This document shows positions 1-54,291 of a stretch of DNA of 54,291 bases, piece by piece (the first letter of the stretch is position 1; each line of letters opens with the position of its first letter). The stretch lies in the NCBI GenBank assembly GCA_016124975.1, contig WGMP01000005.1, positions 1-54,291 of the forward strand, read 5' to 3'. Below the pieces are notes generated by a model that was not told the DNA's origin, ran no database searches, and saw only the letters and a list, made by a program, of their open reading frames with translations. This DNA is from Phycisphaera sp. Its GTDB lineage: Bacteria > Planctomycetota > Phycisphaerae > Phycisphaerales > SM1A02. The translations under genes and the position numbers were made by a program.

Positions 1-890
1 AACTCGATCGAGAACTCGACCGCGTCCTTCGAATCGAGCGCGATGGCCTCGGGCACGGGCTCGCCGCCGCGGGTCGCCGCCGCTGTTCCCGAGCCGTTGC
101 CCCAGTTGGCGAGAAGGGTGGTGAGGTCCGCGGCGTTCACGAGCCCGTCGCAGTTCAGGTCCGCAATCGGGTCGCATGACGCCGACGCTTCCGTGCACCA
201 TGCGCCGAGCAGGATCGCGAGATCGGACGCGCCCACCATGCCATCGCCGTCGAGGTCGCCCGAAAGCCCGCTCGGCACGGCGCGGAGCAGCACGGCGCGG
301 CGGACGGGATCTGTCCCGTCCGTCGGCGTGAACTCCGCCATGCCGACGGCGTCGCCTCGTGTGTTCACGCCGCGCAGGGCGCGGACAACGAACGAGGAGT
401 AGCCCTCGATCGGCGGCGTCGGGGACACCATCTGGTTGATGTCGGCCACGGCCCAGTTCGAGACCTGGTCGCCCTCCGCGAACCAGACGAGGCCGCGCAG
501 CGCGGGCAGGAACTCGAGGTGCCCTGCAGGCCTTTCGAAGCGAGCTCGGTCGAGATAGAAGAAGCCTTGGTACACGGGCACGGCTCCGACCTGCCTGTTC
601 ATCTGCCCGACCACGATGCCGCAGTCCGTGACCTCGTAGGCCATGTTGAACTCGTTGAAGGCCGTGACTTCGTCCGCCCCGAGCACCACCAGCTCGTAGT
701 GCGAGATCCCTCCGATTCCCCCATCGCCCGATTGTCCGAAGGCGGGCGCCGCGCCCGCGAGCGCGACCGCTGCAGCCAGCGCGCGCGCCGTCAGGCCGCG
801 GGCATCAGAGAGCCAGCGGCTGCCCTTGGTCCTTGGTCCTTGGTCCTTGGTCCTTGGTCCCATGCCGATCCTCGCCCGAGTCATTGCCAT
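1..890 (-). CDS. Secreted protein with dockerin-like calcium loops (partial, runs off left edge)
   Basis: The frame is open on the minus strand from 890 to the window edge, so the C-terminus is missing. A signal peptide is visible (hydrophobic stretch ALAAAVALAGAAPAFGQ) after an unusually long basic leader. The mature part has a GIVVGQ...GFFYLD segment resembling secreted HAF-type repeats. It is followed by two aspartate loops, DLDGDGMVGASDL..LLGAW and DLNCDGLVNAADL..LLANWG, the dockerin/EF-hand-like pair common at the end of planctomycete secreted proteins. In-frame ATGs occur at 890, 884 and 863; those at 890 and 863 each have AGGATCGG just upstream. A 7-bp tandem repeat lies inside the leader. 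Function is unknown; export and probable calcium binding are the supported statements. Confidence 0.72.
   Translation of the reverse strand, partial: MAMTRARIGMGPRTKDQGPRTKGSRWLSDARGLTARALAAAVALAGAAPAFGQSGDGGIGGISHYELVVLGADEVTAFNEFNMAYEVTDCGIVVGQMNRQVGAVPVYQGFFYLDRARFERPAGHLEFLPALRGLVWFAEGDQVSNWAVADINQMVSPTPPIEGYSSFVVRALRGVNTRGDAVGMAEFTPTDGTDPVRRAVLLRAVPSGLSGDLDGDGMVGASDLAILLGAWCTEASASCDPIADLNCDGLVNAADLTTLLANWGNGSGTAAATRGGEPVPEAIALDSKDAVEFSIE
824..858. repeat. Heptanucleotide tandem repeat, 5 copies of CCTTGGT
   Basis: Five perfect copies of a 7-bp unit (GGACCAA on the coding strand) lie within the first codons of the secreted-protein gene, just after its 863 start codon. Because 7 is not a multiple of three, gain or loss of one unit would shift the frame between start codon and signal peptide. 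Confidence 0.9.
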
Positions 891-924
891 CCGATCCTGC
901 CTTTCCCGGCTGAGCCGATGCCCC

Positions 925-952
925 AATCTACGCAAGATGAGGCGGGCATCAA
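925..952 (-). promoter_or_regulatory. Candidate sigma-70 promoter of the secreted protein gene
   Basis: On the minus strand TTGATG and TAGATT are separated by 16 bp, with the -10 box about 35 nt before the 890 start codon. This lies in the 291-bp gap (891-1181) between the secreted-protein gene and the DHH phosphoesterase gene. Apart from a small CCCC-TTCGC-GGGG hairpin near 990, nothing else was recognised in the gap. Confidence 0.35.
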
Positions 953-1181
953 GTCATTGACGGATAGATTCGCAAAATTGCTGGCGCCGCTCCCCTTCGC
1001 GGGGTGTTCGGTGCGTTCAGGGCGTTTGGACACTTAGGGTGGCGAGCGGCAAGTCGATTGGCGTGCGTGCACTTGACTTGATCGTGGCGGCTCGGCTGCG
1101 TCGGGCTGGTCGGCACACGGACCGTCAAGATCCCGTTGGATGGAGCACGGCAGGCCGCGCGGCCACGACGAGACGGGCCCC

Positions 1182-2213
1182 TCAGCGCTCGACCGCTGCG
1201 CGCACGCGGGCGACGACTTCGTCGAGCGTGCCCTTGAGCCGCGCGCCCGCGGCGTGAACATGTCCGCCGCCGCCGAACCTTGCGGCGAGTTCGTTGACAT
1301 CGATGAAGCCGCCGTCGGGCCCCGCGGGCTTCGAGCGGAAGCTCAGCTTCACGACGCCCGCCGCCGCGTCCTCGACCGCGAGCACCGAGGCGCGGACGAG
1401 CGCGATCTCCATGGGCATGTTCACGATGCCCGAGCCCTCCTCGATCGAGGCGCCCGTGGCTTCGAAGTCGGCGGTGGTGAGGCGCATCACGGCGATCGAG
1501 CCATCGCGCACGAACGCGAGGCTTGAGAGCGCGCAGCCCTGGAGCTTGACGCGCGCGGCGCTGCTCGACTGCTCGATGAGCTGGTACATCGCGTCCTTGT
1601 CGACGCCCGCCTCGACGAGCCGCGCGGCGAGCGCGAACTCCGCGGCGCGCGCGTTCGAGAAGCGGAACCAGCCCGTGTCGGTCGCGAGGCCGAGGTAGAG
1701 CGCCTCGGCGATCGACCCGCGGCCGCGGGCGTCGCCGCCGTGGGAGAGCGGAACGCCGAGCGCATCGACGAGGTCGACAAGAAGCGCCGTGCACGAGCCG
1801 CGGCGGACCTCGACGACGCGCTCGGAGGCGACCTCGTCGCCGCGCGCATGGTGGTCGAGGCCGACGACATTGGGCGCCATGGCGCGAAGCCACGGCGCAA
1901 GGATCTCAAGCTGCGCCCACGCGCCCGTGTCGACGACGACTGCGAGGTCGAACGCGCCGTGCGGCATGGTCGGGTTGCGCGGCTCGACGAGGACCACGGG
2001 GTCGTCCCCCGCGAACGAGAGGAGGTTCCCCTCGCAAGGCCCGACGAGCCACCCCTCCGCAGCGACGCCGACCGCGCGCGCGGCGCGGACCACGGCGAGC
2101 ACGGAACCCATCGCGTCGCCGTCCGGCTTCTGATGGGTGGTCACGAGGACGCGCTTCGCCGAGCGGATCCGTTCGGCGAGGGCCGCGATGGTCGTGTTGG
2201 TTGCGTAGGCCAT
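1182..2213 (-). CDS. nrnA: DHH-family phosphoesterase, NrnA-like (oligoribonuclease / pAp phosphatase)
   Basis: This 343-residue protein has the DHH-DHHA1 architecture. Metal-binding motifs are seen as THQKPDGDAMGS near residue 27, a VVVDTG segment, and LDHHARGD in mid-protein. The C-terminal DHHA1 domain carries GGGGHVHAAGA. NrnA proteins degrade very short RNAs and dephosphorylate 3'-phosphoadenosine 5'-phosphate in the cytoplasm using manganese; the exact substrate cannot be read from sequence. The ATG at 2213 has AGGGG about 8 nt upstream. It follows ribF by 33 bp on the same strand, an arrangement familiar from the rbfA-nrnA-truB-ribF neighbourhood of other bacteria, so the two are probably co-transcribed. 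Confidence 0.88.
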   Translation of the reverse strand: MAYATNTTIAALAERIRSAKRVLVTTHQKPDGDAMGSVLAVVRAARAVGVAAEGWLVGPCEGNLLSFAGDDPVVLVEPRNPTMPHGAFDLAVVVDTGAWAQLEILAPWLRAMAPNVVGLDHHARGDEVASERVVEVRRGSCTALLVDLVDALGVPLSHGGDARGRGSIAEALYLGLATDTGWFRFSNARAAEFALAARLVEAGVDKDAMYQLIEQSSSAARVKLQGCALSSLAFVRDGSIAVMRLTTADFEATGASIEEGSGIVNMPMEIALVRASVLAVEDAAAGVVKLSFRSKPAGPDGGFIDVNELAARFGGGGHVHAAGARLKGTLDEVVARVRAAVER

Positions 2214-2246
2214 GGTGCTGCCCCTGCGCGGGGCGAAGGGGCAATC

Positions 2247-3194
2247 CTAGCGAACCGCCGTCGATGGCGGCTCTACGGCCGCATCGCCCCCCGCCGCCGC
2301 CAGAATCGCGGCGCGGTCCCGCTCCATCTGCGCGAGAAGCGCCGCGAGGCCGTCGAACCGCGCCTGCGGCCTGATGAACGAGAGGAACTCGAGGCGCAGC
2401 GACAGCCCGTAAAGGTCGGGGGCGAGCGGAAGCGCGGCGCCGTCCGGCCCGAGGAGCGTGGCCTCGCAGGTGCGCGGGCTCTCGCCGAAGGTCGGCTTGG
2501 TGCCGATCGAGATGGCGGCGATGGCGCGCGTTCCGTCGGGCAGCGCGGCGCGCCCCGCGTAGACCCCGTCCGCGGGCAGGATGCGGCCGCGCGCGTCGAT
2601 GTTCATCGTGGGCCAGCCGATCGTGCGGCCACGCTGGTCGCCGCGCACGGTCGGGCAGGTGAGGCTGTAGGCGCGGCCGAAGACGATTGCGGCGTCGGCG
2701 ACGCGCCCTTCCGCGAGGAGGCCTCGCGCCACGGAGCTGCGCGCCTCCGTCTCCGTGCCGTCCGAGAGGGTCACCACGCGGGGCGACGCCTCAACCACCG
2801 CGAAACCGTCGCGGGCGCCGAGCGCGCGAAGGGTCGCGAGATCGCCGCTGCGGCCCTTGCCAAACCGGAAGTCGGGCCCTTCGATGACGAGATCGAACGG
2901 AAGCATGCCGCGGAGGCGGGAAATGAAGGCCTCCGGCGAGAGTCCGAGAAGTTCTGGCGTCGGCTCCAGTTCGATGACGCGCTCCACCCCGCAGGTCGAG
3001 CGCAGGAGGGCCTCCCGCTCGGCGCGTGGGGTCAGGCGCCCCATCGGGATCTCGGGCCGGAGCACGGCGGCGGGCAGCGGCTCGAAGGTGACGGCCGCCA
3101 GCGTCGCCCGAGGCGACACGCTCCGCGCCGTCTCGAAGAGATGACGGTGTCCGCAATGAACGCCGTCGAAGTTGCCGATGACCACTGCCTGCAT
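2247..3194 (-). CDS. ribF: Bifunctional riboflavin kinase / FAD synthetase
   Basis: RibF makes FMN from riboflavin and then FAD. The protein is 315 residues, normal for the family. It opens with MQAVVIGNFDGVHCGH, the nucleotidyltransferase signature of the FAD synthetase half, followed by the GPDFRFGKGRSGD motif near residue 105. The C-terminal riboflavin kinase half shows GRTIGWPTMNI and GVYAG motifs. The ATG at 3194 is preceded by GGAAGGGG, a good ribosome binding site. A TACAAT hexamer on the same strand at 3252-3257 could be its -10 box. The gene is divergent from gdh (87 bp between starts) and leads a likely operon with nrnA. The much longer open frame upstream on this strand is only the antisense of gdh. 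Confidence 0.95.
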   Translation of the reverse strand: MQAVVIGNFDGVHCGHRHLFETARSVSPRATLAAVTFEPLPAAVLRPEIPMGRLTPRAEREALLRSTCGVERVIELEPTPELLGLSPEAFISRLRGMLPFDLVIEGPDFRFGKGRSGDLATLRALGARDGFAVVEASPRVVTLSDGTETEARSSVARGLLAEGRVADAAIVFGRAYSLTCPTVRGDQRGRTIGWPTMNIDARGRILPADGVYAGRAALPDGTRAIAAISIGTKPTFGESPRTCEATLLGPDGAALPLAPDLYGLSLRLEFLSFIRPQARFDGLAALLAQMERDRAAILAAAGGDAAVEPPSTAVR

Positions 3195-3281
3195 GGGACC
3201 CCTTCCGTCGCGGCCGTCGAGCCGACGGGCGAGGTATCCTGTGAGATTCCCATTGTAGAGATCTTCCGAGAGGCTCCCGAC

Positions 3282-6227
3282 ATGTCGACCGCGTCTTCCA
3301 GCTCTCATTCCGCCGCCGCACCCGCCAGCCACGAGGCGCCCGCGTTGATCGAGGAGCTCGCGGGCGGATTCAGGGAGACGGCCGAGGGCGTCGTGCCCTG
3401 GTTCGTGTCGCAGATGCCGCCGAGCTATTTCCAGGACACCGACCGCGCGAGCCAGCTGGCGCATCTCCGCGCCATCATCGCGGCGAAGGCCTCGGGCCGG
3501 CCGATCGACCTCACGCTGAAGAGCGAGGATGCCCGCCAGCTCACGCTCATCCGCAGCGACAACTACCCGGGCATCCTCGCCGAGCTCGTCGCGCAGCTCC
3601 CGCTCGACCGCTCGCTGCGCGCGGCCAAGATCCACTCGAGCTTCGACGGAACGCTCGTCCTCGACACCTTCGTCTTCGGCGACCCCGAGCCCTTCGACAG
3701 CCGCGACCCGCGCCAGGCCGCGAAGCTCGCCGACACGATCCGCTACGCCAGGGAGAACGGCCTCGAGTGGACGCCCGACCAGATCTCCGCCTACTTCGCG
3801 GGCTGCTCGGCGGAGTATGTCCTCACCTGCACCCCGCTTCGCATCGCGGCGCACTGGCGGCTCTACAGCAAGGTCAGCGGCACCGACGGCGCGATCATCG
3901 AGCTCGAGCGCGAGTCGCACCCGACGATGAGCCGCATCGTGGTCGTCGTCGAGAACGCGCGCACGCGCACCATGCTCGAGCGGACGGCCACGATCCTCGC
4001 GCGACATGATGTCTCGATCCACCGCGCCCACCTCGACATCGTGCGCGACGGCAAGGGCGGCTCCGTCACCTTCGTCGGCTTCGTCGTGCAGGGCGCGGAT
4101 GGCAAGGCCGTCGTCGCCGACGGCGCCGCGTGGAAGGGCGTCCAGCGCGACCTTCGCCGCATCAAGTGGGTCGACGACAAGGCGCTCGCGCTCGCGAGCC
4201 GCCACGACGCGCTCGAGATCGACCACGCCGAGGCGCTCGTCGCCCTCTGCAACCTGTCGCACCAGGTCCTGTCGCCGAAGAACCGCTTCCTGTGGACGCG
4301 CGAGCGCATCCAGTCGCTGGCGGAGGAGTCTCTCCCCGTGTCGGTGAAGGTGGTGGCGCTCCTCCTCGCGCGCTTCAACCCCGACCGCCCGCTCTCCGAC
4401 GCCGAGTTTGCGGCCGAGCGCGCCAAGGTGGAGGCCGAGATCACGAGGCAGCCAACCGAGATGCACCGCACGGTGCTCACGCACATGCTCGAGGGCGTCG
4501 CCGCCACGCTGCGCACGAACTACTACCTTCCCGACCGCTTCGCGCTCTGCCTGCGCATCGATCCGTCGTACCTCGCGAACCCCGAGCGGCCGGAGCTCCC
4601 CTATGCGACCTTCTTCGTGCATGGCCGCGAGTTCGACGGCTTCCACAACCGCTTCCAGGACATCGCCCGCGGCGGCCTGCGCGTGATCCGCACGCAGAAC
4701 TCCGCGCAGCACACGCGCGAGAGCGAGCGCCTCTTCGACGAGGTCTACGGCCTCTCGTGGGCGCAGCAGCTGAAGAACAAGGACATTCCCGAGGGCGGCG
4801 CCAAGGCCGCGATCCTGCTCGAGCCGCACGCCACGGTCGACCGCTGCGTGAAGGCGTTCGTCGACTCGATCCTCGACCTGATCGTGCAGACGCCGGAGAC
4901 GAAGAGGCTCGTCGTCGATCGATTCGGCCGCGAGGAGCTCATCTACCTCGGGCCTGACGAGAACATCACCCCCGCCCACATCGTGTGGATCGTCGAGCGC
5001 GCGTGGCGACGCGGCTACTCGCTGCCCACCGCGTTCATGAGCTCGAAGCCCGGCGCTGGCATCAACCACAAGGTCTACGGCGTCACGAGCGAAGGCGTGA
5101 ATGTCTTCCTCGATGTGGCGCTCCGCTCGCGCGGCATCGACCCGCGCACGCAGCGCTTCACCGTGAAGATCACGGGCGGCCCCGACGGCGACGTGGCGGG
5201 CAACATGATGCGCATTCTCGACCGCGACTACGGCAAGAACGCCGTGATCGTCGGCGTCGGCGACGGCTCGGGCTGCGGCGAGGACCCCGAGGGACTCGAC
5301 CATGCCGAGCTCCTGCGCCTCTTCAAGGAGGGGCTGCCCATCGCGAGCTTCGACAGGAAGAAGCTCTCGCCGAAGGGTCGCATCGTGTCGGTCGACGAGC
5401 CTGACGGCGCGGCGCTCCGCAACACGCTGCACAACCGCCTCGTGACCGATGCGTTCGTCCCGGGCGGCGGGCGCCCCGCCACGATCCACGAGGGCAACTG
5501 GCAGGAGTTCCTCACCGCGGACGGAAAGCCGAGCGCGACGGTGATCTCGGAGGGCGCGAACCTCTTCATCACGCCCGGCGCGCGCGAGGAGATCGCCAAG
5601 CGCGGCGCGACGGTCATCAAGGACTCGTCCGCCAACAAGTGCGGCGTGATCTGCTCGAGCTACGAGATCAGCGCGTGCATGGTGCTCACCGACGAGGAGT
5701 TCCTCTCGATCAAGGACACCTATGTGTCGCAGGTGCTCGAGCGGCTGCGCGAGCTCGCGCGCGTCGAGGCAGAGTTCCTCATGCGCGCCGCGAAGACGAT
5801 GACGAGCCTGTCGCTGCCGAAGATCTCGGTCGAGCTCTCGAAGGTCATCAACACGAGCGCGGCGGCGATCGCCGCGGGCGTCCCGAACTGGCCCGCGGAG
5901 GACCGCGAGCTCGCCAAGCAGATGATCCGCGACCACCTGCCGCGGGTCCTCTTCGAGTTCGCGGGCGAGCGCGTGTGGACGAAGCTGCCGCAGTCGTACC
6001 AGACCTGGATCATCGCGAACCGCCTCGCGAGCTCGATCGCCTATCGCGAGGGCCTCGACTTCTTCGAGGGCTCCTCGCCCGCGGAGATCGCGGATGTCGC
6101 GCGGCGCTACATGAAGAGCGACCTCGCGAACCGCGAGATCGTGTCGAAGGTGCGCGCGTCGAACCTCGCGGACAAGGAGCACATCGCATCGCTCCTCGAG
6201 CGCGGCGGAGCCCGCGCGGGCATCTGA
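3282..6227 (+). CDS. gdh: NAD-specific glutamate dehydrogenase, large type
   Basis: This 981-residue enzyme should oxidatively deaminate glutamate to 2-oxoglutarate and ammonia with NAD. It belongs to the large-subunit NAD-GDH class rather than the 450-residue hexameric class, but is much shorter than the roughly 1600-residue proteobacterial form. Seen in sequence: an ACT-like regulatory segment around residues 220-275, the substrate loop RGGLRVI, the catalytic-lysine motif EGGAKAA (Lys about 508), a KPGAGINHK segment, and the NAD-binding GGPDGDVAGN motif near residue 632. The ATG at 3282 follows a GAGAGG site; the reading frame extends far upstream but only as antisense of ribF. A TATCCT hexamer at 3235-3240 is a possible -10 box. 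The last nine codons and the stop form the first copy of a 31-bp tandem repeat. Confidence 0.93.
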   Translation: MSTASSSSHSAAAPASHEAPALIEELAGGFRETAEGVVPWFVSQMPPSYFQDTDRASQLAHLRAIIAAKASGRPIDLTLKSEDARQLTLIRSDNYPGILAELVAQLPLDRSLRAAKIHSSFDGTLVLDTFVFGDPEPFDSRDPRQAAKLADTIRYARENGLEWTPDQISAYFAGCSAEYVLTCTPLRIAAHWRLYSKVSGTDGAIIELERESHPTMSRIVVVVENARTRTMLERTATILARHDVSIHRAHLDIVRDGKGGSVTFVGFVVQGADGKAVVADGAAWKGVQRDLRRIKWVDDKALALASRHDALEIDHAEALVALCNLSHQVLSPKNRFLWTRERIQSLAEESLPVSVKVVALLLARFNPDRPLSDAEFAAERAKVEAEITRQPTEMHRTVLTHMLEGVAATLRTNYYLPDRFALCLRIDPSYLANPERPELPYATFFVHGREFDGFHNRFQDIARGGLRVIRTQNSAQHTRESERLFDEVYGLSWAQQLKNKDIPEGGAKAAILLEPHATVDRCVKAFVDSILDLIVQTPETKRLVVDRFGREELIYLGPDENITPAHIVWIVERAWRRGYSLPTAFMSSKPGAGINHKVYGVTSEGVNVFLDVALRSRGIDPRTQRFTVKITGGPDGDVAGNMMRILDRDYGKNAVIVGVGDGSGCGEDPEGLDHAELLRLFKEGLPIASFDRKKLSPKGRIVSVDEPDGAALRNTLHNRLVTDAFVPGGGRPATIHEGNWQEFLTADGKPSATVISEGANLFITPGAREEIAKRGATVIKDSSANKCGVICSSYEISACMVLTDEEFLSIKDTYVSQVLERLRELARVEAEFLMRAAKTMTSLSLPKISVELSKVINTSAAAIAAGVPNWPAEDRELAKQMIRDHLPRVLFEFAGERVWTKLPQSYQTWIIANRLASSIAYREGLDFFEGSSPAEIADVARRYMKSDLANREIVSKVRASNLADKEHIASLLERGGARAGI

Positions 6228-6335
6228 CGAGCGCGGCGGAGCCCGCGCGGGCATCTGACGAGCGCGGCGGAGCCCGCGCGGGCATCTGACGAGCGCGGCG
6301 GAGCCCGCGCGGGCATCTGACGAGCGCGGCGGAGC
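6198..6335. repeat. 31-bp tandem repeat spanning the gdh stop codon (4.4 copies)
   Basis: The unit starts GAGCGCGGCGGAGCCC and ends GGGCATCTGAC. Copies lie at 6198-6228, 6229-6259, 6260-6290 and 6291-6321, with a partial copy to 6335. The first copy is the coding end of gdh (residues ERGGARAGI and the TGA), so the coding terminus plus stop has been amplified into the 3' region. The full copies are essentially identical. Confidence 0.95.
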
Positions 6336-6346
6336 GACGAAGTTCA

Positions 6347-6692
6347 TCGCGCGACACGAGAGTCAGGGGTGCCCGCATGCTTCAGCATGCGGAACGGATG
6401 ATGTCAGCCGTCGACTCCGACGGTTGTCGTTCAGCAGACTGAAGTCTGCTGGCACACTTGGTTGGGGACTCCGACGATCTGAATGGTGCGACACGCAAAT
6501 CCGGGGTGCCCGTGGACTTCAGTCCGCGGAACGGATGATGTCAGCCGTCGACTCCGACGGTTGTCGTTCAGCAGACTGAAGTCTGCTGGCACACTTGCTT
6601 GGGGACTCCGACGATCTGAACCGTGCGATACGAGAATCAGGGGTGCCCGCATGCTTCAGCATGCGGAACGGATGATGTCAGCCGTCGACTCC
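6347..6692. repeat. 137-bp intergenic tandem repeat with paired palindromes (2.5 copies)
   Basis: Units start at 6366, 6503 and 6640 (each at GGGGTGCCC); the third is cut short at the end of the next gene. Each full unit has two hairpins: CCGCATGC-TTCA-GCATGCGG (6373-6392) and CAGCAGAC-TGAA-GTCTGCTG (6432-6451). In the middle copy the first hairpin is CCGTGGAC-TTCA-GTCCGCGG (6510-6529), so both arms changed and pairing is kept with one G-T wobble. The block fills most of the 473-bp gene-free stretch after gdh. No open frame or transposase was seen in it. Confidence 0.92.
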
Positions 6693-6700
6693 ACCCCCCG

Positions 6701-8083
6701 CTACCGCTCGACGCGTGCGCGCAGCATCGTGCGCAGCGTCTCGTACTCGCGAACAAGCAGCGTCTCGCGGCCGAAGATGCGCGCGTCCTCGATGAGGCGC
6801 GGCTGGTCGAGCGTCTCGAGCGCGGCCTTCGTCGAACCGAGCTGGTCGAGCGCGCGGGCGAGCCACACCGCGCCCTCGAGCCGCTCGCGGAAGCGCGTTT
6901 CGTCGCGCGCGTGGTAGCGCACCGCGTGTCCGAGCACCTCGAGCGCGAGCGCGGGGCGGCCGAGCTGGACGAGCACACGGCCGAGCGCGAGGCGCTCCTC
7001 CATCACGGCGCGCTCGTCGGCCGCGAGGAGCGACACGATGAGCGACCGCACCTCGAGCTCGAGCGCGTCGCCGAAGGGCGCGGCCTCGGCGAGGATCGCA
7101 GCGGACTGCCGAAGCTGCGCGAGCGCCTCCTCGCGACGCCCGAGGTCGAGGTTCGCACGCGCAAGCTCGTGGAGCGCGGCCGCCTCGTCGTGGCGCGCAC
7201 CCGCAGTTGCGAACAGCGCCCGCGATTCCGAGTGAAGCTCCGCCGCGCGACTCGCATCGCCGTCGAGCTGCGCGAGCCGCCCGAGGATCGAGAGCGCCTC
7301 AGCGAGCGGGCGTCCGCCCTCCGCGCGCGCGATCTCGGCCGCGCGCGTGGCGGCCACGCGCGCGTTCTCGCGAAGCGTCGCACGCGCGGGCTCGTCGAGC
7401 GCGGGAATGGCCTGGTAGGCGAAGCACATCGCCGCGACCGCGCGCAGCGCGCGCGCGATCTCGGCGGAATCGGGGCGATACGCCTCCTGCGCGTCGCGGA
7501 GATACGCCTTCGCGAAGTCGAAGTCGGCGCGCACGGCGTCGCCGTCGCGCGCGCGGACATCGTTCGACATCGCCCGCACGGCGGCGCCGACGAGCGCGAG
7601 ATGCTCCTCGCGGGAAAGCCGCGTCTTGAGCTGCGCCAGCACCTCGCCGCGGAGCAGCTGATGGATCGCAGGCGCCGCGAACGCGTCGGTGCCGCCTGCG
7701 GCGATCTCGACCACGCCGCGGAGAAGCGCCGTCGCAGCACGCGACTCGGAAAGTTGTGATTCGTGTGCGCGCGCGGCGGCCTCCGCGGCCTCGGCCACAC
7801 GCGCCGCAAGCGCCGCAGCGTCCTCGGCGCGCGCGGCGAGTTCGGTCGCGAGCCGCTCGGCCTCGTCTCGCGCGGCGATGGCCTGCGCGCGCTCTGCCTC
7901 GGCCTTGCCGCGGGCGACCTCCGCGTCGCTCGCGCGGCTCTCCGCACGCATCGCGTAGATGCCCGCACCGATCGCCGCGCCGACCAAGAGCGTCGCGCCG
8001 AGGACCGCGAGCACGCGCCCCGTGCGCCGCGGCCTTCCCGAATCAAAACCTTCGAACAGCGCTTGCGCTTCCTCAGGCCGCAT
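6701..8083 (-). CDS. Membrane-anchored coiled-coil / TPR protein, like the sensor half of planctomycete Ser/Thr kinases
   Basis: This 460-residue protein has a short basic N-terminus, one transmembrane segment at about residues 23-44, an alanine/arginine/glutamate coiled coil at about 50-120, then helical TPR-like repeats to the end (for example ARANLDLGRREEALAQLRQS). The layout matches the part of planctomycete Pkn-type kinases that follows the kinase domain, but no kinase domain is present here or next door. It starts 3 bp after the stop of the upstream sugar-isomerase-like gene, so they share an operon. Role unknown; a protein-interaction or signalling role is inference. Downstream lies the 137-bp repeat block. 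Confidence 0.68.
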   Translation of the reverse strand: MRPEEAQALFEGFDSGRPRRTGRVLAVLGATLLVGAAIGAGIYAMRAESRASDAEVARGKAEAERAQAIAARDEAERLATELAARAEDAAALAARVAEAAEAAARAHESQLSESRAATALLRGVVEIAAGGTDAFAAPAIHQLLRGEVLAQLKTRLSREEHLALVGAAVRAMSNDVRARDGDAVRADFDFAKAYLRDAQEAYRPDSAEIARALRAVAAMCFAYQAIPALDEPARATLRENARVAATRAAEIARAEGGRPLAEALSILGRLAQLDGDASRAAELHSESRALFATAGARHDEAAALHELARANLDLGRREEALAQLRQSAAILAEAAPFGDALELEVRSLIVSLLAADERAVMEERLALGRVLVQLGRPALALEVLGHAVRYHARDETRFRERLEGAVWLARALDQLGSTKAALETLDQPRLIEDARIFGRETLLVREYETLRTMLRARVER

Positions 8084-8086
8084 GGG

Positions 8087-9079
8087 TCAGCACCACCACG
8101 GCTTCACCGCGGGCTCCACGATGATCGCCTCCGACAGGAACGCCGCAGCGCGCTCGAGGCCTTCCTCGACCGACATGAGCGCGTCCTCGTGCTCGATCGA
8201 GAGCACATGGTCGTAGCCCTGTCGGCGCAGCATCGAGATGAACGGCTTCCAGAACTCGTGGCCGTGGCCGTAGCCGCAGGTGCGGAAGTTCCACGCGCGG
8301 TTGTTGAGGTCGCCGTAGGGCCGCGCGTCGTTGTAGCCGTTGATGCGGCCCTGATGGAGGTGAAGCTCGGTGTCCTTCGCGTGGCAGTAGAAGAGAAGCC
8401 CAGCCTCGCCGAGGACGCGCGCGCTCTCGATCGGGTCGATCCCCTGCCAGAAGAAGTGCGACGGGTCGAGGTTCGCGCCGAGGACGGGCTTCCCCTTCAG
8501 GCCCGACGCCTTCATCGCGGCGGCGCTGAGGCGGATGAGCGTGTCGGGGTTGTAGACGCAGAAGCCCGGGTGCGCTTCCCACGCGACCTTCACGCCGTGC
8601 TTCGCGCAGAGCCGCGCCTGCGCCGACCAATACGGCACGAGCACCTGCTTCCATTGGTAGTCGAGGATCGCGCCATAGTCGGGCGGCCACGCGCAGGTGA
8701 CCCAGTTCGGCGTCTTGTCGGCCTTCGAGCCGCCGGGGCAGCCCGAGAAGGTGATGACGACATCGGTGCCAAGCGCGGGCGCGAGCTTCACGGCGTTCAC
8801 GAAGTCGGTGTGGTCCTTCGCGGCGTGGCGCTTGTCGGGGTGGACGGGGTTTCCGTGCACCGCGAGGCCAGAGAGCGTGAGCCCGTGGTCCTTGAGGATC
8901 GCCTTGATGCGCTCCTGCTCCTTCTTCGAGGCAAGCACGGCCGCAGGGTCGAAGAACGGCTTGCCTGGATAGGCGCCCACGGGAAGTTCGATTGCGTCGA
9001 GGCGAATCTCGGCGCAGTACGCCGCCACATCCTCGAGCTTGCGACCTGCGAAGAGCGCCGCCATCACTCCGAGCTTCAT
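8087..9079 (-). CDS. Sugar phosphate isomerase/epimerase family TIM-barrel protein
   Basis: This 330-residue protein begins MKLGVMAALFAGRKLEDVAAYC and shows the strand-end acidic and histidine residues of the xylose-isomerase-like / AP endonuclease 2 barrel. Examples are GLAVHGNPVHPD, VAWEAHPGFCVYN, LDPSHFFWQG, CHAKDTELH and LSIEHED. These residues normally hold a divalent metal, and the family isomerises or epimerises sugars and inositol derivatives in the cytoplasm. The substrate cannot be assigned. The ATG at 9079 was chosen because GGAGG lies 6 nt upstream; an upstream ATG at 9148 would add 23 residues unlike the family. It is the first gene of an operon with the TPR protein. Confidence 0.88.
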   Translation of the reverse strand: MKLGVMAALFAGRKLEDVAAYCAEIRLDAIELPVGAYPGKPFFDPAAVLASKKEQERIKAILKDHGLTLSGLAVHGNPVHPDKRHAAKDHTDFVNAVKLAPALGTDVVITFSGCPGGSKADKTPNWVTCAWPPDYGAILDYQWKQVLVPYWSAQARLCAKHGVKVAWEAHPGFCVYNPDTLIRLSAAAMKASGLKGKPVLGANLDPSHFFWQGIDPIESARVLGEAGLLFYCHAKDTELHLHQGRINGYNDARPYGDLNNRAWNFRTCGYGHGHEFWKPFISMLRRQGYDHVLSIEHEDALMSVEEGLERAAAFLSEAIIVEPAVKPWWC

Positions 9080-9245
9080 ACGACCTCCGACCTGCAATGG
9101 GCTTGCGTGGGAGTTGCCTGTGAACCTGCGCGCGACTCGGCGCCGCAAGGTGGATCGAGAGACCGAAAACTACCACCGATCGCGCCTCCGCGAGTCCGCG
9201 CGGCGGCGTTCAACCGAATCCGCATCGCTTCGGGGCGGCTCCGCG

Positions 9246-9251
9246 TACCAT
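9246..9251 (+). promoter_or_regulatory. TACCAT -10-like box, 7 nt before ATG (leaderless candidate)
   Basis: TACCAT is followed by 7 nt and then the ATG at 9259. No Shine-Dalgarno sequence is seen. One of eight boxes in this window placed the same way. Confidence 0.45.
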
Positions 9252-9258
9252 GCGCGCC

Positions 9259-10803
9259 ATGCCTTTCGCGCCCGTCGCGACCGTCTTCCTCGCGACCCTG
9301 TTCGCCGCGTCCTCCGCGGGGGCGGTCGTCGCCCCATCCCAGTCGCCGCCTTCGGAGCAGCCGACAGAGGCGCCGCCTGCGCCTTCACCGAACGACGCAC
9401 CCGCGACTCCGCCAGAGGACGCGCCAGCGAACCCGACCGACGCTGCGGACGCTCCGCCACTCGCCCGCCCCGACAGCGCAGGCGGCGACCCCGCAGGGCT
9501 TCCCACGGAGCAGTCGCTGCCCGCAGAGCGCCCGACGCGCGCCTACATCGTGGTCGACCGCGTGTCGACCGCGGCGGGCACGATCGAGAGCGAGGACGAC
9601 TCCGTCATCGTCCTCCGCGACGACCGCGGGCGCGTGCGCACCTTCACGAAGAACCGCGTCATCCGCATCGTCTACCTCGTCGACGGCCCACCCGGCAGGC
9701 GCGTGCGCGTCCAGTTCAACGACGGCCGCGTCCTGATCGGCTCGCTCGTCGAGGACGGCTTCACGCATGTCGTCGTCGAGATCGCAGGCATCCCCACCCG
9801 CTATGCGCGCGAGGCGGTCGACCAGGTGCGGCCCTATCCGACCGACGAGGAGCTCTACGAGCGCTTCAGGCTCACGATCGAGCCCGACCAGTTCGCGGCG
9901 CGCTACACGCTCGCGCTGTGGCTCTACAACAAGCGCATGTATGCGGAGTCGAAGCGCGAGCTCGAGAGCCTGCTCGAGGCGACGAACCACTATGAGGCGA
10001 AGCAGCTGCTGACCGAGGTGAACGCCCAGCTGGCGCTTCTCGCATCCCCCGCGCCGGACGGCACGGGCGAACCGCGCGACCGCACAGGGCGCGAGGAGAC
10101 GGGGGTCCGCGCCGACCTCTTGTCCGCCGAGGATGTCAACCTCATCCGCGTCTACGAGATCGACCTGAAGAACCCTCCGCGCCTCCAGGTGCCGACCTCG
10201 CTCATCGAGACGATGCTCGAGCGCTACCCCGACCACGAGCTGATGCCCGTCGGCACGGGCGCGCGCTCTGCGTTCAAGTCCGCGCCGCCCATCGACATCG
10301 TGCGCACGCTCTTCGCGCTGAGGGCGCGCGACCTCTACGGCGAGGTCGAGGTCCTCGGCGAGCCCGAGTCGCTCAACCTCTACCGCCAGCGCGTTCACAA
10401 CGCCTGGATCATCGGAAACTGCGCCACCAGCCGCTGCCACGGCGGCCCCGACGGCGGGCGGCTCTTCCTGCACAACAAGAACTTCAAGGATGAAAAGGTT
10501 CGCATGACGAACCTGCTCATCCTCTCCCGCACGACGATCGACACGCTGCCGCTGATCGACTGGGAGAAGCCGACCGATTCGCTCGTCTACCAGTACGCAC
10601 TGCCGCCGACAGAGGCGAGGCGCCCGCACCCGAAGGTGCGTGGTTGGGAGCCCGCCCTGCCCCCCGCCCGCCGCGGCCTGCGCGAGGACTTCGTGCAGTG
10701 GGTGCGCTCGATGCAGATCCAGCGCGGGGAGTACCCGATTCAATACACCCCGCCAGGCCTCCGTCGCCCAGAGCGGCAGGAACCGGGCGGCCCAGATCGC
10801 TGA
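9259..10803 (+). CDS. Secreted hypothetical protein with a CX4CH (heme-like) motif
   Basis: The protein (514 residues) has a signal peptide ending around SSAGA, a proline/alanine-rich linker (residues 25-95), and two beta-rich segments (VVDRVSTAAGTIESEDDSV.. and VRVQFNDGRVLIGSL..) like small Lsm/SH3 barrels. A helical middle region follows, then NCATSRCHGGPDGG near residue 390. The last resembles the covalent heme site of c-type cytochromes but with four residues between the cysteines, a known rarer variant, so heme binding is uncertain. An ATG at 9250 is possible, but the TACCAT box overlapping it favours 9259. It is followed 178 bp later by a lipoprotein gene. Function unknown. Confidence 0.78.
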   Translation: MPFAPVATVFLATLFAASSAGAVVAPSQSPPSEQPTEAPPAPSPNDAPATPPEDAPANPTDAADAPPLARPDSAGGDPAGLPTEQSLPAERPTRAYIVVDRVSTAAGTIESEDDSVIVLRDDRGRVRTFTKNRVIRIVYLVDGPPGRRVRVQFNDGRVLIGSLVEDGFTHVVVEIAGIPTRYAREAVDQVRPYPTDEELYERFRLTIEPDQFAARYTLALWLYNKRMYAESKRELESLLEATNHYEAKQLLTEVNAQLALLASPAPDGTGEPRDRTGREETGVRADLLSAEDVNLIRVYEIDLKNPPRLQVPTSLIETMLERYPDHELMPVGTGARSAFKSAPPIDIVRTLFALRARDLYGEVEVLGEPESLNLYRQRVHNAWIIGNCATSRCHGGPDGGRLFLHNKNFKDEKVRMTNLLILSRTTIDTLPLIDWEKPTDSLVYQYALPPTEARRPHPKVRGWEPALPPARRGLREDFVQWVRSMQIQRGEYPIQYTPPGLRRPERQEPGGPDR

Positions 10804-10981
10804 GCGCGCCCCTCCGCCGCCTCCAGTCCGCGCCCGTTCCGTTACACTCCGACGCCCGCGCGGCGCCTCGGTCGATCGAGTCGCGGCGGGTGTCTGGCGG
10901 GCGGCGACGCGCGCCGCAGCGACTCATCCCGCGCCGCAGCGACAGATCTCCTGCGGCGAACGAACCATCGGCGAGCAAACC

Positions 10982-12997
10982 ATGGCGTACTTCTTCCAGA
11001 GCCTTCGGACCTCCTCGGCGCGCGCGCGCGCCTCGCTCCTTGCCCTCGGCGCCTCTGGCGCTCTTGCGGCGGCCGTGCTTTCAGGCTGCGCAGACCCCGC
11101 GGTCGAGCGCCAGGTGAAGTTCGACGCCCAGCTGGCGGAGGTCTCCGACGCCTATGCCAAGCTCCTCGGCGAGACGCCGGACCTCCTCGCGGGGGCCCCC
11201 TCTGAGGAGTCGCTCGCGTCGCTTCGCGGCCTGATCGGCCGCGCCAAGGGACTCTCGGGCGGGAGCGGCGCGCAGGAGACCGCCGCGCGCGACCTCGCCG
11301 CGAGCATGGCCCACACCGCTGCGCTCATCGGCCTGATGCGCGCCAATACGATGGAGGCCGACCACGAGACGCGCCGCGGCATCGCCCTCTCGGCGAGCGC
11401 CCTGGCGGCCGAGCTCGAGGCGATCGCCGCTGCGGCGGGCTCGATGGACCTCTCGGCCGACCGCTCGGCCGCGCAGGACGCCCGCGACGCAGCCAGCCGC
11501 AGCGCCCGTGCGCTGCAGGAGTCGGTGCAGGCGGTCGAGGCGCCCATCGGGCAGCTCTCAACGCGCATGTCGGAGTCGGCGGCCCGGCTGAACGAGCTCA
11601 ACCAGGAGACGGCGGTCCTCGTGCGCAAGGCGCGCGAGTCGAACCCGCGCACGGCGCTCGCCTTCGTCGAGGAGGCCGCGGCGGTGCAGGAGTCGGCGCG
11701 TTCGACGCGCACCGAGCTCGAGACCGACGGCATCGCCTCGTCGGACCTCAAGCTCGAGAAGACGCTCACCGAAGGCAAGCGCGCCGCGGAGCAGGCCATG
11801 CAGGCCGCGGCATCGCGCGCGCTCGAGCTCCTTTCCTCGTTCGAGGCCGATGTCCAGTCGCAGACCGCGAAGACCGCGGAGCTCGCGCGCGAGCTTCGCG
11901 GGCAGGCGAAGTCGATCATGCAGGCGATCGCCGACGAGCGCGCGGGCACGCTGCGCGCGGTCTACGACCAGCTTGCCGAAGACCTCGGCTCCGTCGGCGC
12001 CTCCGCGGGCAGCCTCGCGGACGCCGTGACCACCGACGAGATCCGCGCCGCCATGTCGGAGCTCGCGGGCCTCGGTGCAGAAGGCCGCATGCTCCTCGCG
12101 ACCGCGGGCGCCGATTCGGCCGCCGTGGGCGAGATCAAGGCGAAGGCTGAGTCGCTCCTCACCTCGATCCGCGAGAAGGTGACGGCCGCGTCCGATCGCC
12201 TCGGCTCCGCCGAGGAGGGAGCCACTCCGTCCGCGATGTCCGGATTCGTGAACGGCGTGAAGTCGCGCCTCGAGGGTCTCACGGTCGACAGCCTCCTCAC
12301 GCCCCCCGCGGTCGTCGAGGCGCCGCGCGCCGCGCAGCGTCCGCGCGCGGGCTCGAGCGGCCGCTCCCTCGCGGGATCCGCCGGACAGAGCGGCGTCGAC
12401 GACATCGATGCGTTCATCACGCGCTACAACGCGGTGCTGACGACCGATCCCGTCGGCGCGGGCGCCCTGATGATGGACGCGATGGATGAATCGAAGCCGG
12501 GCATGCGCTCGATGAAGCGCGTGAGCCAGATGTCGGCCGAGGCGATGCGCCCCATGATCGACGCGATGATCGAGCGCTTCGGCGTCGAATCGCTCGCAGG
12601 CCTCGCCGAGGGAATGTCGGGAGGCATGGGTGGCGGCATGGGCGGCGCGATGGGCGGCATGGCCGGCGCAGGCGCGGCCACCCCGCTCACCAAGAAGTCC
12701 GATGACGGCACGCGCGCCGTGTTCGCCTCCGCGAGCGGCCAGGAGACCGTCTTCAACAAGGTCGGCGGCAAGTGGGTGCTCGACCTCGGCGAGGCGGGCG
12801 CGATGAGCGAGGAGCAGCTCGCCGCCATGGAGCAGATGGCGCCGATGATCGAGATGGCCGTCGGCCCGATGAAGACCGCCGCGGCGACGGTCGCCGCCAA
12901 GATCCGCTCGGGCGAGATCGCCTCGGCCGATCAGGTCATGGCCGCGTTCCAGCAGGAAATCATGGCGTCCTTCGGCGGCGGCGGCCGCGGGCGCTGA
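10982..12997 (+). CDS. Hypothetical lipoprotein with long helical body and Met/Gly-rich C-terminus
   Basis: The 671-residue product starts MAYFFQSLRTSSARAR and has a lipoprotein signal with lipobox LSGC near residue 35, so it is probably lipid-anchored. Residues about 45-470 are alanine/glutamate-rich helix with coiled-coil character. A glycine/methionine-rich stretch (GGMGGGMGGAMGG) occurs near residue 545, followed by a compact C-terminal domain (VFNKVGGKWVLDLGEAG). The ATG at 10982 lacks a strong ribosome binding site; a TACACT hexamer at 10843-10848 could mark a promoter 134 bp upstream. The next two genes follow on the same strand. No family was recognised. Confidence 0.75.
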   Translation: MAYFFQSLRTSSARARASLLALGASGALAAAVLSGCADPAVERQVKFDAQLAEVSDAYAKLLGETPDLLAGAPSEESLASLRGLIGRAKGLSGGSGAQETAARDLAASMAHTAALIGLMRANTMEADHETRRGIALSASALAAELEAIAAAAGSMDLSADRSAAQDARDAASRSARALQESVQAVEAPIGQLSTRMSESAARLNELNQETAVLVRKARESNPRTALAFVEEAAAVQESARSTRTELETDGIASSDLKLEKTLTEGKRAAEQAMQAAASRALELLSSFEADVQSQTAKTAELARELRGQAKSIMQAIADERAGTLRAVYDQLAEDLGSVGASAGSLADAVTTDEIRAAMSELAGLGAEGRMLLATAGADSAAVGEIKAKAESLLTSIREKVTAASDRLGSAEEGATPSAMSGFVNGVKSRLEGLTVDSLLTPPAVVEAPRAAQRPRAGSSGRSLAGSAGQSGVDDIDAFITRYNAVLTTDPVGAGALMMDAMDESKPGMRSMKRVSQMSAEAMRPMIDAMIERFGVESLAGLAEGMSGGMGGGMGGAMGGMAGAGAATPLTKKSDDGTRAVFASASGQETVFNKVGGKWVLDLGEAGAMSEEQLAAMEQMAPMIEMAVGPMKTAAATVAAKIRSGEIASADQVMAAFQQEIMASFGGGGRGR

Positions 12998-13091
12998 GCG
13001 CGTCTTGCCGGCCGGCGCCGGCTCGGACTCGATCAGCGCTTCTCCGTTCGCCCGGGTTCGCCAGCCGTCGTCGAGGCGAAGGAGCACGCCC

Positions 13092-13481
13092 TTGCCACCC
13101 GTCGGCCTGCAGCCACCCCCTGCCCCGAACAACACGCAGCGGCTCTGGGTGTATCTCGCGCGCGCCAAGGCGGCGTTCGCGCTGGTCACCGTGCTCCTCA
13201 CGGTCGTGGCGTCCTTCGCGCTCGCGCCGCTCCTTCGGCAGATCGCGGAGGAGCAGAGCGTGCAGACTTCGGGGCTCGCGGGCATCTACCTCGAGCGGCC
13301 GTGGATCGGCGCGCTTCTCGGGGTTCCTGCGCTCCTCGCGTCGATCCCGCTCTGGACGGGCGCGCGCCGTCCGCTCCTCTGGGCGACGCTCGTCACCATC
13401 CTCGTCATCATCCCGATCGGCTTCCTCCTCGGCGCCTTTCTCGGGGTGATCGCACCGCTCTACGAGTACCGCGAACTCTGA
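13092..13481 (+). CDS. Small integral membrane protein, TTG start
   Basis: This is a 129-residue protein with a proline-rich cytoplasmic start (PPVGLQPPPAP) and three hydrophobic segments (roughly residues 26-45, 60-80 and 87-112 of the product). The TTG at 13092 is chosen because AAGGAG lies 7 nt upstream at 13079-13084; an earlier in-frame TTG at 13005 has no such site. Its stop overlaps the queG start (TGATG at 13479-13483), so the two are translationally coupled. No family recognised. Confidence 0.7.
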   Translation: MPPVGLQPPPAPNNTQRLWVYLARAKAAFALVTVLLTVVASFALAPLLRQIAEEQSVQTSGLAGIYLERPWIGALLGVPALLASIPLWTGARRPLLWATLVTILVIIPIGFLLGAFLGVIAPLYEYREL

Positions 13482-14599
13482 TGGCCATGGATCGCGCGGC
13501 GCTCCGAGAGACCATCGAGGTTCGCGCGCGGGAGCTCGGCTTCGCACTCGTCGGCGTGGCGCGGGCGGCCCCCGCTTCGCGCGCCGCGGAGCTTCGCCGC
13601 TGGCTCGCGGACGGCAAGCACGGCGAGATGCAGTGGATCGCCGAGCGCGTCGAGCAGGCCGTCGATGTGCGCACGATGCTGAAGGGCGCACGCAGCGTCG
13701 TCTGCGTGGCGGACCGCTACCACGACGGGCGGCCCGACCGCGTCGACGCCGACGCAGCGCGCCCGCGCGGCCGCATCGCGCGTTACGCCCGCGGCAAGGA
13801 CTACCACGACCTGATCCGCGACCGCCTGCGCAGGCTCGGGCGCACGATCCGCGAGCTGTCGCCTGGCTGCGAGACGCGCCTCACGGGCGACATGCATCCG
13901 ATCCTCGAGCGCGAACAGGCCGCGCGCGCGCTTCTCGGCGCGATCGGCAAGCACACGCTGATGATCCACCCCGCGCGCGGAAGCTGGTTCCTGCTCGGCG
14001 AGATCGTGACGGACGCCGACATCGCGGCAAGCGACGAAAGTCCGCGCGCGCGTGCGATTCCCGAAGGCGACCTCTGCGGCGGCTGCACCCGCTGCATCGA
14101 CGCGTGCCCGACAGAGGCGATCACCCCGTACTCGGTCGACGCGCGCAGATGCATCGCCTACCTCACGATCGAGCACCGCGGCGAGATCCCCGCCGAGTTC
14201 TTCGGAAAGACTGCGGACTGGTGGTTCGGCTGCGACATCTGCCAGGAGGTCTGCCCGCACAGCCAGCCGACGCGCGCCTCGCGCCGAGCGGGCGCGAACC
14301 CCGCCCATGCGCCGAGGCTCGACTCGGTCGACCTCCTCGAGGTGCTTGGCTGGACCGAGGAAGACCGCGCGCGCCTCGTCGTCTCGAGCGCGCTCAAGCG
14401 CGCGACGCTCGCGATGATGAAGCGGAACGCGCTGCTCGCGCTGTCCGCGGCACTGCGCCACGCCCCCGCCGCCGAGGCCGCGGCGATCCGCGCGCGCGCG
14501 GCGGCGATCGCAGCAGACCCCGCGGAAGACGCGATGGTGCGCGCGGCGGCGGCCGCGCTGTGCGAATCGGCGCCGCTGCCGCTGAAGCCACAAGCCTGA
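13481..14599 (+). CDS. queG: Epoxyqueuosine reductase
   Basis: QueG reduces epoxyqueuosine to queuosine in tRNA (the last step of queuosine synthesis), using a cobalamin and two [4Fe-4S] clusters. The 372-residue length is normal. The N-terminal domain has GFALVGVARA, ARYARGKDYH and the GDMHPILERE segment with the likely catalytic Asp. The ferredoxin-like part has CGGCTRCIDACP (Cys199, 202, 205, 209) and CDICQEVCPHS (Cys251, 254, 258), followed by HEAT-like helices. The start ATG overlaps the stop of the small membrane protein gene. The gene converges on the LuxR-type regulator at 14628, leaving 28 bp with no clear terminator. Confidence 0.95.
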   Translation: MAMDRAALRETIEVRARELGFALVGVARAAPASRAAELRRWLADGKHGEMQWIAERVEQAVDVRTMLKGARSVVCVADRYHDGRPDRVDADAARPRGRIARYARGKDYHDLIRDRLRRLGRTIRELSPGCETRLTGDMHPILEREQAARALLGAIGKHTLMIHPARGSWFLLGEIVTDADIAASDESPRARAIPEGDLCGGCTRCIDACPTEAITPYSVDARRCIAYLTIEHRGEIPAEFFGKTADWWFGCDICQEVCPHSQPTRASRRAGANPAHAPRLDSVDLLEVLGWTEEDRARLVVSSALKRATLAMMKRNALLALSAALRHAPAAEAAAIRARAAAIAADPAEDAMVRAAAAALCESAPLPLKPQA

Positions 14600-14627
14600 G
14601 CGGGCGAAGCGGCGAGCTGGGTTTCCC

Positions 14628-15500
14628 TCACTCCGCCTTCTTCGCACGCCGCGTCTTCGGCTGGGGCGTCACGCCGAAGTAGAAGCGGTTCAGCTCGATG
14701 GCGCGGCCGATGCCGAGCTTCGCGAAGAGGCGCTTGCAGTAGGTGCTGACGGTTTGCTCGGAGATTCCGAGCTTCGCGGCGACCTCGCCGCGCGTCAGGC
14801 CCTCCTGCAGCAGCATGGCCACGGCTCGTTCCCGGGCCCCGAGGGTGTTCGGGGCCGGCCCCTTGCTGCGGCTCTGGTTGGCGACTGCCTCGGGGGTCAG
14901 CACGCGCATCTCGGGAAACGGCGCGGGCGCGCCGGTCAAGGGAAAGACGCGCAACTGCACCGCAAGGCGAACCTCGCCCTCGCCCTGCGCATCGAGGTTG
15001 CGCGTGCGCTCCCCGAGTTCAAGCGCGAACTTGCTGGCCTCGTAGATGCGGCGCTGCAGTTCGCGGATCTCCTCGCGCGTCGCCACGAGTTCCGTGAGGT
15101 GGTCGAAGTACCACTCGCCTCGGAGCCGTCGTGTGAGGCACTTGGCACGGGCGAGGATGAGCCCTTGGCGCCGTTGCCCGAGCGCAGCAAGGTCATTGAA
15201 GCGCCGCCGCGAGGGCTCATCGTCGGAGCGCGCGATGATGACGATCGCCGTGGTGGTGACCTCATAGGTGACCACGCGCCGCCCGCGCCCTGCGCGGAGC
15301 TTGCGCGCCATCTTCGCGGCCTCGAGAAGGTCCATCGCCGCATGCGCCCGCTGGAGGTCGATGCCGATCTCCTCGGCGACGACCGCCACCGCCAGCGGCG
15401 TGCCGCGTGCGCGAAGTCGCTGCCAGCAGCGCATCGCGTCATCGTCGGAAATCGCCTCCAGCACGCCGGGCTCGCGAAGATCGAAGGGGGTCTCGTCCAT
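14628..15500 (-). CDS. Winged-helix + LuxR-type HTH regulator (paralog 1)
   Basis: The 290-residue protein has an N-terminal segment (about residues 10-75) that reads as a winged helix-turn-helix, a strand-rich and helical middle (about 75-210), and a C-terminal LuxR-type HTH at about 222-280 (LGISEQTVSTYCKRLFAKLGIGRA). There is no receiver, PAS or autoinducer-binding domain. It is a clear paralog of the gene at 17044-17919: same length and order, and near-identical recognition helices. Its start codon is preceded by TACATT and 8 nt, with no Shine-Dalgarno sequence. What it senses is unknown. Confidence 0.82.
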   Translation of the reverse strand: MDETPFDLREPGVLEAISDDDAMRCWQRLRARGTPLAVAVVAEEIGIDLQRAHAAMDLLEAAKMARKLRAGRGRRVVTYEVTTTAIVIIARSDDEPSRRRFNDLAALGQRRQGLILARAKCLTRRLRGEWYFDHLTELVATREEIRELQRRIYEASKFALELGERTRNLDAQGEGEVRLAVQLRVFPLTGAPAPFPEMRVLTPEAVANQSRSKGPAPNTLGARERAVAMLLQEGLTRGEVAAKLGISEQTVSTYCKRLFAKLGIGRAIELNRFYFGVTPQPKTRRAKKAE

Positions 15501-15508
15501 GGGTGGGG

Positions 15509-15514
15509 AATGTA
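15509..15514 (-). promoter_or_regulatory. TACATT -10-like box, 8 nt before ATG of LuxR paralog 1
   Basis: On the minus strand TGCGTACATT lies just before the ATG at 15500. The same TGCGTACAT string lies 9 nt before the start of LuxR paralog 2, so it may be promoter, operator or both. Confidence 0.45.
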
Positions 15515-15575
15515 CGCATGGGAGTGGCGGAGGTGATGCGCTCGCGTCAGCGGATTACGCGAGCGAGCCCCCCAC

Positions 15576-15866
15576 TCACCACAGCTGCACGAGGTCGATG
15601 TCGATCACATGGCCGAGCTGCCGCGCCTTCTCGGCCGCGACGGCGGTGGCGCGGCCCTGCGCCTCGCGGTGGTTCCGGGCGCAGAGGAGCCCGCGGATGG
15701 TGCGGGCCTGCACCGCCGCGCCGCCCTGCGCGACCACGCGGACCTTGGCGAGGTAGGCCCAGAGGCCGAGCCGCGCGGAGGGGCTTTCGTCGGGCGTGAG
15801 CGCGAGCGAATCGGCGCGGACGGCGTGCTTCAGGGTCGAGAGCATGTTCAGGCGACGGTCGTTCAT
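15576..15866 (-). CDS. Small protein of unknown function (96 aa)
   Basis: The protein starts MNDRRLNMLSTLKHAVRA and ends DIDLVQLW. An excellent ribosome binding site, AGGAGG, lies about 8 nt before the ATG, which is the main reason to accept so short a gene. It is soluble, basic and alanine-rich with no recognised domain. It sits between LuxR paralog 1 (downstream, same strand) and the sigma-like gene (divergent). The region between it and the sigma-like start (15867-16077) holds no other feature except a TACCCT box at 16029-16034. Confidence 0.68.
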   Translation of the reverse strand: MNDRRLNMLSTLKHAVRADSLALTPDESPSARLGLWAYLAKVRVVAQGGAAVQARTIRGLLCARNHREAQGRATAVAAEKARQLGHVIDIDLVQLW

Positions 15867-16077
15867 GGCTGGATCCTCCTGGTGAAAGTTCGGCGGGCAC
15901 GGCCTGGGTCGCGGGGCCGTGCCCCGTATTGGGAAACCTCAGGACTCGCCACCACACCCACCAAGCGCGCGGGCGACCGACGCTGTGACGCGATTCTCGC
16001 GAGATGGAGATTCCGCGGTCCTGCGCTACCCTTTCTCGAGCGCCTCCCTGCCCCGTCGGCCCTCCGGTGATCTGCCG

Positions 16078-16974
16078 ATGCACCACGACGATCAACCACG
16101 AATCCTCGAGGACCTCAGGTCGGGTGATCCTGCGCGCGAAAGCCACGCGCTCCGCACCCTCATGAACGCCATGCTCGAGCACGCGGCGCGCGAGCTCGGC
16201 GCGCGGCGCCAGTTCGTGAACGCGCAGGCGGAGAGCGTCGTCCAGCACGCGTTCGCGAAGGAGTTCGCCGCAGGAAGCGAGGCGTACCGCAGGTTCGCCG
16301 ACGACCAGCACCTCTATGGCCGACTGACGCTCGCCGTCACCAACAGGATCCGCGAGCGCTTGCGCGGACGGAAGAACAACGCGCGGCATCTTGAGCAGCT
16401 CGGGGGGCGATCCGACGACGCGCCGCCGCAGGCCGACCCCGCGTCGCCTGGAATGGGACCAAGCACCGTCGTCGCGCGGCGCGAGAACCGTTCGCGACTC
16501 GACGAACTGAACGAGGCGAGTCGCGAGCGGCTGCTCGGCGCCACGCCTGCGACGGACCGCGAGCTCGTGCGGCTCGTCGTCTTCGAGGGGCGGCGATCGG
16601 AGGCGGTCGCTGCGGAGCTCGGACTCGCCGCGGACAATGTGCGCGCGCGCATGTCGCGCCTGCGGCGCAGGCTGCGCGAATGCCTGCTCGGCCCCGTGCT
16701 CGCCACGCTCGGCGACGACGACCGCACGCTCGTCGAGGCGCTCTTCATCGAGCGCATCGAGCTCGAGGTGCTTTCCCAGGAGGTGAACTCCCACGAGGTG
16801 CCTTCCCAAGACGTGCTTTCCCGAGACGTGCTTTCCCAAAACGAGGCCCGCGGCACGACCGCAGCCGTGCTCGCGCAGCGGATCAACGAACTCGTGCGAA
16901 CGCCGCTCGTCGAGGCGCTCGGCGACGAGGGCGTGGTCTATCTCCTGCGGCTTCTTGGGAAGCCCAAGCGCTGA
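16078..16974 (+). CDS. ECF-like sigma-70 family factor with a repeat insertion
   Basis: The 298-residue protein has a helical N-terminal part resembling sigma region 2 (residues 1-110), a linker, and a region-4-like HTH at about 150-200 (LVVFEGRRSEAVAAELGLAA..RMSRLRRRLRE), as in planctomycete ECF-like factors. After this comes an extension containing five 5-residue repeats (LSQEV, NSHEV, PSQDV, LSRDV, LSQNE at residues 232-256), then a short helical end. The ATG at 16078 was chosen because the protein aligns with the family from here; a possible -10 (TACCCT) lies 43 nt upstream. It is flanked by the two LuxR-type paralogs and converges on the second. Promoter specificity is unknown. Confidence 0.7.
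   Translation: MHHDDQPRILEDLRSGDPARESHALRTLMNAMLEHAARELGARRQFVNAQAESVVQHAFAKEFAAGSEAYRRFADDQHLYGRLTLAVTNRIRERLRGRKNNARHLEQLGGRSDDAPPQADPASPGMGPSTVVARRENRSRLDELNEASRERLLGATPATDRELVRLVVFEGRRSEAVAAELGLAADNVRARMSRLRRRLRECLLGPVLATLGDDDRTLVEALFIERIELEVLSQEVNSHEVPSQDVLSRDVLSQNEARGTTAAVLAQRINELVRTPLVEALGDEGVVYLLRLLGKPKR
16771..16845. repeat. In-frame 15-bp tandem repeat (5 imperfect copies)
   Basis: Five 15-bp units of the form CTTTCCCAGGAGGTG encode the pentapeptide repeats of the sigma-like protein. Unlike most repeats outside genes here, this unit is a multiple of three, so copy changes keep the frame. Confidence 0.9.
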
Positions 16975-17043
16975 TCGCAGATGCACCGACGCCGCCGCTG
17001 CGCGCCCGCTCAGGCCGCGCAACGCGCCGCACGCAGCTTAGGT

Positions 17044-17919
17044 TCATGCCGTCGCCCCGCGGCGCGTGCGGCGCGAGGGCTTCGCCGCGCACGCGTCGAA
17101 GTTGAAGCGCCCGAGCTCGATCGCGCGGCCGATGCCGAGCTTCTCGAACAGCCGCTTGCAGTAGGTACCGACCGTCTGGACCGAGATCCCGAGCTGCGCC
17201 GCGACCTCTGGCCGCGATCGACCCGCCTGCAGCAGCCGCGCGATCTCGAGCTCGCGCGCGCTCAGCGTGTCGGGCGACGGGGTCCGGTCGCCCTCGAGGA
17301 GCTCGAGCCCGCGCTTGGTCGTGACGCGGATCTCCGCGATGGGAGAGAGGTCTCCGTCGAGGGGCGCCAGTCGGACCTGCACCACATGCGGCGGAGAGGC
17401 CCGCGCCGCCTCCTCGGGCGTGCGCACGCGCGCGTTCAGCTCGGCCACATAGCGGCGCACCTCGTCCATGCGGCGGTGCAGCTCCTCGTGCTCCTCCTTC
17501 GTCAGCGTGAGGTCGGTGACCTGCTCGTAGAACCACTCGTTGGTTCCGACGCGCATGAAGCGGCGCGCGCGGTCGATCATCTCCTGGTGACGGCGCATGA
17601 AGACCGCTGCGAGCCGCATCGACTGCTCGTCCTCGCGCCAGTTCACGGGGATCAGCACGAGAAGCGTCGGGACGGTGACCTCGTAGCTGATCACGCGCCT
17701 GCTGCCACGCGCAGGCAGCTTGCGCGCCACGGCGGCCGCCTCGAGGAGATCGAGCGCGCGGTGCACGACCGAGAGCTCGAGCTTGACTTCGGCGGCGAGG
17801 ATGGCGGCGGCCACAGGGGCGGGCGCGAGGCGAAGCCGATGCCACACGCGCATGGCGTTGTCGTCGCTGAGCGCGGCCATGACCGCCGGGTCCGAGATGC
17901 TGAGGCTCTTCTGCTCCAT
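17044..17919 (-). CDS. Winged-helix + LuxR-type HTH regulator (paralog 2)
   Basis: From the ATG at 17919 the product is 291 residues, matching paralog 1 at 290 and supporting this start over the upstream one at 17961. The N-terminal winged helix (residues 10-75), middle region (for example EWFYEQVTDLTLTKEEHEEL) and C-terminal LuxR HTH (LGISVQTVGTYCKRLFEKLGIG) align with paralog 1 along the whole length. TGCGTACAT lies 9 nt upstream of the start. It is 120 bp downstream of hpnE on the same strand and could be read from that operon or from its own promoter. Signal and targets unknown. Confidence 0.82.
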   Translation of the reverse strand: MEQKSLSISDPAVMAALSDDNAMRVWHRLRLAPAPVAAAILAAEVKLELSVVHRALDLLEAAAVARKLPARGSRRVISYEVTVPTLLVLIPVNWREDEQSMRLAAVFMRRHQEMIDRARRFMRVGTNEWFYEQVTDLTLTKEEHEELHRRMDEVRRYVAELNARVRTPEEAARASPPHVVQVRLAPLDGDLSPIAEIRVTTKRGLELLEGDRTPSPDTLSARELEIARLLQAGRSRPEVAAQLGISVQTVGTYCKRLFEKLGIGRAIELGRFNFDACAAKPSRRTRRGATA

Positions 17920-18039
17920 GGGAGCCCGCATGTACGCAGCGAAGGGGCGTCCGCGCGTCAAGTTTCCCTCGCAATTCCTGAGTATTGCGGGCCCGCCACG
18001 ACCGCCGCGCCATGTACGGGCCGTCGAGGCCTGAGAACC

Positions 18040-19488
18040 TCAGCCAAGCGCCCGCGCAAAGCGCACGAGGCGCGCGGGCGGAAGGTCGGCCATGACGCGG
18101 CCCGCGCCCGTGCACGCGGCCGCGGCCGCAAAGCCGGAGCGCGCGGCCCCCTCCATCGTGCTCGGCCAGTCCGTGTCGGTCCACTCGCCCGCGAGGAAGA
18201 GGTTCGCGACGCCGCCCTTGAGGTCGCCGGCCTCCGCGCGTGCGCGCGGGCGGATCGCGTCGACCCCGGGCGCGCTTGCGAAGGTCGCGCGCCGCTCGAG
18301 GACGGGGCGGGACCAGACGAGCGCCTGCGCGAGGTCGTCGGCTGCGACTCCGAGCGCCCACGACATGTCGGCGAGGACGCGCCGCGTCGTCTCCTCCTCC
18401 GCGAGGCCGATCCAGTCGCCGCACGCGCTCACGACCGCCTCGACGCGCTGCGCGAAGTTCGCGCCCGCAGGCGGCTCGTGGGCGAAGAGCCAGTGCGTCG
18501 CGCGCCCTGGCAGCGAGAGATTCGGAACATCGAGCACACGCCGCGAGAAGGCGAGATGGACGCCGAGGATCGGCGAGAAGTCGAACTTCTCCAGGTTCGC
18601 GAGGCGCCTGTCGGCCGCGCGCAGCGTTCCCGAGCAGAGCCGCGCGAGGCGGTCGGGCGGCACGGCGGCGACGACAGCCTGCGCCTTCACGACGCCTTCG
18701 TCGCACACGACGCCCGTCACGCGCGTGCCGTCGAAGGCGAGCGCCTTGGCGCCCGTGCGCAGGCGGAGCGCGCCACCCGTCGCGGTCACGATCGCGCCGA
18801 CCTCGTCGTAGAGCCGCGCAAGCGGCACGGCCGCGACGCCGACCGCACCCGCGAAGCGGTGCGCGAGCATGCCGTCGTCGAACACCTTCAGCGCGTGCGC
18901 GGCCTCGCAGCGGGCGCTCGGGAGATTGCACGCAGAGAGGACAACGGGATCCCAGAAGAGCTCGACCACCCGCGCGGGCTGCCGCGTTTCCGCGAGAAAC
19001 TCGCCGAACGCTCGGCCCACCCAGCGCACGCGTCCCTTCGGGCCCATGCGCAGAATCGCGAGGAACGCGCGCGCGATCGCACGCTTCTCGGCGAAATCGA
19101 AGAGCTTCATCCGCGCGAAGCTCGGCGCGTAGTGCAGTGGCGCGGGCAGGAAGGGCGCGATCGACAGCGCGTCGCGCGCACCTTCGCCGCGCGCAAACCA
19201 CAGCGTCTCGTGCCAGTCGATCTCGCCGAGGACGCCGAGGCGGTCATAGAGCTCGAGGATGTTCGTGCAGCAGCCCATCACGACATGCTGGCAGTTGTCG
19301 AGCTCGACGCCGCTGCGCACGTCGTCGAAGCTCGTGGCGCGGCCGCCGAGCTTCATGCGCGTCTCGATGAGCTCGACGCGCCAGCCCGCGTCGGCCGCCG
19401 CGACCGCAGCGGCGATCCCAGCGACTCCGCCGCCGACGATGGCGACGGTGCGCTGCACGCCTCCGTCTCCGGTCGACTCCGCGGTCAT
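18040..19488 (-). CDS. hpnE: Hydroxysqualene dehydroxylase HpnE
   Basis: HpnE is a flavoprotein that reduces hydroxysqualene to squalene, the third step of the HpnCDE route from farnesyl diphosphate. The 482-residue protein opens with the FAD-binding dinucleotide motif VAIVGGGVAGIAAA, then ETRMKLGGRATSF, and ends with the amine-oxidase/desaturase-type motif FLAGEWTDTDWPSTMEGAARSG. ATG at 19488 overlaps the hpnD stop by 4 bp (ATGA). The operon order is hpnC-hpnD-hpnE. No squalene-hopene cyclase gene is in the window. Confidence 0.93.
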   Translation of the reverse strand: MTAESTGDGGVQRTVAIVGGGVAGIAAAVAAADAGWRVELIETRMKLGGRATSFDDVRSGVELDNCQHVVMGCCTNILELYDRLGVLGEIDWHETLWFARGEGARDALSIAPFLPAPLHYAPSFARMKLFDFAEKRAIARAFLAILRMGPKGRVRWVGRAFGEFLAETRQPARVVELFWDPVVLSACNLPSARCEAAHALKVFDDGMLAHRFAGAVGVAAVPLARLYDEVGAIVTATGGALRLRTGAKALAFDGTRVTGVVCDEGVVKAQAVVAAVPPDRLARLCSGTLRAADRRLANLEKFDFSPILGVHLAFSRRVLDVPNLSLPGRATHWLFAHEPPAGANFAQRVEAVVSACGDWIGLAEEETTRRVLADMSWALGVAADDLAQALVWSRPVLERRATFASAPGVDAIRPRARAEAGDLKGGVANLFLAGEWTDTDWPSTMEGAARSGFAAAAACTGAGRVMADLPPARLVRFARALG

Positions 19489-20366
19489 CGCGCGCCTCCC
19501 TGCGCGAAAAGCCCGAGCCGCGCGCGCAGCGCGATCCACGACTTCGCAAGGGGCGAGAGCCTCGCGCGCGTGCGCATCGCCTTCGCAGGATCGCGCTCGA
19601 TCAGGCCGAGGATCCCGCGGTAGATGTCGCTCATCGCGACGATGGTCGGGCGCGCGTCGACGGCGACCATCGCATCGAGCTGCGCGCTCTCGGTGAAGTA
19701 GCGCCGCGCGCGCGCGCACTGCGCCTCCATGAAGCGCGCGCACGCCGTCGGGCTCCTCCACGCGACGAGCGCGGCTGCGTCGAGGCCGGCTGCCGCGAGT
19801 TCGTCCGCAGGGAGATAGGTCCGCCCGCGTGCGAGGTCCTCGCGCACGTCGCGCAGGATGTTCGTCAGCTGGAACGCCACGCCGCGCTTCGTCGAGAGTT
19901 CGCGCGCCCGCGCGAGGTCGACGCCCGCGCGCACGCCCCAGATGTCGAGGCAGATGCGGCCGACGGTCGACGCCACGCGGTCGCAGTAGAGCTCGGTCTC
20001 CGCGAAGGTCGCGTAGACGCGCGGCTCGAGGTCCATGCGCTGCCCCTCGATCGCGGCCTCGAAATCCGCTGCGGGGAGCGCCGTGCGCGCCGCGACCCAT
20101 GCGAGCGCCGAGAGCACGGCGTCGTCCGCGCGTGCGCGGCCTTCGAGCGCCTCGCGCGTCGCGAGGGCGAGCGCATCGAGGCGCGCGCGCCGCGACTCGG
20201 CCGTCGCGCCCTCCTCGTCCGCGATGTCGTCGGCGACCCGCATCCACGCGTAGACCGCATAGAGGGCGCGGCGCTTCTCGGCGGGAAGAAGCCGCAAACC
20301 GTAGTAGAAGTTCCGCGCCTTCGTGCGCGTGATCTCCTCGCAGACGCGGAGCGCATCCGCGCTCAT
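19485..20366 (-). CDS. hpnD: Presqualene diphosphate synthase HpnD
   Basis: This 293-residue trans-isoprenyl diphosphate synthase of the squalene/phytoene synthase family should condense two farnesyl diphosphates to presqualene diphosphate. Two aspartate-rich, magnesium-binding motifs are visible: RVADDIADEE near residue 45 and QLTNILRDVREDLARGRTYLP near residue 165. It starts at ATG 20366, overlapping the hpnC stop by 4 bp, and its stop overlaps hpnE by 4 bp, so translation of the three genes is coupled. Confidence 0.94.
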   Translation of the reverse strand: MSADALRVCEEITRTKARNFYYGLRLLPAEKRRALYAVYAWMRVADDIADEEGATAESRRARLDALALATREALEGRARADDAVLSALAWVAARTALPAADFEAAIEGQRMDLEPRVYATFAETELYCDRVASTVGRICLDIWGVRAGVDLARARELSTKRGVAFQLTNILRDVREDLARGRTYLPADELAAAGLDAAALVAWRSPTACARFMEAQCARARRYFTESAQLDAMVAVDARPTIVAMSDIYRGILGLIERDPAKAMRTRARLSPLAKSWIALRARLGLFAQGGAR

Positions 20367-21418
20367 TCCGCGGCCTCGGGCGCGGCGATCGCAGCGGGCT
20401 CGACGCGCCGCGGAAAGCGCGCCGCATCGGGGTCGGGCTCGGGGTCGATGAACCAGTCGCTCGGATCGGGAAGTGCCGGCACGCCGCCGAAGGTGCGCAT
20501 CATGAGCGCGCGCCCGACGAGCGCGATGCGGCGCGTGGGCGAAAGCCTCGGCCGATGGAGCACCGTCTCGCAGTTCCATCGCTCGATCTCGCGCAGCACG
20601 CTGCGCCCGCCCGCGGCGAAGAGCCAGAGAAGCGGCCGCGCCGCAGGCGACGCGCGCCTGACGAGCGGCTCGCCGCGCTCCCAAAAGTCCCAGGTGCGCG
20701 CCACGAGCCTGCGCACGACCTTGCGCGACTCGCCGAAGAACGCGGCGTCGCATGAGTAACCCTGACGGATCGTGCGGTCGAGGCGCCCCTCGAAGTCCGC
20801 GAGGTCGTGCATGTCCGCAGGCACATAGAGCCGCTTCCTCTCCTCCCAGTCGCGGCGGATGTCCTGCCAGTGGTTCGTGAGCTGGAGCGCGGTGCAGGTC
20901 GCGTCGCTTGCGGCGAGCATCGCCTCGTCGCAGCGCTCGCCGAGCGCGGCGAGGACGAGCCTGCCCACGGGATTCGCGCTGAGGCGGCAATAGTCGACGA
21001 CCTCGTCGAAGGTCGCGTAGCGCGTCTTCACCTGGTCGAGCTCGAACGCGGAGACGAGGTCGCGGAAGAGGTCGAGCGGCAGCGCGCGCGCGGCCACCGT
21101 CTGGCGCAGCGCGACGAAGACGGGATGCCGCGCCTCCCCCGCCGCAAGACGCTCGAGCTCGCCCCGCCACCACGCGAGGAGCTCGGTCGCGCGCTCGGTG
21201 CTGCCCGCCTCGTCGCCGAGGTCGTCCGCCCAGCGCGAGAAGGCGTAGAGCGCCGCGAAGTCGTCCCGACGGTCGGCGGGCACCAGCGGGCTCAGCACGC
21301 TGAAGTTCTCGTACCGGCCGAGCGCGAGCCGCCGGCAGTAGCCGCGCGCCTCGTCGAGGGTCACGGCCACGCTCTGTGACGGCCCGTAACGGCTGAGGTC
21401 GTGGAGGAGAACGGACAC
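20363..21418 (-). CDS. hpnC: Hydroxysqualene synthase HpnC
   Basis: HpnC hydrolyses presqualene diphosphate to hydroxysqualene. The 351-residue protein is the second squalene/phytoene-synthase-fold member of the operon and shows RWADDLGDEAG near residue 58 and LTNHWQDIRRDWEERKRLYVP near residue 170. A GTG at 21418 is the best start; the frame continues upstream without an ATG until it enters antisense of ispH. It is divergent from ispH, with 114 bp between the start codons. It is the first gene of hpnCDE. Confidence 0.92.
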   Translation of the reverse strand: MSVLLHDLSRYGPSQSVAVTLDEARGYCRRLALGRYENFSVLSPLVPADRRDDFAALYAFSRWADDLGDEAGSTERATELLAWWRGELERLAAGEARHPVFVALRQTVAARALPLDLFRDLVSAFELDQVKTRYATFDEVVDYCRLSANPVGRLVLAALGERCDEAMLAASDATCTALQLTNHWQDIRRDWEERKRLYVPADMHDLADFEGRLDRTIRQGYSCDAAFFGESRKVVRRLVARTWDFWERGEPLVRRASPAARPLLWLFAAGGRSVLREIERWNCETVLHRPRLSPTRRIALVGRALMMRTFGGVPALPDPSDWFIDPEPDPDAARFPRRVEPAAIAAPEAAE

Positions 21419-21517
21419 AGGCGGTGCTCTTCGGGTCGAGGACGCTTGACGAGGCGAAACGGGCCGGCGCGGCCCCGTGCTCGGAAAAGGTACCGCACCG
21501 CGCGACCGCGGTGGGCG

Positions 21518-21523
21518 TATCAT
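21518..21523 (+). promoter_or_regulatory. TATCAT -10-like box, 9 nt before GTG of ispH
   Basis: This lies in the 114-bp divergent region between hpnC and ispH. There is no clear -35 and no Shine-Dalgarno sequence, consistent with a leaderless ispH mRNA. Confidence 0.45.
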
Positions 21524-21532
21524 CGCCCTCCC

Positions 21533-22594
21533 GTGAAGATCCTTCTCGCAAATCCCCGCGGCTTCTGCGCAGGCGTCTACATGGCGATCGACGTGGTCGA
21601 CCAGCTGCTCGACATCTGCGGCAGCGAGCGCATCCATGTCTTCCACGAGATCGTGCACAACCGCCATGTCGTCGAGCGGTTCCGCTCGCGCGGCGTGCGG
21701 TTCGTCGAATCGATCGCCGAGGTCCCTGAGAACTCCATCGTGGTCTTCTCCGCGCACGGGGTCAGCCCAGCCGTGCGCGCCGAGGCCCGCGCCAAGAACC
21801 TCACCGCGATCGACGCCACCTGCCCGCTCGTGATGAAGGTGCACGCCGAGGCGATCCGCTATGCGAAGCGCGGCTGGCAGATCCTCCTCGTCGGCCACCG
21901 CGACCACCAGGAGGTCGTCGGAACCACCGGCGAGGCGCCGGAGGCGATCCAGGTCGTCGAGCGCCCCGAGGACATTCCATCGCTCGTCATCCACGACCCC
22001 GAGAAGCTCGTCTACCTCACGCAGACGACGCTCTCCCTCGACGACGCGAACATCATTATCCGCGCGCTGAAGAAGGCCTTCCCGAAGATCAACGAGCCGC
22101 CGACGAGCGACATCTGCTACGCGACCACGAACCGCCAGACCGCCGTGCGCGCCATCGCGCCCGAGGCGGGGTTCGTGCTCGTCGTCGGAAGCAAGAACAG
22201 CTCGAACTCCGTGCGCCTCACCGAGATCGCCATGAACGACGGCACGCCCTCGCGTCTCGTCGACGACGCGAGCGAGCTCGACCCCGCGTGGTTCGAGGGG
22301 GTCGACACCGTGCTCGTCACCTCGGGCGCGAGCGTGCCCGAGGATCTCGTCCACGGCGTGATCGAGACGCTCATCGAGCGCTTCGGCGGCGAGGTCGAGC
22401 AGCGCGATGTCTTCGACGAGCGCGTCGAGTTCGGCCTGCCAGGCACGCTGCGCGACCTGATGCGCGAGAAGGGAATCGACCCCGACACGCGCCGCATCCG
22501 CATCGACCGCGAGGCGGACACCACGGCCTGGCTCGAGCGAAAGCACATTCCGAACCGCACGGTGCAGGTGTCGATCAGGGAGTCGGAGCAGTGA
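21533..22594 (+). CDS. ispH: 4-hydroxy-3-methylbut-2-enyl diphosphate reductase
   Basis: IspH performs the last step of the methylerythritol phosphate pathway, making IPP and DMAPP with a [4Fe-4S] cluster. The three cluster cysteines are present: Cys12 in PRGFCAGV, Cys97 in DATCPLV and Cys195 in DICYATTN. The substrate-binding HGV, TQTTLS and NSSNS motifs are also present. The product is 353 residues. Start is GTG 21533, placing PRGFCAGV at the usual distance from the N-terminus. Its stop overlaps the rlmN start (GTGA at 22591-22594). Divergence from hpnCDE puts isoprenoid precursor supply next to squalene synthesis. Confidence 0.96.
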   Translation: MKILLANPRGFCAGVYMAIDVVDQLLDICGSERIHVFHEIVHNRHVVERFRSRGVRFVESIAEVPENSIVVFSAHGVSPAVRAEARAKNLTAIDATCPLVMKVHAEAIRYAKRGWQILLVGHRDHQEVVGTTGEAPEAIQVVERPEDIPSLVIHDPEKLVYLTQTTLSLDDANIIIRALKKAFPKINEPPTSDICYATTNRQTAVRAIAPEAGFVLVVGSKNSSNSVRLTEIAMNDGTPSRLVDDASELDPAWFEGVDTVLVTSGASVPEDLVHGVIETLIERFGGEVEQRDVFDERVEFGLPGTLRDLMREKGIDPDTRRIRIDREADTTAWLERKHIPNRTVQVSIRESEQ

Positions 22595-23730
22595 GCGAAA
22601 CCCTCGGAAACGCCGCGAATCCCGCGACCATTGACCGCACCTCGCTCTTCGAGTTCGACCTCGACTCGCTGTCGCAGGAGGTCGTCGCGATGGGACTCCC
22701 CCGCCGCACGGGCGGGCAGCTGCTGAAGTGGGTCTACGAGAAGGGCGTCACGGACTTCGAAAGGATGACCGATCTCTCGAAGGATGCGCGCGCCCAGATC
22801 GCCGCGCGCTTCTCGACGCTGCAGGGCTCGGTCGTGCGCCACCAGGTCGCAAGCGACGACACGCAGAAGCTCCTGATCGAGTGGGCGGATCTTGGCCCAG
22901 ACGCCGGCGCCGAGGCGAAGCCCGCCGGCAGCGCCCTGCGCCTCGCGGGCACCGCGACCGAGCGTCAGACGGAGACGGTCCTGATCCCAACCGAAGACCG
23001 CAGGACCGCGTGCGTGTCGAGCCAGGTCGGCTGCCCTGTCGGCTGCAAGTTCTGCGCGTCGGGAATCGGCGGCCTCGACGGAAACCTCACGGCGGGCCGC
23101 ATCGTCGAGCAGGTCTGGCGGCTCGGGCGGCTCGAAGGCGTCGGCCGCGTGTCGAACGTCGTCTTCATGGGGATGGGCGAACCGCTTGCGAACTTCAACA
23201 ATGTCACGCAGGCGATCCGCATCCTGAACGCCGAGTGGGGCCTCGGGATTGGCGCGCGCAAGATCACGGTGTCGACCGTGGGACTGCCGCCTGCGATCCG
23301 CAAGCTCTGCACCTTCGACATCCCCGTCACGCTCGCGCTGTCGCTGCACGCGCCCTTCGACGAGCTGCGGAGGAAGATCATTCCGTGGGCGGAGTATTCG
23401 ACGATCGACGAGCTGCTTGATGCGTGCCAGGAGTGGTTCGTGAAGACGGGCCGCGAGATCACGCTCGAGTACATCCTCTTGGGCGGCGTGAACGACCGCC
23501 GCGAGCACGCGGAGGAGCTCGCACGCCTCGCGCGCTCGATGCGCGCCAATGTGAACCTCATCCGCTACAACGAGGTCGAGGGCGTGCCCTTCGCTCGCCC
23601 GACTTCAGGCGATGTGCACGCGTTCCAGGAAGTCCTGCGCGCGAAGCATGTCAATGTCCACATCCGCGCCAGCCGCGGCCGCGACATCGCGGCGGCGTGC
23701 GGGCAGCTGCGGCATGAAGCGCGTCATTGA
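22591..23730 (+). CDS. rlmN: Dual-specificity 23S rRNA / tRNA adenine C2-methyltransferase RlmN
   Basis: RlmN is a radical-SAM enzyme that methylates C2 of an adenosine in 23S rRNA (A2503 in E. coli) and A37 of some tRNAs. The cluster motif CPVGCKFC (Cys148, 152, 155), the upstream Cys141 and the methyl-carrying Cys370 near the C-terminus (AAACGQL) are all present. GMGEPLAN and the STVG segment are the SAM-binding motifs. The product is 379 residues. GTG start at 22591 overlaps ispH by 4 bp. The stop codon at 23728-23730 lies inside the first copy of a repeated GC-rich element. Confidence 0.96.
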   Translation: MSETLGNAANPATIDRTSLFEFDLDSLSQEVVAMGLPRRTGGQLLKWVYEKGVTDFERMTDLSKDARAQIAARFSTLQGSVVRHQVASDDTQKLLIEWADLGPDAGAEAKPAGSALRLAGTATERQTETVLIPTEDRRTACVSSQVGCPVGCKFCASGIGGLDGNLTAGRIVEQVWRLGRLEGVGRVSNVVFMGMGEPLANFNNVTQAIRILNAEWGLGIGARKITVSTVGLPPAIRKLCTFDIPVTLALSLHAPFDELRRKIIPWAEYSTIDELLDACQEWFVKTGREITLEYILLGGVNDRREHAEELARLARSMRANVNLIRYNEVEGVPFARPTSGDVHAFQEVLRAKHVNVHIRASRGRDIAAACGQLRHEARH

Positions 23731-23887
23731 GGCGGTCGCCGCTGCGGCGGCTCCCTCTGGCGCTGATCGCGCCAAAGGCGGCTGCCGCAAGCAGCCGCCG
23801 CTCAAGATTGAGGCGGTCGCCGCTGCGGCGGCTCCCTCTGGTGCTTGGGTGCGTTTCGGCGGTCGCCGCTGCGGCGGCTCCCTCTGG
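23726..23887. repeat. Interspersed 35-bp GC-rich repeat seeded at the rlmN stop codon
   Basis: ATTGAGGCGGTCGCCGCTGC... runs 23726-23760 (including the rlmN TGA) and recurs at 23807-23841; its 30-bp core recurs at 23858-23887. Each contains the small inverted repeat CGCCGC-T-GCGGCG. Between copies 1 and 2 is a perfect 9-bp hairpin, GGCGGCTGC-CGCAA-GCAGCCGCC (23777-23799), with no T tract. This is the 192-bp convergent region between rlmN and the next minus-strand gene. Confidence 0.88.
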
Positions 23888-23922
23888 TGCTTCGAGCGCG
23901 CAGCGCGAGCCCTCGGAAGACC

Positions 23923-26900
23923 CTACAGCCCCTCGACGCTTGCGCGGAGTTCGGTGGCGCCGAGCGAGCGGAGGCCGCCGTCCGAGGCGAGCATCGCGAA
24001 GCGGCGCAGGCACATCGACCAGTGCGCGGGGTCGTCTGCGAAGCCCTTCGCGGCGCGCTCTGCGAGCGAGATCGCGTAGGCGCGCACTTCCTGGCCGCGC
24101 GCGTCGCCGCGGAAGGTCCACGGCACGATCGGCCTGAGCAGACGCACGACCTCCGCGGGCCAGTCGCTTGTGCGGAGGTCGAGGCGATAGCGGCGCGTCC
24201 CTGAAAGCACCTCGAAACGGCTGAGAAAGCGCCGCTCGACCGTGTCGCCGTGCGAGGCGCGCACGCCGAGGCGCTCGCGGATGCGGCGGCGCTGCTCGAG
24301 GCTCGTCGACATCGCGAGGACATACAGGATGTCGCGCACGAGGACGGCGTCCGCGAGCGGCTCCGCGGCGACGACCGCGAGGTCGCCGCTCGGGTCCGCG
24401 CGCAGGAGCCCCGCGACGAGCCCTTCGTAGAGCCGCATCATGCGCGTGCCGCCCCACACGATCGAGCGGTGGAGCGCCGTCACCACCGCGCGCGTGGCGC
24501 GGTCGACCTCCTCGCCGTCGCCGAAGCGCGAGAAGGCGACGACCATGCCGCCCGCGCTCAACGCATAGCGCTCGGCGCGGCGGCTTCCGCCGAAGCGCTC
24601 GCGCACGAGTTCGAGCGCGAGGCGCCGCACGAGGCGCTCGATCGGCTCGCGCTCCTCGACCGTGCGGCGCAGGACCGCACCCGCCTCGAGGCGGCGTCCG
24701 AAGCTGAATGCCTCGAAACTGCGGCCGAATCCGCGCTGTTCCGCATTGCGGAGCGCCTGCTCGAGCGCCTCGACCGACACGGGCACGAGGCCGCGCTGGT
24801 AGGCGACGCCGAGGAGCGCCGCGTCGAGGAGTCGCTCTGAGAGGAGGTTCGTGCGGCAGAGCGATGCGTAGTCGTCGACAGACGAGTGCGCTGCAAGCGC
24901 GACGCGCTCGACGGCACCCTCAAGCTCTGAACACGCGGCGAGCCTCTCCTCGTCGAACTGGTCCTCGAGCGGTCCGTCGTTCGCCACGATCGCCGTGCGC
25001 ACCGCGCTCGCCACGCGCAGCGCGGGGTCTGGACCGAGCGCGCGCAGCGCCTCGACGCCGTCGACGCCGAGCACGAGGTCGGCCTCGCCGTAGGGAATTG
25101 CGGCGGTGCGCGGCGCGCGTGATTCGTCGGCGCGCAGCTTGACGAACAGGACCTGCGCCCACGCGCGACGACCGCGGCCGCAGGGTTCGTCCGAGAAGAG
25201 CACCTCGACGCGATAGCCCATCGCGCGCCCGGCGTCCGCGAGGACCGATGCGACGAGGCCGGGCGTCTGCCCGCGGCATCCAGCGATATGGGCGCGGAAG
25301 ACACCGCGGTCGGCGTGGATCGGCCGCGGCGGCACGAGGCCCGCCGCGCCGCGCGAATAGGCGGTGATCGGCGGCTTCGTGCGAACGACCTCGACCTGCT
25401 CCGAGATCGCCATCGCATGCAACTGCAGCCCGTCGACGCGCACGCCGAGGTCCTCGCTGGTGAAGCTTCCCTGGATCGGGATCGCGCCCTGCTCCTCCGC
25501 CTCGTCGAGAAGCCCCGCGACCGCAGGCGGGCGGATCTCGCAGGCGATGTCCGCGCTCCACACAAGCCGCTGCTGTGGCTGGTAGCCGAGGCGATCGCGC
25601 TCGACAAACGCGCGGTCGACCGCCGCCGCGTCGAGCCTCGGCGGCGGGCCGTCGACGAGGACGAGCACGGTCAGCCCGCCACGCTCGACGGCCTCGATCA
25701 ACTTCGCGCGCACTGCGTCGGCGTCGGAGATGTCGGCGCGCACGACGGTGGCGCGCTCGCTTGCACCCGAGGGAATCGACGCGTCGGCGATGCGCGCAAG
25801 GCGCGACTCGCCCGAACTTCCCGAGCCGATGTCGAGCGCGATGATGAGGCGGTCGATCCCATCGCGCGCGGCCTGCTCGATGGCCGCTGGCGCCTCGCGC
25901 AGGAAGCGGCGCCGCGCGTGGATCTCGACGACGACCGTGCCTTCCGCATCGGCGCGCGCGGGCAGCGACTCGATCGCGAGCGCGCGCACCGCGCTCGCTG
26001 CACCACCTTGCTCCGCATCCTGCGCCGCGCGCGAACGAAGCTCCTGATCGACCTCGCGCAGCAGCTCCTGGAGGCTCGCCAGCGCGCTTGCGGTGCCGAT
26101 CTCCGCGTCGCGCGCGGGAATCCTGAGCGCCTCGAGCGCGGCGTCGCGGGTCTCGAGGCGCGTCGCGACCGCAAGCGACGGCCGCACCGCGTGCAGGAGA
26201 TGGATGACGCGCCGCGCGAGGATCGACGCGCGCACCGCGTCGCCGCGCCCCAGGACGGGCGTCTCGGCGTCAGGGGTCGGCGGAAGCTCGCGCGACGCGA
26301 TCGGCGGCACGCGCATGCCGCGACGGCGCAGGAGATCGGCGGCCTCGAGGACGAAGCTCGACGCAGAGCCGGGCCTCGGCTCGAGCACGACCGCAAGCTG
26401 CACGCGGTCGAGGAAGCGCTGCAGCACCGACTCGTCGATCGGCGCGACGAGCCCGAGCCGCAGGACGGGCACACGGCCCGCGAGTCCGAGTTCCTCGAGC
26501 ACATGCGCGAGCGCGCGCTCGCACGCGCCGAGCGCGATGAATCCAACAACCTCGCGCTCGCCCGGGCTCGGCAGGCTCGTCACCTGGTTCAGCTCGAGCC
26601 TGCGCGCAACGCGCATCAGGTCGCCCGCATCGGTGAGCCTCACCGACGGACGGGTGCGGCGCTGCAGGATCATCTCGTCGACGCCGGTCACGACGCGGTT
26701 CGGACGCGCGGGGATCGTCTCAAGGCTCTCGAGGAGCGCGCGGTCGACCACGATCGCCACGGGCACGATGCCCGCGCGCGAGAGCCGCAGCGCGTGCTCG
26801 ATCGCATCGCGCAACGAGGAAAGATCGCCCGGCTCGACCATGGCGAGGCCCGCGTCGCGCGCGAGGCGCCGGGGGCAGAGCGCAGGCTCGCCCGCCGTGT

Positions 26901-27330
26901 CGTCCTCGAGCAGTACGGCGAGTCCGTGCTCAGGGTCGCTGAACGATGCACGCGCGTCGCGCAGCGCATCGACGCTCGCAACGAGGTCGCCCGCGGGAAC
27001 AAGCGCCACCGCGCTCCGTCGCGCCCGCACCGCGGCAAGCCCGAGCGCGACCGCGCGCGCGCCATCTCCGCCGACGACGACCTCGGTGTGGTGCCGTGCG
27101 AGGAGCCTCTGCGCCACATCCTGCTGCGCGACTCCCGCGAGGCGCGCGAACCGCTGCGACGAGGCCGCCGCGACCAGCCCGACGGGAACCTGCGACTCGA
27201 GCACGCCCTTGAGAATCGCCTCGCAGGCGTCGACGAAGACAGGCCCGTCGGCGGCCTGGAGCGGAGTCTGCGGAGCGTTGGTGCCCGTTCCCTGCACGGC
27301 AGGAAGATAGTGGAAACGCGCATCGCCCAC
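23923..27330 (-). CDS. Indolepyruvate:ferredoxin oxidoreductase-like giant protein, divergent and probably cofactor-poor
   Basis: The 1135-residue product follows the order of fused 2-oxoacid:ferredoxin oxidoreductases. An N-terminal pyrimidine-binding-like domain has AVLLEDDTAG and the VEPGDLSSLRDAIEHAL..PVAIVV segment. A domain II-like region covers about 240-340. A remnant of the TPP region lies near 480-600. A gamma-type domain lies at about 675-790 (HIAGCRGQTPG..., FSDEPCGRGRRAW). A long helical tail follows. The ferredoxin-type cysteine motifs are absent (no CXXC anywhere) and the TPP-binding GD..N pattern is not clear. The GTG at 27330 is the most upstream plausible start; no ribosome binding site is seen. 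It is divergent from the HAD gene, 73 bp apart. The family assignment is moderate; catalysis is doubtful. Confidence 0.6.
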   Translation of the reverse strand: MGDARFHYLPAVQGTGTNAPQTPLQAADGPVFVDACEAILKGVLESQVPVGLVAAASSQRFARLAGVAQQDVAQRLLARHHTEVVVGGDGARAVALGLAAVRARRSAVALVPAGDLVASVDALRDARASFSDPEHGLAVLLEDDTAGEPALCPRRLARDAGLAMVEPGDLSSLRDAIEHALRLSRAGIVPVAIVVDRALLESLETIPARPNRVVTGVDEMILQRRTRPSVRLTDAGDLMRVARRLELNQVTSLPSPGEREVVGFIALGACERALAHVLEELGLAGRVPVLRLGLVAPIDESVLQRFLDRVQLAVVLEPRPGSASSFVLEAADLLRRRGMRVPPIASRELPPTPDAETPVLGRGDAVRASILARRVIHLLHAVRPSLAVATRLETRDAALEALRIPARDAEIGTASALASLQELLREVDQELRSRAAQDAEQGGAASAVRALAIESLPARADAEGTVVVEIHARRRFLREAPAAIEQAARDGIDRLIIALDIGSGSSGESRLARIADASIPSGASERATVVRADISDADAVRAKLIEAVERGGLTVLVLVDGPPPRLDAAAVDRAFVERDRLGYQPQQRLVWSADIACEIRPPAVAGLLDEAEEQGAIPIQGSFTSEDLGVRVDGLQLHAMAISEQVEVVRTKPPITAYSRGAAGLVPPRPIHADRGVFRAHIAGCRGQTPGLVASVLADAGRAMGYRVEVLFSDEPCGRGRRAWAQVLFVKLRADESRAPRTAAIPYGEADLVLGVDGVEALRALGPDPALRVASAVRTAIVANDGPLEDQFDEERLAACSELEGAVERVALAAHSSVDDYASLCRTNLLSERLLDAALLGVAYQRGLVPVSVEALEQALRNAEQRGFGRSFEAFSFGRRLEAGAVLRRTVEEREPIERLVRRLALELVRERFGGSRRAERYALSAGGMVVAFSRFGDGEEVDRATRAVVTALHRSIVWGGTRMMRLYEGLVAGLLRADPSGDLAVVAAEPLADAVLVRDILYVLAMSTSLEQRRRIRERLGVRASHGDTVERRFLSRFEVLSGTRRYRLDLRTSDWPAEVVRLLRPIVPWTFRGDARGQEVRAYAISLAERAAKGFADDPAHWSMCLRRFAMLASDGGLRSLGATELRASVEGL

Positions 27331-27403
27331 GGCGCCCGTGCCCGGGTCTACGATGCTTCCCCGCGTCCCTCAGGCCTCCCGCGACCCGCGATCCTCCCGC
27401 CGC

Positions 27404-28267
27404 ATGCGATACCGCCTCCTCATCACAGACCTCGACGGCACGCTCCTCGACCGTCGCGGCGCCGTGAGCGAGCGAAATCTCGAGGCGATCCGCAGGCTGC
27501 AGGACTCGGGCGTCGAGGTCGTCCCCGCGACGGGCCGCGCGCTGCGCGAGTGCGGGCATGTCCTCGACTTCATCAACCATGAGGGCCATGCCGTGACCGC
27601 GGGCGGCGCGCTGATCCACGACGCGCGCGACGGCGCGGTGGTGCTGCGCCGCACGCTTCCCCCCGAGGTCGTGCGCCATGTGGCGACGGTCCTCGGCGAG
27701 CGCGAGCATCTCGCGCAGCTCCTGCAGGACCACACCGCGGCGGGCGTCGACTATGTGATGATCGGCGACCACGAGTTCGACCCTGCGACCAAGTGGTGGT
27801 TCGAGCATCTTCCGCTCAGCTACCGCCGCGTCTCGACGCTTGCCGAACACGACGAGGCGGGCCACACCGTGCGCGTCGGCACGGTCGCGCTCGGCGAGCG
27901 GCTGGCGGAGATCGTGTCGCTATTGAAGCGCGATCTCGGCGACCTCATCGCCGTCCAGCACTGGTCCGCGCTCACCGCCGAGCACGCAACGGGGTCGCCC
28001 ACGCACATCCTCGAGGCCTTTGACCGCGGCGTGAACAAGTGGACCGCGATCGAGGCCCTCTGCGCCGAGTACGGAGTCGACCCTCGCGAGACCGCGGCCG
28101 TCGGCGACGGGCTCAACGACCTCGAGATGGTCCGCGAGGCAGGCCTCGGGATCGCCATGGCGAACGCAGACCCCCGCATCGCCGCGGTGGCCGACGCGCG
28201 GGCAGGCCACCACGACGCACACGGCTTTGCGGACGCTGCGGAGCTCGTGCTCGCCGCCAACCGCTGA
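27404..28267 (+). CDS. HAD-superfamily (Cof-type, class IIB) phosphatase
   Basis: The 287-residue cytoplasmic phosphatase has motif I DLDGTLLD at residues 9-16, a threonine motif (VVPATGRA), the lysine of motif III (GVNKWTAIEAL) and motif IV GDGLNDLEM. A large C2-type cap lies between motifs II and III. Such enzymes remove phosphate from sugar phosphates or small metabolites; the substrate is not evident. The ATG at 27404 begins the family-like sequence; a possible TACGAT -10 box is 49 nt upstream. A GC-rich imperfect hairpin (GGGCGG..AAA / TTTCCGCCC) follows the stop at about 28273-28299. Confidence 0.87.
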   Translation: MRYRLLITDLDGTLLDRRGAVSERNLEAIRRLQDSGVEVVPATGRALRECGHVLDFINHEGHAVTAGGALIHDARDGAVVLRRTLPPEVVRHVATVLGEREHLAQLLQDHTAAGVDYVMIGDHEFDPATKWWFEHLPLSYRRVSTLAEHDEAGHTVRVGTVALGERLAEIVSLLKRDLGDLIAVQHWSALTAEHATGSPTHILEAFDRGVNKWTAIEALCAEYGVDPRETAAVGDGLNDLEMVREAGLGIAMANADPRIAAVADARAGHHDAHGFADAAELVLAANR

Positions 28268-28345
28268 GGAACGGGCGGGAAAGGCGTCGTTTCCGCCCCG
28301 CCCCGCAGGGATCGGCCGTCATCCGCGCCCTTCGCGAGCCGCCCC

Positions 28346-28375
28346 TTGGCGCATTGCCCCCTCTGCCGATAGAGT
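28346..28375 (+). promoter_or_regulatory. Promoter with TTGGCG / TAGAGT, 18-bp spacer
   Basis: TTGGCG at 28346-28351 and TAGAGT at 28370-28375 precede the ATG at 28385 by only 9 nt, so transcription should begin at or next to the start codon. Confidence 0.5.
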
Positions 28376-28384
28376 GTCCGATCT

Positions 28385-29221
28385 ATGAGCGAGAAGGCTC
28401 CCGACCAGAACCGCCAGCGTCAGGTGCAGACCCAGGACCTCACGGAGAGCCGTCTCAACGACGACTTCGTGTTCTGGCTGAAGCGCCACGGCATGAACTA
28501 CCTGCTCGTCGTGCTGCTCGTGGCGTGCGGCTTCATGGGTTACGCCTGGTGGCAGCGCAAGCAGGTCGAGAAGGCCACCGTCGCGTGGGACGAATTCGTG
28601 CAGGCGAGCCTCCCCGAGTCGCTCGAGCAGGTCGCGAAGGACAACGAGGCCCACCCGCAGGTCGCCGTGACGGCCCTGCTGCGCGCGGCCGACCTCAGGC
28701 TGCAGCAGATCCAGACGGGCGAGGCCTCCCCGAAGGTTGGCGACACCCCCGCCGTTCCGCTCGACGAAGCGGGCCGCAAGATCGCGCAGGACGCGGCGGA
28801 CGAGAACTACGCCAAGGCCGCCGAGCTCGCCACCCGCGCAACTGCGGGCGACCGCTCGCGCGCCGCTCCCGTCGTGGTGCCGAGCCTCTTCGGTCGCGCA
28901 GCGATCGCCGAGAGCCGAGGCGACTTCAGCGCTGCGCGCGGCTTCCTCGAGGAGGCTGCGAAGGTCGCGGGCGACCGATGGCCGCGCCTCGTCGAGATCG
29001 CCAACAACCGCATCGCGGGTCTCGCGGACCTCGAGAAGCCGATCTCGCTGCCGAAGCAGTCCGAGCTCTTCGTGCGCACCGTCGAGCCCGCGCCGACCCT
29101 GCCGCAGGATGATCTCTTCAACGCGATCATCGAGGAGCAGGGCTCCGGCGATGGATCGGCGGGCGGCGATGCTCCGTCTGCGCCCGAGACGCCCGCACCC
29201 GTTCCCCCCGCGGGCGGCTGA
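28385..29221 (+). CDS. YfgM-like membrane-anchored TPR protein
   Basis: The 278-residue protein has a 40-residue hydrophilic cytoplasmic N-terminus, one transmembrane helix at about 39-57 (NYLLVVLLVACGFMGYAWW), then a TPR-like helical exported region and an alanine/proline-rich end. This is the architecture of the YfgM/TPR_21 family, which in E. coli attaches to the SecYEG translocon as a periplasmic chaperone; that role is known for the family, not shown here. It is 12 bp upstream of the RluD-type gene and co-directional. Confidence 0.7.
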   Translation: MSEKAPDQNRQRQVQTQDLTESRLNDDFVFWLKRHGMNYLLVVLLVACGFMGYAWWQRKQVEKATVAWDEFVQASLPESLEQVAKDNEAHPQVAVTALLRAADLRLQQIQTGEASPKVGDTPAVPLDEAGRKIAQDAADENYAKAAELATRATAGDRSRAAPVVVPSLFGRAAIAESRGDFSAARGFLEEAAKVAGDRWPRLVEIANNRIAGLADLEKPISLPKQSELFVRTVEPAPTLPQDDLFNAIIEEQGSGDGSAGGDAPSAPETPAPVPPAGG

Positions 29222-29233
29222 CGCGAGCGGCCC

Positions 29234-30442
29234 GTGGCCGATCTGAACCAGCCTGCTGGAGCCTCTGACGGCGTCGATGACGATGGCGCGCGTGCGAGGC
29301 AAGACCGCACCGCGGCGCTCCTTGGCGCTGGCGGCGCCGTCGACCGCGACGCGCTCTTCGCCATCTACGAGGAGAACGCGGCGAAGGACGACGAGACCCC
29401 CGTCACGGTCGAGTTCGAACTGCTGAAGGACCTCGACAAGCGCCTCGACCGCTACATGGTCGACCGCGTGCCGTTCCTCTCGCGCACGCAGATCCAGCGG
29501 CTGATCGAGGAAGAGGCGATCACCGTCAACGGCCGCGTGCCGAAGAGCTCGACCAAGCTGAGGAAGGGCGACAGGATCGTCGCCACCCTGCCGCCGCCAC
29601 CATCGGGGGCGATTCAGCCCGAGGACATCCCGCTCGATGTGATCTACGAAGACGACGCGATCATCGTCGTCAACAAGCCCGCGGGGCTCATCGTGCATCC
29701 CGCGCGCAGCCACAAGTCGGGCACGCTCGTGAACGCGCTCGCGTGGCGGTTCAAGTATGTCTCGGGGGGCGAGCTCTCGAAGGTCGGCGAGGAGTTCGCG
29801 CGGCCCGGCATCGTCCACCGCCTCGACAAGTTCACCTCGGGCGCGATCGTCAGCGCCAAGAACGACACCGCGCACTGGCGCCTCGGCAAGCAGTTCGAGA
29901 TGCGCCGCACCGACAAGCGCTATCTCGCGCTCGTGCACGGGCACCCCGAGAAGGATGTCGAGACGATCGACCTGCCGCTCGGAAAGCACCCGTCGATCAA
30001 GGAGAAGTACGCGGTGCGCTTCGACGACACGGGGAAGCCCTCGGTGACGATACTCCGCGTGCGCGAGCGCTACACGGGGCCGGGCGGCGCGAAGCATGCG
30101 CTCGTCGAGCTCGAGCTCAAGACAGGCCGCACGCACCAGATCCGCGTGCATCTCTCGTATCTCGGCTTCCCGATCGTCGGCGACGACATGTACGGCGGCA
30201 GGCACGCGACCGAACGCGACCTCGGCGGCGAGTCGGACGCGATGCTCCTCGCGCGCCAGGCGCTCCACGCGACGACGCTCGGCTTCAAGCACCCGATGAC
30301 CGAGCAGCCCGTGAAGTTCACCGCCCCGCTCGCGGCCGACATCGCGCGGGCGGTCGAACTTCTCCGCGCCGCCACGCGCGCCGCAGGCCTCGAGCCGACG
30401 GCGGACGCGCCTGGCGCGACGATCGATCTCGCGCGCGTCTGA
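29234..30442 (+). CDS. rluD: RluD-family 23S rRNA pseudouridine synthase
   Basis: The 402-residue enzyme has an S4 RNA-binding domain at about residues 68-118 (FLSRTQIQRLIEEEAITVNG) and a catalytic domain with HRLDKFTSG containing the nucleophilic Asp198. The family's GRTHQIRVHL and P-G-D-MYGG segments follow. The start is GTG 29234; about 65 residues precede the S4 domain, longer than usual. RluA-family members isomerise uridine in rRNA or tRNA; RluD-type S4-containing members usually act on helix 69 of 23S rRNA, so the exact target is inferred. It is probably co-transcribed with the YfgM-like gene and converges on the small gene at 30484. Confidence 0.9.
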   Translation: MADLNQPAGASDGVDDDGARARQDRTAALLGAGGAVDRDALFAIYEENAAKDDETPVTVEFELLKDLDKRLDRYMVDRVPFLSRTQIQRLIEEEAITVNGRVPKSSTKLRKGDRIVATLPPPPSGAIQPEDIPLDVIYEDDAIIVVNKPAGLIVHPARSHKSGTLVNALAWRFKYVSGGELSKVGEEFARPGIVHRLDKFTSGAIVSAKNDTAHWRLGKQFEMRRTDKRYLALVHGHPEKDVETIDLPLGKHPSIKEKYAVRFDDTGKPSVTILRVRERYTGPGGAKHALVELELKTGRTHQIRVHLSYLGFPIVGDDMYGGRHATERDLGGESDAMLLARQALHATTLGFKHPMTEQPVKFTAPLAADIARAVELLRAATRAAGLEPTADAPGATIDLARV

Positions 30443-30483
30443 CGCTGCAACCATGCCATGGCAACAGCGAGGGAGGTATTCCG

Positions 30484-31014
30484 TCAATCCTCCGTGATTT
30501 CATCAACCAGCGCGTAGAACCCCCCGCCCTCGCGGCGCAGGCGTCCCGCCGCGACGAGCGCCTCCCACACCGAGCGCGGGTAGTCGCTCGGGGCGATGAT
30601 GGCGTCGATCTCGGCCTTCTTTCCCGTGGTCGTGGGCCGCACGCCGAGGCGGCTCTCTGCGTCGAGGCGCGCGAACTTCAGGCGCTTGCGGAACGCCTTC
30701 ATCGCGGCCTTCATCACATCGGCGTCGACCTTGGGGGCCTCTGGCGCGACGGGCGCCGAAGCCTCGACCTCCTCGCCCCCGAGCCAACGCACGAGAAGCG
30801 CGGCCTGCGCCGAGTCGCGCGCCGTCACCAGCCGCATGATCGCGTGCGGGTCGACCTTCGCCTTGAGGAGCAGCTTGTGCAGCGCGCCCCAGTGCGGCCC
30901 GGCGGCCGCGGCGTCCATTGCTGCGAGTGCGTCAACCTTGGCCGCGATCTCCGCAAGAAGCGCGGCTGGCGGGGCAGCGGGTCGCTTGCCGAACGGGCTC
31001 GGTGCATCGCTCAT
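30484..31014 (-). CDS. Conserved-looking hypothetical protein (176 aa)
   Basis: This is a soluble, alanine/lysine-rich protein beginning MSDAPSPFGKRPAAPP. The C-terminal half is basic and helical (VMKAAMKAFRKRLKFARLDAESRLG) and ends with a small winged-helix-like segment (YPRSVWEALVAAGRLRREGGGFYALV). The last part hints at nucleic-acid or protein binding but no family is assigned. Its start is 6 nt from a TACGCT box and it lacks a usual Shine-Dalgarno position. It is divergent from the pullulanase gene, with only 50 bp between the two starts. Confidence 0.75.
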   Translation of the reverse strand: MSDAPSPFGKRPAAPPAALLAEIAAKVDALAAMDAAAAGPHWGALHKLLLKAKVDPHAIMRLVTARDSAQAALLVRWLGGEEVEASAPVAPEAPKVDADVMKAAMKAFRKRLKFARLDAESRLGVRPTTTGKKAEIDAIIAPSDYPRSVWEALVAAGRLRREGGGFYALVDEITED

Positions 31015-31020
31015 GGAGAG

Positions 31021-31026
31021 AGCGTA
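31021..31026 (-). promoter_or_regulatory. TACGCT -10-like box, 6 nt before ATG at 31014
   Basis: Read on the minus strand as GCGGTACGCT. It is one of two back-to-back boxes in the 50-bp divergent region shared with the pullulanase gene. Confidence 0.42.
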
Positions 31027-31051
31027 CCGCAGCCTGCGGGAAGTCGGGCAC

Positions 31052-31057
31052 TACACT
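31052..31057 (+). promoter_or_regulatory. TACACT -10-like box, 7 nt before ATG of the pullulanase
   Basis: CTACACT is followed by CGGCCCC and the ATG at 31065. The layout closely resembles the aldehyde dehydrogenase start (CTACGCT, CCGCGCC, ATG). Confidence 0.45.
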
Positions 31058-31064
31058 CGGCCCC

Positions 31065-33650
31065 ATGCGCACGGTTCAACGCCTGCTCGTCGTGCTCGCC
31101 CTCCTCGTCGCGGCGCTATCCGGTCCGCTGGCGCAGGGATCGCCGCAATCGAAGGACTTCCCCGCGCTCGCAGGGAAACTGAAGGTCCGCGAGTACTCGG
31201 TGGGCGGCGAGCCCGCGGAGTCGCTCCTCGTCGTCCACTACCACCGCCCCGCCAAGGACTACGCGGGCTGGAACCTCTGGGTCTGGCCCGAGGGCGGCGA
31301 AGGCGCGCAGTCGAACTTCGGCGGCGAAGACGCGTTCGGCCGCTACGCCATCATCCCCTTCGCAAGGACCCCCGCGCGCGCGGGCTTCCTCATCCGACGC
31401 GGCAACTGGGAGGAGAAGGACTTCGACCAGGACCGCTTCGTCGAGCTGAAGAAGGGCGCGGTCACGGAGATCTGGGTCAACGCGGGCGACGGAGCGTTCA
31501 CGACCGACCCGACCAAGGTCGACCTGAGCCTTCGCATCGAGGGTGCGTTCCTCGACGACGCACGCACGGTCACGCTCGCGCTCTCGCGTCCGCTCGATCG
31601 CGCCGAGCGCCGCGCGATCGAGATCTTCGACCGCCGCGATCCCTCGCGCACGCTGCGGATCAAGTCGTCCGAGGGCGAGCGCATCCTCTCGATCGAGCTC
31701 GCCCGCGCGGTCGAACCCGCCGATGTCGCGCAGCTCATGCTGCGATTCGATCCGAAGGCCGCCTCCGACCGCGCGCTTGCAGACATCCAGCCCGTCACGG
31801 TCTACGCGCGCGGCGTGCTGGAGTCGCCTGAATTCAGCCCACTCGACGCCCGCTTCGGCGCGTTCTGCTCGCCTGCGCGGACGGAGTTCGTCACCTGGTC
31901 GCCCGTCTCCGACTCGGTCGAGCTCCTCCTCTATGAGCCGCGCGGCGCGCCCGCGCCCTCGCGCACCCTCGCGCTCGCCCGCGGCGAGAAGGGCGTCTGG
32001 CGCACCTCCGTCGACGGCGACCTCCACGGCGTCGAGTACCGCTACCGCTTCACGAACTACGGCGTCGCGCGCGAGGTGCCCGACATGTGGGGCTACGCCG
32101 CGAACGCAGACAGCACGCGTACAGTCGTCGCGGATCTCTCGCGCCTCGAGCCCGAGGGCTTCGCGAACTCGCCGCAGCCGAAGCTCGCGCAGCCGACCGA
32201 CGAGATCATCTACGAGATCCATGTGCGCGACTTCACGCAGCGCTGCCCGAACGTGGCGGACGACCTCCGCGGCACCTACCTCGGGCTCGTTCATCCTGGA
32301 ACGCCCTCGGGAAACGGCCCCGTCACGGGCCTCGCGCACCTCAAGGACCTCGGAGTCACCGCCGTCCACCTCCTTCCGATCCACGACTTCACCGCGAAGG
32401 TCGGCGAGTACAACTGGGGCTACTGGACCACGCTCTTCAACGTGCCCGAGTCGAACTACGCGACGAATCCGGCAGACCCATTCAGCGCGATCCGCGAGCT
32501 CCGCACGGCCGTCGCCGCGCTCCATGAGAACGGCATCCGCGTCATCCTCGACGTGGTCTACAACCACACCTCCGACGGCTCGCTCTTCTCGCCCTTCGGC
32601 GCGCCCGCGCCCTACTACTTCTTCCGAACCACGCCCGCGGGCCGCCTGACCAACGACTCGGGCACGGGCAACGGCTTCGCAGACGAGCGCCCGATGGCGC
32701 GCAAGTACATCGTCGACAGCGTGGCGCACTGGCTCGAGGCGTACCGCATCGACGGCTACCGCTTCGACCTCCTCGGCTGCCACAAGCCCGAGACCGTGCG
32801 CGCGATCTGCGAGCGCGTGAAGGCGATCCGCCCCGACGCCACGCTCTACGGCGAGCCCTGGACGGGCGGCGGCCCTATCCACTTCGGAAAGGGCGCGCAG
32901 AAGGGCCTCCCGATCGCGGTCTTCAACGATCACCTCCGCAACGCGATCCGCGGCGACCTCGACGGCACGGCGATCGGATTCGCCACGGGTGCGGGCGGCG
33001 ATGTCGACGCGATCCGCCGCGGAATCGCGGGCGCGATCGACGACTTCACGCAGGAGCCCGCCGAGACGATCAACTACACGAGCGCACACGACAACCTCGT
33101 GCTCTGGGACAAGATCGCGAAGACCCAGCCCTCGCTCGGCGACGCCACGCGGCGCATGATGCAGAAGCTCGCGATCGGCGTGGTGCTCACGAGCCAGGGC
33201 ATCCCGTTCCTCCACGGCGGATGCGAGTTCGCGCGCACGAAGCAGGGAAACCACAACAGCTACGACGCGGGCGACGAGATCAACGACTTCGGCTGGTCGC
33301 GCAAGAGCGAGTACCGCGACATCTATGAGTTCACGCGCGGACTGATCGAGCTCCGCCGCGCGCATCCCGCCTTCCGCATGGACGACGACGCCGAGGTCCG
33401 CAAGGCGATCCGCTTCGCGCCGTCAGGCCGCGAAGTCGCGTTCACGATCGACGGCCGCGTCGCTGGCGACAGCTGGTCGCTCATCCATGTCGCCTACAAC
33501 GACGAGCCCACGCCGCTCGAGATCACGCTCCCCGAAGGCGAGTGGACCGTCGTCGTCGACGCGACGCGCGCGGGCACGACGCCCCTCGGCACCGCGCGCG
33601 GACGCGTGACGCTGCCGCCCTACTCGATGTTCGTCGGCTACCGCGACTGA
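31065..33650 (+). CDS. pulA: Secreted type I pullulanase (GH13) with N-terminal CBM41
   Basis: The enzyme should hydrolyse alpha-1,6 branches in pullulan, glycogen or starch outside the cytoplasm. The 861-residue product has a signal peptide (RLLVVLALLVAALSGPLAQG), a CBM41-like starch-binding domain at about residues 35-130 (VHYHRPAKDYAGWNLWVWPEG), a CBM48-like domain at about 265-365, the type I pullulanase hallmark YNWGYWT near 465, and the GH13 catalytic barrel. Catalytic residues are Asp568 (GYRFDLL), Glu597 (YGEPW) and Asp676 (SAHDN). The gene ends 4 bp from the convergent RND pump gene. No maltose or glycogen genes are adjacent. Confidence 0.93.
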   Translation: MRTVQRLLVVLALLVAALSGPLAQGSPQSKDFPALAGKLKVREYSVGGEPAESLLVVHYHRPAKDYAGWNLWVWPEGGEGAQSNFGGEDAFGRYAIIPFARTPARAGFLIRRGNWEEKDFDQDRFVELKKGAVTEIWVNAGDGAFTTDPTKVDLSLRIEGAFLDDARTVTLALSRPLDRAERRAIEIFDRRDPSRTLRIKSSEGERILSIELARAVEPADVAQLMLRFDPKAASDRALADIQPVTVYARGVLESPEFSPLDARFGAFCSPARTEFVTWSPVSDSVELLLYEPRGAPAPSRTLALARGEKGVWRTSVDGDLHGVEYRYRFTNYGVAREVPDMWGYAANADSTRTVVADLSRLEPEGFANSPQPKLAQPTDEIIYEIHVRDFTQRCPNVADDLRGTYLGLVHPGTPSGNGPVTGLAHLKDLGVTAVHLLPIHDFTAKVGEYNWGYWTTLFNVPESNYATNPADPFSAIRELRTAVAALHENGIRVILDVVYNHTSDGSLFSPFGAPAPYYFFRTTPAGRLTNDSGTGNGFADERPMARKYIVDSVAHWLEAYRIDGYRFDLLGCHKPETVRAICERVKAIRPDATLYGEPWTGGGPIHFGKGAQKGLPIAVFNDHLRNAIRGDLDGTAIGFATGAGGDVDAIRRGIAGAIDDFTQEPAETINYTSAHDNLVLWDKIAKTQPSLGDATRRMMQKLAIGVVLTSQGIPFLHGGCEFARTKQGNHNSYDAGDEINDFGWSRKSEYRDIYEFTRGLIELRRAHPAFRMDDDAEVRKAIRFAPSGREVAFTIDGRVAGDSWSLIHVAYNDEPTPLEITLPEGEWTVVVDATRAGTTPLGTARGRVTLPPYSMFVGYRD

Positions 33651-33654
33651 CGCG

Positions 33655-36600
33655 TCACGCGCCGCCGGCGCCAGCGGCCTTTCCGTCGCGCACCACCACC
33701 GCCATCACGAGCGGCACCACGAAGATCGTGAAGATCGTCGACACGAGGAGACCTCCCGCGACCACGGCGCCGAGCCCGCGGTAGAGCTCGCTTCCCGCGC
33801 CTGGCGCGAGGACGAGCGGCAAGAGGCCCATCACGCTCGTGAAGCTCGACATCAGGATCGGCCGCACGCGCGTGCGCACGCTTTCGGCGATCGCGGCGCG
33901 CGCGGGCAGCGCCACGCCGCGCGCGACCGCAGGCGCGCCGCGGAGCCCGCGGAACGCGAGGTCGGACGGAGCCTCGTCGCCCTCGCCGCGCATGAAGTTC
34001 CGCGCCTGGTGCACGATGAGGATCGCGTTGTTCACGACGACGCCGATCAGGATCACGAAGCCGAGCATCGTGAGGACATCGAGCGTCTGCATGGGCATGA
34101 GCGGCATGCTCATGCTCCAGAGGAACACCGCAAACAGCGCCACCACGCCGCCGACGCACGCGAGCGGAACGCTGAACAGGATGACGAGCGGCAGCTTGAA
34201 GCTCTGGAAGAGCACCACCATCACGAGATAGCAGACGAGGAGCGCGAGGAACATCGAGCTCGTGACGAGCCCGAGCACCGTGCCGTCGCCGAGCAGCGTC
34301 TCCTGGATGCTCGCGAGCTTGCTCGCGCTGCCCGCCACGTCGGTGCGGACCGAGCCGGGAATCGAACCGTCCGCGCGCGCATCGTCGAGCGTCTTCTCGA
34401 TGACCACGATGGCCTCGTCGAGCGCCATTGTCGGCGGCGTCACCTGGAGGCTCACCGCGCGCTGGCGGTCGACGTGGTTGATCTGCGTGGGCGCCGTGCC
34501 GCGCTCGATGGAGGCGAGCGCGCCGAGATGCACCGCGCGCCCGATCGGCGTCGCGATCGGCGTGTCTGGCAGCGCGCCGAGGTCGCGCGACGCGACCTCC
34601 GCCGCAGCGATCGCCGCATTCGCGTCGACCACCTTGAGGTCGATCGACTCGCCGCCGAGGCGATACTCGCCCACGATCGCGCCGTCTCCCGCCGCAAGCA
34701 CCGCCGTCCCGAGCTGCGCAGGCGAAAGCCCTGCCTCCGCGATCGCGCGCTGGTTCGGCACGAGACGCACCTCGGGCCCGGGCAGGTTGAAGCTCGGCGG
34801 ATCGGGCTGCACGGAGCCAGGTCCGAACGCTCCCATGAGCCGCAGGAAGGTCGCGTTCGCAGCCGCCGTCACCGCATCGAGATCGTCGCCGATGAAGTCG
34901 ACGCGCACGGCGCTTCCCGACGAGCCGCTCGTGCGGAAGAGCGGCACCTGGAACGCGAACGCGAGCGTCCCCGGCAAGACCTCGGGCCGCGTCGCGTGGT
35001 TCATGAGGTACTCGTTCGCCGTCGCGCGGGCGCTCTCCGCGGCGACGCCGCCGTGGAACATCGCGCCAGGGAAGCTGACCACGAAGTAGTTCTCGACGGC
35101 CGAAGGCTTGATCGTGTCGCCGACCTTCCACGCCATCCACGGCGCCACGGGCACGCTCGGCAGCGCGTCCTCGGCGGCGGCGCGCTCAGGCGAACCAGCG
35201 GGCAGCTTGCCCGCCTCCCAGTACGGCCGCACCGTCGACTCGACGCGCTCGGCGATCTCGGTCTGCTGCTCGAGGCTCGTTCCTGGTGGCGGCAGGATCA
35301 GGCCGAAGACGAGGTTTCGGTTGCCGCGCGGAAGATAGTCGCGCGGCGGCAGCAGGAAGACGGTTCCCGCGATGGACACGCCCGTGAAGACGAGCGCGGC
35401 CGCAAGCGCCACCGCGCGGTTGGCGGTCACGCGGTAGATGCCGCGCGCGATCAGGGTCGAGAGCCTTCCAAGCCAGCCCTTCTCCGTGAGCGATGCCGTT
35501 CCCGCCGCGAGCGGCTTCAGAAGCCGCGACGCCGCCGACGGAACGACCGTGATCGCCACCAGCATCGAGAGGAGCACGCTCACGCTCAGCGCGATCGCGA
35601 TGTCGCGGAACAGCTGACCGACCTCGTCCTCGATGAGGAGGATCGGGATGAACACGACGACCGTCGTGAGCGTCGAGCCGAGGATCGCGCCCCAGACCTC
35701 GCTGGTCGCGTCGATCGCGGCGCGCGTGGGGCTCTTGCCGCGCTCCATGTGCCGCCAGATGTTCTCGAGCACGACGATCGCGTTGTCGACGAGCATGCCG
35801 ACCGCAAAGGCAAGGCCCGCGAGGCTGATCACATTGACGGTGCGGCCGAGCGCAAGGAGCACCACGACCGTGCCGATGATCGAGATCGGAATCGCGATCC
35901 CGATGATCGCGATCGCGCGCCACGAACGAAGGAACAGGATCAGCGTGATCGTGGCGAGCAGGCCGCCCTGCCAGATGTTGTTCGTGACGAGCGCGATCGC
36001 GTCGTCGATGTAGGTGGTCTGGTCGTAGACGATGCGCAGCTTCAGCGGATCCGCCGTGAAGCCGCGCTGCGCGCTCTCGGTGGCGAGCAGCCCGCCCGCG
36101 CCGTTGAGTTCGTCGATCGCGGCGCGCACCCCGTTCATCACTTCGACGATGTTCGAGCCGACCTCCTGCTGCACATTGATGGCGATCACGGGCTTGCCCG
36201 AGCTGCGCACGAAGCCCGACGGCTTCTTGTAGGTGACGATCGCCTCGGCGACATCCCCGACGCGGATCGGACGCCCCTCGCGCACGGCGACCACGACCGC
36301 CTCGACCGCTTCGGGCGACTCGAACTGCCCGACCGCGCGCACCGCGACCTCGCTCTTCGACTCGCGCACGCTGCCGGCGCTCGCGTTGCGGTTCGCGGCG
36401 CCGAGCGCAGCGATCAGGTCGTCGACGGTCAGCCCGCGCTGCGCGAGGCGCTCCGCGTCGAAGCGCACCTGCAGCTCGCGCTCGCGCCCGCCGAGGACAT
36501 TGACCTCGCTCACGCCGTTCACGCGCTCGAGCCGCGGCTTGATGCGGTCCTGCGCGAAGTCCTGCAGCGTGCGGATGTCGAACGCATGGCCGTCGGCCTC

Positions 36601-37062
36601 GACGCCGCCCGCGCCGCCGTCATCTCCTCCTTGGAGCACGATCCACGAGATGTAGTCGCGGTTCTCCGGGTCGCTCGCCTCGACGACGGGCTGGTCCACG
36701 TTCGGCGGATACGACTGAACTTGCCGCAGCTTGTCGCTCACCTCGCGCAGCGCCGCATCGGGGTCGGTGCCGACCGCGAACTCGAGCCGCACGCGCCCCG
36801 AGTTCTGGCTCGAGACGCTCGTCATCTGCTGGATGCCCGCAACACCCTGCAGCTTCTCCTCCTGCTTCTCGACGATCGAGCGCTCGACCTCCGAGGGGCT
36901 CGCGCCCTCCCAGAAGGTGCTGACGCTGATCACCGTGCTCGAGACCGTCGGCGTCAGCTGGATCGGCAACCGCTGCAAGGCGAGAAGCCCAGCCAGCGCG
37001 ACGAGCAGCACGCAGACGACGACCGTGACGGGCTGACGGACGCTTCCATCGACGAGCTTCAC
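33655..37062 (-). CDS. RND-family efflux transporter, inner-membrane pump subunit
   Basis: The 1135-residue protein has the AcrB-type layout: a first transmembrane helix ([18 protein letters not shown]), a large periplasmic porter domain, helices 2-6, a second periplasmic domain, and helices 8-12. The [20 protein letters not shown] motif in helix 4 carries the proton-relay aspartate, with Asn where many pumps have a second Asp. It would export hydrophobic compounds using the proton gradient. The GTG at 37062 overlaps the adaptor stop by 4 bp (GTGA). No outer-membrane TolC-like gene is next to it. Substrate unknown. Confidence 0.93.
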
Positions 37063-38255
37063 CGTGCGTTCTCCGCGGCAGGCGCCGCCTTCGCTGCGAT
37101 CGGGACGACCGCGGAGCCTGGGATCAGGCGCTCGTTGCCCTCGACGACGACCGGCGCCCCCGCGTCGATCACGCCGGGCTCGATCGCGACCTCCTCGCCG
37201 ATCGGAAACGCCACGCGCACGGGCGTCGGCACAGCAATGCCTCCGCGCACGACAAACACGGTGGTGTTGAGGCCTTGGTAGACGAGCGCGTCCTTGGGGA
37301 CGAGCGTCCACGCCGCGGGAGCCCCCTGCGGCACATAGGCGTTGAGCGCGAGCCCCGTCGCGAGGTTCTCGCGGTCGTCGCGCACGGCGGCGATTGCGTG
37401 GAAGGTCCTGCTCTGCGCGTCGATCTCAGGCAGGATGCGCAGGGAGATCGGCTCGACGCGAACGCCCGTGGTGGCCTCGATCTCGAGGTTCTTCAGCGCC
37501 GACGGCGTGCCATCGGCCGCGGCGGCCGAGGCCAGCCCCTGCGCGGCGGCAAACATCTCCTGCGGCACATCGAACCATGCCTCGAGGTGATCGCTGTCGA
37601 CGAGCTCGACGATCGCCCCGCCTTCCGCCACCCAGGCCCCCGCCTCCGCATGGCGCTTGGCGATCACGCCGTCGAACGGCGCGGCGATCTCGAGGTCGGC
37701 CCGCCGTTCCGCGAGAAGCGCGGCCTGCTCCTCGAGCACGGCGATGGCCGCCTTCGCCTGCACGGCCTGCGCGGCAGCGACGGCGAGATCCGACTCCGCG
37801 TCCGCGATCTCGCGCGGGTTGGTGCCGCCCTGCGCCGCGGCCCGGCGGAGAAGCTCGAGATCGCGCTCCGCGCGGCGCTCCCCAAGCTCGCGCTCGGCCA
37901 GCGTCGCGCGCGCAACCGCTGTGTTCGCCTCGAGGATCCTGAGCTCGAGGTCGAGCCGCGCGCCATCGAGCCGTGCGATCGGCTCGCCCGCTCGGACGCG
38001 AGACCCTTCCGTGACGACGAGTTCGCGCACGATGCCGCTCTCCTCGGCGGCGACCGTCGTGCGGCGCACCGCGCGGAGCTCGCCGAAGACCTTCCTCCGC
38101 GGCGCAAGCCGCTCCTCGCGCGCCTCCGCGACCTTCACGGGCGTCGGCGGAGGGCCCTGCGGCGCTCCGTCCTGCGCATGCGCGGCGGGAGCCGCGGCCA
38201 GCACCAGCAAGGCGGACATTCGGGCAAGACGAGCGCTGCGACGGGCACGGAGCAT
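37059..38255 (-). CDS. RND efflux periplasmic adaptor (membrane fusion protein)
   Basis: The 398-residue protein has a signal peptide ([15 protein letters not shown]), a barrel-sandwich half-motif ([30 protein letters not shown]), a long coiled-coil hairpin at about residues 95-190 and a second half-motif ([20 protein letters not shown]). A beta-barrel and membrane-proximal domain complete the HlyD/AcrA architecture. It links the pump to an outer-membrane channel. It is first in a two-gene operon with the pump. The start at 38255 is preceded by TACGAT and 8 nt without a Shine-Dalgarno sequence; an internal ATG at 38219 is a weaker alternative. Confidence 0.92.
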
Positions 38256-38263
38256 AGTCGGGC

Positions 38264-38269
38264 ATCGTA
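38264..38269 (-). promoter_or_regulatory. TACGAT -10-like box, 8 nt before ATG of the adaptor gene
   Basis: Reads ATTGCGTACGAT on the minus strand, in the 84-bp divergent region shared with ychF. On the plus strand a TACCAT at 38302-38307 could serve ychF. Confidence 0.45.
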
Positions 38270-38339
38270 CGCAATACCGCGCGGCGCGACCGCGTGTCGG
38301 CTACCATCTCCGCCCTTCGCTCCTTCGCAAGGATCCACC

Positions 38340-39428
38340 ATGGAAGCAGGCATCGTCGGTCTCCCCAACGTCGGCAAGAGCACCCTCTTCAACGCCCTCA
38401 CCGCGGCGGGAATCGAGGCCGCCAACTACCCGTTCTGCACCATCGAGCCGAACGTCGGCATCGTGAACGTGCCCGACGACCGTCTGCAGCGGATCCAGAA
38501 GCACATCAAGACGCAGAAGGTGATCCCCGCGGCCGTGCGCCTCGTCGACATCGCCGGCATCGTGAAGGGCGCGTCGACCGGCGAAGGCCTCGGCAACAAG
38601 TTCCTCTCGCACATCCGCGAGGTCGATGCGGTGCTCCATGTCGTGCGCTGCTTCGAGGACCCCGACATCACCCATGTCGACGGAACCGTCGACCCGCTGC
38701 GCGACATCGGCACGATCGAGACCGAGCTTCTCCTCGCCGACCTCCAGGTGGTCGAGGGCTCGCTCGACAAGTCGCGCCGCAACGCGAAGTCGGGCGACAA
38801 GGAGGCCGTGCTCCGCCTCGGCGTCCTCGAGCGCTGCTTCGAGTGCCTGAACGCGAGCCAGCCGATCCGCTCGCTCAGTTTCGAGGGCGACGAGGCCAAG
38901 GTCCTCAAGACGCTCGGAATGATCACCGCGAAGCCGACCCTGTATGTCGCGAATGTGGACGAGGCCCAGATCGGCGCCGAAGGCCCGCTCGTCGCGAAGG
39001 TGCGCGAGCACGCGAAGACGACGGGCGGCAATGTCGTCGTCGTCTGCGCGAAGATCGAGTCGGAGCTCGCCGAACTGCCCGAAGCCGACCGCAACGAGAT
39101 GCTCGAGTCGATGGGGATGAAGGAACCCGCCCTCAACGCGGTGATCCGCGCGGCCTACGACCTCCTCGGTCTCCAGAGCTACTTCACAGCGGGCGAGAAG
39201 GAGATCCGCGCGTGGACGATCCACAAGGGCTTCACCGCCCCGCAGGCCGCGGGCGTGATCCACAGCGACTTCGAGCGCGGATTCATCCGCGCGGAGATCT
39301 TCTCCCTCGCCGACCTCGAGCAGTTCGGCAACGAGAAGGCCATCCGCGAGGCGGGCAAGCTGCGCGCGGAAGGCAAGTCCTACGTGATGCACGACGGCGA
39401 CATCACGCACTTCCTCTTCAATGTTTGA
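38340..39428 (+). CDS. ychF: Redox-regulated ATPase YchF (Obg-like, OLA1 family)
   Basis: YchF is a ribosome-associated P-loop NTPase of the Obg group that prefers ATP. The 362-residue product starts with the P-loop GLPNVGKST at residues 6-14, then the [12 protein letters not shown] switch [10 protein letters not shown] in the NKxD position, and the C-terminal TGS-like domain ending [11 protein letters not shown]. The ATG at 38340 has AAGGA 6 nt upstream. It is divergent from the efflux operon. The stop codon is the first three bases of a 16-bp tandem repeat. Confidence 0.96.
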
Positions 39429-39468
39429 GCGGCCGCGTGTCTGAGCGGCCGCGTGTCTGAGCGGCCGC
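39426..39468. repeat. 16-bp tandem repeat starting at the ychF stop codon (2.7 copies)
   Basis: TGAGCGGCCGCGTGTC occurs at 39426-39441 and 39442-39457, with a partial copy to 39468. The first TGA is the ychF stop. Between here and 39624 the sequence is GC-rich and holds no gene. Confidence 0.93.
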
Positions 39469-39624
39469 CGCTGGCGGCGGCGGCCTTTGGTGGAGGCAAC
39501 GCGTTGGGGTCGACGCGGCGCGGTCGGTGCGGCGGGCTCTGGCGGGGTCGACGCGGAACGACCGCGCGTTCTTGAGTGATCGCGGCTCGGCTGGCAGGGC
39601 TTGGCCAGGTGCGAAGCGAAGTCG

Positions 39625-39664
39625 GAAAAAGACAGCGGGCTCCCGCTCTCGTACGGGAGCCCGC
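39625..39664 (-). terminator. Rho-independent terminator of PEP-CTERM gene 1
   Basis: Perfect 11-bp stem GCGGGCTCCCG / CGGGAGCCCGC with an 8-nt loop, followed on the minus strand by TGTCTTTTTCC. It lies 22 bp past the stop of the gene at 39687. Confidence 0.9.
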
Positions 39665-39686
39665 CTGTGCATTCTGTCAGATCCGC

Positions 39687-40289
39687 TCAGCGGCGGCGAC
39701 GGCCGACGAGACCCGCGAGGCCGAGAAGCGCGATCGCGCCCGGCGCGGGGACATAGTCGAAACCGAGGTTGTCGACGCTCGCGCGCAGCACGGGGAGTCC
39801 GGCCGCGAGTTCGTTCGCGGTCACGGCGATGCTCGAGATCGCCTGGCCCGTCGAGACGAAGCCGAAGAACTCGTTCGGGTCATCGACGAGGATCAGCGAG
39901 CCCGTTCCGTCCGCGAGGGTCACGAGGACGAGACCCGAGACAATGTTGTCAGACACGTCGGTGCCGAAGAAGTTGCCGAACACGCCGAAGACGGCGGGGC
40001 CGGTGAACTGGATGGTCATCGAGCCCGGGAGCGCGGTCGAGAGACCGCCGTTGACGGCCTCGAAGCCGTCGACCGAAGAGGCCGACCAGGTGATGTCACC
40101 TGCGGTGCCGATCAGCGGGCTGGTGTACGAGCCGCTGTAGTCGTTGAAGTCCTCGACCGCACGGACAAAGCCCGCGGTGGCGAGGTTGTACAGCGCCTGG
40201 TTGTTGAAGACGGTGACCGAGGCCGAGGCGCTCGAGGCGAAGACAACGGCCGTCGTGACGGCCACACACACCGCGGAAGTCCGGAACAT
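39687..40289 (-). CDS. PEP-CTERM sorted exported protein (paralog 1)
   Basis: The 200-residue protein has a signal peptide (MFRTSAVCVAVTTAVVFASSASA), a strand-rich secreted domain with EDFNDYSGSYTSPLIG, and a C-terminal sorting tail: VPAPGA motif, hydrophobic segment IALLGLAGLVG, and RRRR. Proteins with this tail are recognised by an exosortase; no exosortase gene is in the window. The ATG at 40289 has GGAGAG at the right distance; a longer start at 40337 would spoil the signal peptide. It is a paralog of the next gene and has its own terminator. Confidence 0.9.
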   Translation of the reverse strand: MFRTSAVCVAVTTAVVFASSASASVTVFNNQALYNLATAGFVRAVEDFNDYSGSYTSPLIGTAGDITWSASSVDGFEAVNGGLSTALPGSMTIQFTGPAVFGVFGNFFGTDVSDNIVSGLVLVTLADGTGSLILVDDPNEFFGFVSTGQAISSIAVTANELAAGLPVLRASVDNLGFDYVPAPGAIALLGLAGLVGRRRR

Positions 40290-40528
40290 GATTCTCTCCG
40301 TGAGGGATGGGAAGCTACAAGACAAACTCTGAAGCACACCCGTGCGCCGCGGGATCCGCGCCTGTCACCAGGCACTGAATCCTCGAAGCAGACCCCGGAC
40401 TCTGCAGCACCCTGCAGCGCGGTCTCCGGGCGCTCCCTGAAACAGGATGCGTCCGAACAACACGGTTCAATCGTCGATTCTCCGCTCGTGCAAAGATGCA
40501 TACGCGAGGAGGTCGACAACCGAACAGC

Positions 40529-40544
40529 CCGTGCCTAGGCACGG
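40529..40544. promoter_or_regulatory. 16-bp perfect palindrome in the inter-PEP-CTERM region
   Basis: CCGTGCCTAGGCACGG is its own reverse complement. It lies about 240 bp upstream of PEP-CTERM gene 1 in the 500-bp gene-free stretch 40290-40789, and could be an operator or a small hairpin. Apart from this and the terminator at 40716-40750, nothing convincing was seen there. Confidence 0.4.
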
Positions 40545-40715
40545 CCCTTTGACCTCAACTCCGTCTCGGAGTCTGCACTGCGCATCGAAGTCTGCAAGCT
40601 GCATGCGGGCATTTCCCCGCACATCCGAAGGTTTTGCGATCGGACCGCCCGTGCAACGACCGCGTAACTCCATTGCGGCAGGTCACTGCCTCATGTCAGG
40701 AAGCGGCGCGGGCCT

Positions 40716-40750
40716 ACAGAAAGACAGGACCCCGCCGAAGCGGGGTCCTG
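40716..40750 (-). terminator. Rho-independent terminator of PEP-CTERM gene 2
   Basis: Perfect 10-bp stem CAGGACCCCG / CGGGGTCCTG with a CTTCGG-type loop on the minus strand, followed by TCTTTCTGT. It lies 40 bp past the gene end. Confidence 0.88.
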
Positions 40751-40789
40751 TTTGATCGCGATGATGTCCGGGCGAGATCGGCTGCTTGA

Positions 40790-41401
40790 TCAGCGGCGGC
40801 GACGAACGCCCGCGAGGCCGGCGAGTCCGAGCAGCGCCACCGCGCCTGGGGCGGGGATGAACGCGAAGCGCAGGTTGTCGACGGTGGGATAGACATTGCC
40901 GCCACCCGAGAGCGGAGCCGCGGAGATCGTGAGCGAGGTCACGGCGGCGCCGTTCGAATAGAAGCCCGTGAAAGCGGCGCTGTTGTCGACGAAGCCCACA
41001 TAGCTCGTGCCGTCGGCGAGGCTGAGCGTCACGATGGCTGGAACGACATTGAAGTTGATGTCGGTGGCGAAGAAGTTGCCGCCCACGCCCTGCACGCCCG
41101 CGCCGAACGAGAAGGTCAGCGCGGTCGGGTTGTTGGTCGAGAACACGCCGCCGTCGACGAAGAGCCCACCGGAGGCGGAGGCGCTCCAGTTCACGGGACC
41201 AGTGGTCGCGTTGAACGGATCGGTGTAGAAGCCGTCCGCGAAGCTATTGAAGTCCTCGACGAAGACGGTCGCGGGAGTCCCGCTGACATAGAAATCCCAG
41301 ATGAACTGCTGGGTGAAGGTGATGACCGAGGCCGATGCGGTGGACGCACCGAGGACAGCGACGGCACCAAAAGCCGAAAGGAAACCCGAGATGGGGCTCA
41401 T
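40790..41401 (-). CDS. PEP-CTERM sorted exported protein (paralog 2)
   Basis: The 203-residue protein has a signal peptide (AFGAVAVLGASTASA), a domain with EDFNSFADGFYTDPF matching the EDFNDYSGSYTSP segment of its neighbour, and the tail IPAPGAVALLGLAGLAG followed by VRRRR. The two proteins also share the GNFFxTD motif and VDNLxF near the tail, so this is a tandem duplication that has diverged. The ATG at 41401 is preceded by GGAGAGAG. Function is unknown; surface or matrix location is inferred from the tail. Confidence 0.9.
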   Translation of the reverse strand: MSPISGFLSAFGAVAVLGASTASASVITFTQQFIWDFYVSGTPATVFVEDFNSFADGFYTDPFNATTGPVNWSASASGGLFVDGGVFSTNNPTALTFSFGAGVQGVGGNFFATDINFNVVPAIVTLSLADGTSYVGFVDNSAAFTGFYSNGAAVTSLTISAAPLSGGGNVYPTVDNLRFAFIPAPGAVALLGLAGLAGVRRRR

Positions 41402-41969
41402 GACTCTCTCTCCGGAAGGGAAGGGGCTTGGGGTCGAGGGCACCCGCAAGGCCGGGAACAGGACACGCACCGCGAACACAACGCACGCGCAGCCAGCCCG
41501 CAGCGAACGCCAGCACGAGTTCACTCAGAATCCCAACACCTGAGGACCGAGATCCTTGGGCGAGATCACCAAGCATCGAGTCCTTTGGAACGGAGGAACT
41601 CGATCGTGCCGCGCCGCCAACAGTGCCAGACTCACCCTCTGTCCACCTCGGGAACCTGCCTTGGCCGCGGAACATTGGCCAAACACAGATGGTGACCCAA
41701 GAGACAGAGGGCAATCCAGCTCGCTGGAAGCCCCTATTCCGACACTCCGAAACGAAAGATGGCACCAGAAAGAAGGCCGTCAAGCGCGACGACTGGAGAT
41801 TTCAGACTTTGTACCAAAGACATGGCCAATAACAGCATCGATTTCGCCCACTGGGAGCCGTTTTGGAAAGCCATCGCGTCAAACGAACCTCCCACGGCGA
41901 CCGATGCCGAGCGAGGCCCGACAGCGGGTCGATAGACCGCCACCCCCGCCTGCCCCGCCGATCGACCAT
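41402..41969. other. Gene-free region between aat and PEP-CTERM gene 2
   Basis: No reading frame here has the strong third-position GC bias of the neighbouring genes, and base composition is less GC-rich. It should hold the promoter of PEP-CTERM gene 2, but no convincing -35/-10 pair was found. Confidence 0.5.
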
Positions 41970-42605
41970 TCAGTCGGCTCTCCACACTGCCTCATCCGGC
42001 GCCGCCTCGACGGCGGCCACCAGCCGCTCGAGATAGGCGTCGAACGGCAGATCCTCCCCGCCGAACTGCGACATGTGCTCGTTTCTCTCTTGGCTGTCGA
42101 GCAGGAGATACCCGCCCCGCTGAAGGCGGCGGTCGAGCTCGAGCAGGCAGAGCTTTGAGGCGTTCGAGCCACCGAGGTCAAGCCTGCTGAACATGCTCTC
42201 GCCGAAGAATGCGCCGCCGAGGGCGACGCCGTAGAGGCCGCCCACGAGCACGCCTCCCTTCCAGGCCTCGACAGAGTGGGCGAAGCCCGCCTCCTGGAGC
42301 TCGGTGTAGACATCGATCATCCGCGGCGCGATCCAGTTCAGGTTCGTGCCCCCGCGCTCCTCGGCGCAGAGTTCCATCACGCGGCGGAACGCCGTGTCAA
42401 CGCGGAACTCGAACGGTGCCTTCCGCGCCGATCGCGCCAGCGAACGCGGCACATGCAGCCCGCCGATCGGAAGCACGAAGCGAGGATCGGACACGAGCCA
42501 GTGGACGGAGCCGTCCTCCTCGCCCATCGCAAAGAGGCCGCGCGCATAGGCGGCGAGCACGGTGTCGGGGTCGAGTCTGTTCGCGCGCCCCGCGTAGTAG
42601 TACAT
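41970..42605 (-). CDS. aat: Leucyl/phenylalanyl-tRNA-protein transferase
   Basis: Aat moves Leu or Phe from tRNA to N-terminal Arg or Lys of proteins, marking them for ClpAP in the N-degron pathway. The 211-residue protein shows the family block HSVEAWKGGVLVGGLYGVALGGAFFGESMFS, here split as HSVEAW, LVGGLYGVALG and FFGESMFS, plus DPRFVLP near the N-terminus and LLDSQ near the C-terminus. GGAGAG lies upstream of the ATG at 42605. It is 33 bp downstream of the aldehyde dehydrogenase on the same strand, so probably co-transcribed. Confidence 0.95.
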   Translation of the reverse strand: MYYYAGRANRLDPDTVLAAYARGLFAMGEEDGSVHWLVSDPRFVLPIGGLHVPRSLARSARKAPFEFRVDTAFRRVMELCAEERGGTNLNWIAPRMIDVYTELQEAGFAHSVEAWKGGVLVGGLYGVALGGAFFGESMFSRLDLGGSNASKLCLLELDRRLQRGGYLLLDSQERNEHMSQFGGEDLPFDAYLERLVAAVEAAPDEAVWRAD

Positions 42606-42638
42606 CGCAGCGCTCTCCTCTTCTCGCCGTCGTCGGTC

Positions 42639-44048
42639 CTACGCGTCCGAGGTCACGGCGCGCGGCCGAGAGATCACCCGAACCTGCGCGAACTGCCTGT
42701 GGCCCTCGGGCCCTGAGTGGAATCCATAGCCCGACTCCTTCATGCCCACCCACGGGCTTCCGTTCGCGCCTCCGCACCCGCCGTTGACGCCGACCATGCC
42801 CGCCTCGATGCGCGCCGCCACCTCGGCCGCCCGAGCGGCGTCCGAGCCGAAGACGGCCGCGCCGAGACCGAAGGGCGTGTCGTTGGCGAGGCGCACCGCC
42901 TCGTCGACGGTGCGGAACGACTGCACGCACGCGACGGGGCCAAAGGTCTCCTCGCGCATGATCTCCATCGAATGGTCCACATCGACGAGGATCGTGGGGG
43001 CGACGAAGTTGCCGGCACGAGGCTCGCCTCCCGCCGCCACGCGCGCGCCCGCGCGCACGGCGCCGTCGATCTGCGCAAGGACCTTCGCCTTCTGGCGCGC
43101 GTTCACCATCGGGCCGACTCCGACGCCCGGCTCCGCGGGATCGCCCTGCTTCAGGCCCGCGGTGCGCTCGATCATCCGCCGCAGAAACTCGTCGTGGATG
43201 TGCGCGTCCACATAGATGCGCTCGGTGCTGACGCACACTTGACCCGCGTTGCGGAAGCTGTTCCGCACGGCGAACGCGGCGGCCTGGTCAAGATCCGCAT
43301 CGTCGAGGACGACGAGCGGATCCTTGCCACCGAGCTCGAGGATCACGCGCTTGAGGCCGGGGCCTGCGTCGGCGAGGATCTTCTTGCCAGTCTCGCGCGA
43401 GCCCGTGAAGACGATCAGGTTGACGTCGGCGAGGACAAGCGCGCGGCCTTGCGCACCGTCGCCGAACACGGGAGTCAGGACGCCCGCGGGAAGGAATTCG
43501 TTGAGAATCCTCGCGTACTCGCAGGCGACGAGGCTCGTCTCCTCGCTCGGCTTGAGGAGCACCGAGTTCCCCGCCAAAAGCGCGGGAAGCACCGACTGGT
43601 GCGGCATGAGGATCGGAAAGTTCCACGGCGTGATCGCGGCGCAGACGCCGAGCGGCGCGTGCCGCAGGATGCTCGTCAGGCGCCCGTCCTCGCGCACGAT
43701 GTCCGCGAGCGCTGACACGATCTCGTCAAGCTCCGAGGCGAGTCCGTCGGCGCAGTAGTTCGCCTCGCCGATTGCCTCTGGGAGCGGCTTCCCCATCTCG
43801 CGCGAGGCGAGCGCGCCGAGGCGCTTCGCTTCGGCCTTGAGGCGGGCGGCCGCGGGGCGCAGGATGTCCGCCCGCTGGGCGTGGGACAGCGCGCCCCACC
43901 CCCGCTGGGCGTTGCGCGCCTCGAACACAAGACGCGGAATCGCGTCGAGCGGGGTCAGCGGAACGCTCCCGACCGCCTCACCCGTCGCGGGGTCGATGGA
44001 AACAAGCTGTTGGTCGCGCCGCGACTGCCGGACATCCTGCTCAGACAT
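42639..44048 (-). CDS. NAD(P)-dependent aldehyde dehydrogenase
   Basis: The 469-residue enzyme has the ALDH motifs: ITPWNFP near residue 138, the LELGGKDP block with general base Glu238, the nucleophile Cys272 in GQVCVS, and EETFGPV toward the C-terminus. It resembles the succinate-semialdehyde/betaine-aldehyde-like branch, but the aldehyde cannot be named. The ATG at 44048 follows TACGCT plus 7 nt with no Shine-Dalgarno sequence; the open frame upstream is not family-like. It is first in a likely operon with aat and divergent from the tRNA-Gln transcript. Confidence 0.93.
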   Translation of the reverse strand: MSEQDVRQSRRDQQLVSIDPATGEAVGSVPLTPLDAIPRLVFEARNAQRGWGALSHAQRADILRPAAARLKAEAKRLGALASREMGKPLPEAIGEANYCADGLASELDEIVSALADIVREDGRLTSILRHAPLGVCAAITPWNFPILMPHQSVLPALLAGNSVLLKPSEETSLVACEYARILNEFLPAGVLTPVFGDGAQGRALVLADVNLIVFTGSRETGKKILADAGPGLKRVILELGGKDPLVVLDDADLDQAAAFAVRNSFRNAGQVCVSTERIYVDAHIHDEFLRRMIERTAGLKQGDPAEPGVGVGPMVNARQKAKVLAQIDGAVRAGARVAAGGEPRAGNFVAPTILVDVDHSMEIMREETFGPVACVQSFRTVDEAVRLANDTPFGLGAAVFGSDAARAAEVAARIEAGMVGVNGGCGGANGSPWVGMKESGYGFHSGPEGHRQFAQVRVISRPRAVTSDA

Positions 44049-44055
44049 GGCGCGG

Positions 44056-44061
44056 AGCGTA
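44056..44061 (-). promoter_or_regulatory. TACGCT -10-like box, 7 nt before ATG of the aldehyde dehydrogenase
   Basis: Reads ATTGCTACGCT on the minus strand, with TG one base before the hexamer as in an extended -10 element. Confidence 0.45.
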
Positions 44062-44124
44062 GCAATCCCGTTCTCGGACGGCGCTTCGGAATCCAGCCGC
44101 GGGTCGATTCGCGGCGCGCCGCCG

Positions 44125-44153
44125 TTGAACGGGGACTCGGATCGCTGTATCCT
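44125..44153 (+). promoter_or_regulatory. Sigma-70-type promoter upstream of tRNA-Gln
   Basis: TTGAAC, a 17-bp spacer and TATCCT make the best -35/-10 pair seen in the window. It would start a transcript with a leader of about 310 nt (44160-44472) before the tRNA. That leader has no recognised RNA family; a weak 86-codon frame (44204-44464) is discussed under rejected items. Confidence 0.6.
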
Positions 44154-44472
44154 CCCCGACCCTTCACTGATGGGCCGTCGAGGACTGCACGCGCAGGCCT
44201 CGCATGGAGCACCGACGCGGCCTCGCAGGTGCCCCAGCCTCGAAGGCTTTGGCCGCGCGCTTGGATCCTTGTTCGGACCTCGCCGCGGACGCGTCTGCCA
44301 CGGTGGCGACGCGGCGTCGAGAGTCCCGTGCACTGCGTCCGCGCAGGGCACCCAGCTACGAGGAAGCGTCCGCAGCGACAGGCGTCCGAGCCAGACCTGC
44401 CCGACCAATCGACCGAAGGCGATGGATGAACACGGCCCTGAAAGCCGATCTCTTCTCCGCCTGACAGGACTT

Positions 44473-44543
44473 TGGCCCGTGGTGTAATGGTAGCACAAGT
44501 GGTTTTGGTCCATTTAGTCTTGGTTCGAATCCAAGCGGGCCAG
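44473..44543 (+). tRNA. tRNA-Gln (anticodon UUG)
   Basis: The acceptor stem TGGCCCG / CGGGCCA pairs over 7 bp, with discriminator G at 44543. The anticodon arm AGTGG-TTTTGGT-CCATT gives anticodon TTG, and the T arm is CTTGG-TTCGAAT-CCAAG. The 71-nt gene does not encode CCA. It lies 72 bp upstream of the glmU-like gene on the same strand and may be cleaved from the same transcript. Confidence 0.96.
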
Positions 44544-44615
44544 TTCAGGTCTCGGCTCAGGTTTTGGTTGGAGCCATGCCTCTCTCGAGTTTGTCGCAGC
44601 GGCGCGCGCGCCGAG

Positions 44616-45410
44616 ATGCAGAACCATCCATCCAGTTCGAACCGTGGTCTTGTCGCCGTGATCCTCGCGGCCGGCAAAGGCACGCGCATGCAGTCCGACC
44701 TTCCCAAGGTGATGCACCCCGTGATGGGTCGCCCGATGGTGCACTGGGTCGTCGACGCGGCGCGCGAGGCGGGCGCGACCAAGATCGTGCTGGTCGTCGG
44801 GCATGGCGCCGAGCTCGTCCGCGCTGAGTTCGCAGGCGCCGCCGATGTCGAGTTCGCGCTGCAGGCGCAGCAGCTCGGCACGGGCCACGCGGTCATGATG
44901 GCGAGGCCGAACATCGAGGCGGATGCGGCCGCGACCGACGCCTTCGTCCTCTGCGGCGATGGCCCGCTGATCCGCGCCGACACGCTGCACACGCTTCTCG
45001 CCCTCCACCGCGGCGAGCGCGCGTCGGCGACGCTCGCCACGAGCGTGATCGAGAACCCGCAGGGATACGGCAGGATCGTGCGCGGCGCCGCGGGCCGCCT
45101 CGAGCGCATCGTGGAGCAGAAGGACGCGAGCGAAGCCGAGCGGGCGATCCGCGAGATCAACCCGAGCTACTACTGCTTCCGCGCCGACGACCTCTTCGAC
45201 GCGCTCTCGAAGGTGACAAACAAGAACGCGAGCGGCGAGTACTACATCACCGACGTGTTCGGCATCCTCCGCGAGTCGGGGCGAACGGTCGCCGCCGTCG
45301 ACGCCGTTCCGCCTGAGGATGTTCTCTCGATCAACGACCCCGCCCAGCTTGCGGAAGTCGACGCGATCCTGCGTCGCCGCGCGGCCTCCTCCTCCGGAAC
45401 AGCACGATGA
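44616..45410 (+). CDS. glmU: GlmU-like UDP-GlcNAc pyrophosphorylase, uridylyltransferase domain only
   Basis: The 264-residue protein starts with the nucleotidyltransferase signature LAAGKGTRMQSDLPKVMHP and keeps the GTGHAV, CGDGPL and GYGRIVR motifs of the GlmU N-terminal domain. This domain makes UDP-GlcNAc from GlcNAc-1-phosphate and UTP. The C-terminal hexapeptide-repeat acetyltransferase domain of standard GlmU (about 450 residues) is absent; the frame stops cleanly and prs starts inside the stop (ATGA). The acetylation step must therefore be done by another protein, or this enzyme uses a different sugar-1-phosphate. ATG 44616 is placed 15 codons before the signature. Confidence 0.82.
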   Translation: MQNHPSSSNRGLVAVILAAGKGTRMQSDLPKVMHPVMGRPMVHWVVDAAREAGATKIVLVVGHGAELVRAEFAGAADVEFALQAQQLGTGHAVMMARPNIEADAAATDAFVLCGDGPLIRADTLHTLLALHRGERASATLATSVIENPQGYGRIVRGAAGRLERIVEQKDASEAERAIREINPSYYCFRADDLFDALSKVTNKNASGEYYITDVFGILRESGRTVAAVDAVPPEDVLSINDPAQLAEVDAILRRRAASSSGTAR

Positions 45411-46390
45411 GCTCCTCCGACCGCGACCATCTCAAAGTCTTCGGCGGCACCAGCACGCGCGATCTCGCAGCAGGGATCTGCGCGCACCTCGAGCTGCCGC
45501 TCGGCCTCGGAAGCGTCACGCGCTTTCCGGACGGCGAGACCATGGTGAAGGTCGACGAGGATGTCCGCGGGCGCGATGTCTATGTCGTCCTCTCGACCTG
45601 CGAGCCCGTGAACGACAACCTGATGGAGCTTCTCGTCTTCATCGACTGCCTCCGCCGCGCGAGCGCCAAGCGCATCACGGCGGTGATCCCCTACTACGGC
45701 TACGCGCGCCAGGACCGCAAGGACGAGGGACGCGTGCCGATCACCGCGAAGCTCGTCGCGAACCTGATCGTCGCGGCGGGCGTCGACCGCGTGCTGTGCA
45801 TGGACCTTCACGCCGCGCAGATCCAGGGCTTCTTCGACATCCCCGTCGATCACATCAGCGCGTCGCCCGTCTTCGCGGAGCACTTCCTCAGGATCCGCCC
45901 GACGCTCGGCGAGATCGTGGTCGTGTCGCCCGACGTGGGCAACGTGAAGGTCGCGAACATGTTTGCGAACCTGCTCGAGTGCGACCTCGCCATCATCGAC
46001 AAGCGCAGGCAGTCGGGTTCGAAGGTCGTCGTCAAGAATCTGATCGGCGACGTCGAGGGCCGCACCGTCCTGATGTTCGACGACATGATCTCGACCGCAG
46101 GAACCGTCTGCGAGGCCGCGAAGCTCGTCGTCGAGCGCGGCGCGAAGGACGTGATCGCGGCGTGCACGCACCCCGTCCTCGTCGGCCTCGCGATGCAGCG
46201 GCTCGCGGAGAGCCCCATCTCGCGGGTCGTCGTCACCGACACGATTCCCTGCGGCCAGCGCACCCGCGCGCTCGAGGGGAAGCTCGAGGTCCTCACCGTG
46301 GCGTCGCTTCTCGGCGAAGCCATCCACCGCATCCACCACGACCAGTCGATCTCCGCGCTGTTCCGCGTCAGCGGCGGCGCGAAGCGCTAG
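45407..46390 (+). CDS. prs: Ribose-phosphate pyrophosphokinase (PRPP synthase)
   Basis: Prs makes phosphoribosyl pyrophosphate from ribose-5-phosphate and ATP for nucleotide, His and Trp synthesis. The 327-residue protein has the KVFGGTSTRDLA start, RQDRKDEGR, the DLHAAQIQGFFD metal and ATP loop and the PRPP-binding VLMFDDMISTAGT motif. Its ATG overlaps the glmU-like stop by 4 bp; pairing of glmU and prs is common in bacteria. It is followed by rplY 44 bp later. Confidence 0.97.
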   Translation: MSSSDRDHLKVFGGTSTRDLAAGICAHLELPLGLGSVTRFPDGETMVKVDEDVRGRDVYVVLSTCEPVNDNLMELLVFIDCLRRASAKRITAVIPYYGYARQDRKDEGRVPITAKLVANLIVAAGVDRVLCMDLHAAQIQGFFDIPVDHISASPVFAEHFLRIRPTLGEIVVVSPDVGNVKVANMFANLLECDLAIIDKRRQSGSKVVVKNLIGDVEGRTVLMFDDMISTAGTVCEAAKLVVERGAKDVIAACTHPVLVGLAMQRLAESPISRVVVTDTIPCGQRTRALEGKLEVLTVASLLGEAIHRIHHDQSISALFRVSGGAKR

Positions 46391-46434
46391 TTCCATCCCA
46401 TTCAGTTCACCCCATTCCACTTTCGGAGTACACC

Positions 46435-47073
46435 ATGGCAAAGGAAGTCCCCACCATCCAGGCCGCGCGTCGCGACCGACTCGGCAGCCGCTACTCGAAG
46501 CGCCTTCGCGCCTCGGGCCGTCTGCCCGCCGTGATCTATGGCCACGGCAGCGATCCGCTGGCCGTCCATGTCGACGAGAAGATCACGATCACCGCCCTCA
46601 AGAAGGGCCTGCACGTGATGAACCTCGAGATCGAGGGCTCGGGCACCGAGACCTGCCTCGTCAAGGACCTGCAGTTCGGCTTCATGGGCGATGACGTGAT
46701 CCACATGGACCTCGCGCGCGTGAACCTCGACGAGGTCGTCACCGTCACGGTCAGCCTCGAGTTCCTCGGCGCCCCGGATGCCGCCAAGAAGTCGGGCGTC
46801 GTCGTCGTGCACGAGCTCAACGACATCCAGGTGAGCTGCAAGGTGCGCGACATCCCCGAGCACATCCGTGCCGACATGACGACGATGACGGGCGAGACCT
46901 TCACGGTCGCCGACCTCAAGCTCCCCGCGGGCGTCCAGTGCGCGACCGACCCGCACGCCGTCGTCGCGCGACTCCAGATCGTCAAGGAAGAGGCTGCGGC
47001 CGAGGCCGCGGCACCTGCCGCCGCCGCCGCTCCGGCTGCGGCCGCCGCCGAGAAGAAGGAGGAGAAGAAGTAA
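46435..47073 (+). CDS. rplY: 50S ribosomal protein bL25 (CTC form)
   Basis: bL25 binds 5S rRNA in the large subunit. The 212-residue protein is the long CTC-type form. The N-terminal 5S-binding domain has RRDRLGSRYSKRLRASGRLPAVIYG, a C-terminal beta domain has MDLARVNLDEVVTVTVSLEF, and an alanine-rich tail ends in KKEEKK. The ATG at 46435 lies in the prs-rplY-pth series, an order common in bacteria. Confidence 0.96.
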   Translation: MAKEVPTIQAARRDRLGSRYSKRLRASGRLPAVIYGHGSDPLAVHVDEKITITALKKGLHVMNLEIEGSGTETCLVKDLQFGFMGDDVIHMDLARVNLDEVVTVTVSLEFLGAPDAAKKSGVVVVHELNDIQVSCKVRDIPEHIRADMTTMTGETFTVADLKLPAGVQCATDPHAVVARLQIVKEEAAAEAAAPAAAAAPAAAAAEKKEEKK

Positions 47074-47123
47074 GCGACCCCGTCCCCAACGGGACGGAGC
47101 GCGGCCTCTCGATGGAAAGCGCC

Positions 47124-47765
47124 ATGAAGATCGTCGTCGGACTCGGCAACCCAGGACTCGAATACCAGCGCACCCGGCACAACGTCGGGTTCGATGGAAT
47201 CGATCGCCTGGCGCGCCGCGTCTGCGACGCATCCCAGGCGCCGCGCGCGCGCTTTCAGGCGCTCGCGCTCGAGGGCGAGGCCGGCGGCGAGAAGGTTCTC
47301 CTTCTCAAGCCCGTCACCTACATGAACCTCTCGGGATCCACCGTCTCGGAGGCCGTGCGCTTCTTCAAGCTCGACCCCTCGAACGACCTTCTGGTCCTCG
47401 TCGACGACATCGCCCTTCCCTGCGGCAGCATCAGGCTGCGCGGCGACGGAAGCGCGGGCGGACACAACGGGCTGGCAGACATCGAGGCGAAGCTCGGCAC
47501 GAACCGCTACGCGCGGTGCCGCATCGGGATCGACCCCCCTGGTCAGATCCCGCAGCGCGACTATGTGCTCGGGCGCTTCCGAGAGGACCAGCAGCCCCTC
47601 GTCGACGCGGCGGTCTCGACCGCGGCGGAGGCGGCGGAGTGCTGGATCTCGAGGGGGCTCGTCGAGGCGATGAACCGTTTCAACCGCAAGCCCGAGGACA
47701 AGTCCCCGCGGCCTGCGCCACGCAAGAAGGACGCCCCTGGCACGATGCCCGAGGCGCAGAACTGA
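47124..47765 (+). CDS. pth: Peptidyl-tRNA hydrolase
   Basis: Pth releases peptides from peptidyl-tRNA that drops off ribosomes. The 213-residue product begins MKIVVGLGNPGLEY and has catalytic His19 (RTRHNVGF), with Asn9 and a VDDIALP segment supplying the other active-site residues. GSAGGHNGL binds substrate. A 25-residue basic tail (KSPRPAPRKKD) extends past the usual end. ATG 47124 has GGAAAG upstream; ATG 47112 would add MESA. It lies 50 bp after rplY and 53 bp before rpsF. Confidence 0.96.
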   Translation: MKIVVGLGNPGLEYQRTRHNVGFDGIDRLARRVCDASQAPRARFQALALEGEAGGEKVLLLKPVTYMNLSGSTVSEAVRFFKLDPSNDLLVLVDDIALPCGSIRLRGDGSAGGHNGLADIEAKLGTNRYARCRIGIDPPGQIPQRDYVLGRFREDQQPLVDAAVSTAAEAAECWISRGLVEAMNRFNRKPEDKSPRPAPRKKDAPGTMPEAQN

Positions 47766-47818
47766 CCGAACCCATGCCCCGCTCCCACGGAGCAGGGCCT
47801 CACGATTGGACGAACACC

Positions 47819-48244
47819 ATGGCAGAAACCCGAATCCACGCCTACGAAGGCATGTTCCTCTTCCCGCAGACGGTCGCCGCGGACCTCCAGGGCGCCGTCG
47901 ACCACGTCACCGAGATCCTCTCCAAGGGCGAGGCCGAGATCATCAGCCTCTGCAAGTGGGACGAGCGCCGCCTCGCCTACGACATCAAGGGCAACAAGCG
48001 CGGCGTCTACTTCCTCACCTACTTCAAGTGCGATGCGCAGAAGCTCGCGCAGATCGAGCGCGATGCGCGCCTCAGCGAGCGGCTCCTCCGCTCGATGATC
48101 GTGCGCGCAGACCACCTCGCTCCCGAGCAGATGGCCGCGATGGAAGGCCGTCAGCAGCTCGCCGACGAGATCGCGCTGCGTAAGACGCAGCCGGTCGCGG
48201 CCGAGCCCGCGGCGGAGACCGTCGAGACCGCCGACGCGGAGTGA
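47819..48244 (+). CDS. rpsF: 30S ribosomal protein bS6
   Basis: bS6 binds the central domain of 16S rRNA together with bS18. The 141-residue protein has the family's YEGMFLF start, WDERRLAYDIKGNKRGVYFLTYF and LSERLLRSMIVR motifs, and an acidic alanine-rich tail. In most bacteria ssb and rpsR follow; here the gene ends in a strong terminator and a different operon begins. An imperfect hairpin (GCCCCGCTCC-CAC-GGAGCAGGGC) lies just upstream in the 53-bp gap after pth, a possible leader structure. Confidence 0.96.
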   Translation: MAETRIHAYEGMFLFPQTVAADLQGAVDHVTEILSKGEAEIISLCKWDERRLAYDIKGNKRGVYFLTYFKCDAQKLAQIERDARLSERLLRSMIVRADHLAPEQMAAMEGRQQLADEIALRKTQPVAAEPAAETVETADAE

Positions 48245-48277
48245 GCGCGACGGAGCATCGACGCAACCGAACGCACG

Positions 48278-48312
48278 ACCGCCCGCGCACACGCGCGGGC
48301 GGTTGTCGTTTT
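48278..48312 (+). terminator. Rho-independent terminator after rpsF
   Basis: Perfect 11-bp stem ACCGCCCGCGC / GCGCGGGCGGT with a 4-nt ACAC loop, followed by TGTCGTTTT. It ends the tRNA-Gln/glmU/prs/rplY/pth/rpsF series. Confidence 0.92.
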
Positions 48313-48327
48313 CGGCGGAGGCTTCGT

Positions 48328-48372
48328 GGAAAGAGACTTCGAGGAAGGAGACTTCGAGGAAGGAGACTTCGA
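48328..48372. repeat. 15-bp tandem repeat, 3 copies, GACTTCG core
   Basis: GGAARGAGACTTCGA occurs at 48328-48342, 48343-48357 and 48358-48372, with a decayed fourth copy. It lies at the 3' end of the ABC operon. The heptamer GACTTCG is also the core of the 13-bp repeat at 52162-52226, in the same orientation. Confidence 0.88.
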
Positions 48373-48405
48373 GGAAGAACGATTCGGGGTCGTCACGCAC
48401 CGCAG

Positions 48406-50241
48406 TCAGCGATCACGGCCGAGATACGACGGATCCGTCGATGCGGGATCGAAGAGCTCGCTCGCGCGGAGGTAGAGCGTCTCGTTGTCGTCGAGGTCCT
48501 CGATGGGCGTGTCCGTCTGGATGCGTGCCGTGGTCGTGTGGAAGGCCGCCGCGACCTGCGCGAGCGGCAGATCGGCCGCAGCGCGGGCCCTCCGCACGGT
48601 CTCCGCATCGACTTCGAGCCGATCCGACGGCGAGGACGGGTTCTTTGCGACGAACGTGCCCCCGCGCGTCTGCGAGTCGAGCCAGGCGAGCGTGACCAGA
48701 GCCGCCGCACGGGCTGCGACGGAGGGATGCTGCTTCTCGACGGGGAACTCGCGGAGCGAGAACGGCGGAACTCCCCAGTCTGCACGCCGCGTGACGAGGA
48801 ACATCGCGCTGCCCCAGTCCCCCGCACGAGAGGTCGAGGCATCTCTCGGCCAGAGCACGGGGGCATTGTGGGCAACCGTCTGGAGGAGCAGCGCACGCGC
48901 GTGCTCGTCATCGGTCACCGATAGTTCGTGCACCGCGACGGAGAGAGAGGTCCAAGGGCCAACCCAGCGCGCAGCGACGAGTCGCGTGCCGACGCCTGGC
49001 CTCTCCCTGTCCGCGAGCACGGCCAATGCAGCGTCACGCAGTCCGTCGGGATCGCTCCAAAAGCGCTCGACGATGGCCTCGCGAATCGCGCGGCGCCGAG
49101 CGAGGTCGCCACTGCTCCAATCATGGCTCGATCCGTCCAGCGCGTCGTACACACGGTGCCATGCGAGGCCAGGCGACCACGACCGCGACGGGTTCGGCTG
49201 AAGCGACTCGGGCGGCTCGTGCATCTTGAGGAAGGAGTCGAGGAGCTCGGCGGTGCTCTGTGCGCTCGAGTCGCGATAGGCGCGAGCCGTCTCGAGGGCG
49301 GAGGCAATCTGCGGGTCCGCCGTCCACGCCCTGACCGCCGTCACTGCAGTCGAGGCGACCATCGCGCAGAGCGCGATTCCCGCCAGTCGAGCGACGCGAA
49401 CCGGGTCGAGGCGGCGCGGCGTCCGTCTGCAGAGCACGACGGCGCGCGCCCGCCATGCGGCCCAGAGCCCGAGCCCGAGGCCGGTCGCCACAGCGCCGAG
49501 CAGCACCGCCTCCTCGAGCACTTCGTTCGAGGAGCTTCCGCCCGACTTCGCGGTGAGGTAGCCCCTGTACCAGCGGTCGGAATCGACCGCCCCCAGCATG
49601 GAACGCATGGCGACCGGCGCGAGCCAGTGCGCGCTCATGGCGCAACAGGAACACAGAAGGAAGGGGAGAAGCGTGGTGCCGAGGAAGACTCCCGCGAAGC
49701 TGCGCGCGAACGCGGGGGCGGCGAACGCCCACACGATGCCGATTCCCAGCGCTGAGAGCAGGAAGGCCAGCTTGTCGGGATCTTGTCGTCCGCTGGCCTG
49801 AAGACTCGACACGAGACCGCTCAGCGAGCCGAACAGGAGGAGCACGGACAGAGTGGCGCAGAGCTTCGACGCATAGACGAGCCACGACGCGACGGGCAGG
49901 ACAGGCAGCAGGGTCTTCGCCCGGCCTCCGCTGTCGCCGCCCGCGATCAGGACGGCCGAGAGCACGCTCGCAAGCACGGAGATGATGACGAACACAGGCG
50001 TGAGCAGGCCGATCCTGCCCGCGACGCCCGAGTGCGCGTGGGAGAGCAGGAACGCGCGCTCCACATCCCTGCCGAGGAAAGGCAGAACGGCATAGAAGGC
50101 GGTGAGGATCGCGAGGATCGCCACCCCCGACCCCACGATCGGCGCTGCGAGGCACAGATCCTTCAGCAGAAGGGTCCCGAAAGCGGATCGACACCGACCG
50201 TGGACGGACAGGGTCGTGATGTCACTGTTGAAGGCGGTCAT
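48406..50241 (-). CDS. ABC-2-type permease with large C-terminal domain (paralog A)
   Basis: The 611-residue protein has about seven transmembrane helices in its first half (near residues 30-52, 80-102, 115-150, 158-180, 185-208, 245-265, 287-305) and then roughly 300 residues of soluble, helix-rich sequence. It ends NETLYLRASELFDPASTDPSYL. The last gene of a GntR-ATPase-permease-permease operon, it is a paralog of the gene at 50279: same length and layout, shared WAAWRARAVVLC segment and shared C-terminal motif. By position it should form the membrane channel with its paralog. Substrate unknown. AAAGGA lies about 10 nt before the ATG. Confidence 0.78.
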   Translation of the reverse strand: MTAFNSDITTLSVHGRCRSAFGTLLLKDLCLAAPIVGSGVAILAILTAFYAVLPFLGRDVERAFLLSHAHSGVAGRIGLLTPVFVIISVLASVLSAVLIAGGDSGGRAKTLLPVLPVASWLVYASKLCATLSVLLLFGSLSGLVSSLQASGRQDPDKLAFLLSALGIGIVWAFAAPAFARSFAGVFLGTTLLPFLLCSCCAMSAHWLAPVAMRSMLGAVDSDRWYRGYLTAKSGGSSSNEVLEEAVLLGAVATGLGLGLWAAWRARAVVLCRRTPRRLDPVRVARLAGIALCAMVASTAVTAVRAWTADPQIASALETARAYRDSSAQSTAELLDSFLKMHEPPESLQPNPSRSWSPGLAWHRVYDALDGSSHDWSSGDLARRRAIREAIVERFWSDPDGLRDAALAVLADRERPGVGTRLVAARWVGPWTSLSVAVHELSVTDDEHARALLLQTVAHNAPVLWPRDASTSRAGDWGSAMFLVTRRADWGVPPFSLREFPVEKQHPSVAARAAALVTLAWLDSQTRGGTFVAKNPSSPSDRLEVDAETVRRARAAADLPLAQVAAAFHTTTARIQTDTPIEDLDDNETLYLRASELFDPASTDPSYLGRDR

Positions 50242-50278
50242 ATGCTCGGCGTCCTTTCGTCCGTGGGGATGCCACTGG

Positions 50279-52147
50279 TCACTGCCTCTCCGGCAGCAGA
50301 TAGACGGGGTCCGTCCGCTCGAGGTCGAAGAGTTGCGTGGCGGGCAGATACAGCGACTGCTCGTCGTTCACGACCGGTGCCCTTGATCCGTCGTCGAGCC
50401 ACGGGGCGTCCGTGAAATGCGCGTCGCCGTGTCGAGGGAAAGGGAGCTCGAGCGTTGCGCGCGCGGCCCGCAGCACAGCCTCGTCGACGGCGAGCTGATC
50501 GTGGGGCGCGCTTGAGTGCGTCGGATCCAGCGACCCCGCGTTGATCCGCTGCTCGAGGATCGCGACCAGGATGACGGCCGCCGCCCGCACCGATGCCGTG
50601 GGGCATGAGGCGGCTCCGCCGCCACACGCGAGCTCGAACGGCGCGAGACCCCACGATGCCCGATCGACATTGGCAAGCCAGGCTCCTGGGTCACCCGTCC
50701 AGTTCGACGCGCGGTCCCACGAAGGGTCGAGCACGGCGATCGACGGGACCAGCAGCATCGTGAGCTGCAGCCGCTCTTCCTCACGAAGCCTCGGTTGCGA
50801 GAGCTCCTTCAGGAGAACCGTCAGCCTCGTGCGCGGGCCGACGAGCTCCGCGACGCGCGCCTTTGCGATCGACCCGAGCCGCTCATCCGAGGCGAGAATC
50901 GACTTCGCGGCCGACCGAACCCCTTCGGGATCCTGACCGAGGCGCTCCCGGACCGCCTCGATCAGGATCTGACGGGCGGTCCATTCGTCTCGATCGGCGC
51001 TCCAGTCCGCCGACTGCGGATCATGGAGGATGACCTGCCAGTACGCCGCGCGGAAACCATGGTCGTCTGCGGACGAAACGAAGAAATGGGTTCGGAGACG
51101 ATCGATGAAGTCCCAGTGATCGGCCCAGAGACGCACGAGCGCGGGCGTGGGCTTCGCCCGGTACGCATCCACGGTGTCCCTGATTTCAGCCGCGGCTCGG
51201 ATCGCGGGATCCGTGCGCCAGTTGATCGCGGCCTTCGCGACGCCCGCTCCCGCGACGGCGACCGATGCGCAGGCGAGGACCCTCGCGAATCGTCGAGGCG
51301 ACCATGCCTTGGGCGAGCGCTGGCAGAGCACCACGGCGCGTGAGCGCCATGCGGCCCAGATGCCGATCAACAGAACCGATGAAGCGGCGCACACCCACAC
51401 AGGATCGCCGAAGCTCGCCGACGAAACGACATGCCGCGCCTGCAGTCCGGGTGCGACGAGGGCGTGCCAGGCCGCTGCGTCTGTCGCAGCCAGCATGGCC
51501 TTCACGACGATGCGCGCCAGGAGATCGCCTGCGATGACGCAGACCACGATCAGCACCGTCGGGAGCGCCACGGCGACGAGAACGGTGCCGGCGAATCCCC
51601 GCGAGAGTCCGGGTGCGACGAACGCCCAGACCGTCCCCAGCGCGAGCACGCCGACGAGCAGCCCGACGACCGTGCCGTTGTAGGGGGATCCATCCGCCAG
51701 CATCAACTCGACGAGCGTCGACATGGCGGTGAACAGCAGGAGAATGACGGTGCAGGCGCGGAGCTTCGAGAGATAGGCCGTTCGCGCGGAGACGGGGAGC
51801 GCGGGAAGCAGATGACGCGCACCGCTTGCGCGGTCGCCGACCGCGATCGCGACCGCGCGGAGCACGGTGACGGCGACGGTGACGCACCAGAACACGGGGG
51901 CCATCGAGCCGATCCGAGCAACGACGGAACCGCGGTCGCCATTCGCAGCGACCATCTCTAAGGCGCCTTCTCCAAGCAGCGGAGCGGCCGCCGCGAAGAG
52001 GACGAGAAGCGTAAGCATGGCGGCGGCCAAGGCCACGATGGGAGCGGCGTGCGCGAGGTCCTTCCGCAGCAACGCTGCGAACTGACCCCGCGAATGTCCG
52101 CGGGCTGGCGGGGCCGCCCGGCCCATCAATGCGAAATGCATGCTCAT
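50279..52147 (-). CDS. ABC-2-type permease with large C-terminal domain (paralog B)
   Basis: The 622-residue protein aligns with paralog A throughout: LLRKDLAHAAPIV.. near residue 28 against LLLKDLCLAAPIV, LLPALPVSARTAYLSKLRA against LLPVLPVASWLVYASKLCA, WAAWRSRAVVLC, and the end NDEQSLYLPATQLFDLERTDPVYL. It has about seven membrane helices followed by a 300-residue soluble domain with no recognised family. AAGGA precedes the ATG at 52147, and a 13-bp repeat array lies in the 132-bp leader between it and the ATPase gene. The pair probably forms a heterodimeric permease. Confidence 0.78.
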   Translation of the reverse strand: MSMHFALMGRAAPPARGHSRGQFAALLRKDLAHAAPIVALAAAMLTLLVLFAAAAPLLGEGALEMVAANGDRGSVVARIGSMAPVFWCVTVAVTVLRAVAIAVGDRASGARHLLPALPVSARTAYLSKLRACTVILLLFTAMSTLVELMLADGSPYNGTVVGLLVGVLALGTVWAFVAPGLSRGFAGTVLVAVALPTVLIVVCVIAGDLLARIVVKAMLAATDAAAWHALVAPGLQARHVVSSASFGDPVWVCAASSVLLIGIWAAWRSRAVVLCQRSPKAWSPRRFARVLACASVAVAGAGVAKAAINWRTDPAIRAAAEIRDTVDAYRAKPTPALVRLWADHWDFIDRLRTHFFVSSADDHGFRAAYWQVILHDPQSADWSADRDEWTARQILIEAVRERLGQDPEGVRSAAKSILASDERLGSIAKARVAELVGPRTRLTVLLKELSQPRLREEERLQLTMLLVPSIAVLDPSWDRASNWTGDPGAWLANVDRASWGLAPFELACGGGAASCPTASVRAAAVILVAILEQRINAGSLDPTHSSAPHDQLAVDEAVLRAARATLELPFPRHGDAHFTDAPWLDDGSRAPVVNDEQSLYLPATQLFDLERTDPVYLLPERQ

Positions 52148-52161
52148 GACTGCGATTCCTT

Positions 52162-52226
52162 GTCTAGGGACTTTGTCTAGGGACTTCGTCTAGGGACTTC
52201 GTCTAGGGACTTCGTCTAGGGACTTC
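52162..52226. repeat. 13-bp tandem repeat, 5 copies, upstream of permease B
   Basis: GTCTAGGGACTTC (first copy with T for C at the end) repeats every 13 bp from 52162, 52175, 52188, 52201 and 52214. It fills much of the untranslated region between the ATPase stop and the permease B start. Confidence 0.92.
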
Positions 52227-52279
52227 GTGCACGAACTTGGCTCGAATGGCCTTCTCGATCACGGACTGGTCCATCACGC

Positions 52280-53296
52280 TCAATCCATGCGCGGCCGCTC
52301 CGTGCACGGTGCGACCTCGAGCGCGCGAAGCCGATCCGCGCAGGCTTCGTGGATGGAGAGCGCGACCTGCTCGATGCGCGCGGCGGGATTCGCAGCCACG
52401 ATCGCGCCCTGGATCGGCGCGGGGTCGCCTCGGATGGTGAGGATGTGCGCGGAGCCTTGGCAACGCGCGAGGATGACGGCGCTCGACCGCGGCGGCGACC
52501 AATCGTCGGCGACGCCGCTGACAATCAGCCGATGGGTGCCCGTCACGAGCTCGTCGATCTGACACTCCTCAACGATCCTGCCTCGATCGAGGAAGACGAC
52601 GCGGTCGGAGATCCGCGCGAGATCGCCGAGCTGGTGCGAGGCGATGAGCATGGTGCAGCCCTGCACCGCGCGCATGCGGGCGAGCACCTCGAGGACCGCG
52701 TCATGGGTGACGGCGTCGACGCCGAGGAGCGGCTCGTCGAGCAGCACGAGATCGGGGCGGTGCGACAGGCCGAGCACGAAGGCGAGGCGTGCCTGCATGC
52801 CGCGCGAGAGATCACGGACCCTGGCCGCACGGTCGATTCCGAGGACCGACTGCAGCTCGATGCTCCATGCCTGGTCGAACCTCGGCTGGAGCGATGCCAT
52901 GAAGTCGATGGCCTGCCCCGCCTTCATCCAGTCGTAGATCGCGAGCGCGTCTGGAACGAAGCCCGTGCGCGCGAGGAACTCCACGCGCGTCATGGCGGGC
53001 GTCGTCTCGATTCGGCCCGAGTCGGGAGTCTCCGCCCCGATGATCGAGCGGAAGAGCGTGCTCTTGCCCGCTCCATTGCGCCCGACGACGCCCACGCATT
53101 CGCCGGGAGCGAGGGTCAGATCGAGCCCATCGAGGGCGCAGACCTTTCCGAATCGCAGCGAGAGACCCGAGCATCGAAGCGCGATGCCCGTGCCGGAAAC
53201 GGTCGCCTCGGCGTCTCGCGCAGGCGAGATCGAATCGTCAGATGCCGTCGGGCCCTCCAGGGAGCCGCTCGATGGTTCGGCGTCAAGCGCATTCAT
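52280..53296 (-). CDS. ABC transporter ATP-binding protein (YtrB-like)
   Basis: The 338-residue ATPase has Walker A GRNGAGKST near residue 74, the signature LSRGMQ near 165, Walker B LVLLDEP and the switch His in ASHQLGD. A 37-residue hydrophilic leader precedes the nucleotide-binding domain, and an 80-residue C-terminal extension follows it. Its ATG overlaps the gntR stop by 4 bp. Together with the regulator and two permeases it matches the GntR-controlled Ytr-type ABC operons of Firmicutes and other phyla; those respond to cell-wall-active antibiotics in B. subtilis, which is context rather than proof here. Confidence 0.9.
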   Translation of the reverse strand: MNALDAEPSSGSLEGPTASDDSISPARDAEATVSGTGIALRCSGLSLRFGKVCALDGLDLTLAPGECVGVVGRNGAGKSTLFRSIIGAETPDSGRIETTPAMTRVEFLARTGFVPDALAIYDWMKAGQAIDFMASLQPRFDQAWSIELQSVLGIDRAARVRDLSRGMQARLAFVLGLSHRPDLVLLDEPLLGVDAVTHDAVLEVLARMRAVQGCTMLIASHQLGDLARISDRVVFLDRGRIVEECQIDELVTGTHRLIVSGVADDWSPPRSSAVILARCQGSAHILTIRGDPAPIQGAIVAANPAARIEQVALSIHEACADRLRALEVAPCTERPRMD

Positions 53297-53715
53297 GAAG
53301 AACCTCCTGCCCGCTCTGGCGCGAGCGTCTCTGCGCTTGCCGCGCGGATGGCGCGCCGGGCAAGCTGCTCAAACTTCTCTGGCTCCATGCGCGCGGCGGC
53401 CGCGAGCCGTGCGGCCTCTGCGAGATGGAGCATGACCGCCTCGTCTCCCGAAGCCCGGGCCTGGGCGCGGGAACCTGCGAGCACCGCCATCCCGCGCCCC
53501 CGCTCGGCCGTCACGAGGCCATCGCGCTCTAGTTCGGCGATCGCCTTATGGACGGTGTTTGGATTGACGCCGAGCTCCTCGGCGATGACGCGCACGCTCG
53601 GCAGGAGATCGCCCGCCGCGTAGGCGCCACGGCCGATCGCAGCCCGCAAGCCGTCCGCGATCTGCCGGAAGATCGGAACGGGCGCGTTTGGATTGACGAG
53701 GAAGGGAAGCGGCAT
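53293..53715 (-). CDS. GntR-family transcriptional regulator, YtrA subfamily
   Basis: The 140-residue protein has a GntR winged helix at residues 10-77 (PIFRQIADGLRAAIGRGAY..LPSVRVIAEELGVNPNTVHKAI..LERDGLV) and only a short helical tail, the mark of the YtrA subfamily, which dimerises without a ligand-binding domain of FadR or HutC type. It is first in the ABC operon and overlaps the ATPase gene by 4 bp. A dyad with GTACTA/TAGTAC arms ends 3 bp before its start codon, which fits autorepression of the operon. Confidence 0.92.
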   Translation of the reverse strand: MPLPFLVNPNAPVPIFRQIADGLRAAIGRGAYAAGDLLPSVRVIAEELGVNPNTVHKAIAELERDGLVTAERGRGMAVLAGSRAQARASGDEAVMLHLAEAARLAAAARMEPEKFEQLARRAIRAASAETLAPERAGGSS

Positions 53716-53718
53716 GGC

Positions 53719-53736
53719 GTACTAGTACAGTAGTAC
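53719..53736. promoter_or_regulatory. Likely GntR operator, GTACTA-N6-TAGTAC
   Basis: On the minus strand the 18-bp sequence GTACTACTGTACTAGTAC has 6-bp inverted arms around a 6-bp centre. It ends 3 bp before the gntR ATG at 53715 and would overlap the transcription start or initiation region. Confidence 0.58.
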
Positions 53737-54125
53737 ACCAAAGATCGGTCCGAGGTTCGACCAAGCCTCAAGATTTTCGAAAATGCGCACCACAGGTGGC
53801 CTGGGCGAGAAGCTCGGGAGGCAGTTCAAGCCATCTGAGCGCGGGTCTCCGAGCCTCGTCAAGCGGCGAGGCTGCGTCGATGCGACATCGGTGCCCGAAA
53901 GCCGCGTTGCCCGGGAGGCCAGGAGCAAGGTGCAGATCAGAGAGGCGGGTGCTGGCTTCAACACCAAACCTCCGGCTAGGCGCGCGGCTGCGGAAGTGCG
54001 GCTCAACCCCACTACCCCGCTGGACCTCCGCCTCGAGGCAAGTAGTTTGGACGACGCGCGGCACGGCGCACTCGGGCGTCAGTCGGCTGCGACCTGTGGC
54101 GTTTCGAGCACAAAAGCGAGCCCAG
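53737..54125. other. Gene-free region upstream of gntR
   Basis: The short frames here lack the codon bias of the other genes and no domain is visible. The sequence is less GC-rich than the genes; the gntR promoter should lie at its left end. No repeats until 54126. Confidence 0.5.
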
Positions 54126-54161
54126 ACGGCGGACGCGAGCCGTCGGCTCGCCCCGCCGTCA
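54126..54161. repeat. Strong two-part hairpin
   Basis: The outer stem GACGGCGG / CCGCCGTC (8 bp) encloses the inner stem GCGAGCC / GGCTCGC (7 bp) with a GTC loop and a small internal loop. No T tract follows on either strand, so it is not a standard terminator. Confidence 0.7.
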
Positions 54162-54166
54162 GTCGC

Positions 54167-54291
54167 GAGCGCTCAAACTCGCCGCAACACCAAAGCGAGC
54201 CGCCGCAGCGACGAGCGCTCAAACTCGCCGCAACACCAAAGCGAGCCGCCGCAGCGACGAGCGCTCAAACTCGCCGCAACACCAAAGCGAG
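54167..54291. repeat. 46-bp tandem repeat running off the right edge (2.7 copies)
   Basis: Units start GAGCGCTCAAACTCGCCGC at 54167, 54213 and 54259 with exact 46-bp spacing and no variable spacer. The segment GAGCCGCCGCAGCG within it also occurs in the reverse complement of the repeat at the rlmN stop. Confidence 0.92.

Follow-up and report, generated by a model that had tools for sequence, protein, structure and literature searches.

The repeat cluster at this locus raises the question of why its hairpins remain paired while the sequence of their arms changes from copy to copy. The window, i.e., the whole stretch of 54,291 nucleotides that was analysed, holds at 6347-6692 a 137-bp repeat, twice complete and a third time in part, in which five hairpins with 8-bp stems occur. 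An initial annotation had described the 137-bp spacing, the hairpins, their loops and the arm changes, all of which were confirmed in the window, and had read them as selection on structure, acting either on an RNA element with kissing loops or on a site for a RAYT-type transposase.

Structure of the window cluster

Hairpins of the first type lie at 6373-6392, 6510-6529 and 6647-6666, and those of the second type, identical to each other, at 6432-6451 and 6569-6588. The first type (A) has the loop TTCA and the second (B), 39 nt further on, the loop TGAA. The features are as follows.

6369-6455, plus strand: REPIN unit 1 (87 nt), made of GTGC, REP A, an inner spacer of 39 nt, REP B in inverted orientation and GCAC
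6373-6392, plus strand: REP A hairpin of unit 1, CCGCATGC-TTCA-GCATGCGG
6409-6422, plus strand: central hairpin in the inner spacer of unit 1, CGTCG-ACTC-CGACG, its pairing weakly kept across copies
6432-6451, minus strand: REP B hairpin (inverted REP) of unit 1, reading CAGCAGAC-TTCA-GTCTGCTG on that strand
6452-6509, no strand: outer spacer (58 nt) from REP B to the following REP A
6506-6592, plus strand: REPIN unit 2
6510-6529, plus strand: REP A hairpin of unit 2 with different arms, CCGTGGAC-TTCA-GTCCGCGG, including one G-T wobble
6546-6559, plus strand: central hairpin in the inner spacer of unit 2
6569-6588, minus strand: REP B hairpin of unit 2, with CAGCAGAC arms
6643-6692, plus strand: truncated third unit, with the GTGC foot, the REP A hairpin at 6647-6666 and the start of the inner spacer

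On the opposite strand, REP B consists of a GTGC foot, the 8-bp stem with its TTCA loop, and AACG, i.e., it is the REP A element inverted. This inversion of the first hairpin into the second, feet (GTGC / AACG) included, had gone unmentioned in the initial annotation, as had the third, central hairpin at about 6409-6422. Between the first and second copies of REP A, three stem pairs are altered on both sides (A-T to G-C, T-A to G-C, and G-C to A-T), and at a fourth position a C-G pair has become a T-G wobble. The last of the three hairpins of the first type matches the first exactly, so the window alone holds just two arm versions; its two complete 137-bp units are 87 percent identical.

Copy number, geometry and genomic location

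Many more copies were found outside the window, and an absence of copies elsewhere in the genome, which had been named beforehand as grounds for abandoning the idea, is clearly not what was seen. The strict pattern GGGTGCCN{17,18}GGAACG had 151 matches across the source genome, versus none for the reversed-pattern control, and BLAST with a 361-bp query gave 92 matches in the same genome as well as matches in 5 of the 15 other genomes of the genus. In 56 stretches retrieved from the source genome, 218 hairpins were counted, likely a lower bound in view of the choice of stretches from BLAST, model and first-listed pattern matches. They fall into 60 clusters (no cluster longer than 100 bp being contained in another), 6 of which are single hairpins and 34 of which come to within 150 bp of where a retrieved stretch ends, usually at a contig end. 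This is a short palindrome in many copies, as is characteristic of a REP (repetitive extragenic palindrome). Within the genus, a covariance model recovered the hairpin in 7 of 16 genomes, two of these with a single match, and in the rest of the family it recovered none in 165 genomes; since 37 candidates per genome were scored under strict filters, these counts reach a ceiling and weak copies are missed. A pattern scan of named records returned 13 stretches, of which Loclat_bin-07423 contributed 4 and Planctomycetaceae bacterium 49613_E25 contributed 3, the other 6 being single matches in other genomes that were taken as chance.

The arrangement of the copies is highly regular. Inward-facing hairpin pairs are spaced 39 nt apart in 78 of 79 cases (the remaining one at 38), and the strand alternates in 146 of 153 neighbouring hairpins. 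The repeat unit thus joins two inverted REPs at a constant spacing, the geometry of a REPIN or BIME. Among the 130 TTCA hairpins whose foot lay within the retrieved stretch (131 were found without a flank rule), the foot was GTGC in 124, GTAC in 3 and something else in 3. None had the GT[AG]G foot of the canonical GTAG super-family, and the 3' foot, AACG in 120 of the 130, reads CGTT on the opposite strand, not the CGTC of the other super-family.

None of the 154 hairpins tested (40 clusters) lies inside a predicted gene, the extragenic position usual for REPs, and the nearest gene ends are 3' ends in 44 of 52 cases (our own tally; binomial p = 4e-7), 28 of the 40 clusters having a gene on one side only. 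It is to be noted that genes were predicted by our own codon-usage score, for which 16 long frames from the window served as training set, a rough method that missed RAYT-1, described below. The long gene beside the window cluster is presumably an NAD-glutamate dehydrogenase, and the second neighbour is a convergent gene. The same gene pair in five other genomes is separated by about 82, 95, 145, 208 and 244 bp, versus 480 bp here (aligned ends). Hairpins of this type are absent from the site in four of the five congeners that keep both neighbours, and the fifth (G013) has one hairpin there with other arms, CCGCAGAT, and the loop GCA; G015 was left uncounted on account of a partial match further off, and in the remaining nine the second gene was unmatched within the retrieved stretch. 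The absence in four of five congeners is compatible with a gain at the window site.

A separate tandem repeat precedes the cluster at 6197-6344, where about 4.6 copies of a 31-bp unit containing a GCCCGCGCGGGC palindrome stand in tandem; the first of them forms the extreme end of the dehydrogenase-like gene and takes in its stop codon. Distinct tandem units of their own were seen at the corresponding gene end in G003, G006, G008 and G011, and the G006 locus also has, behind the gene, a GGTCGCCGC..GCGGCGACCGCTCAA palindrome similar to a repeated GCAGCCGCAGCTGCGACCGCTCAA unit found beyond a cluster of the source genome (L070:2120-2185, G000:C50).

Overall, the element in the window is probably a REPIN cluster (BIME), a presumably mobile, non-autonomous repeat of this uncultured planctomycete. 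The tandem, palindromic and regularly spaced copies might be taken for an array of integron attC sites or of CRISPR repeats; both readings can practically be dismissed, given 60 dispersed clusters and window copies with no cassette or unique spacer between units that are 87 percent identical.

Paired changes in the hairpin arms

Covariation of the arms was measured against shuffled, slid and arm-swap controls. In a collection of 132 distinct hairpins, which had been selected for pairing so that their 100 percent pairing is by construction, seven of the eight stem pairs change on both sides, with 193 such cells versus at most 20 in the slid controls. Since the hairpins were first collected by required pairing, which biases covariation, the count was redone on sites picked solely for their flanks, from the source genome and its congeners; in that set, where the outermost C-G was fixed by the search pattern, 202 of 218 sites pair at all eight positions when G-T is allowed. 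Among distinct stem-loops, 30 of 46 pair fully, versus 229 of 2070 after arms were swapped between stem-loops. Because the copies share descent, the independent changes are fewer than these counts suggest. Nonetheless, a lack of covariation among the copies, which would have counted against the initial annotation, is not what was seen, and the paired arm changes support its proposal of selection on structure.

The main stems in the source genome are CCGCATGC, CCGTGGAC, CAGCAGAC, CCGCAGGT, CCGGGGAC and CCTTGGAC, of which CCGTGGAC occurs either with a wobble and the loop TTCA or perfectly paired with the loop GAA; further stems, among them CCGCAGAC, CCGCACCC, CCCGGGAT and CCGGGGAT, were found in congeners. 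Clear covariation is limited to the two REP stems. The central hairpin is paired in 78.6 percent of cells, with two pairs changing on both sides, and the outer closing stem is invariant across copies.

Facing stems of one unit are unlike in the source genome

Comparison of the two stems within each unit revealed a second regularity. In 78 units of the source genome, the A and B stems are alike in none, versus 7.3 expected, a result that 2 of 50000 shuffles reach; frames were sorted by script for this test, and one of the 79 units was left out for its ambiguous frame. With counting done once for each stretch, like stems number 0 of 68 versus 6.4 expected (6 of 50000 shuffles), and units whose A and B stems share even one arm number 0 versus 11.6 expected. 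Shuffling without frame sorting raises the expectation to 13.4, which is overstated. Because whole units are copied, the units are not independent. The most conservative count considers combinations only: the frame-sorted units have three main stems on the A side and five on the B side, 12 of the 15 combinations are present, and both like-stem combinations are among the three that are missing (P = 0.029).

Outside the source genome the pattern is looser. Like stems occur in 0 of 7 units of G012, and among neighbouring inverted pairs in 0 of 7 in G004, 0 of 2 in G005 and 2 of 6 in G013, where the two exceptions, one of them unit-like, are spaced at 44 nt and 115 nt; the pair finder used for congeners was less strict, and it seems to have picked up a few chance hairpins, including one within the six G013 pairs. 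The rule of unlike stems is thus strong in the source genome and, given the G013 exceptions, not universal.

It is quite possible, if short of an even chance, that the unlike stems record history and not selection, the A and B frames having been founded with different stems and then copied as whole units. The modest P of 0.029 on stem combinations would agree with such a history, as would the like-stem pairs of G013 at 44 nt and 115 nt and the three of seven G012 units in which the stems differ at a single pair. Against it, the CCGCATGC stem is found on both sides in the source genome (26 at A, 22 at B), which, together with the 12 major combinations present, means that the two sides do mix, and both like-stem combinations are nevertheless among the three that are lacking.

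The other explanation, which we put forward tentatively and regard as possible but less likely than not, is that the stems are exchangeable paired cassettes in a constant frame, for which self-pairing is required and pairing with the partner excluded, so that the covariation traces selection against partner pairing in addition to selection for a hairpin. In the REPIN reading favoured here, too, each stem would have to pair with itself, and the facing stems of one unit would have to avoid pairing with each other into a long cruciform; such a ban would favour units of two different stems and could explain the several stem versions within one constant frame. Partner pairing would do harm through the long cruciform itself, through loss to palindrome nucleases, or through a fold that the transposase could not use.

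RAYT genes and their hairpins

The search for a Y1 or RAYT gene that the initial annotation had advised was successful. Genes with PF01797 number two in the source genome, and at least one was found in 13 of the 16 genomes of the genus. One of the two, RAYT-1 (G000:C15:38529-39095), encodes a REP-associated tyrosine transposase; it scored 89.3 bits with the RAYT model NF047646 (cut-off 80), and is adjoined by an A-B-A cluster, the nearest hairpin of which ends 101 bp before the chosen start codon; the RAYT-type enzyme that had been suggested is thus encoded about 100 bp beyond one of the clusters. The protein has the motifs HVH and YIHLNP, i.e., the HUH and Y---NP signatures, and across 15 aligned proteins both histidines, the Y and the N are invariant and the P is nearly so. 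As a single sequence RAYT-1 had no match among PDB sequences, whereas the 15-row profile of its family matched 4er8, TnpArep, at 4.3e-14, and also ISDra2. 4er8 was also the top fold match of the predicted structure (mean pLDDT 86.6), with the TnpA of ISDra2 and IS608 also matched.

A third gene, RAYT-2 (G000:C14, L132:1776-2661), was recovered with RAYT-1 as query and is about 40 percent identical to it. It is flanked on both sides by a hairpin of the type GGGTGC-CACCACT-TCT-AGTGGTG (REP-2), a sequence found elsewhere in the source genome on C20 only. As judged from their sequences, two enzymes of this kind are encoded in one genome, each accompanied by a hairpin of its own, and both hairpins have the GTGC foot. 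A Y1 gene on contig C30 (L028) was set aside as a RAYT, its NF047646 score being 60.8 against the cut-off of 80; TTCA hairpins of the present kind were absent from L028 and from L078.

We consider it likely that the repeats were spread by the RAYT adjoining one of their clusters. Such an enzyme, of the HUH type with a single tyrosine, would bind each REP as a folded single strand through the GTGC foot and the hairpin, cut beside it during replication, and pass the unit to new intergenic sites, and the tandem 137-bp copies would then arise by recombination or slippage.

Alternatively, the REPs are real and RAYT-1 is not their enzyme, in which case they would be relics or moved by another enzyme and the adjacency would be coincidental. 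We regard this as unlikely, with several observations bearing on it. A REPtron is a RAYT gene with its own REPs on either side; at RAYT-1 the A-B-A cluster lies on one side only, which would suit a coincidence. Across the genus, G004 and G013 have 22 and 26 matches to the repeat model and no RAYT-1 relative below E = 1e-20 (the best in G004 is at 6.4e-8, and G013 has none at 0.001), in assemblies that are 82-83 percent complete; they have one and two other PF01797 matches, respectively, that of G004 having no such hairpin nearby. Conversely, G006 has a RAYT-1 relative and lacks the repeat. The notion that the presence of a RAYT tracks that of the repeat across the genus was rejected on this mismatch (G004, G013, G006). 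Furthermore, the RAYT-1 relatives at L103-L105 (in G012, G006, and one of two in G005) are accompanied by another hairpin type, TCGTGTGG-CATCACC. On the other hand, with about 60 clusters in 3.6 Mb, adjacency to a RAYT by chance is unlikely (a rough judgement), and RAYT-2, with its own GGGTGC-foot hairpin on both sides, fits one enzyme per repeat family.

The hairpin at L103, L104 and L105 reads in full TCGTGTGG-CATCACC-TCT-GGTGATG and has a GTGG foot; none was visible at the second G005 relative (L133), and no enzyme matching the repeats of G012 was seen. Other repeats were observed as well. In G012 (C157, L040:570-640), a GTGCCTGGCACC / GGTGCCAGGCAC repeat lies behind another Y1 transposase gene. 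In G005, at L141, L142 and L143, REP-like hairpins lie beside the repeats CCGCCGCGC...GCGCGGCGG and CCCAGTG-CGAAGC-CACTGGG or its inverse; since they adjoin this other repeated hairpin set, composite repeats exist in that genome.

The case for an RNA element

The complementary loops of hairpins 1 and 2 had suggested kissing loops in an RNA. The data lend this proposal no support: complementary loops follow from the fact that the second hairpin repeats the first in inverted orientation, and exact complementarity was found in 41 of 66 units and not in the other 25. Nor was there a significant association between the loop length classes at the two sites (odds ratio 3.1, Fisher p = 0.12), although with few units a weak association is possible.

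More broadly, an RNA element behind gene ends, a cloverleaf with interacting loops that controls mRNA ends, is very unlikely. It would accommodate the position of the clusters, mostly behind the 3' ends of genes, and the frequent G-T wobbles at one stem pair. One unit also folds better as RNA than its shuffles do (z of -3.3), the DNA value being about equal (-3.55), and the folds of the first unit, as DNA and as RNA, are clover-shaped with the two REP hairpins apart. However, the outer closing stem of this cloverleaf is invariant and thus uninformative, the central hairpin is paired in the 78.6 percent of cells given above, the loops of 25 of 66 units are not exactly complementary, and no Rfam family reached its gathering score at the element, the search of the window returning tRNA only. 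Any RNA-level effect of the REPIN cluster on the neighbouring gene ends would be secondary.

Relation to known systems and significance

The nearest known counterparts are the REPINs or BIMEs that accompany RAYTs, e.g., in Pseudomonas fluorescens SBW25. Compared with the SBW25 elements (PMC3116915), the planctomycete repeats have a GTGC foot, their stems vary as paired blocks while the frame around them stays constant, and no unit of the source genome has two identical facing stems. They resemble the GTAG- and CGTC-tagged REPs (PMC3733652) in being short (near-)perfect hairpins that form inverted dimers, lie mostly behind genes and are commonly heterodimers, and differ in a tag that is neither GTAG nor CGTC. 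In the same paper, Di Nocera and colleagues find no obvious reason why heterodimers should be preferred and suggest that heterodimers may escape an SbcCD-like removal of palindromes (PMC3733652).

Among the TnpAY1 classes (PMC6006769), RAYT-1 shares Y---NP with class 2 (TnpAREP) and lacks the Y----Q signature of class 3, a class with a CnGA foot and high-copy hairpins that is known chiefly from Planctomycetes, Acidobacteria and Proteobacteria. RAYT-1 is about 20 percent identical to E. coli TnpAREP (4er8). The stem of the E. coli REP is bulged and its foot is GTAG (PMC8266576), unlike the GTGC foot here. Under the guide rule set out in that paper, a foot of GTGC would predict cutting at GA or GC next to the hairpin. 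In openly licensed literature, judged by titles and the beginnings of abstracts, the repeat family is undescribed, an absence that carries little weight; in the RepRanger article (PMC12306157) the words Planctomycet, Phycisphaer, GTGC and transposase do not occur. What is new here is that the facing stems are never alike in 78 units of one genome.

A REPIN family with an unusual GTGC foot in a planctomycete offers a test case for unlike REP dimers, and two RAYT-hairpin pairs in one genome should help in tests of how the foot determines where the cut is made. The excess of heterodimers, called unexplained in print, is countable here in one family against a shuffle; since this family presents several stems in one frame, over 78 units, the question can be tested by counting together with a stability assay.
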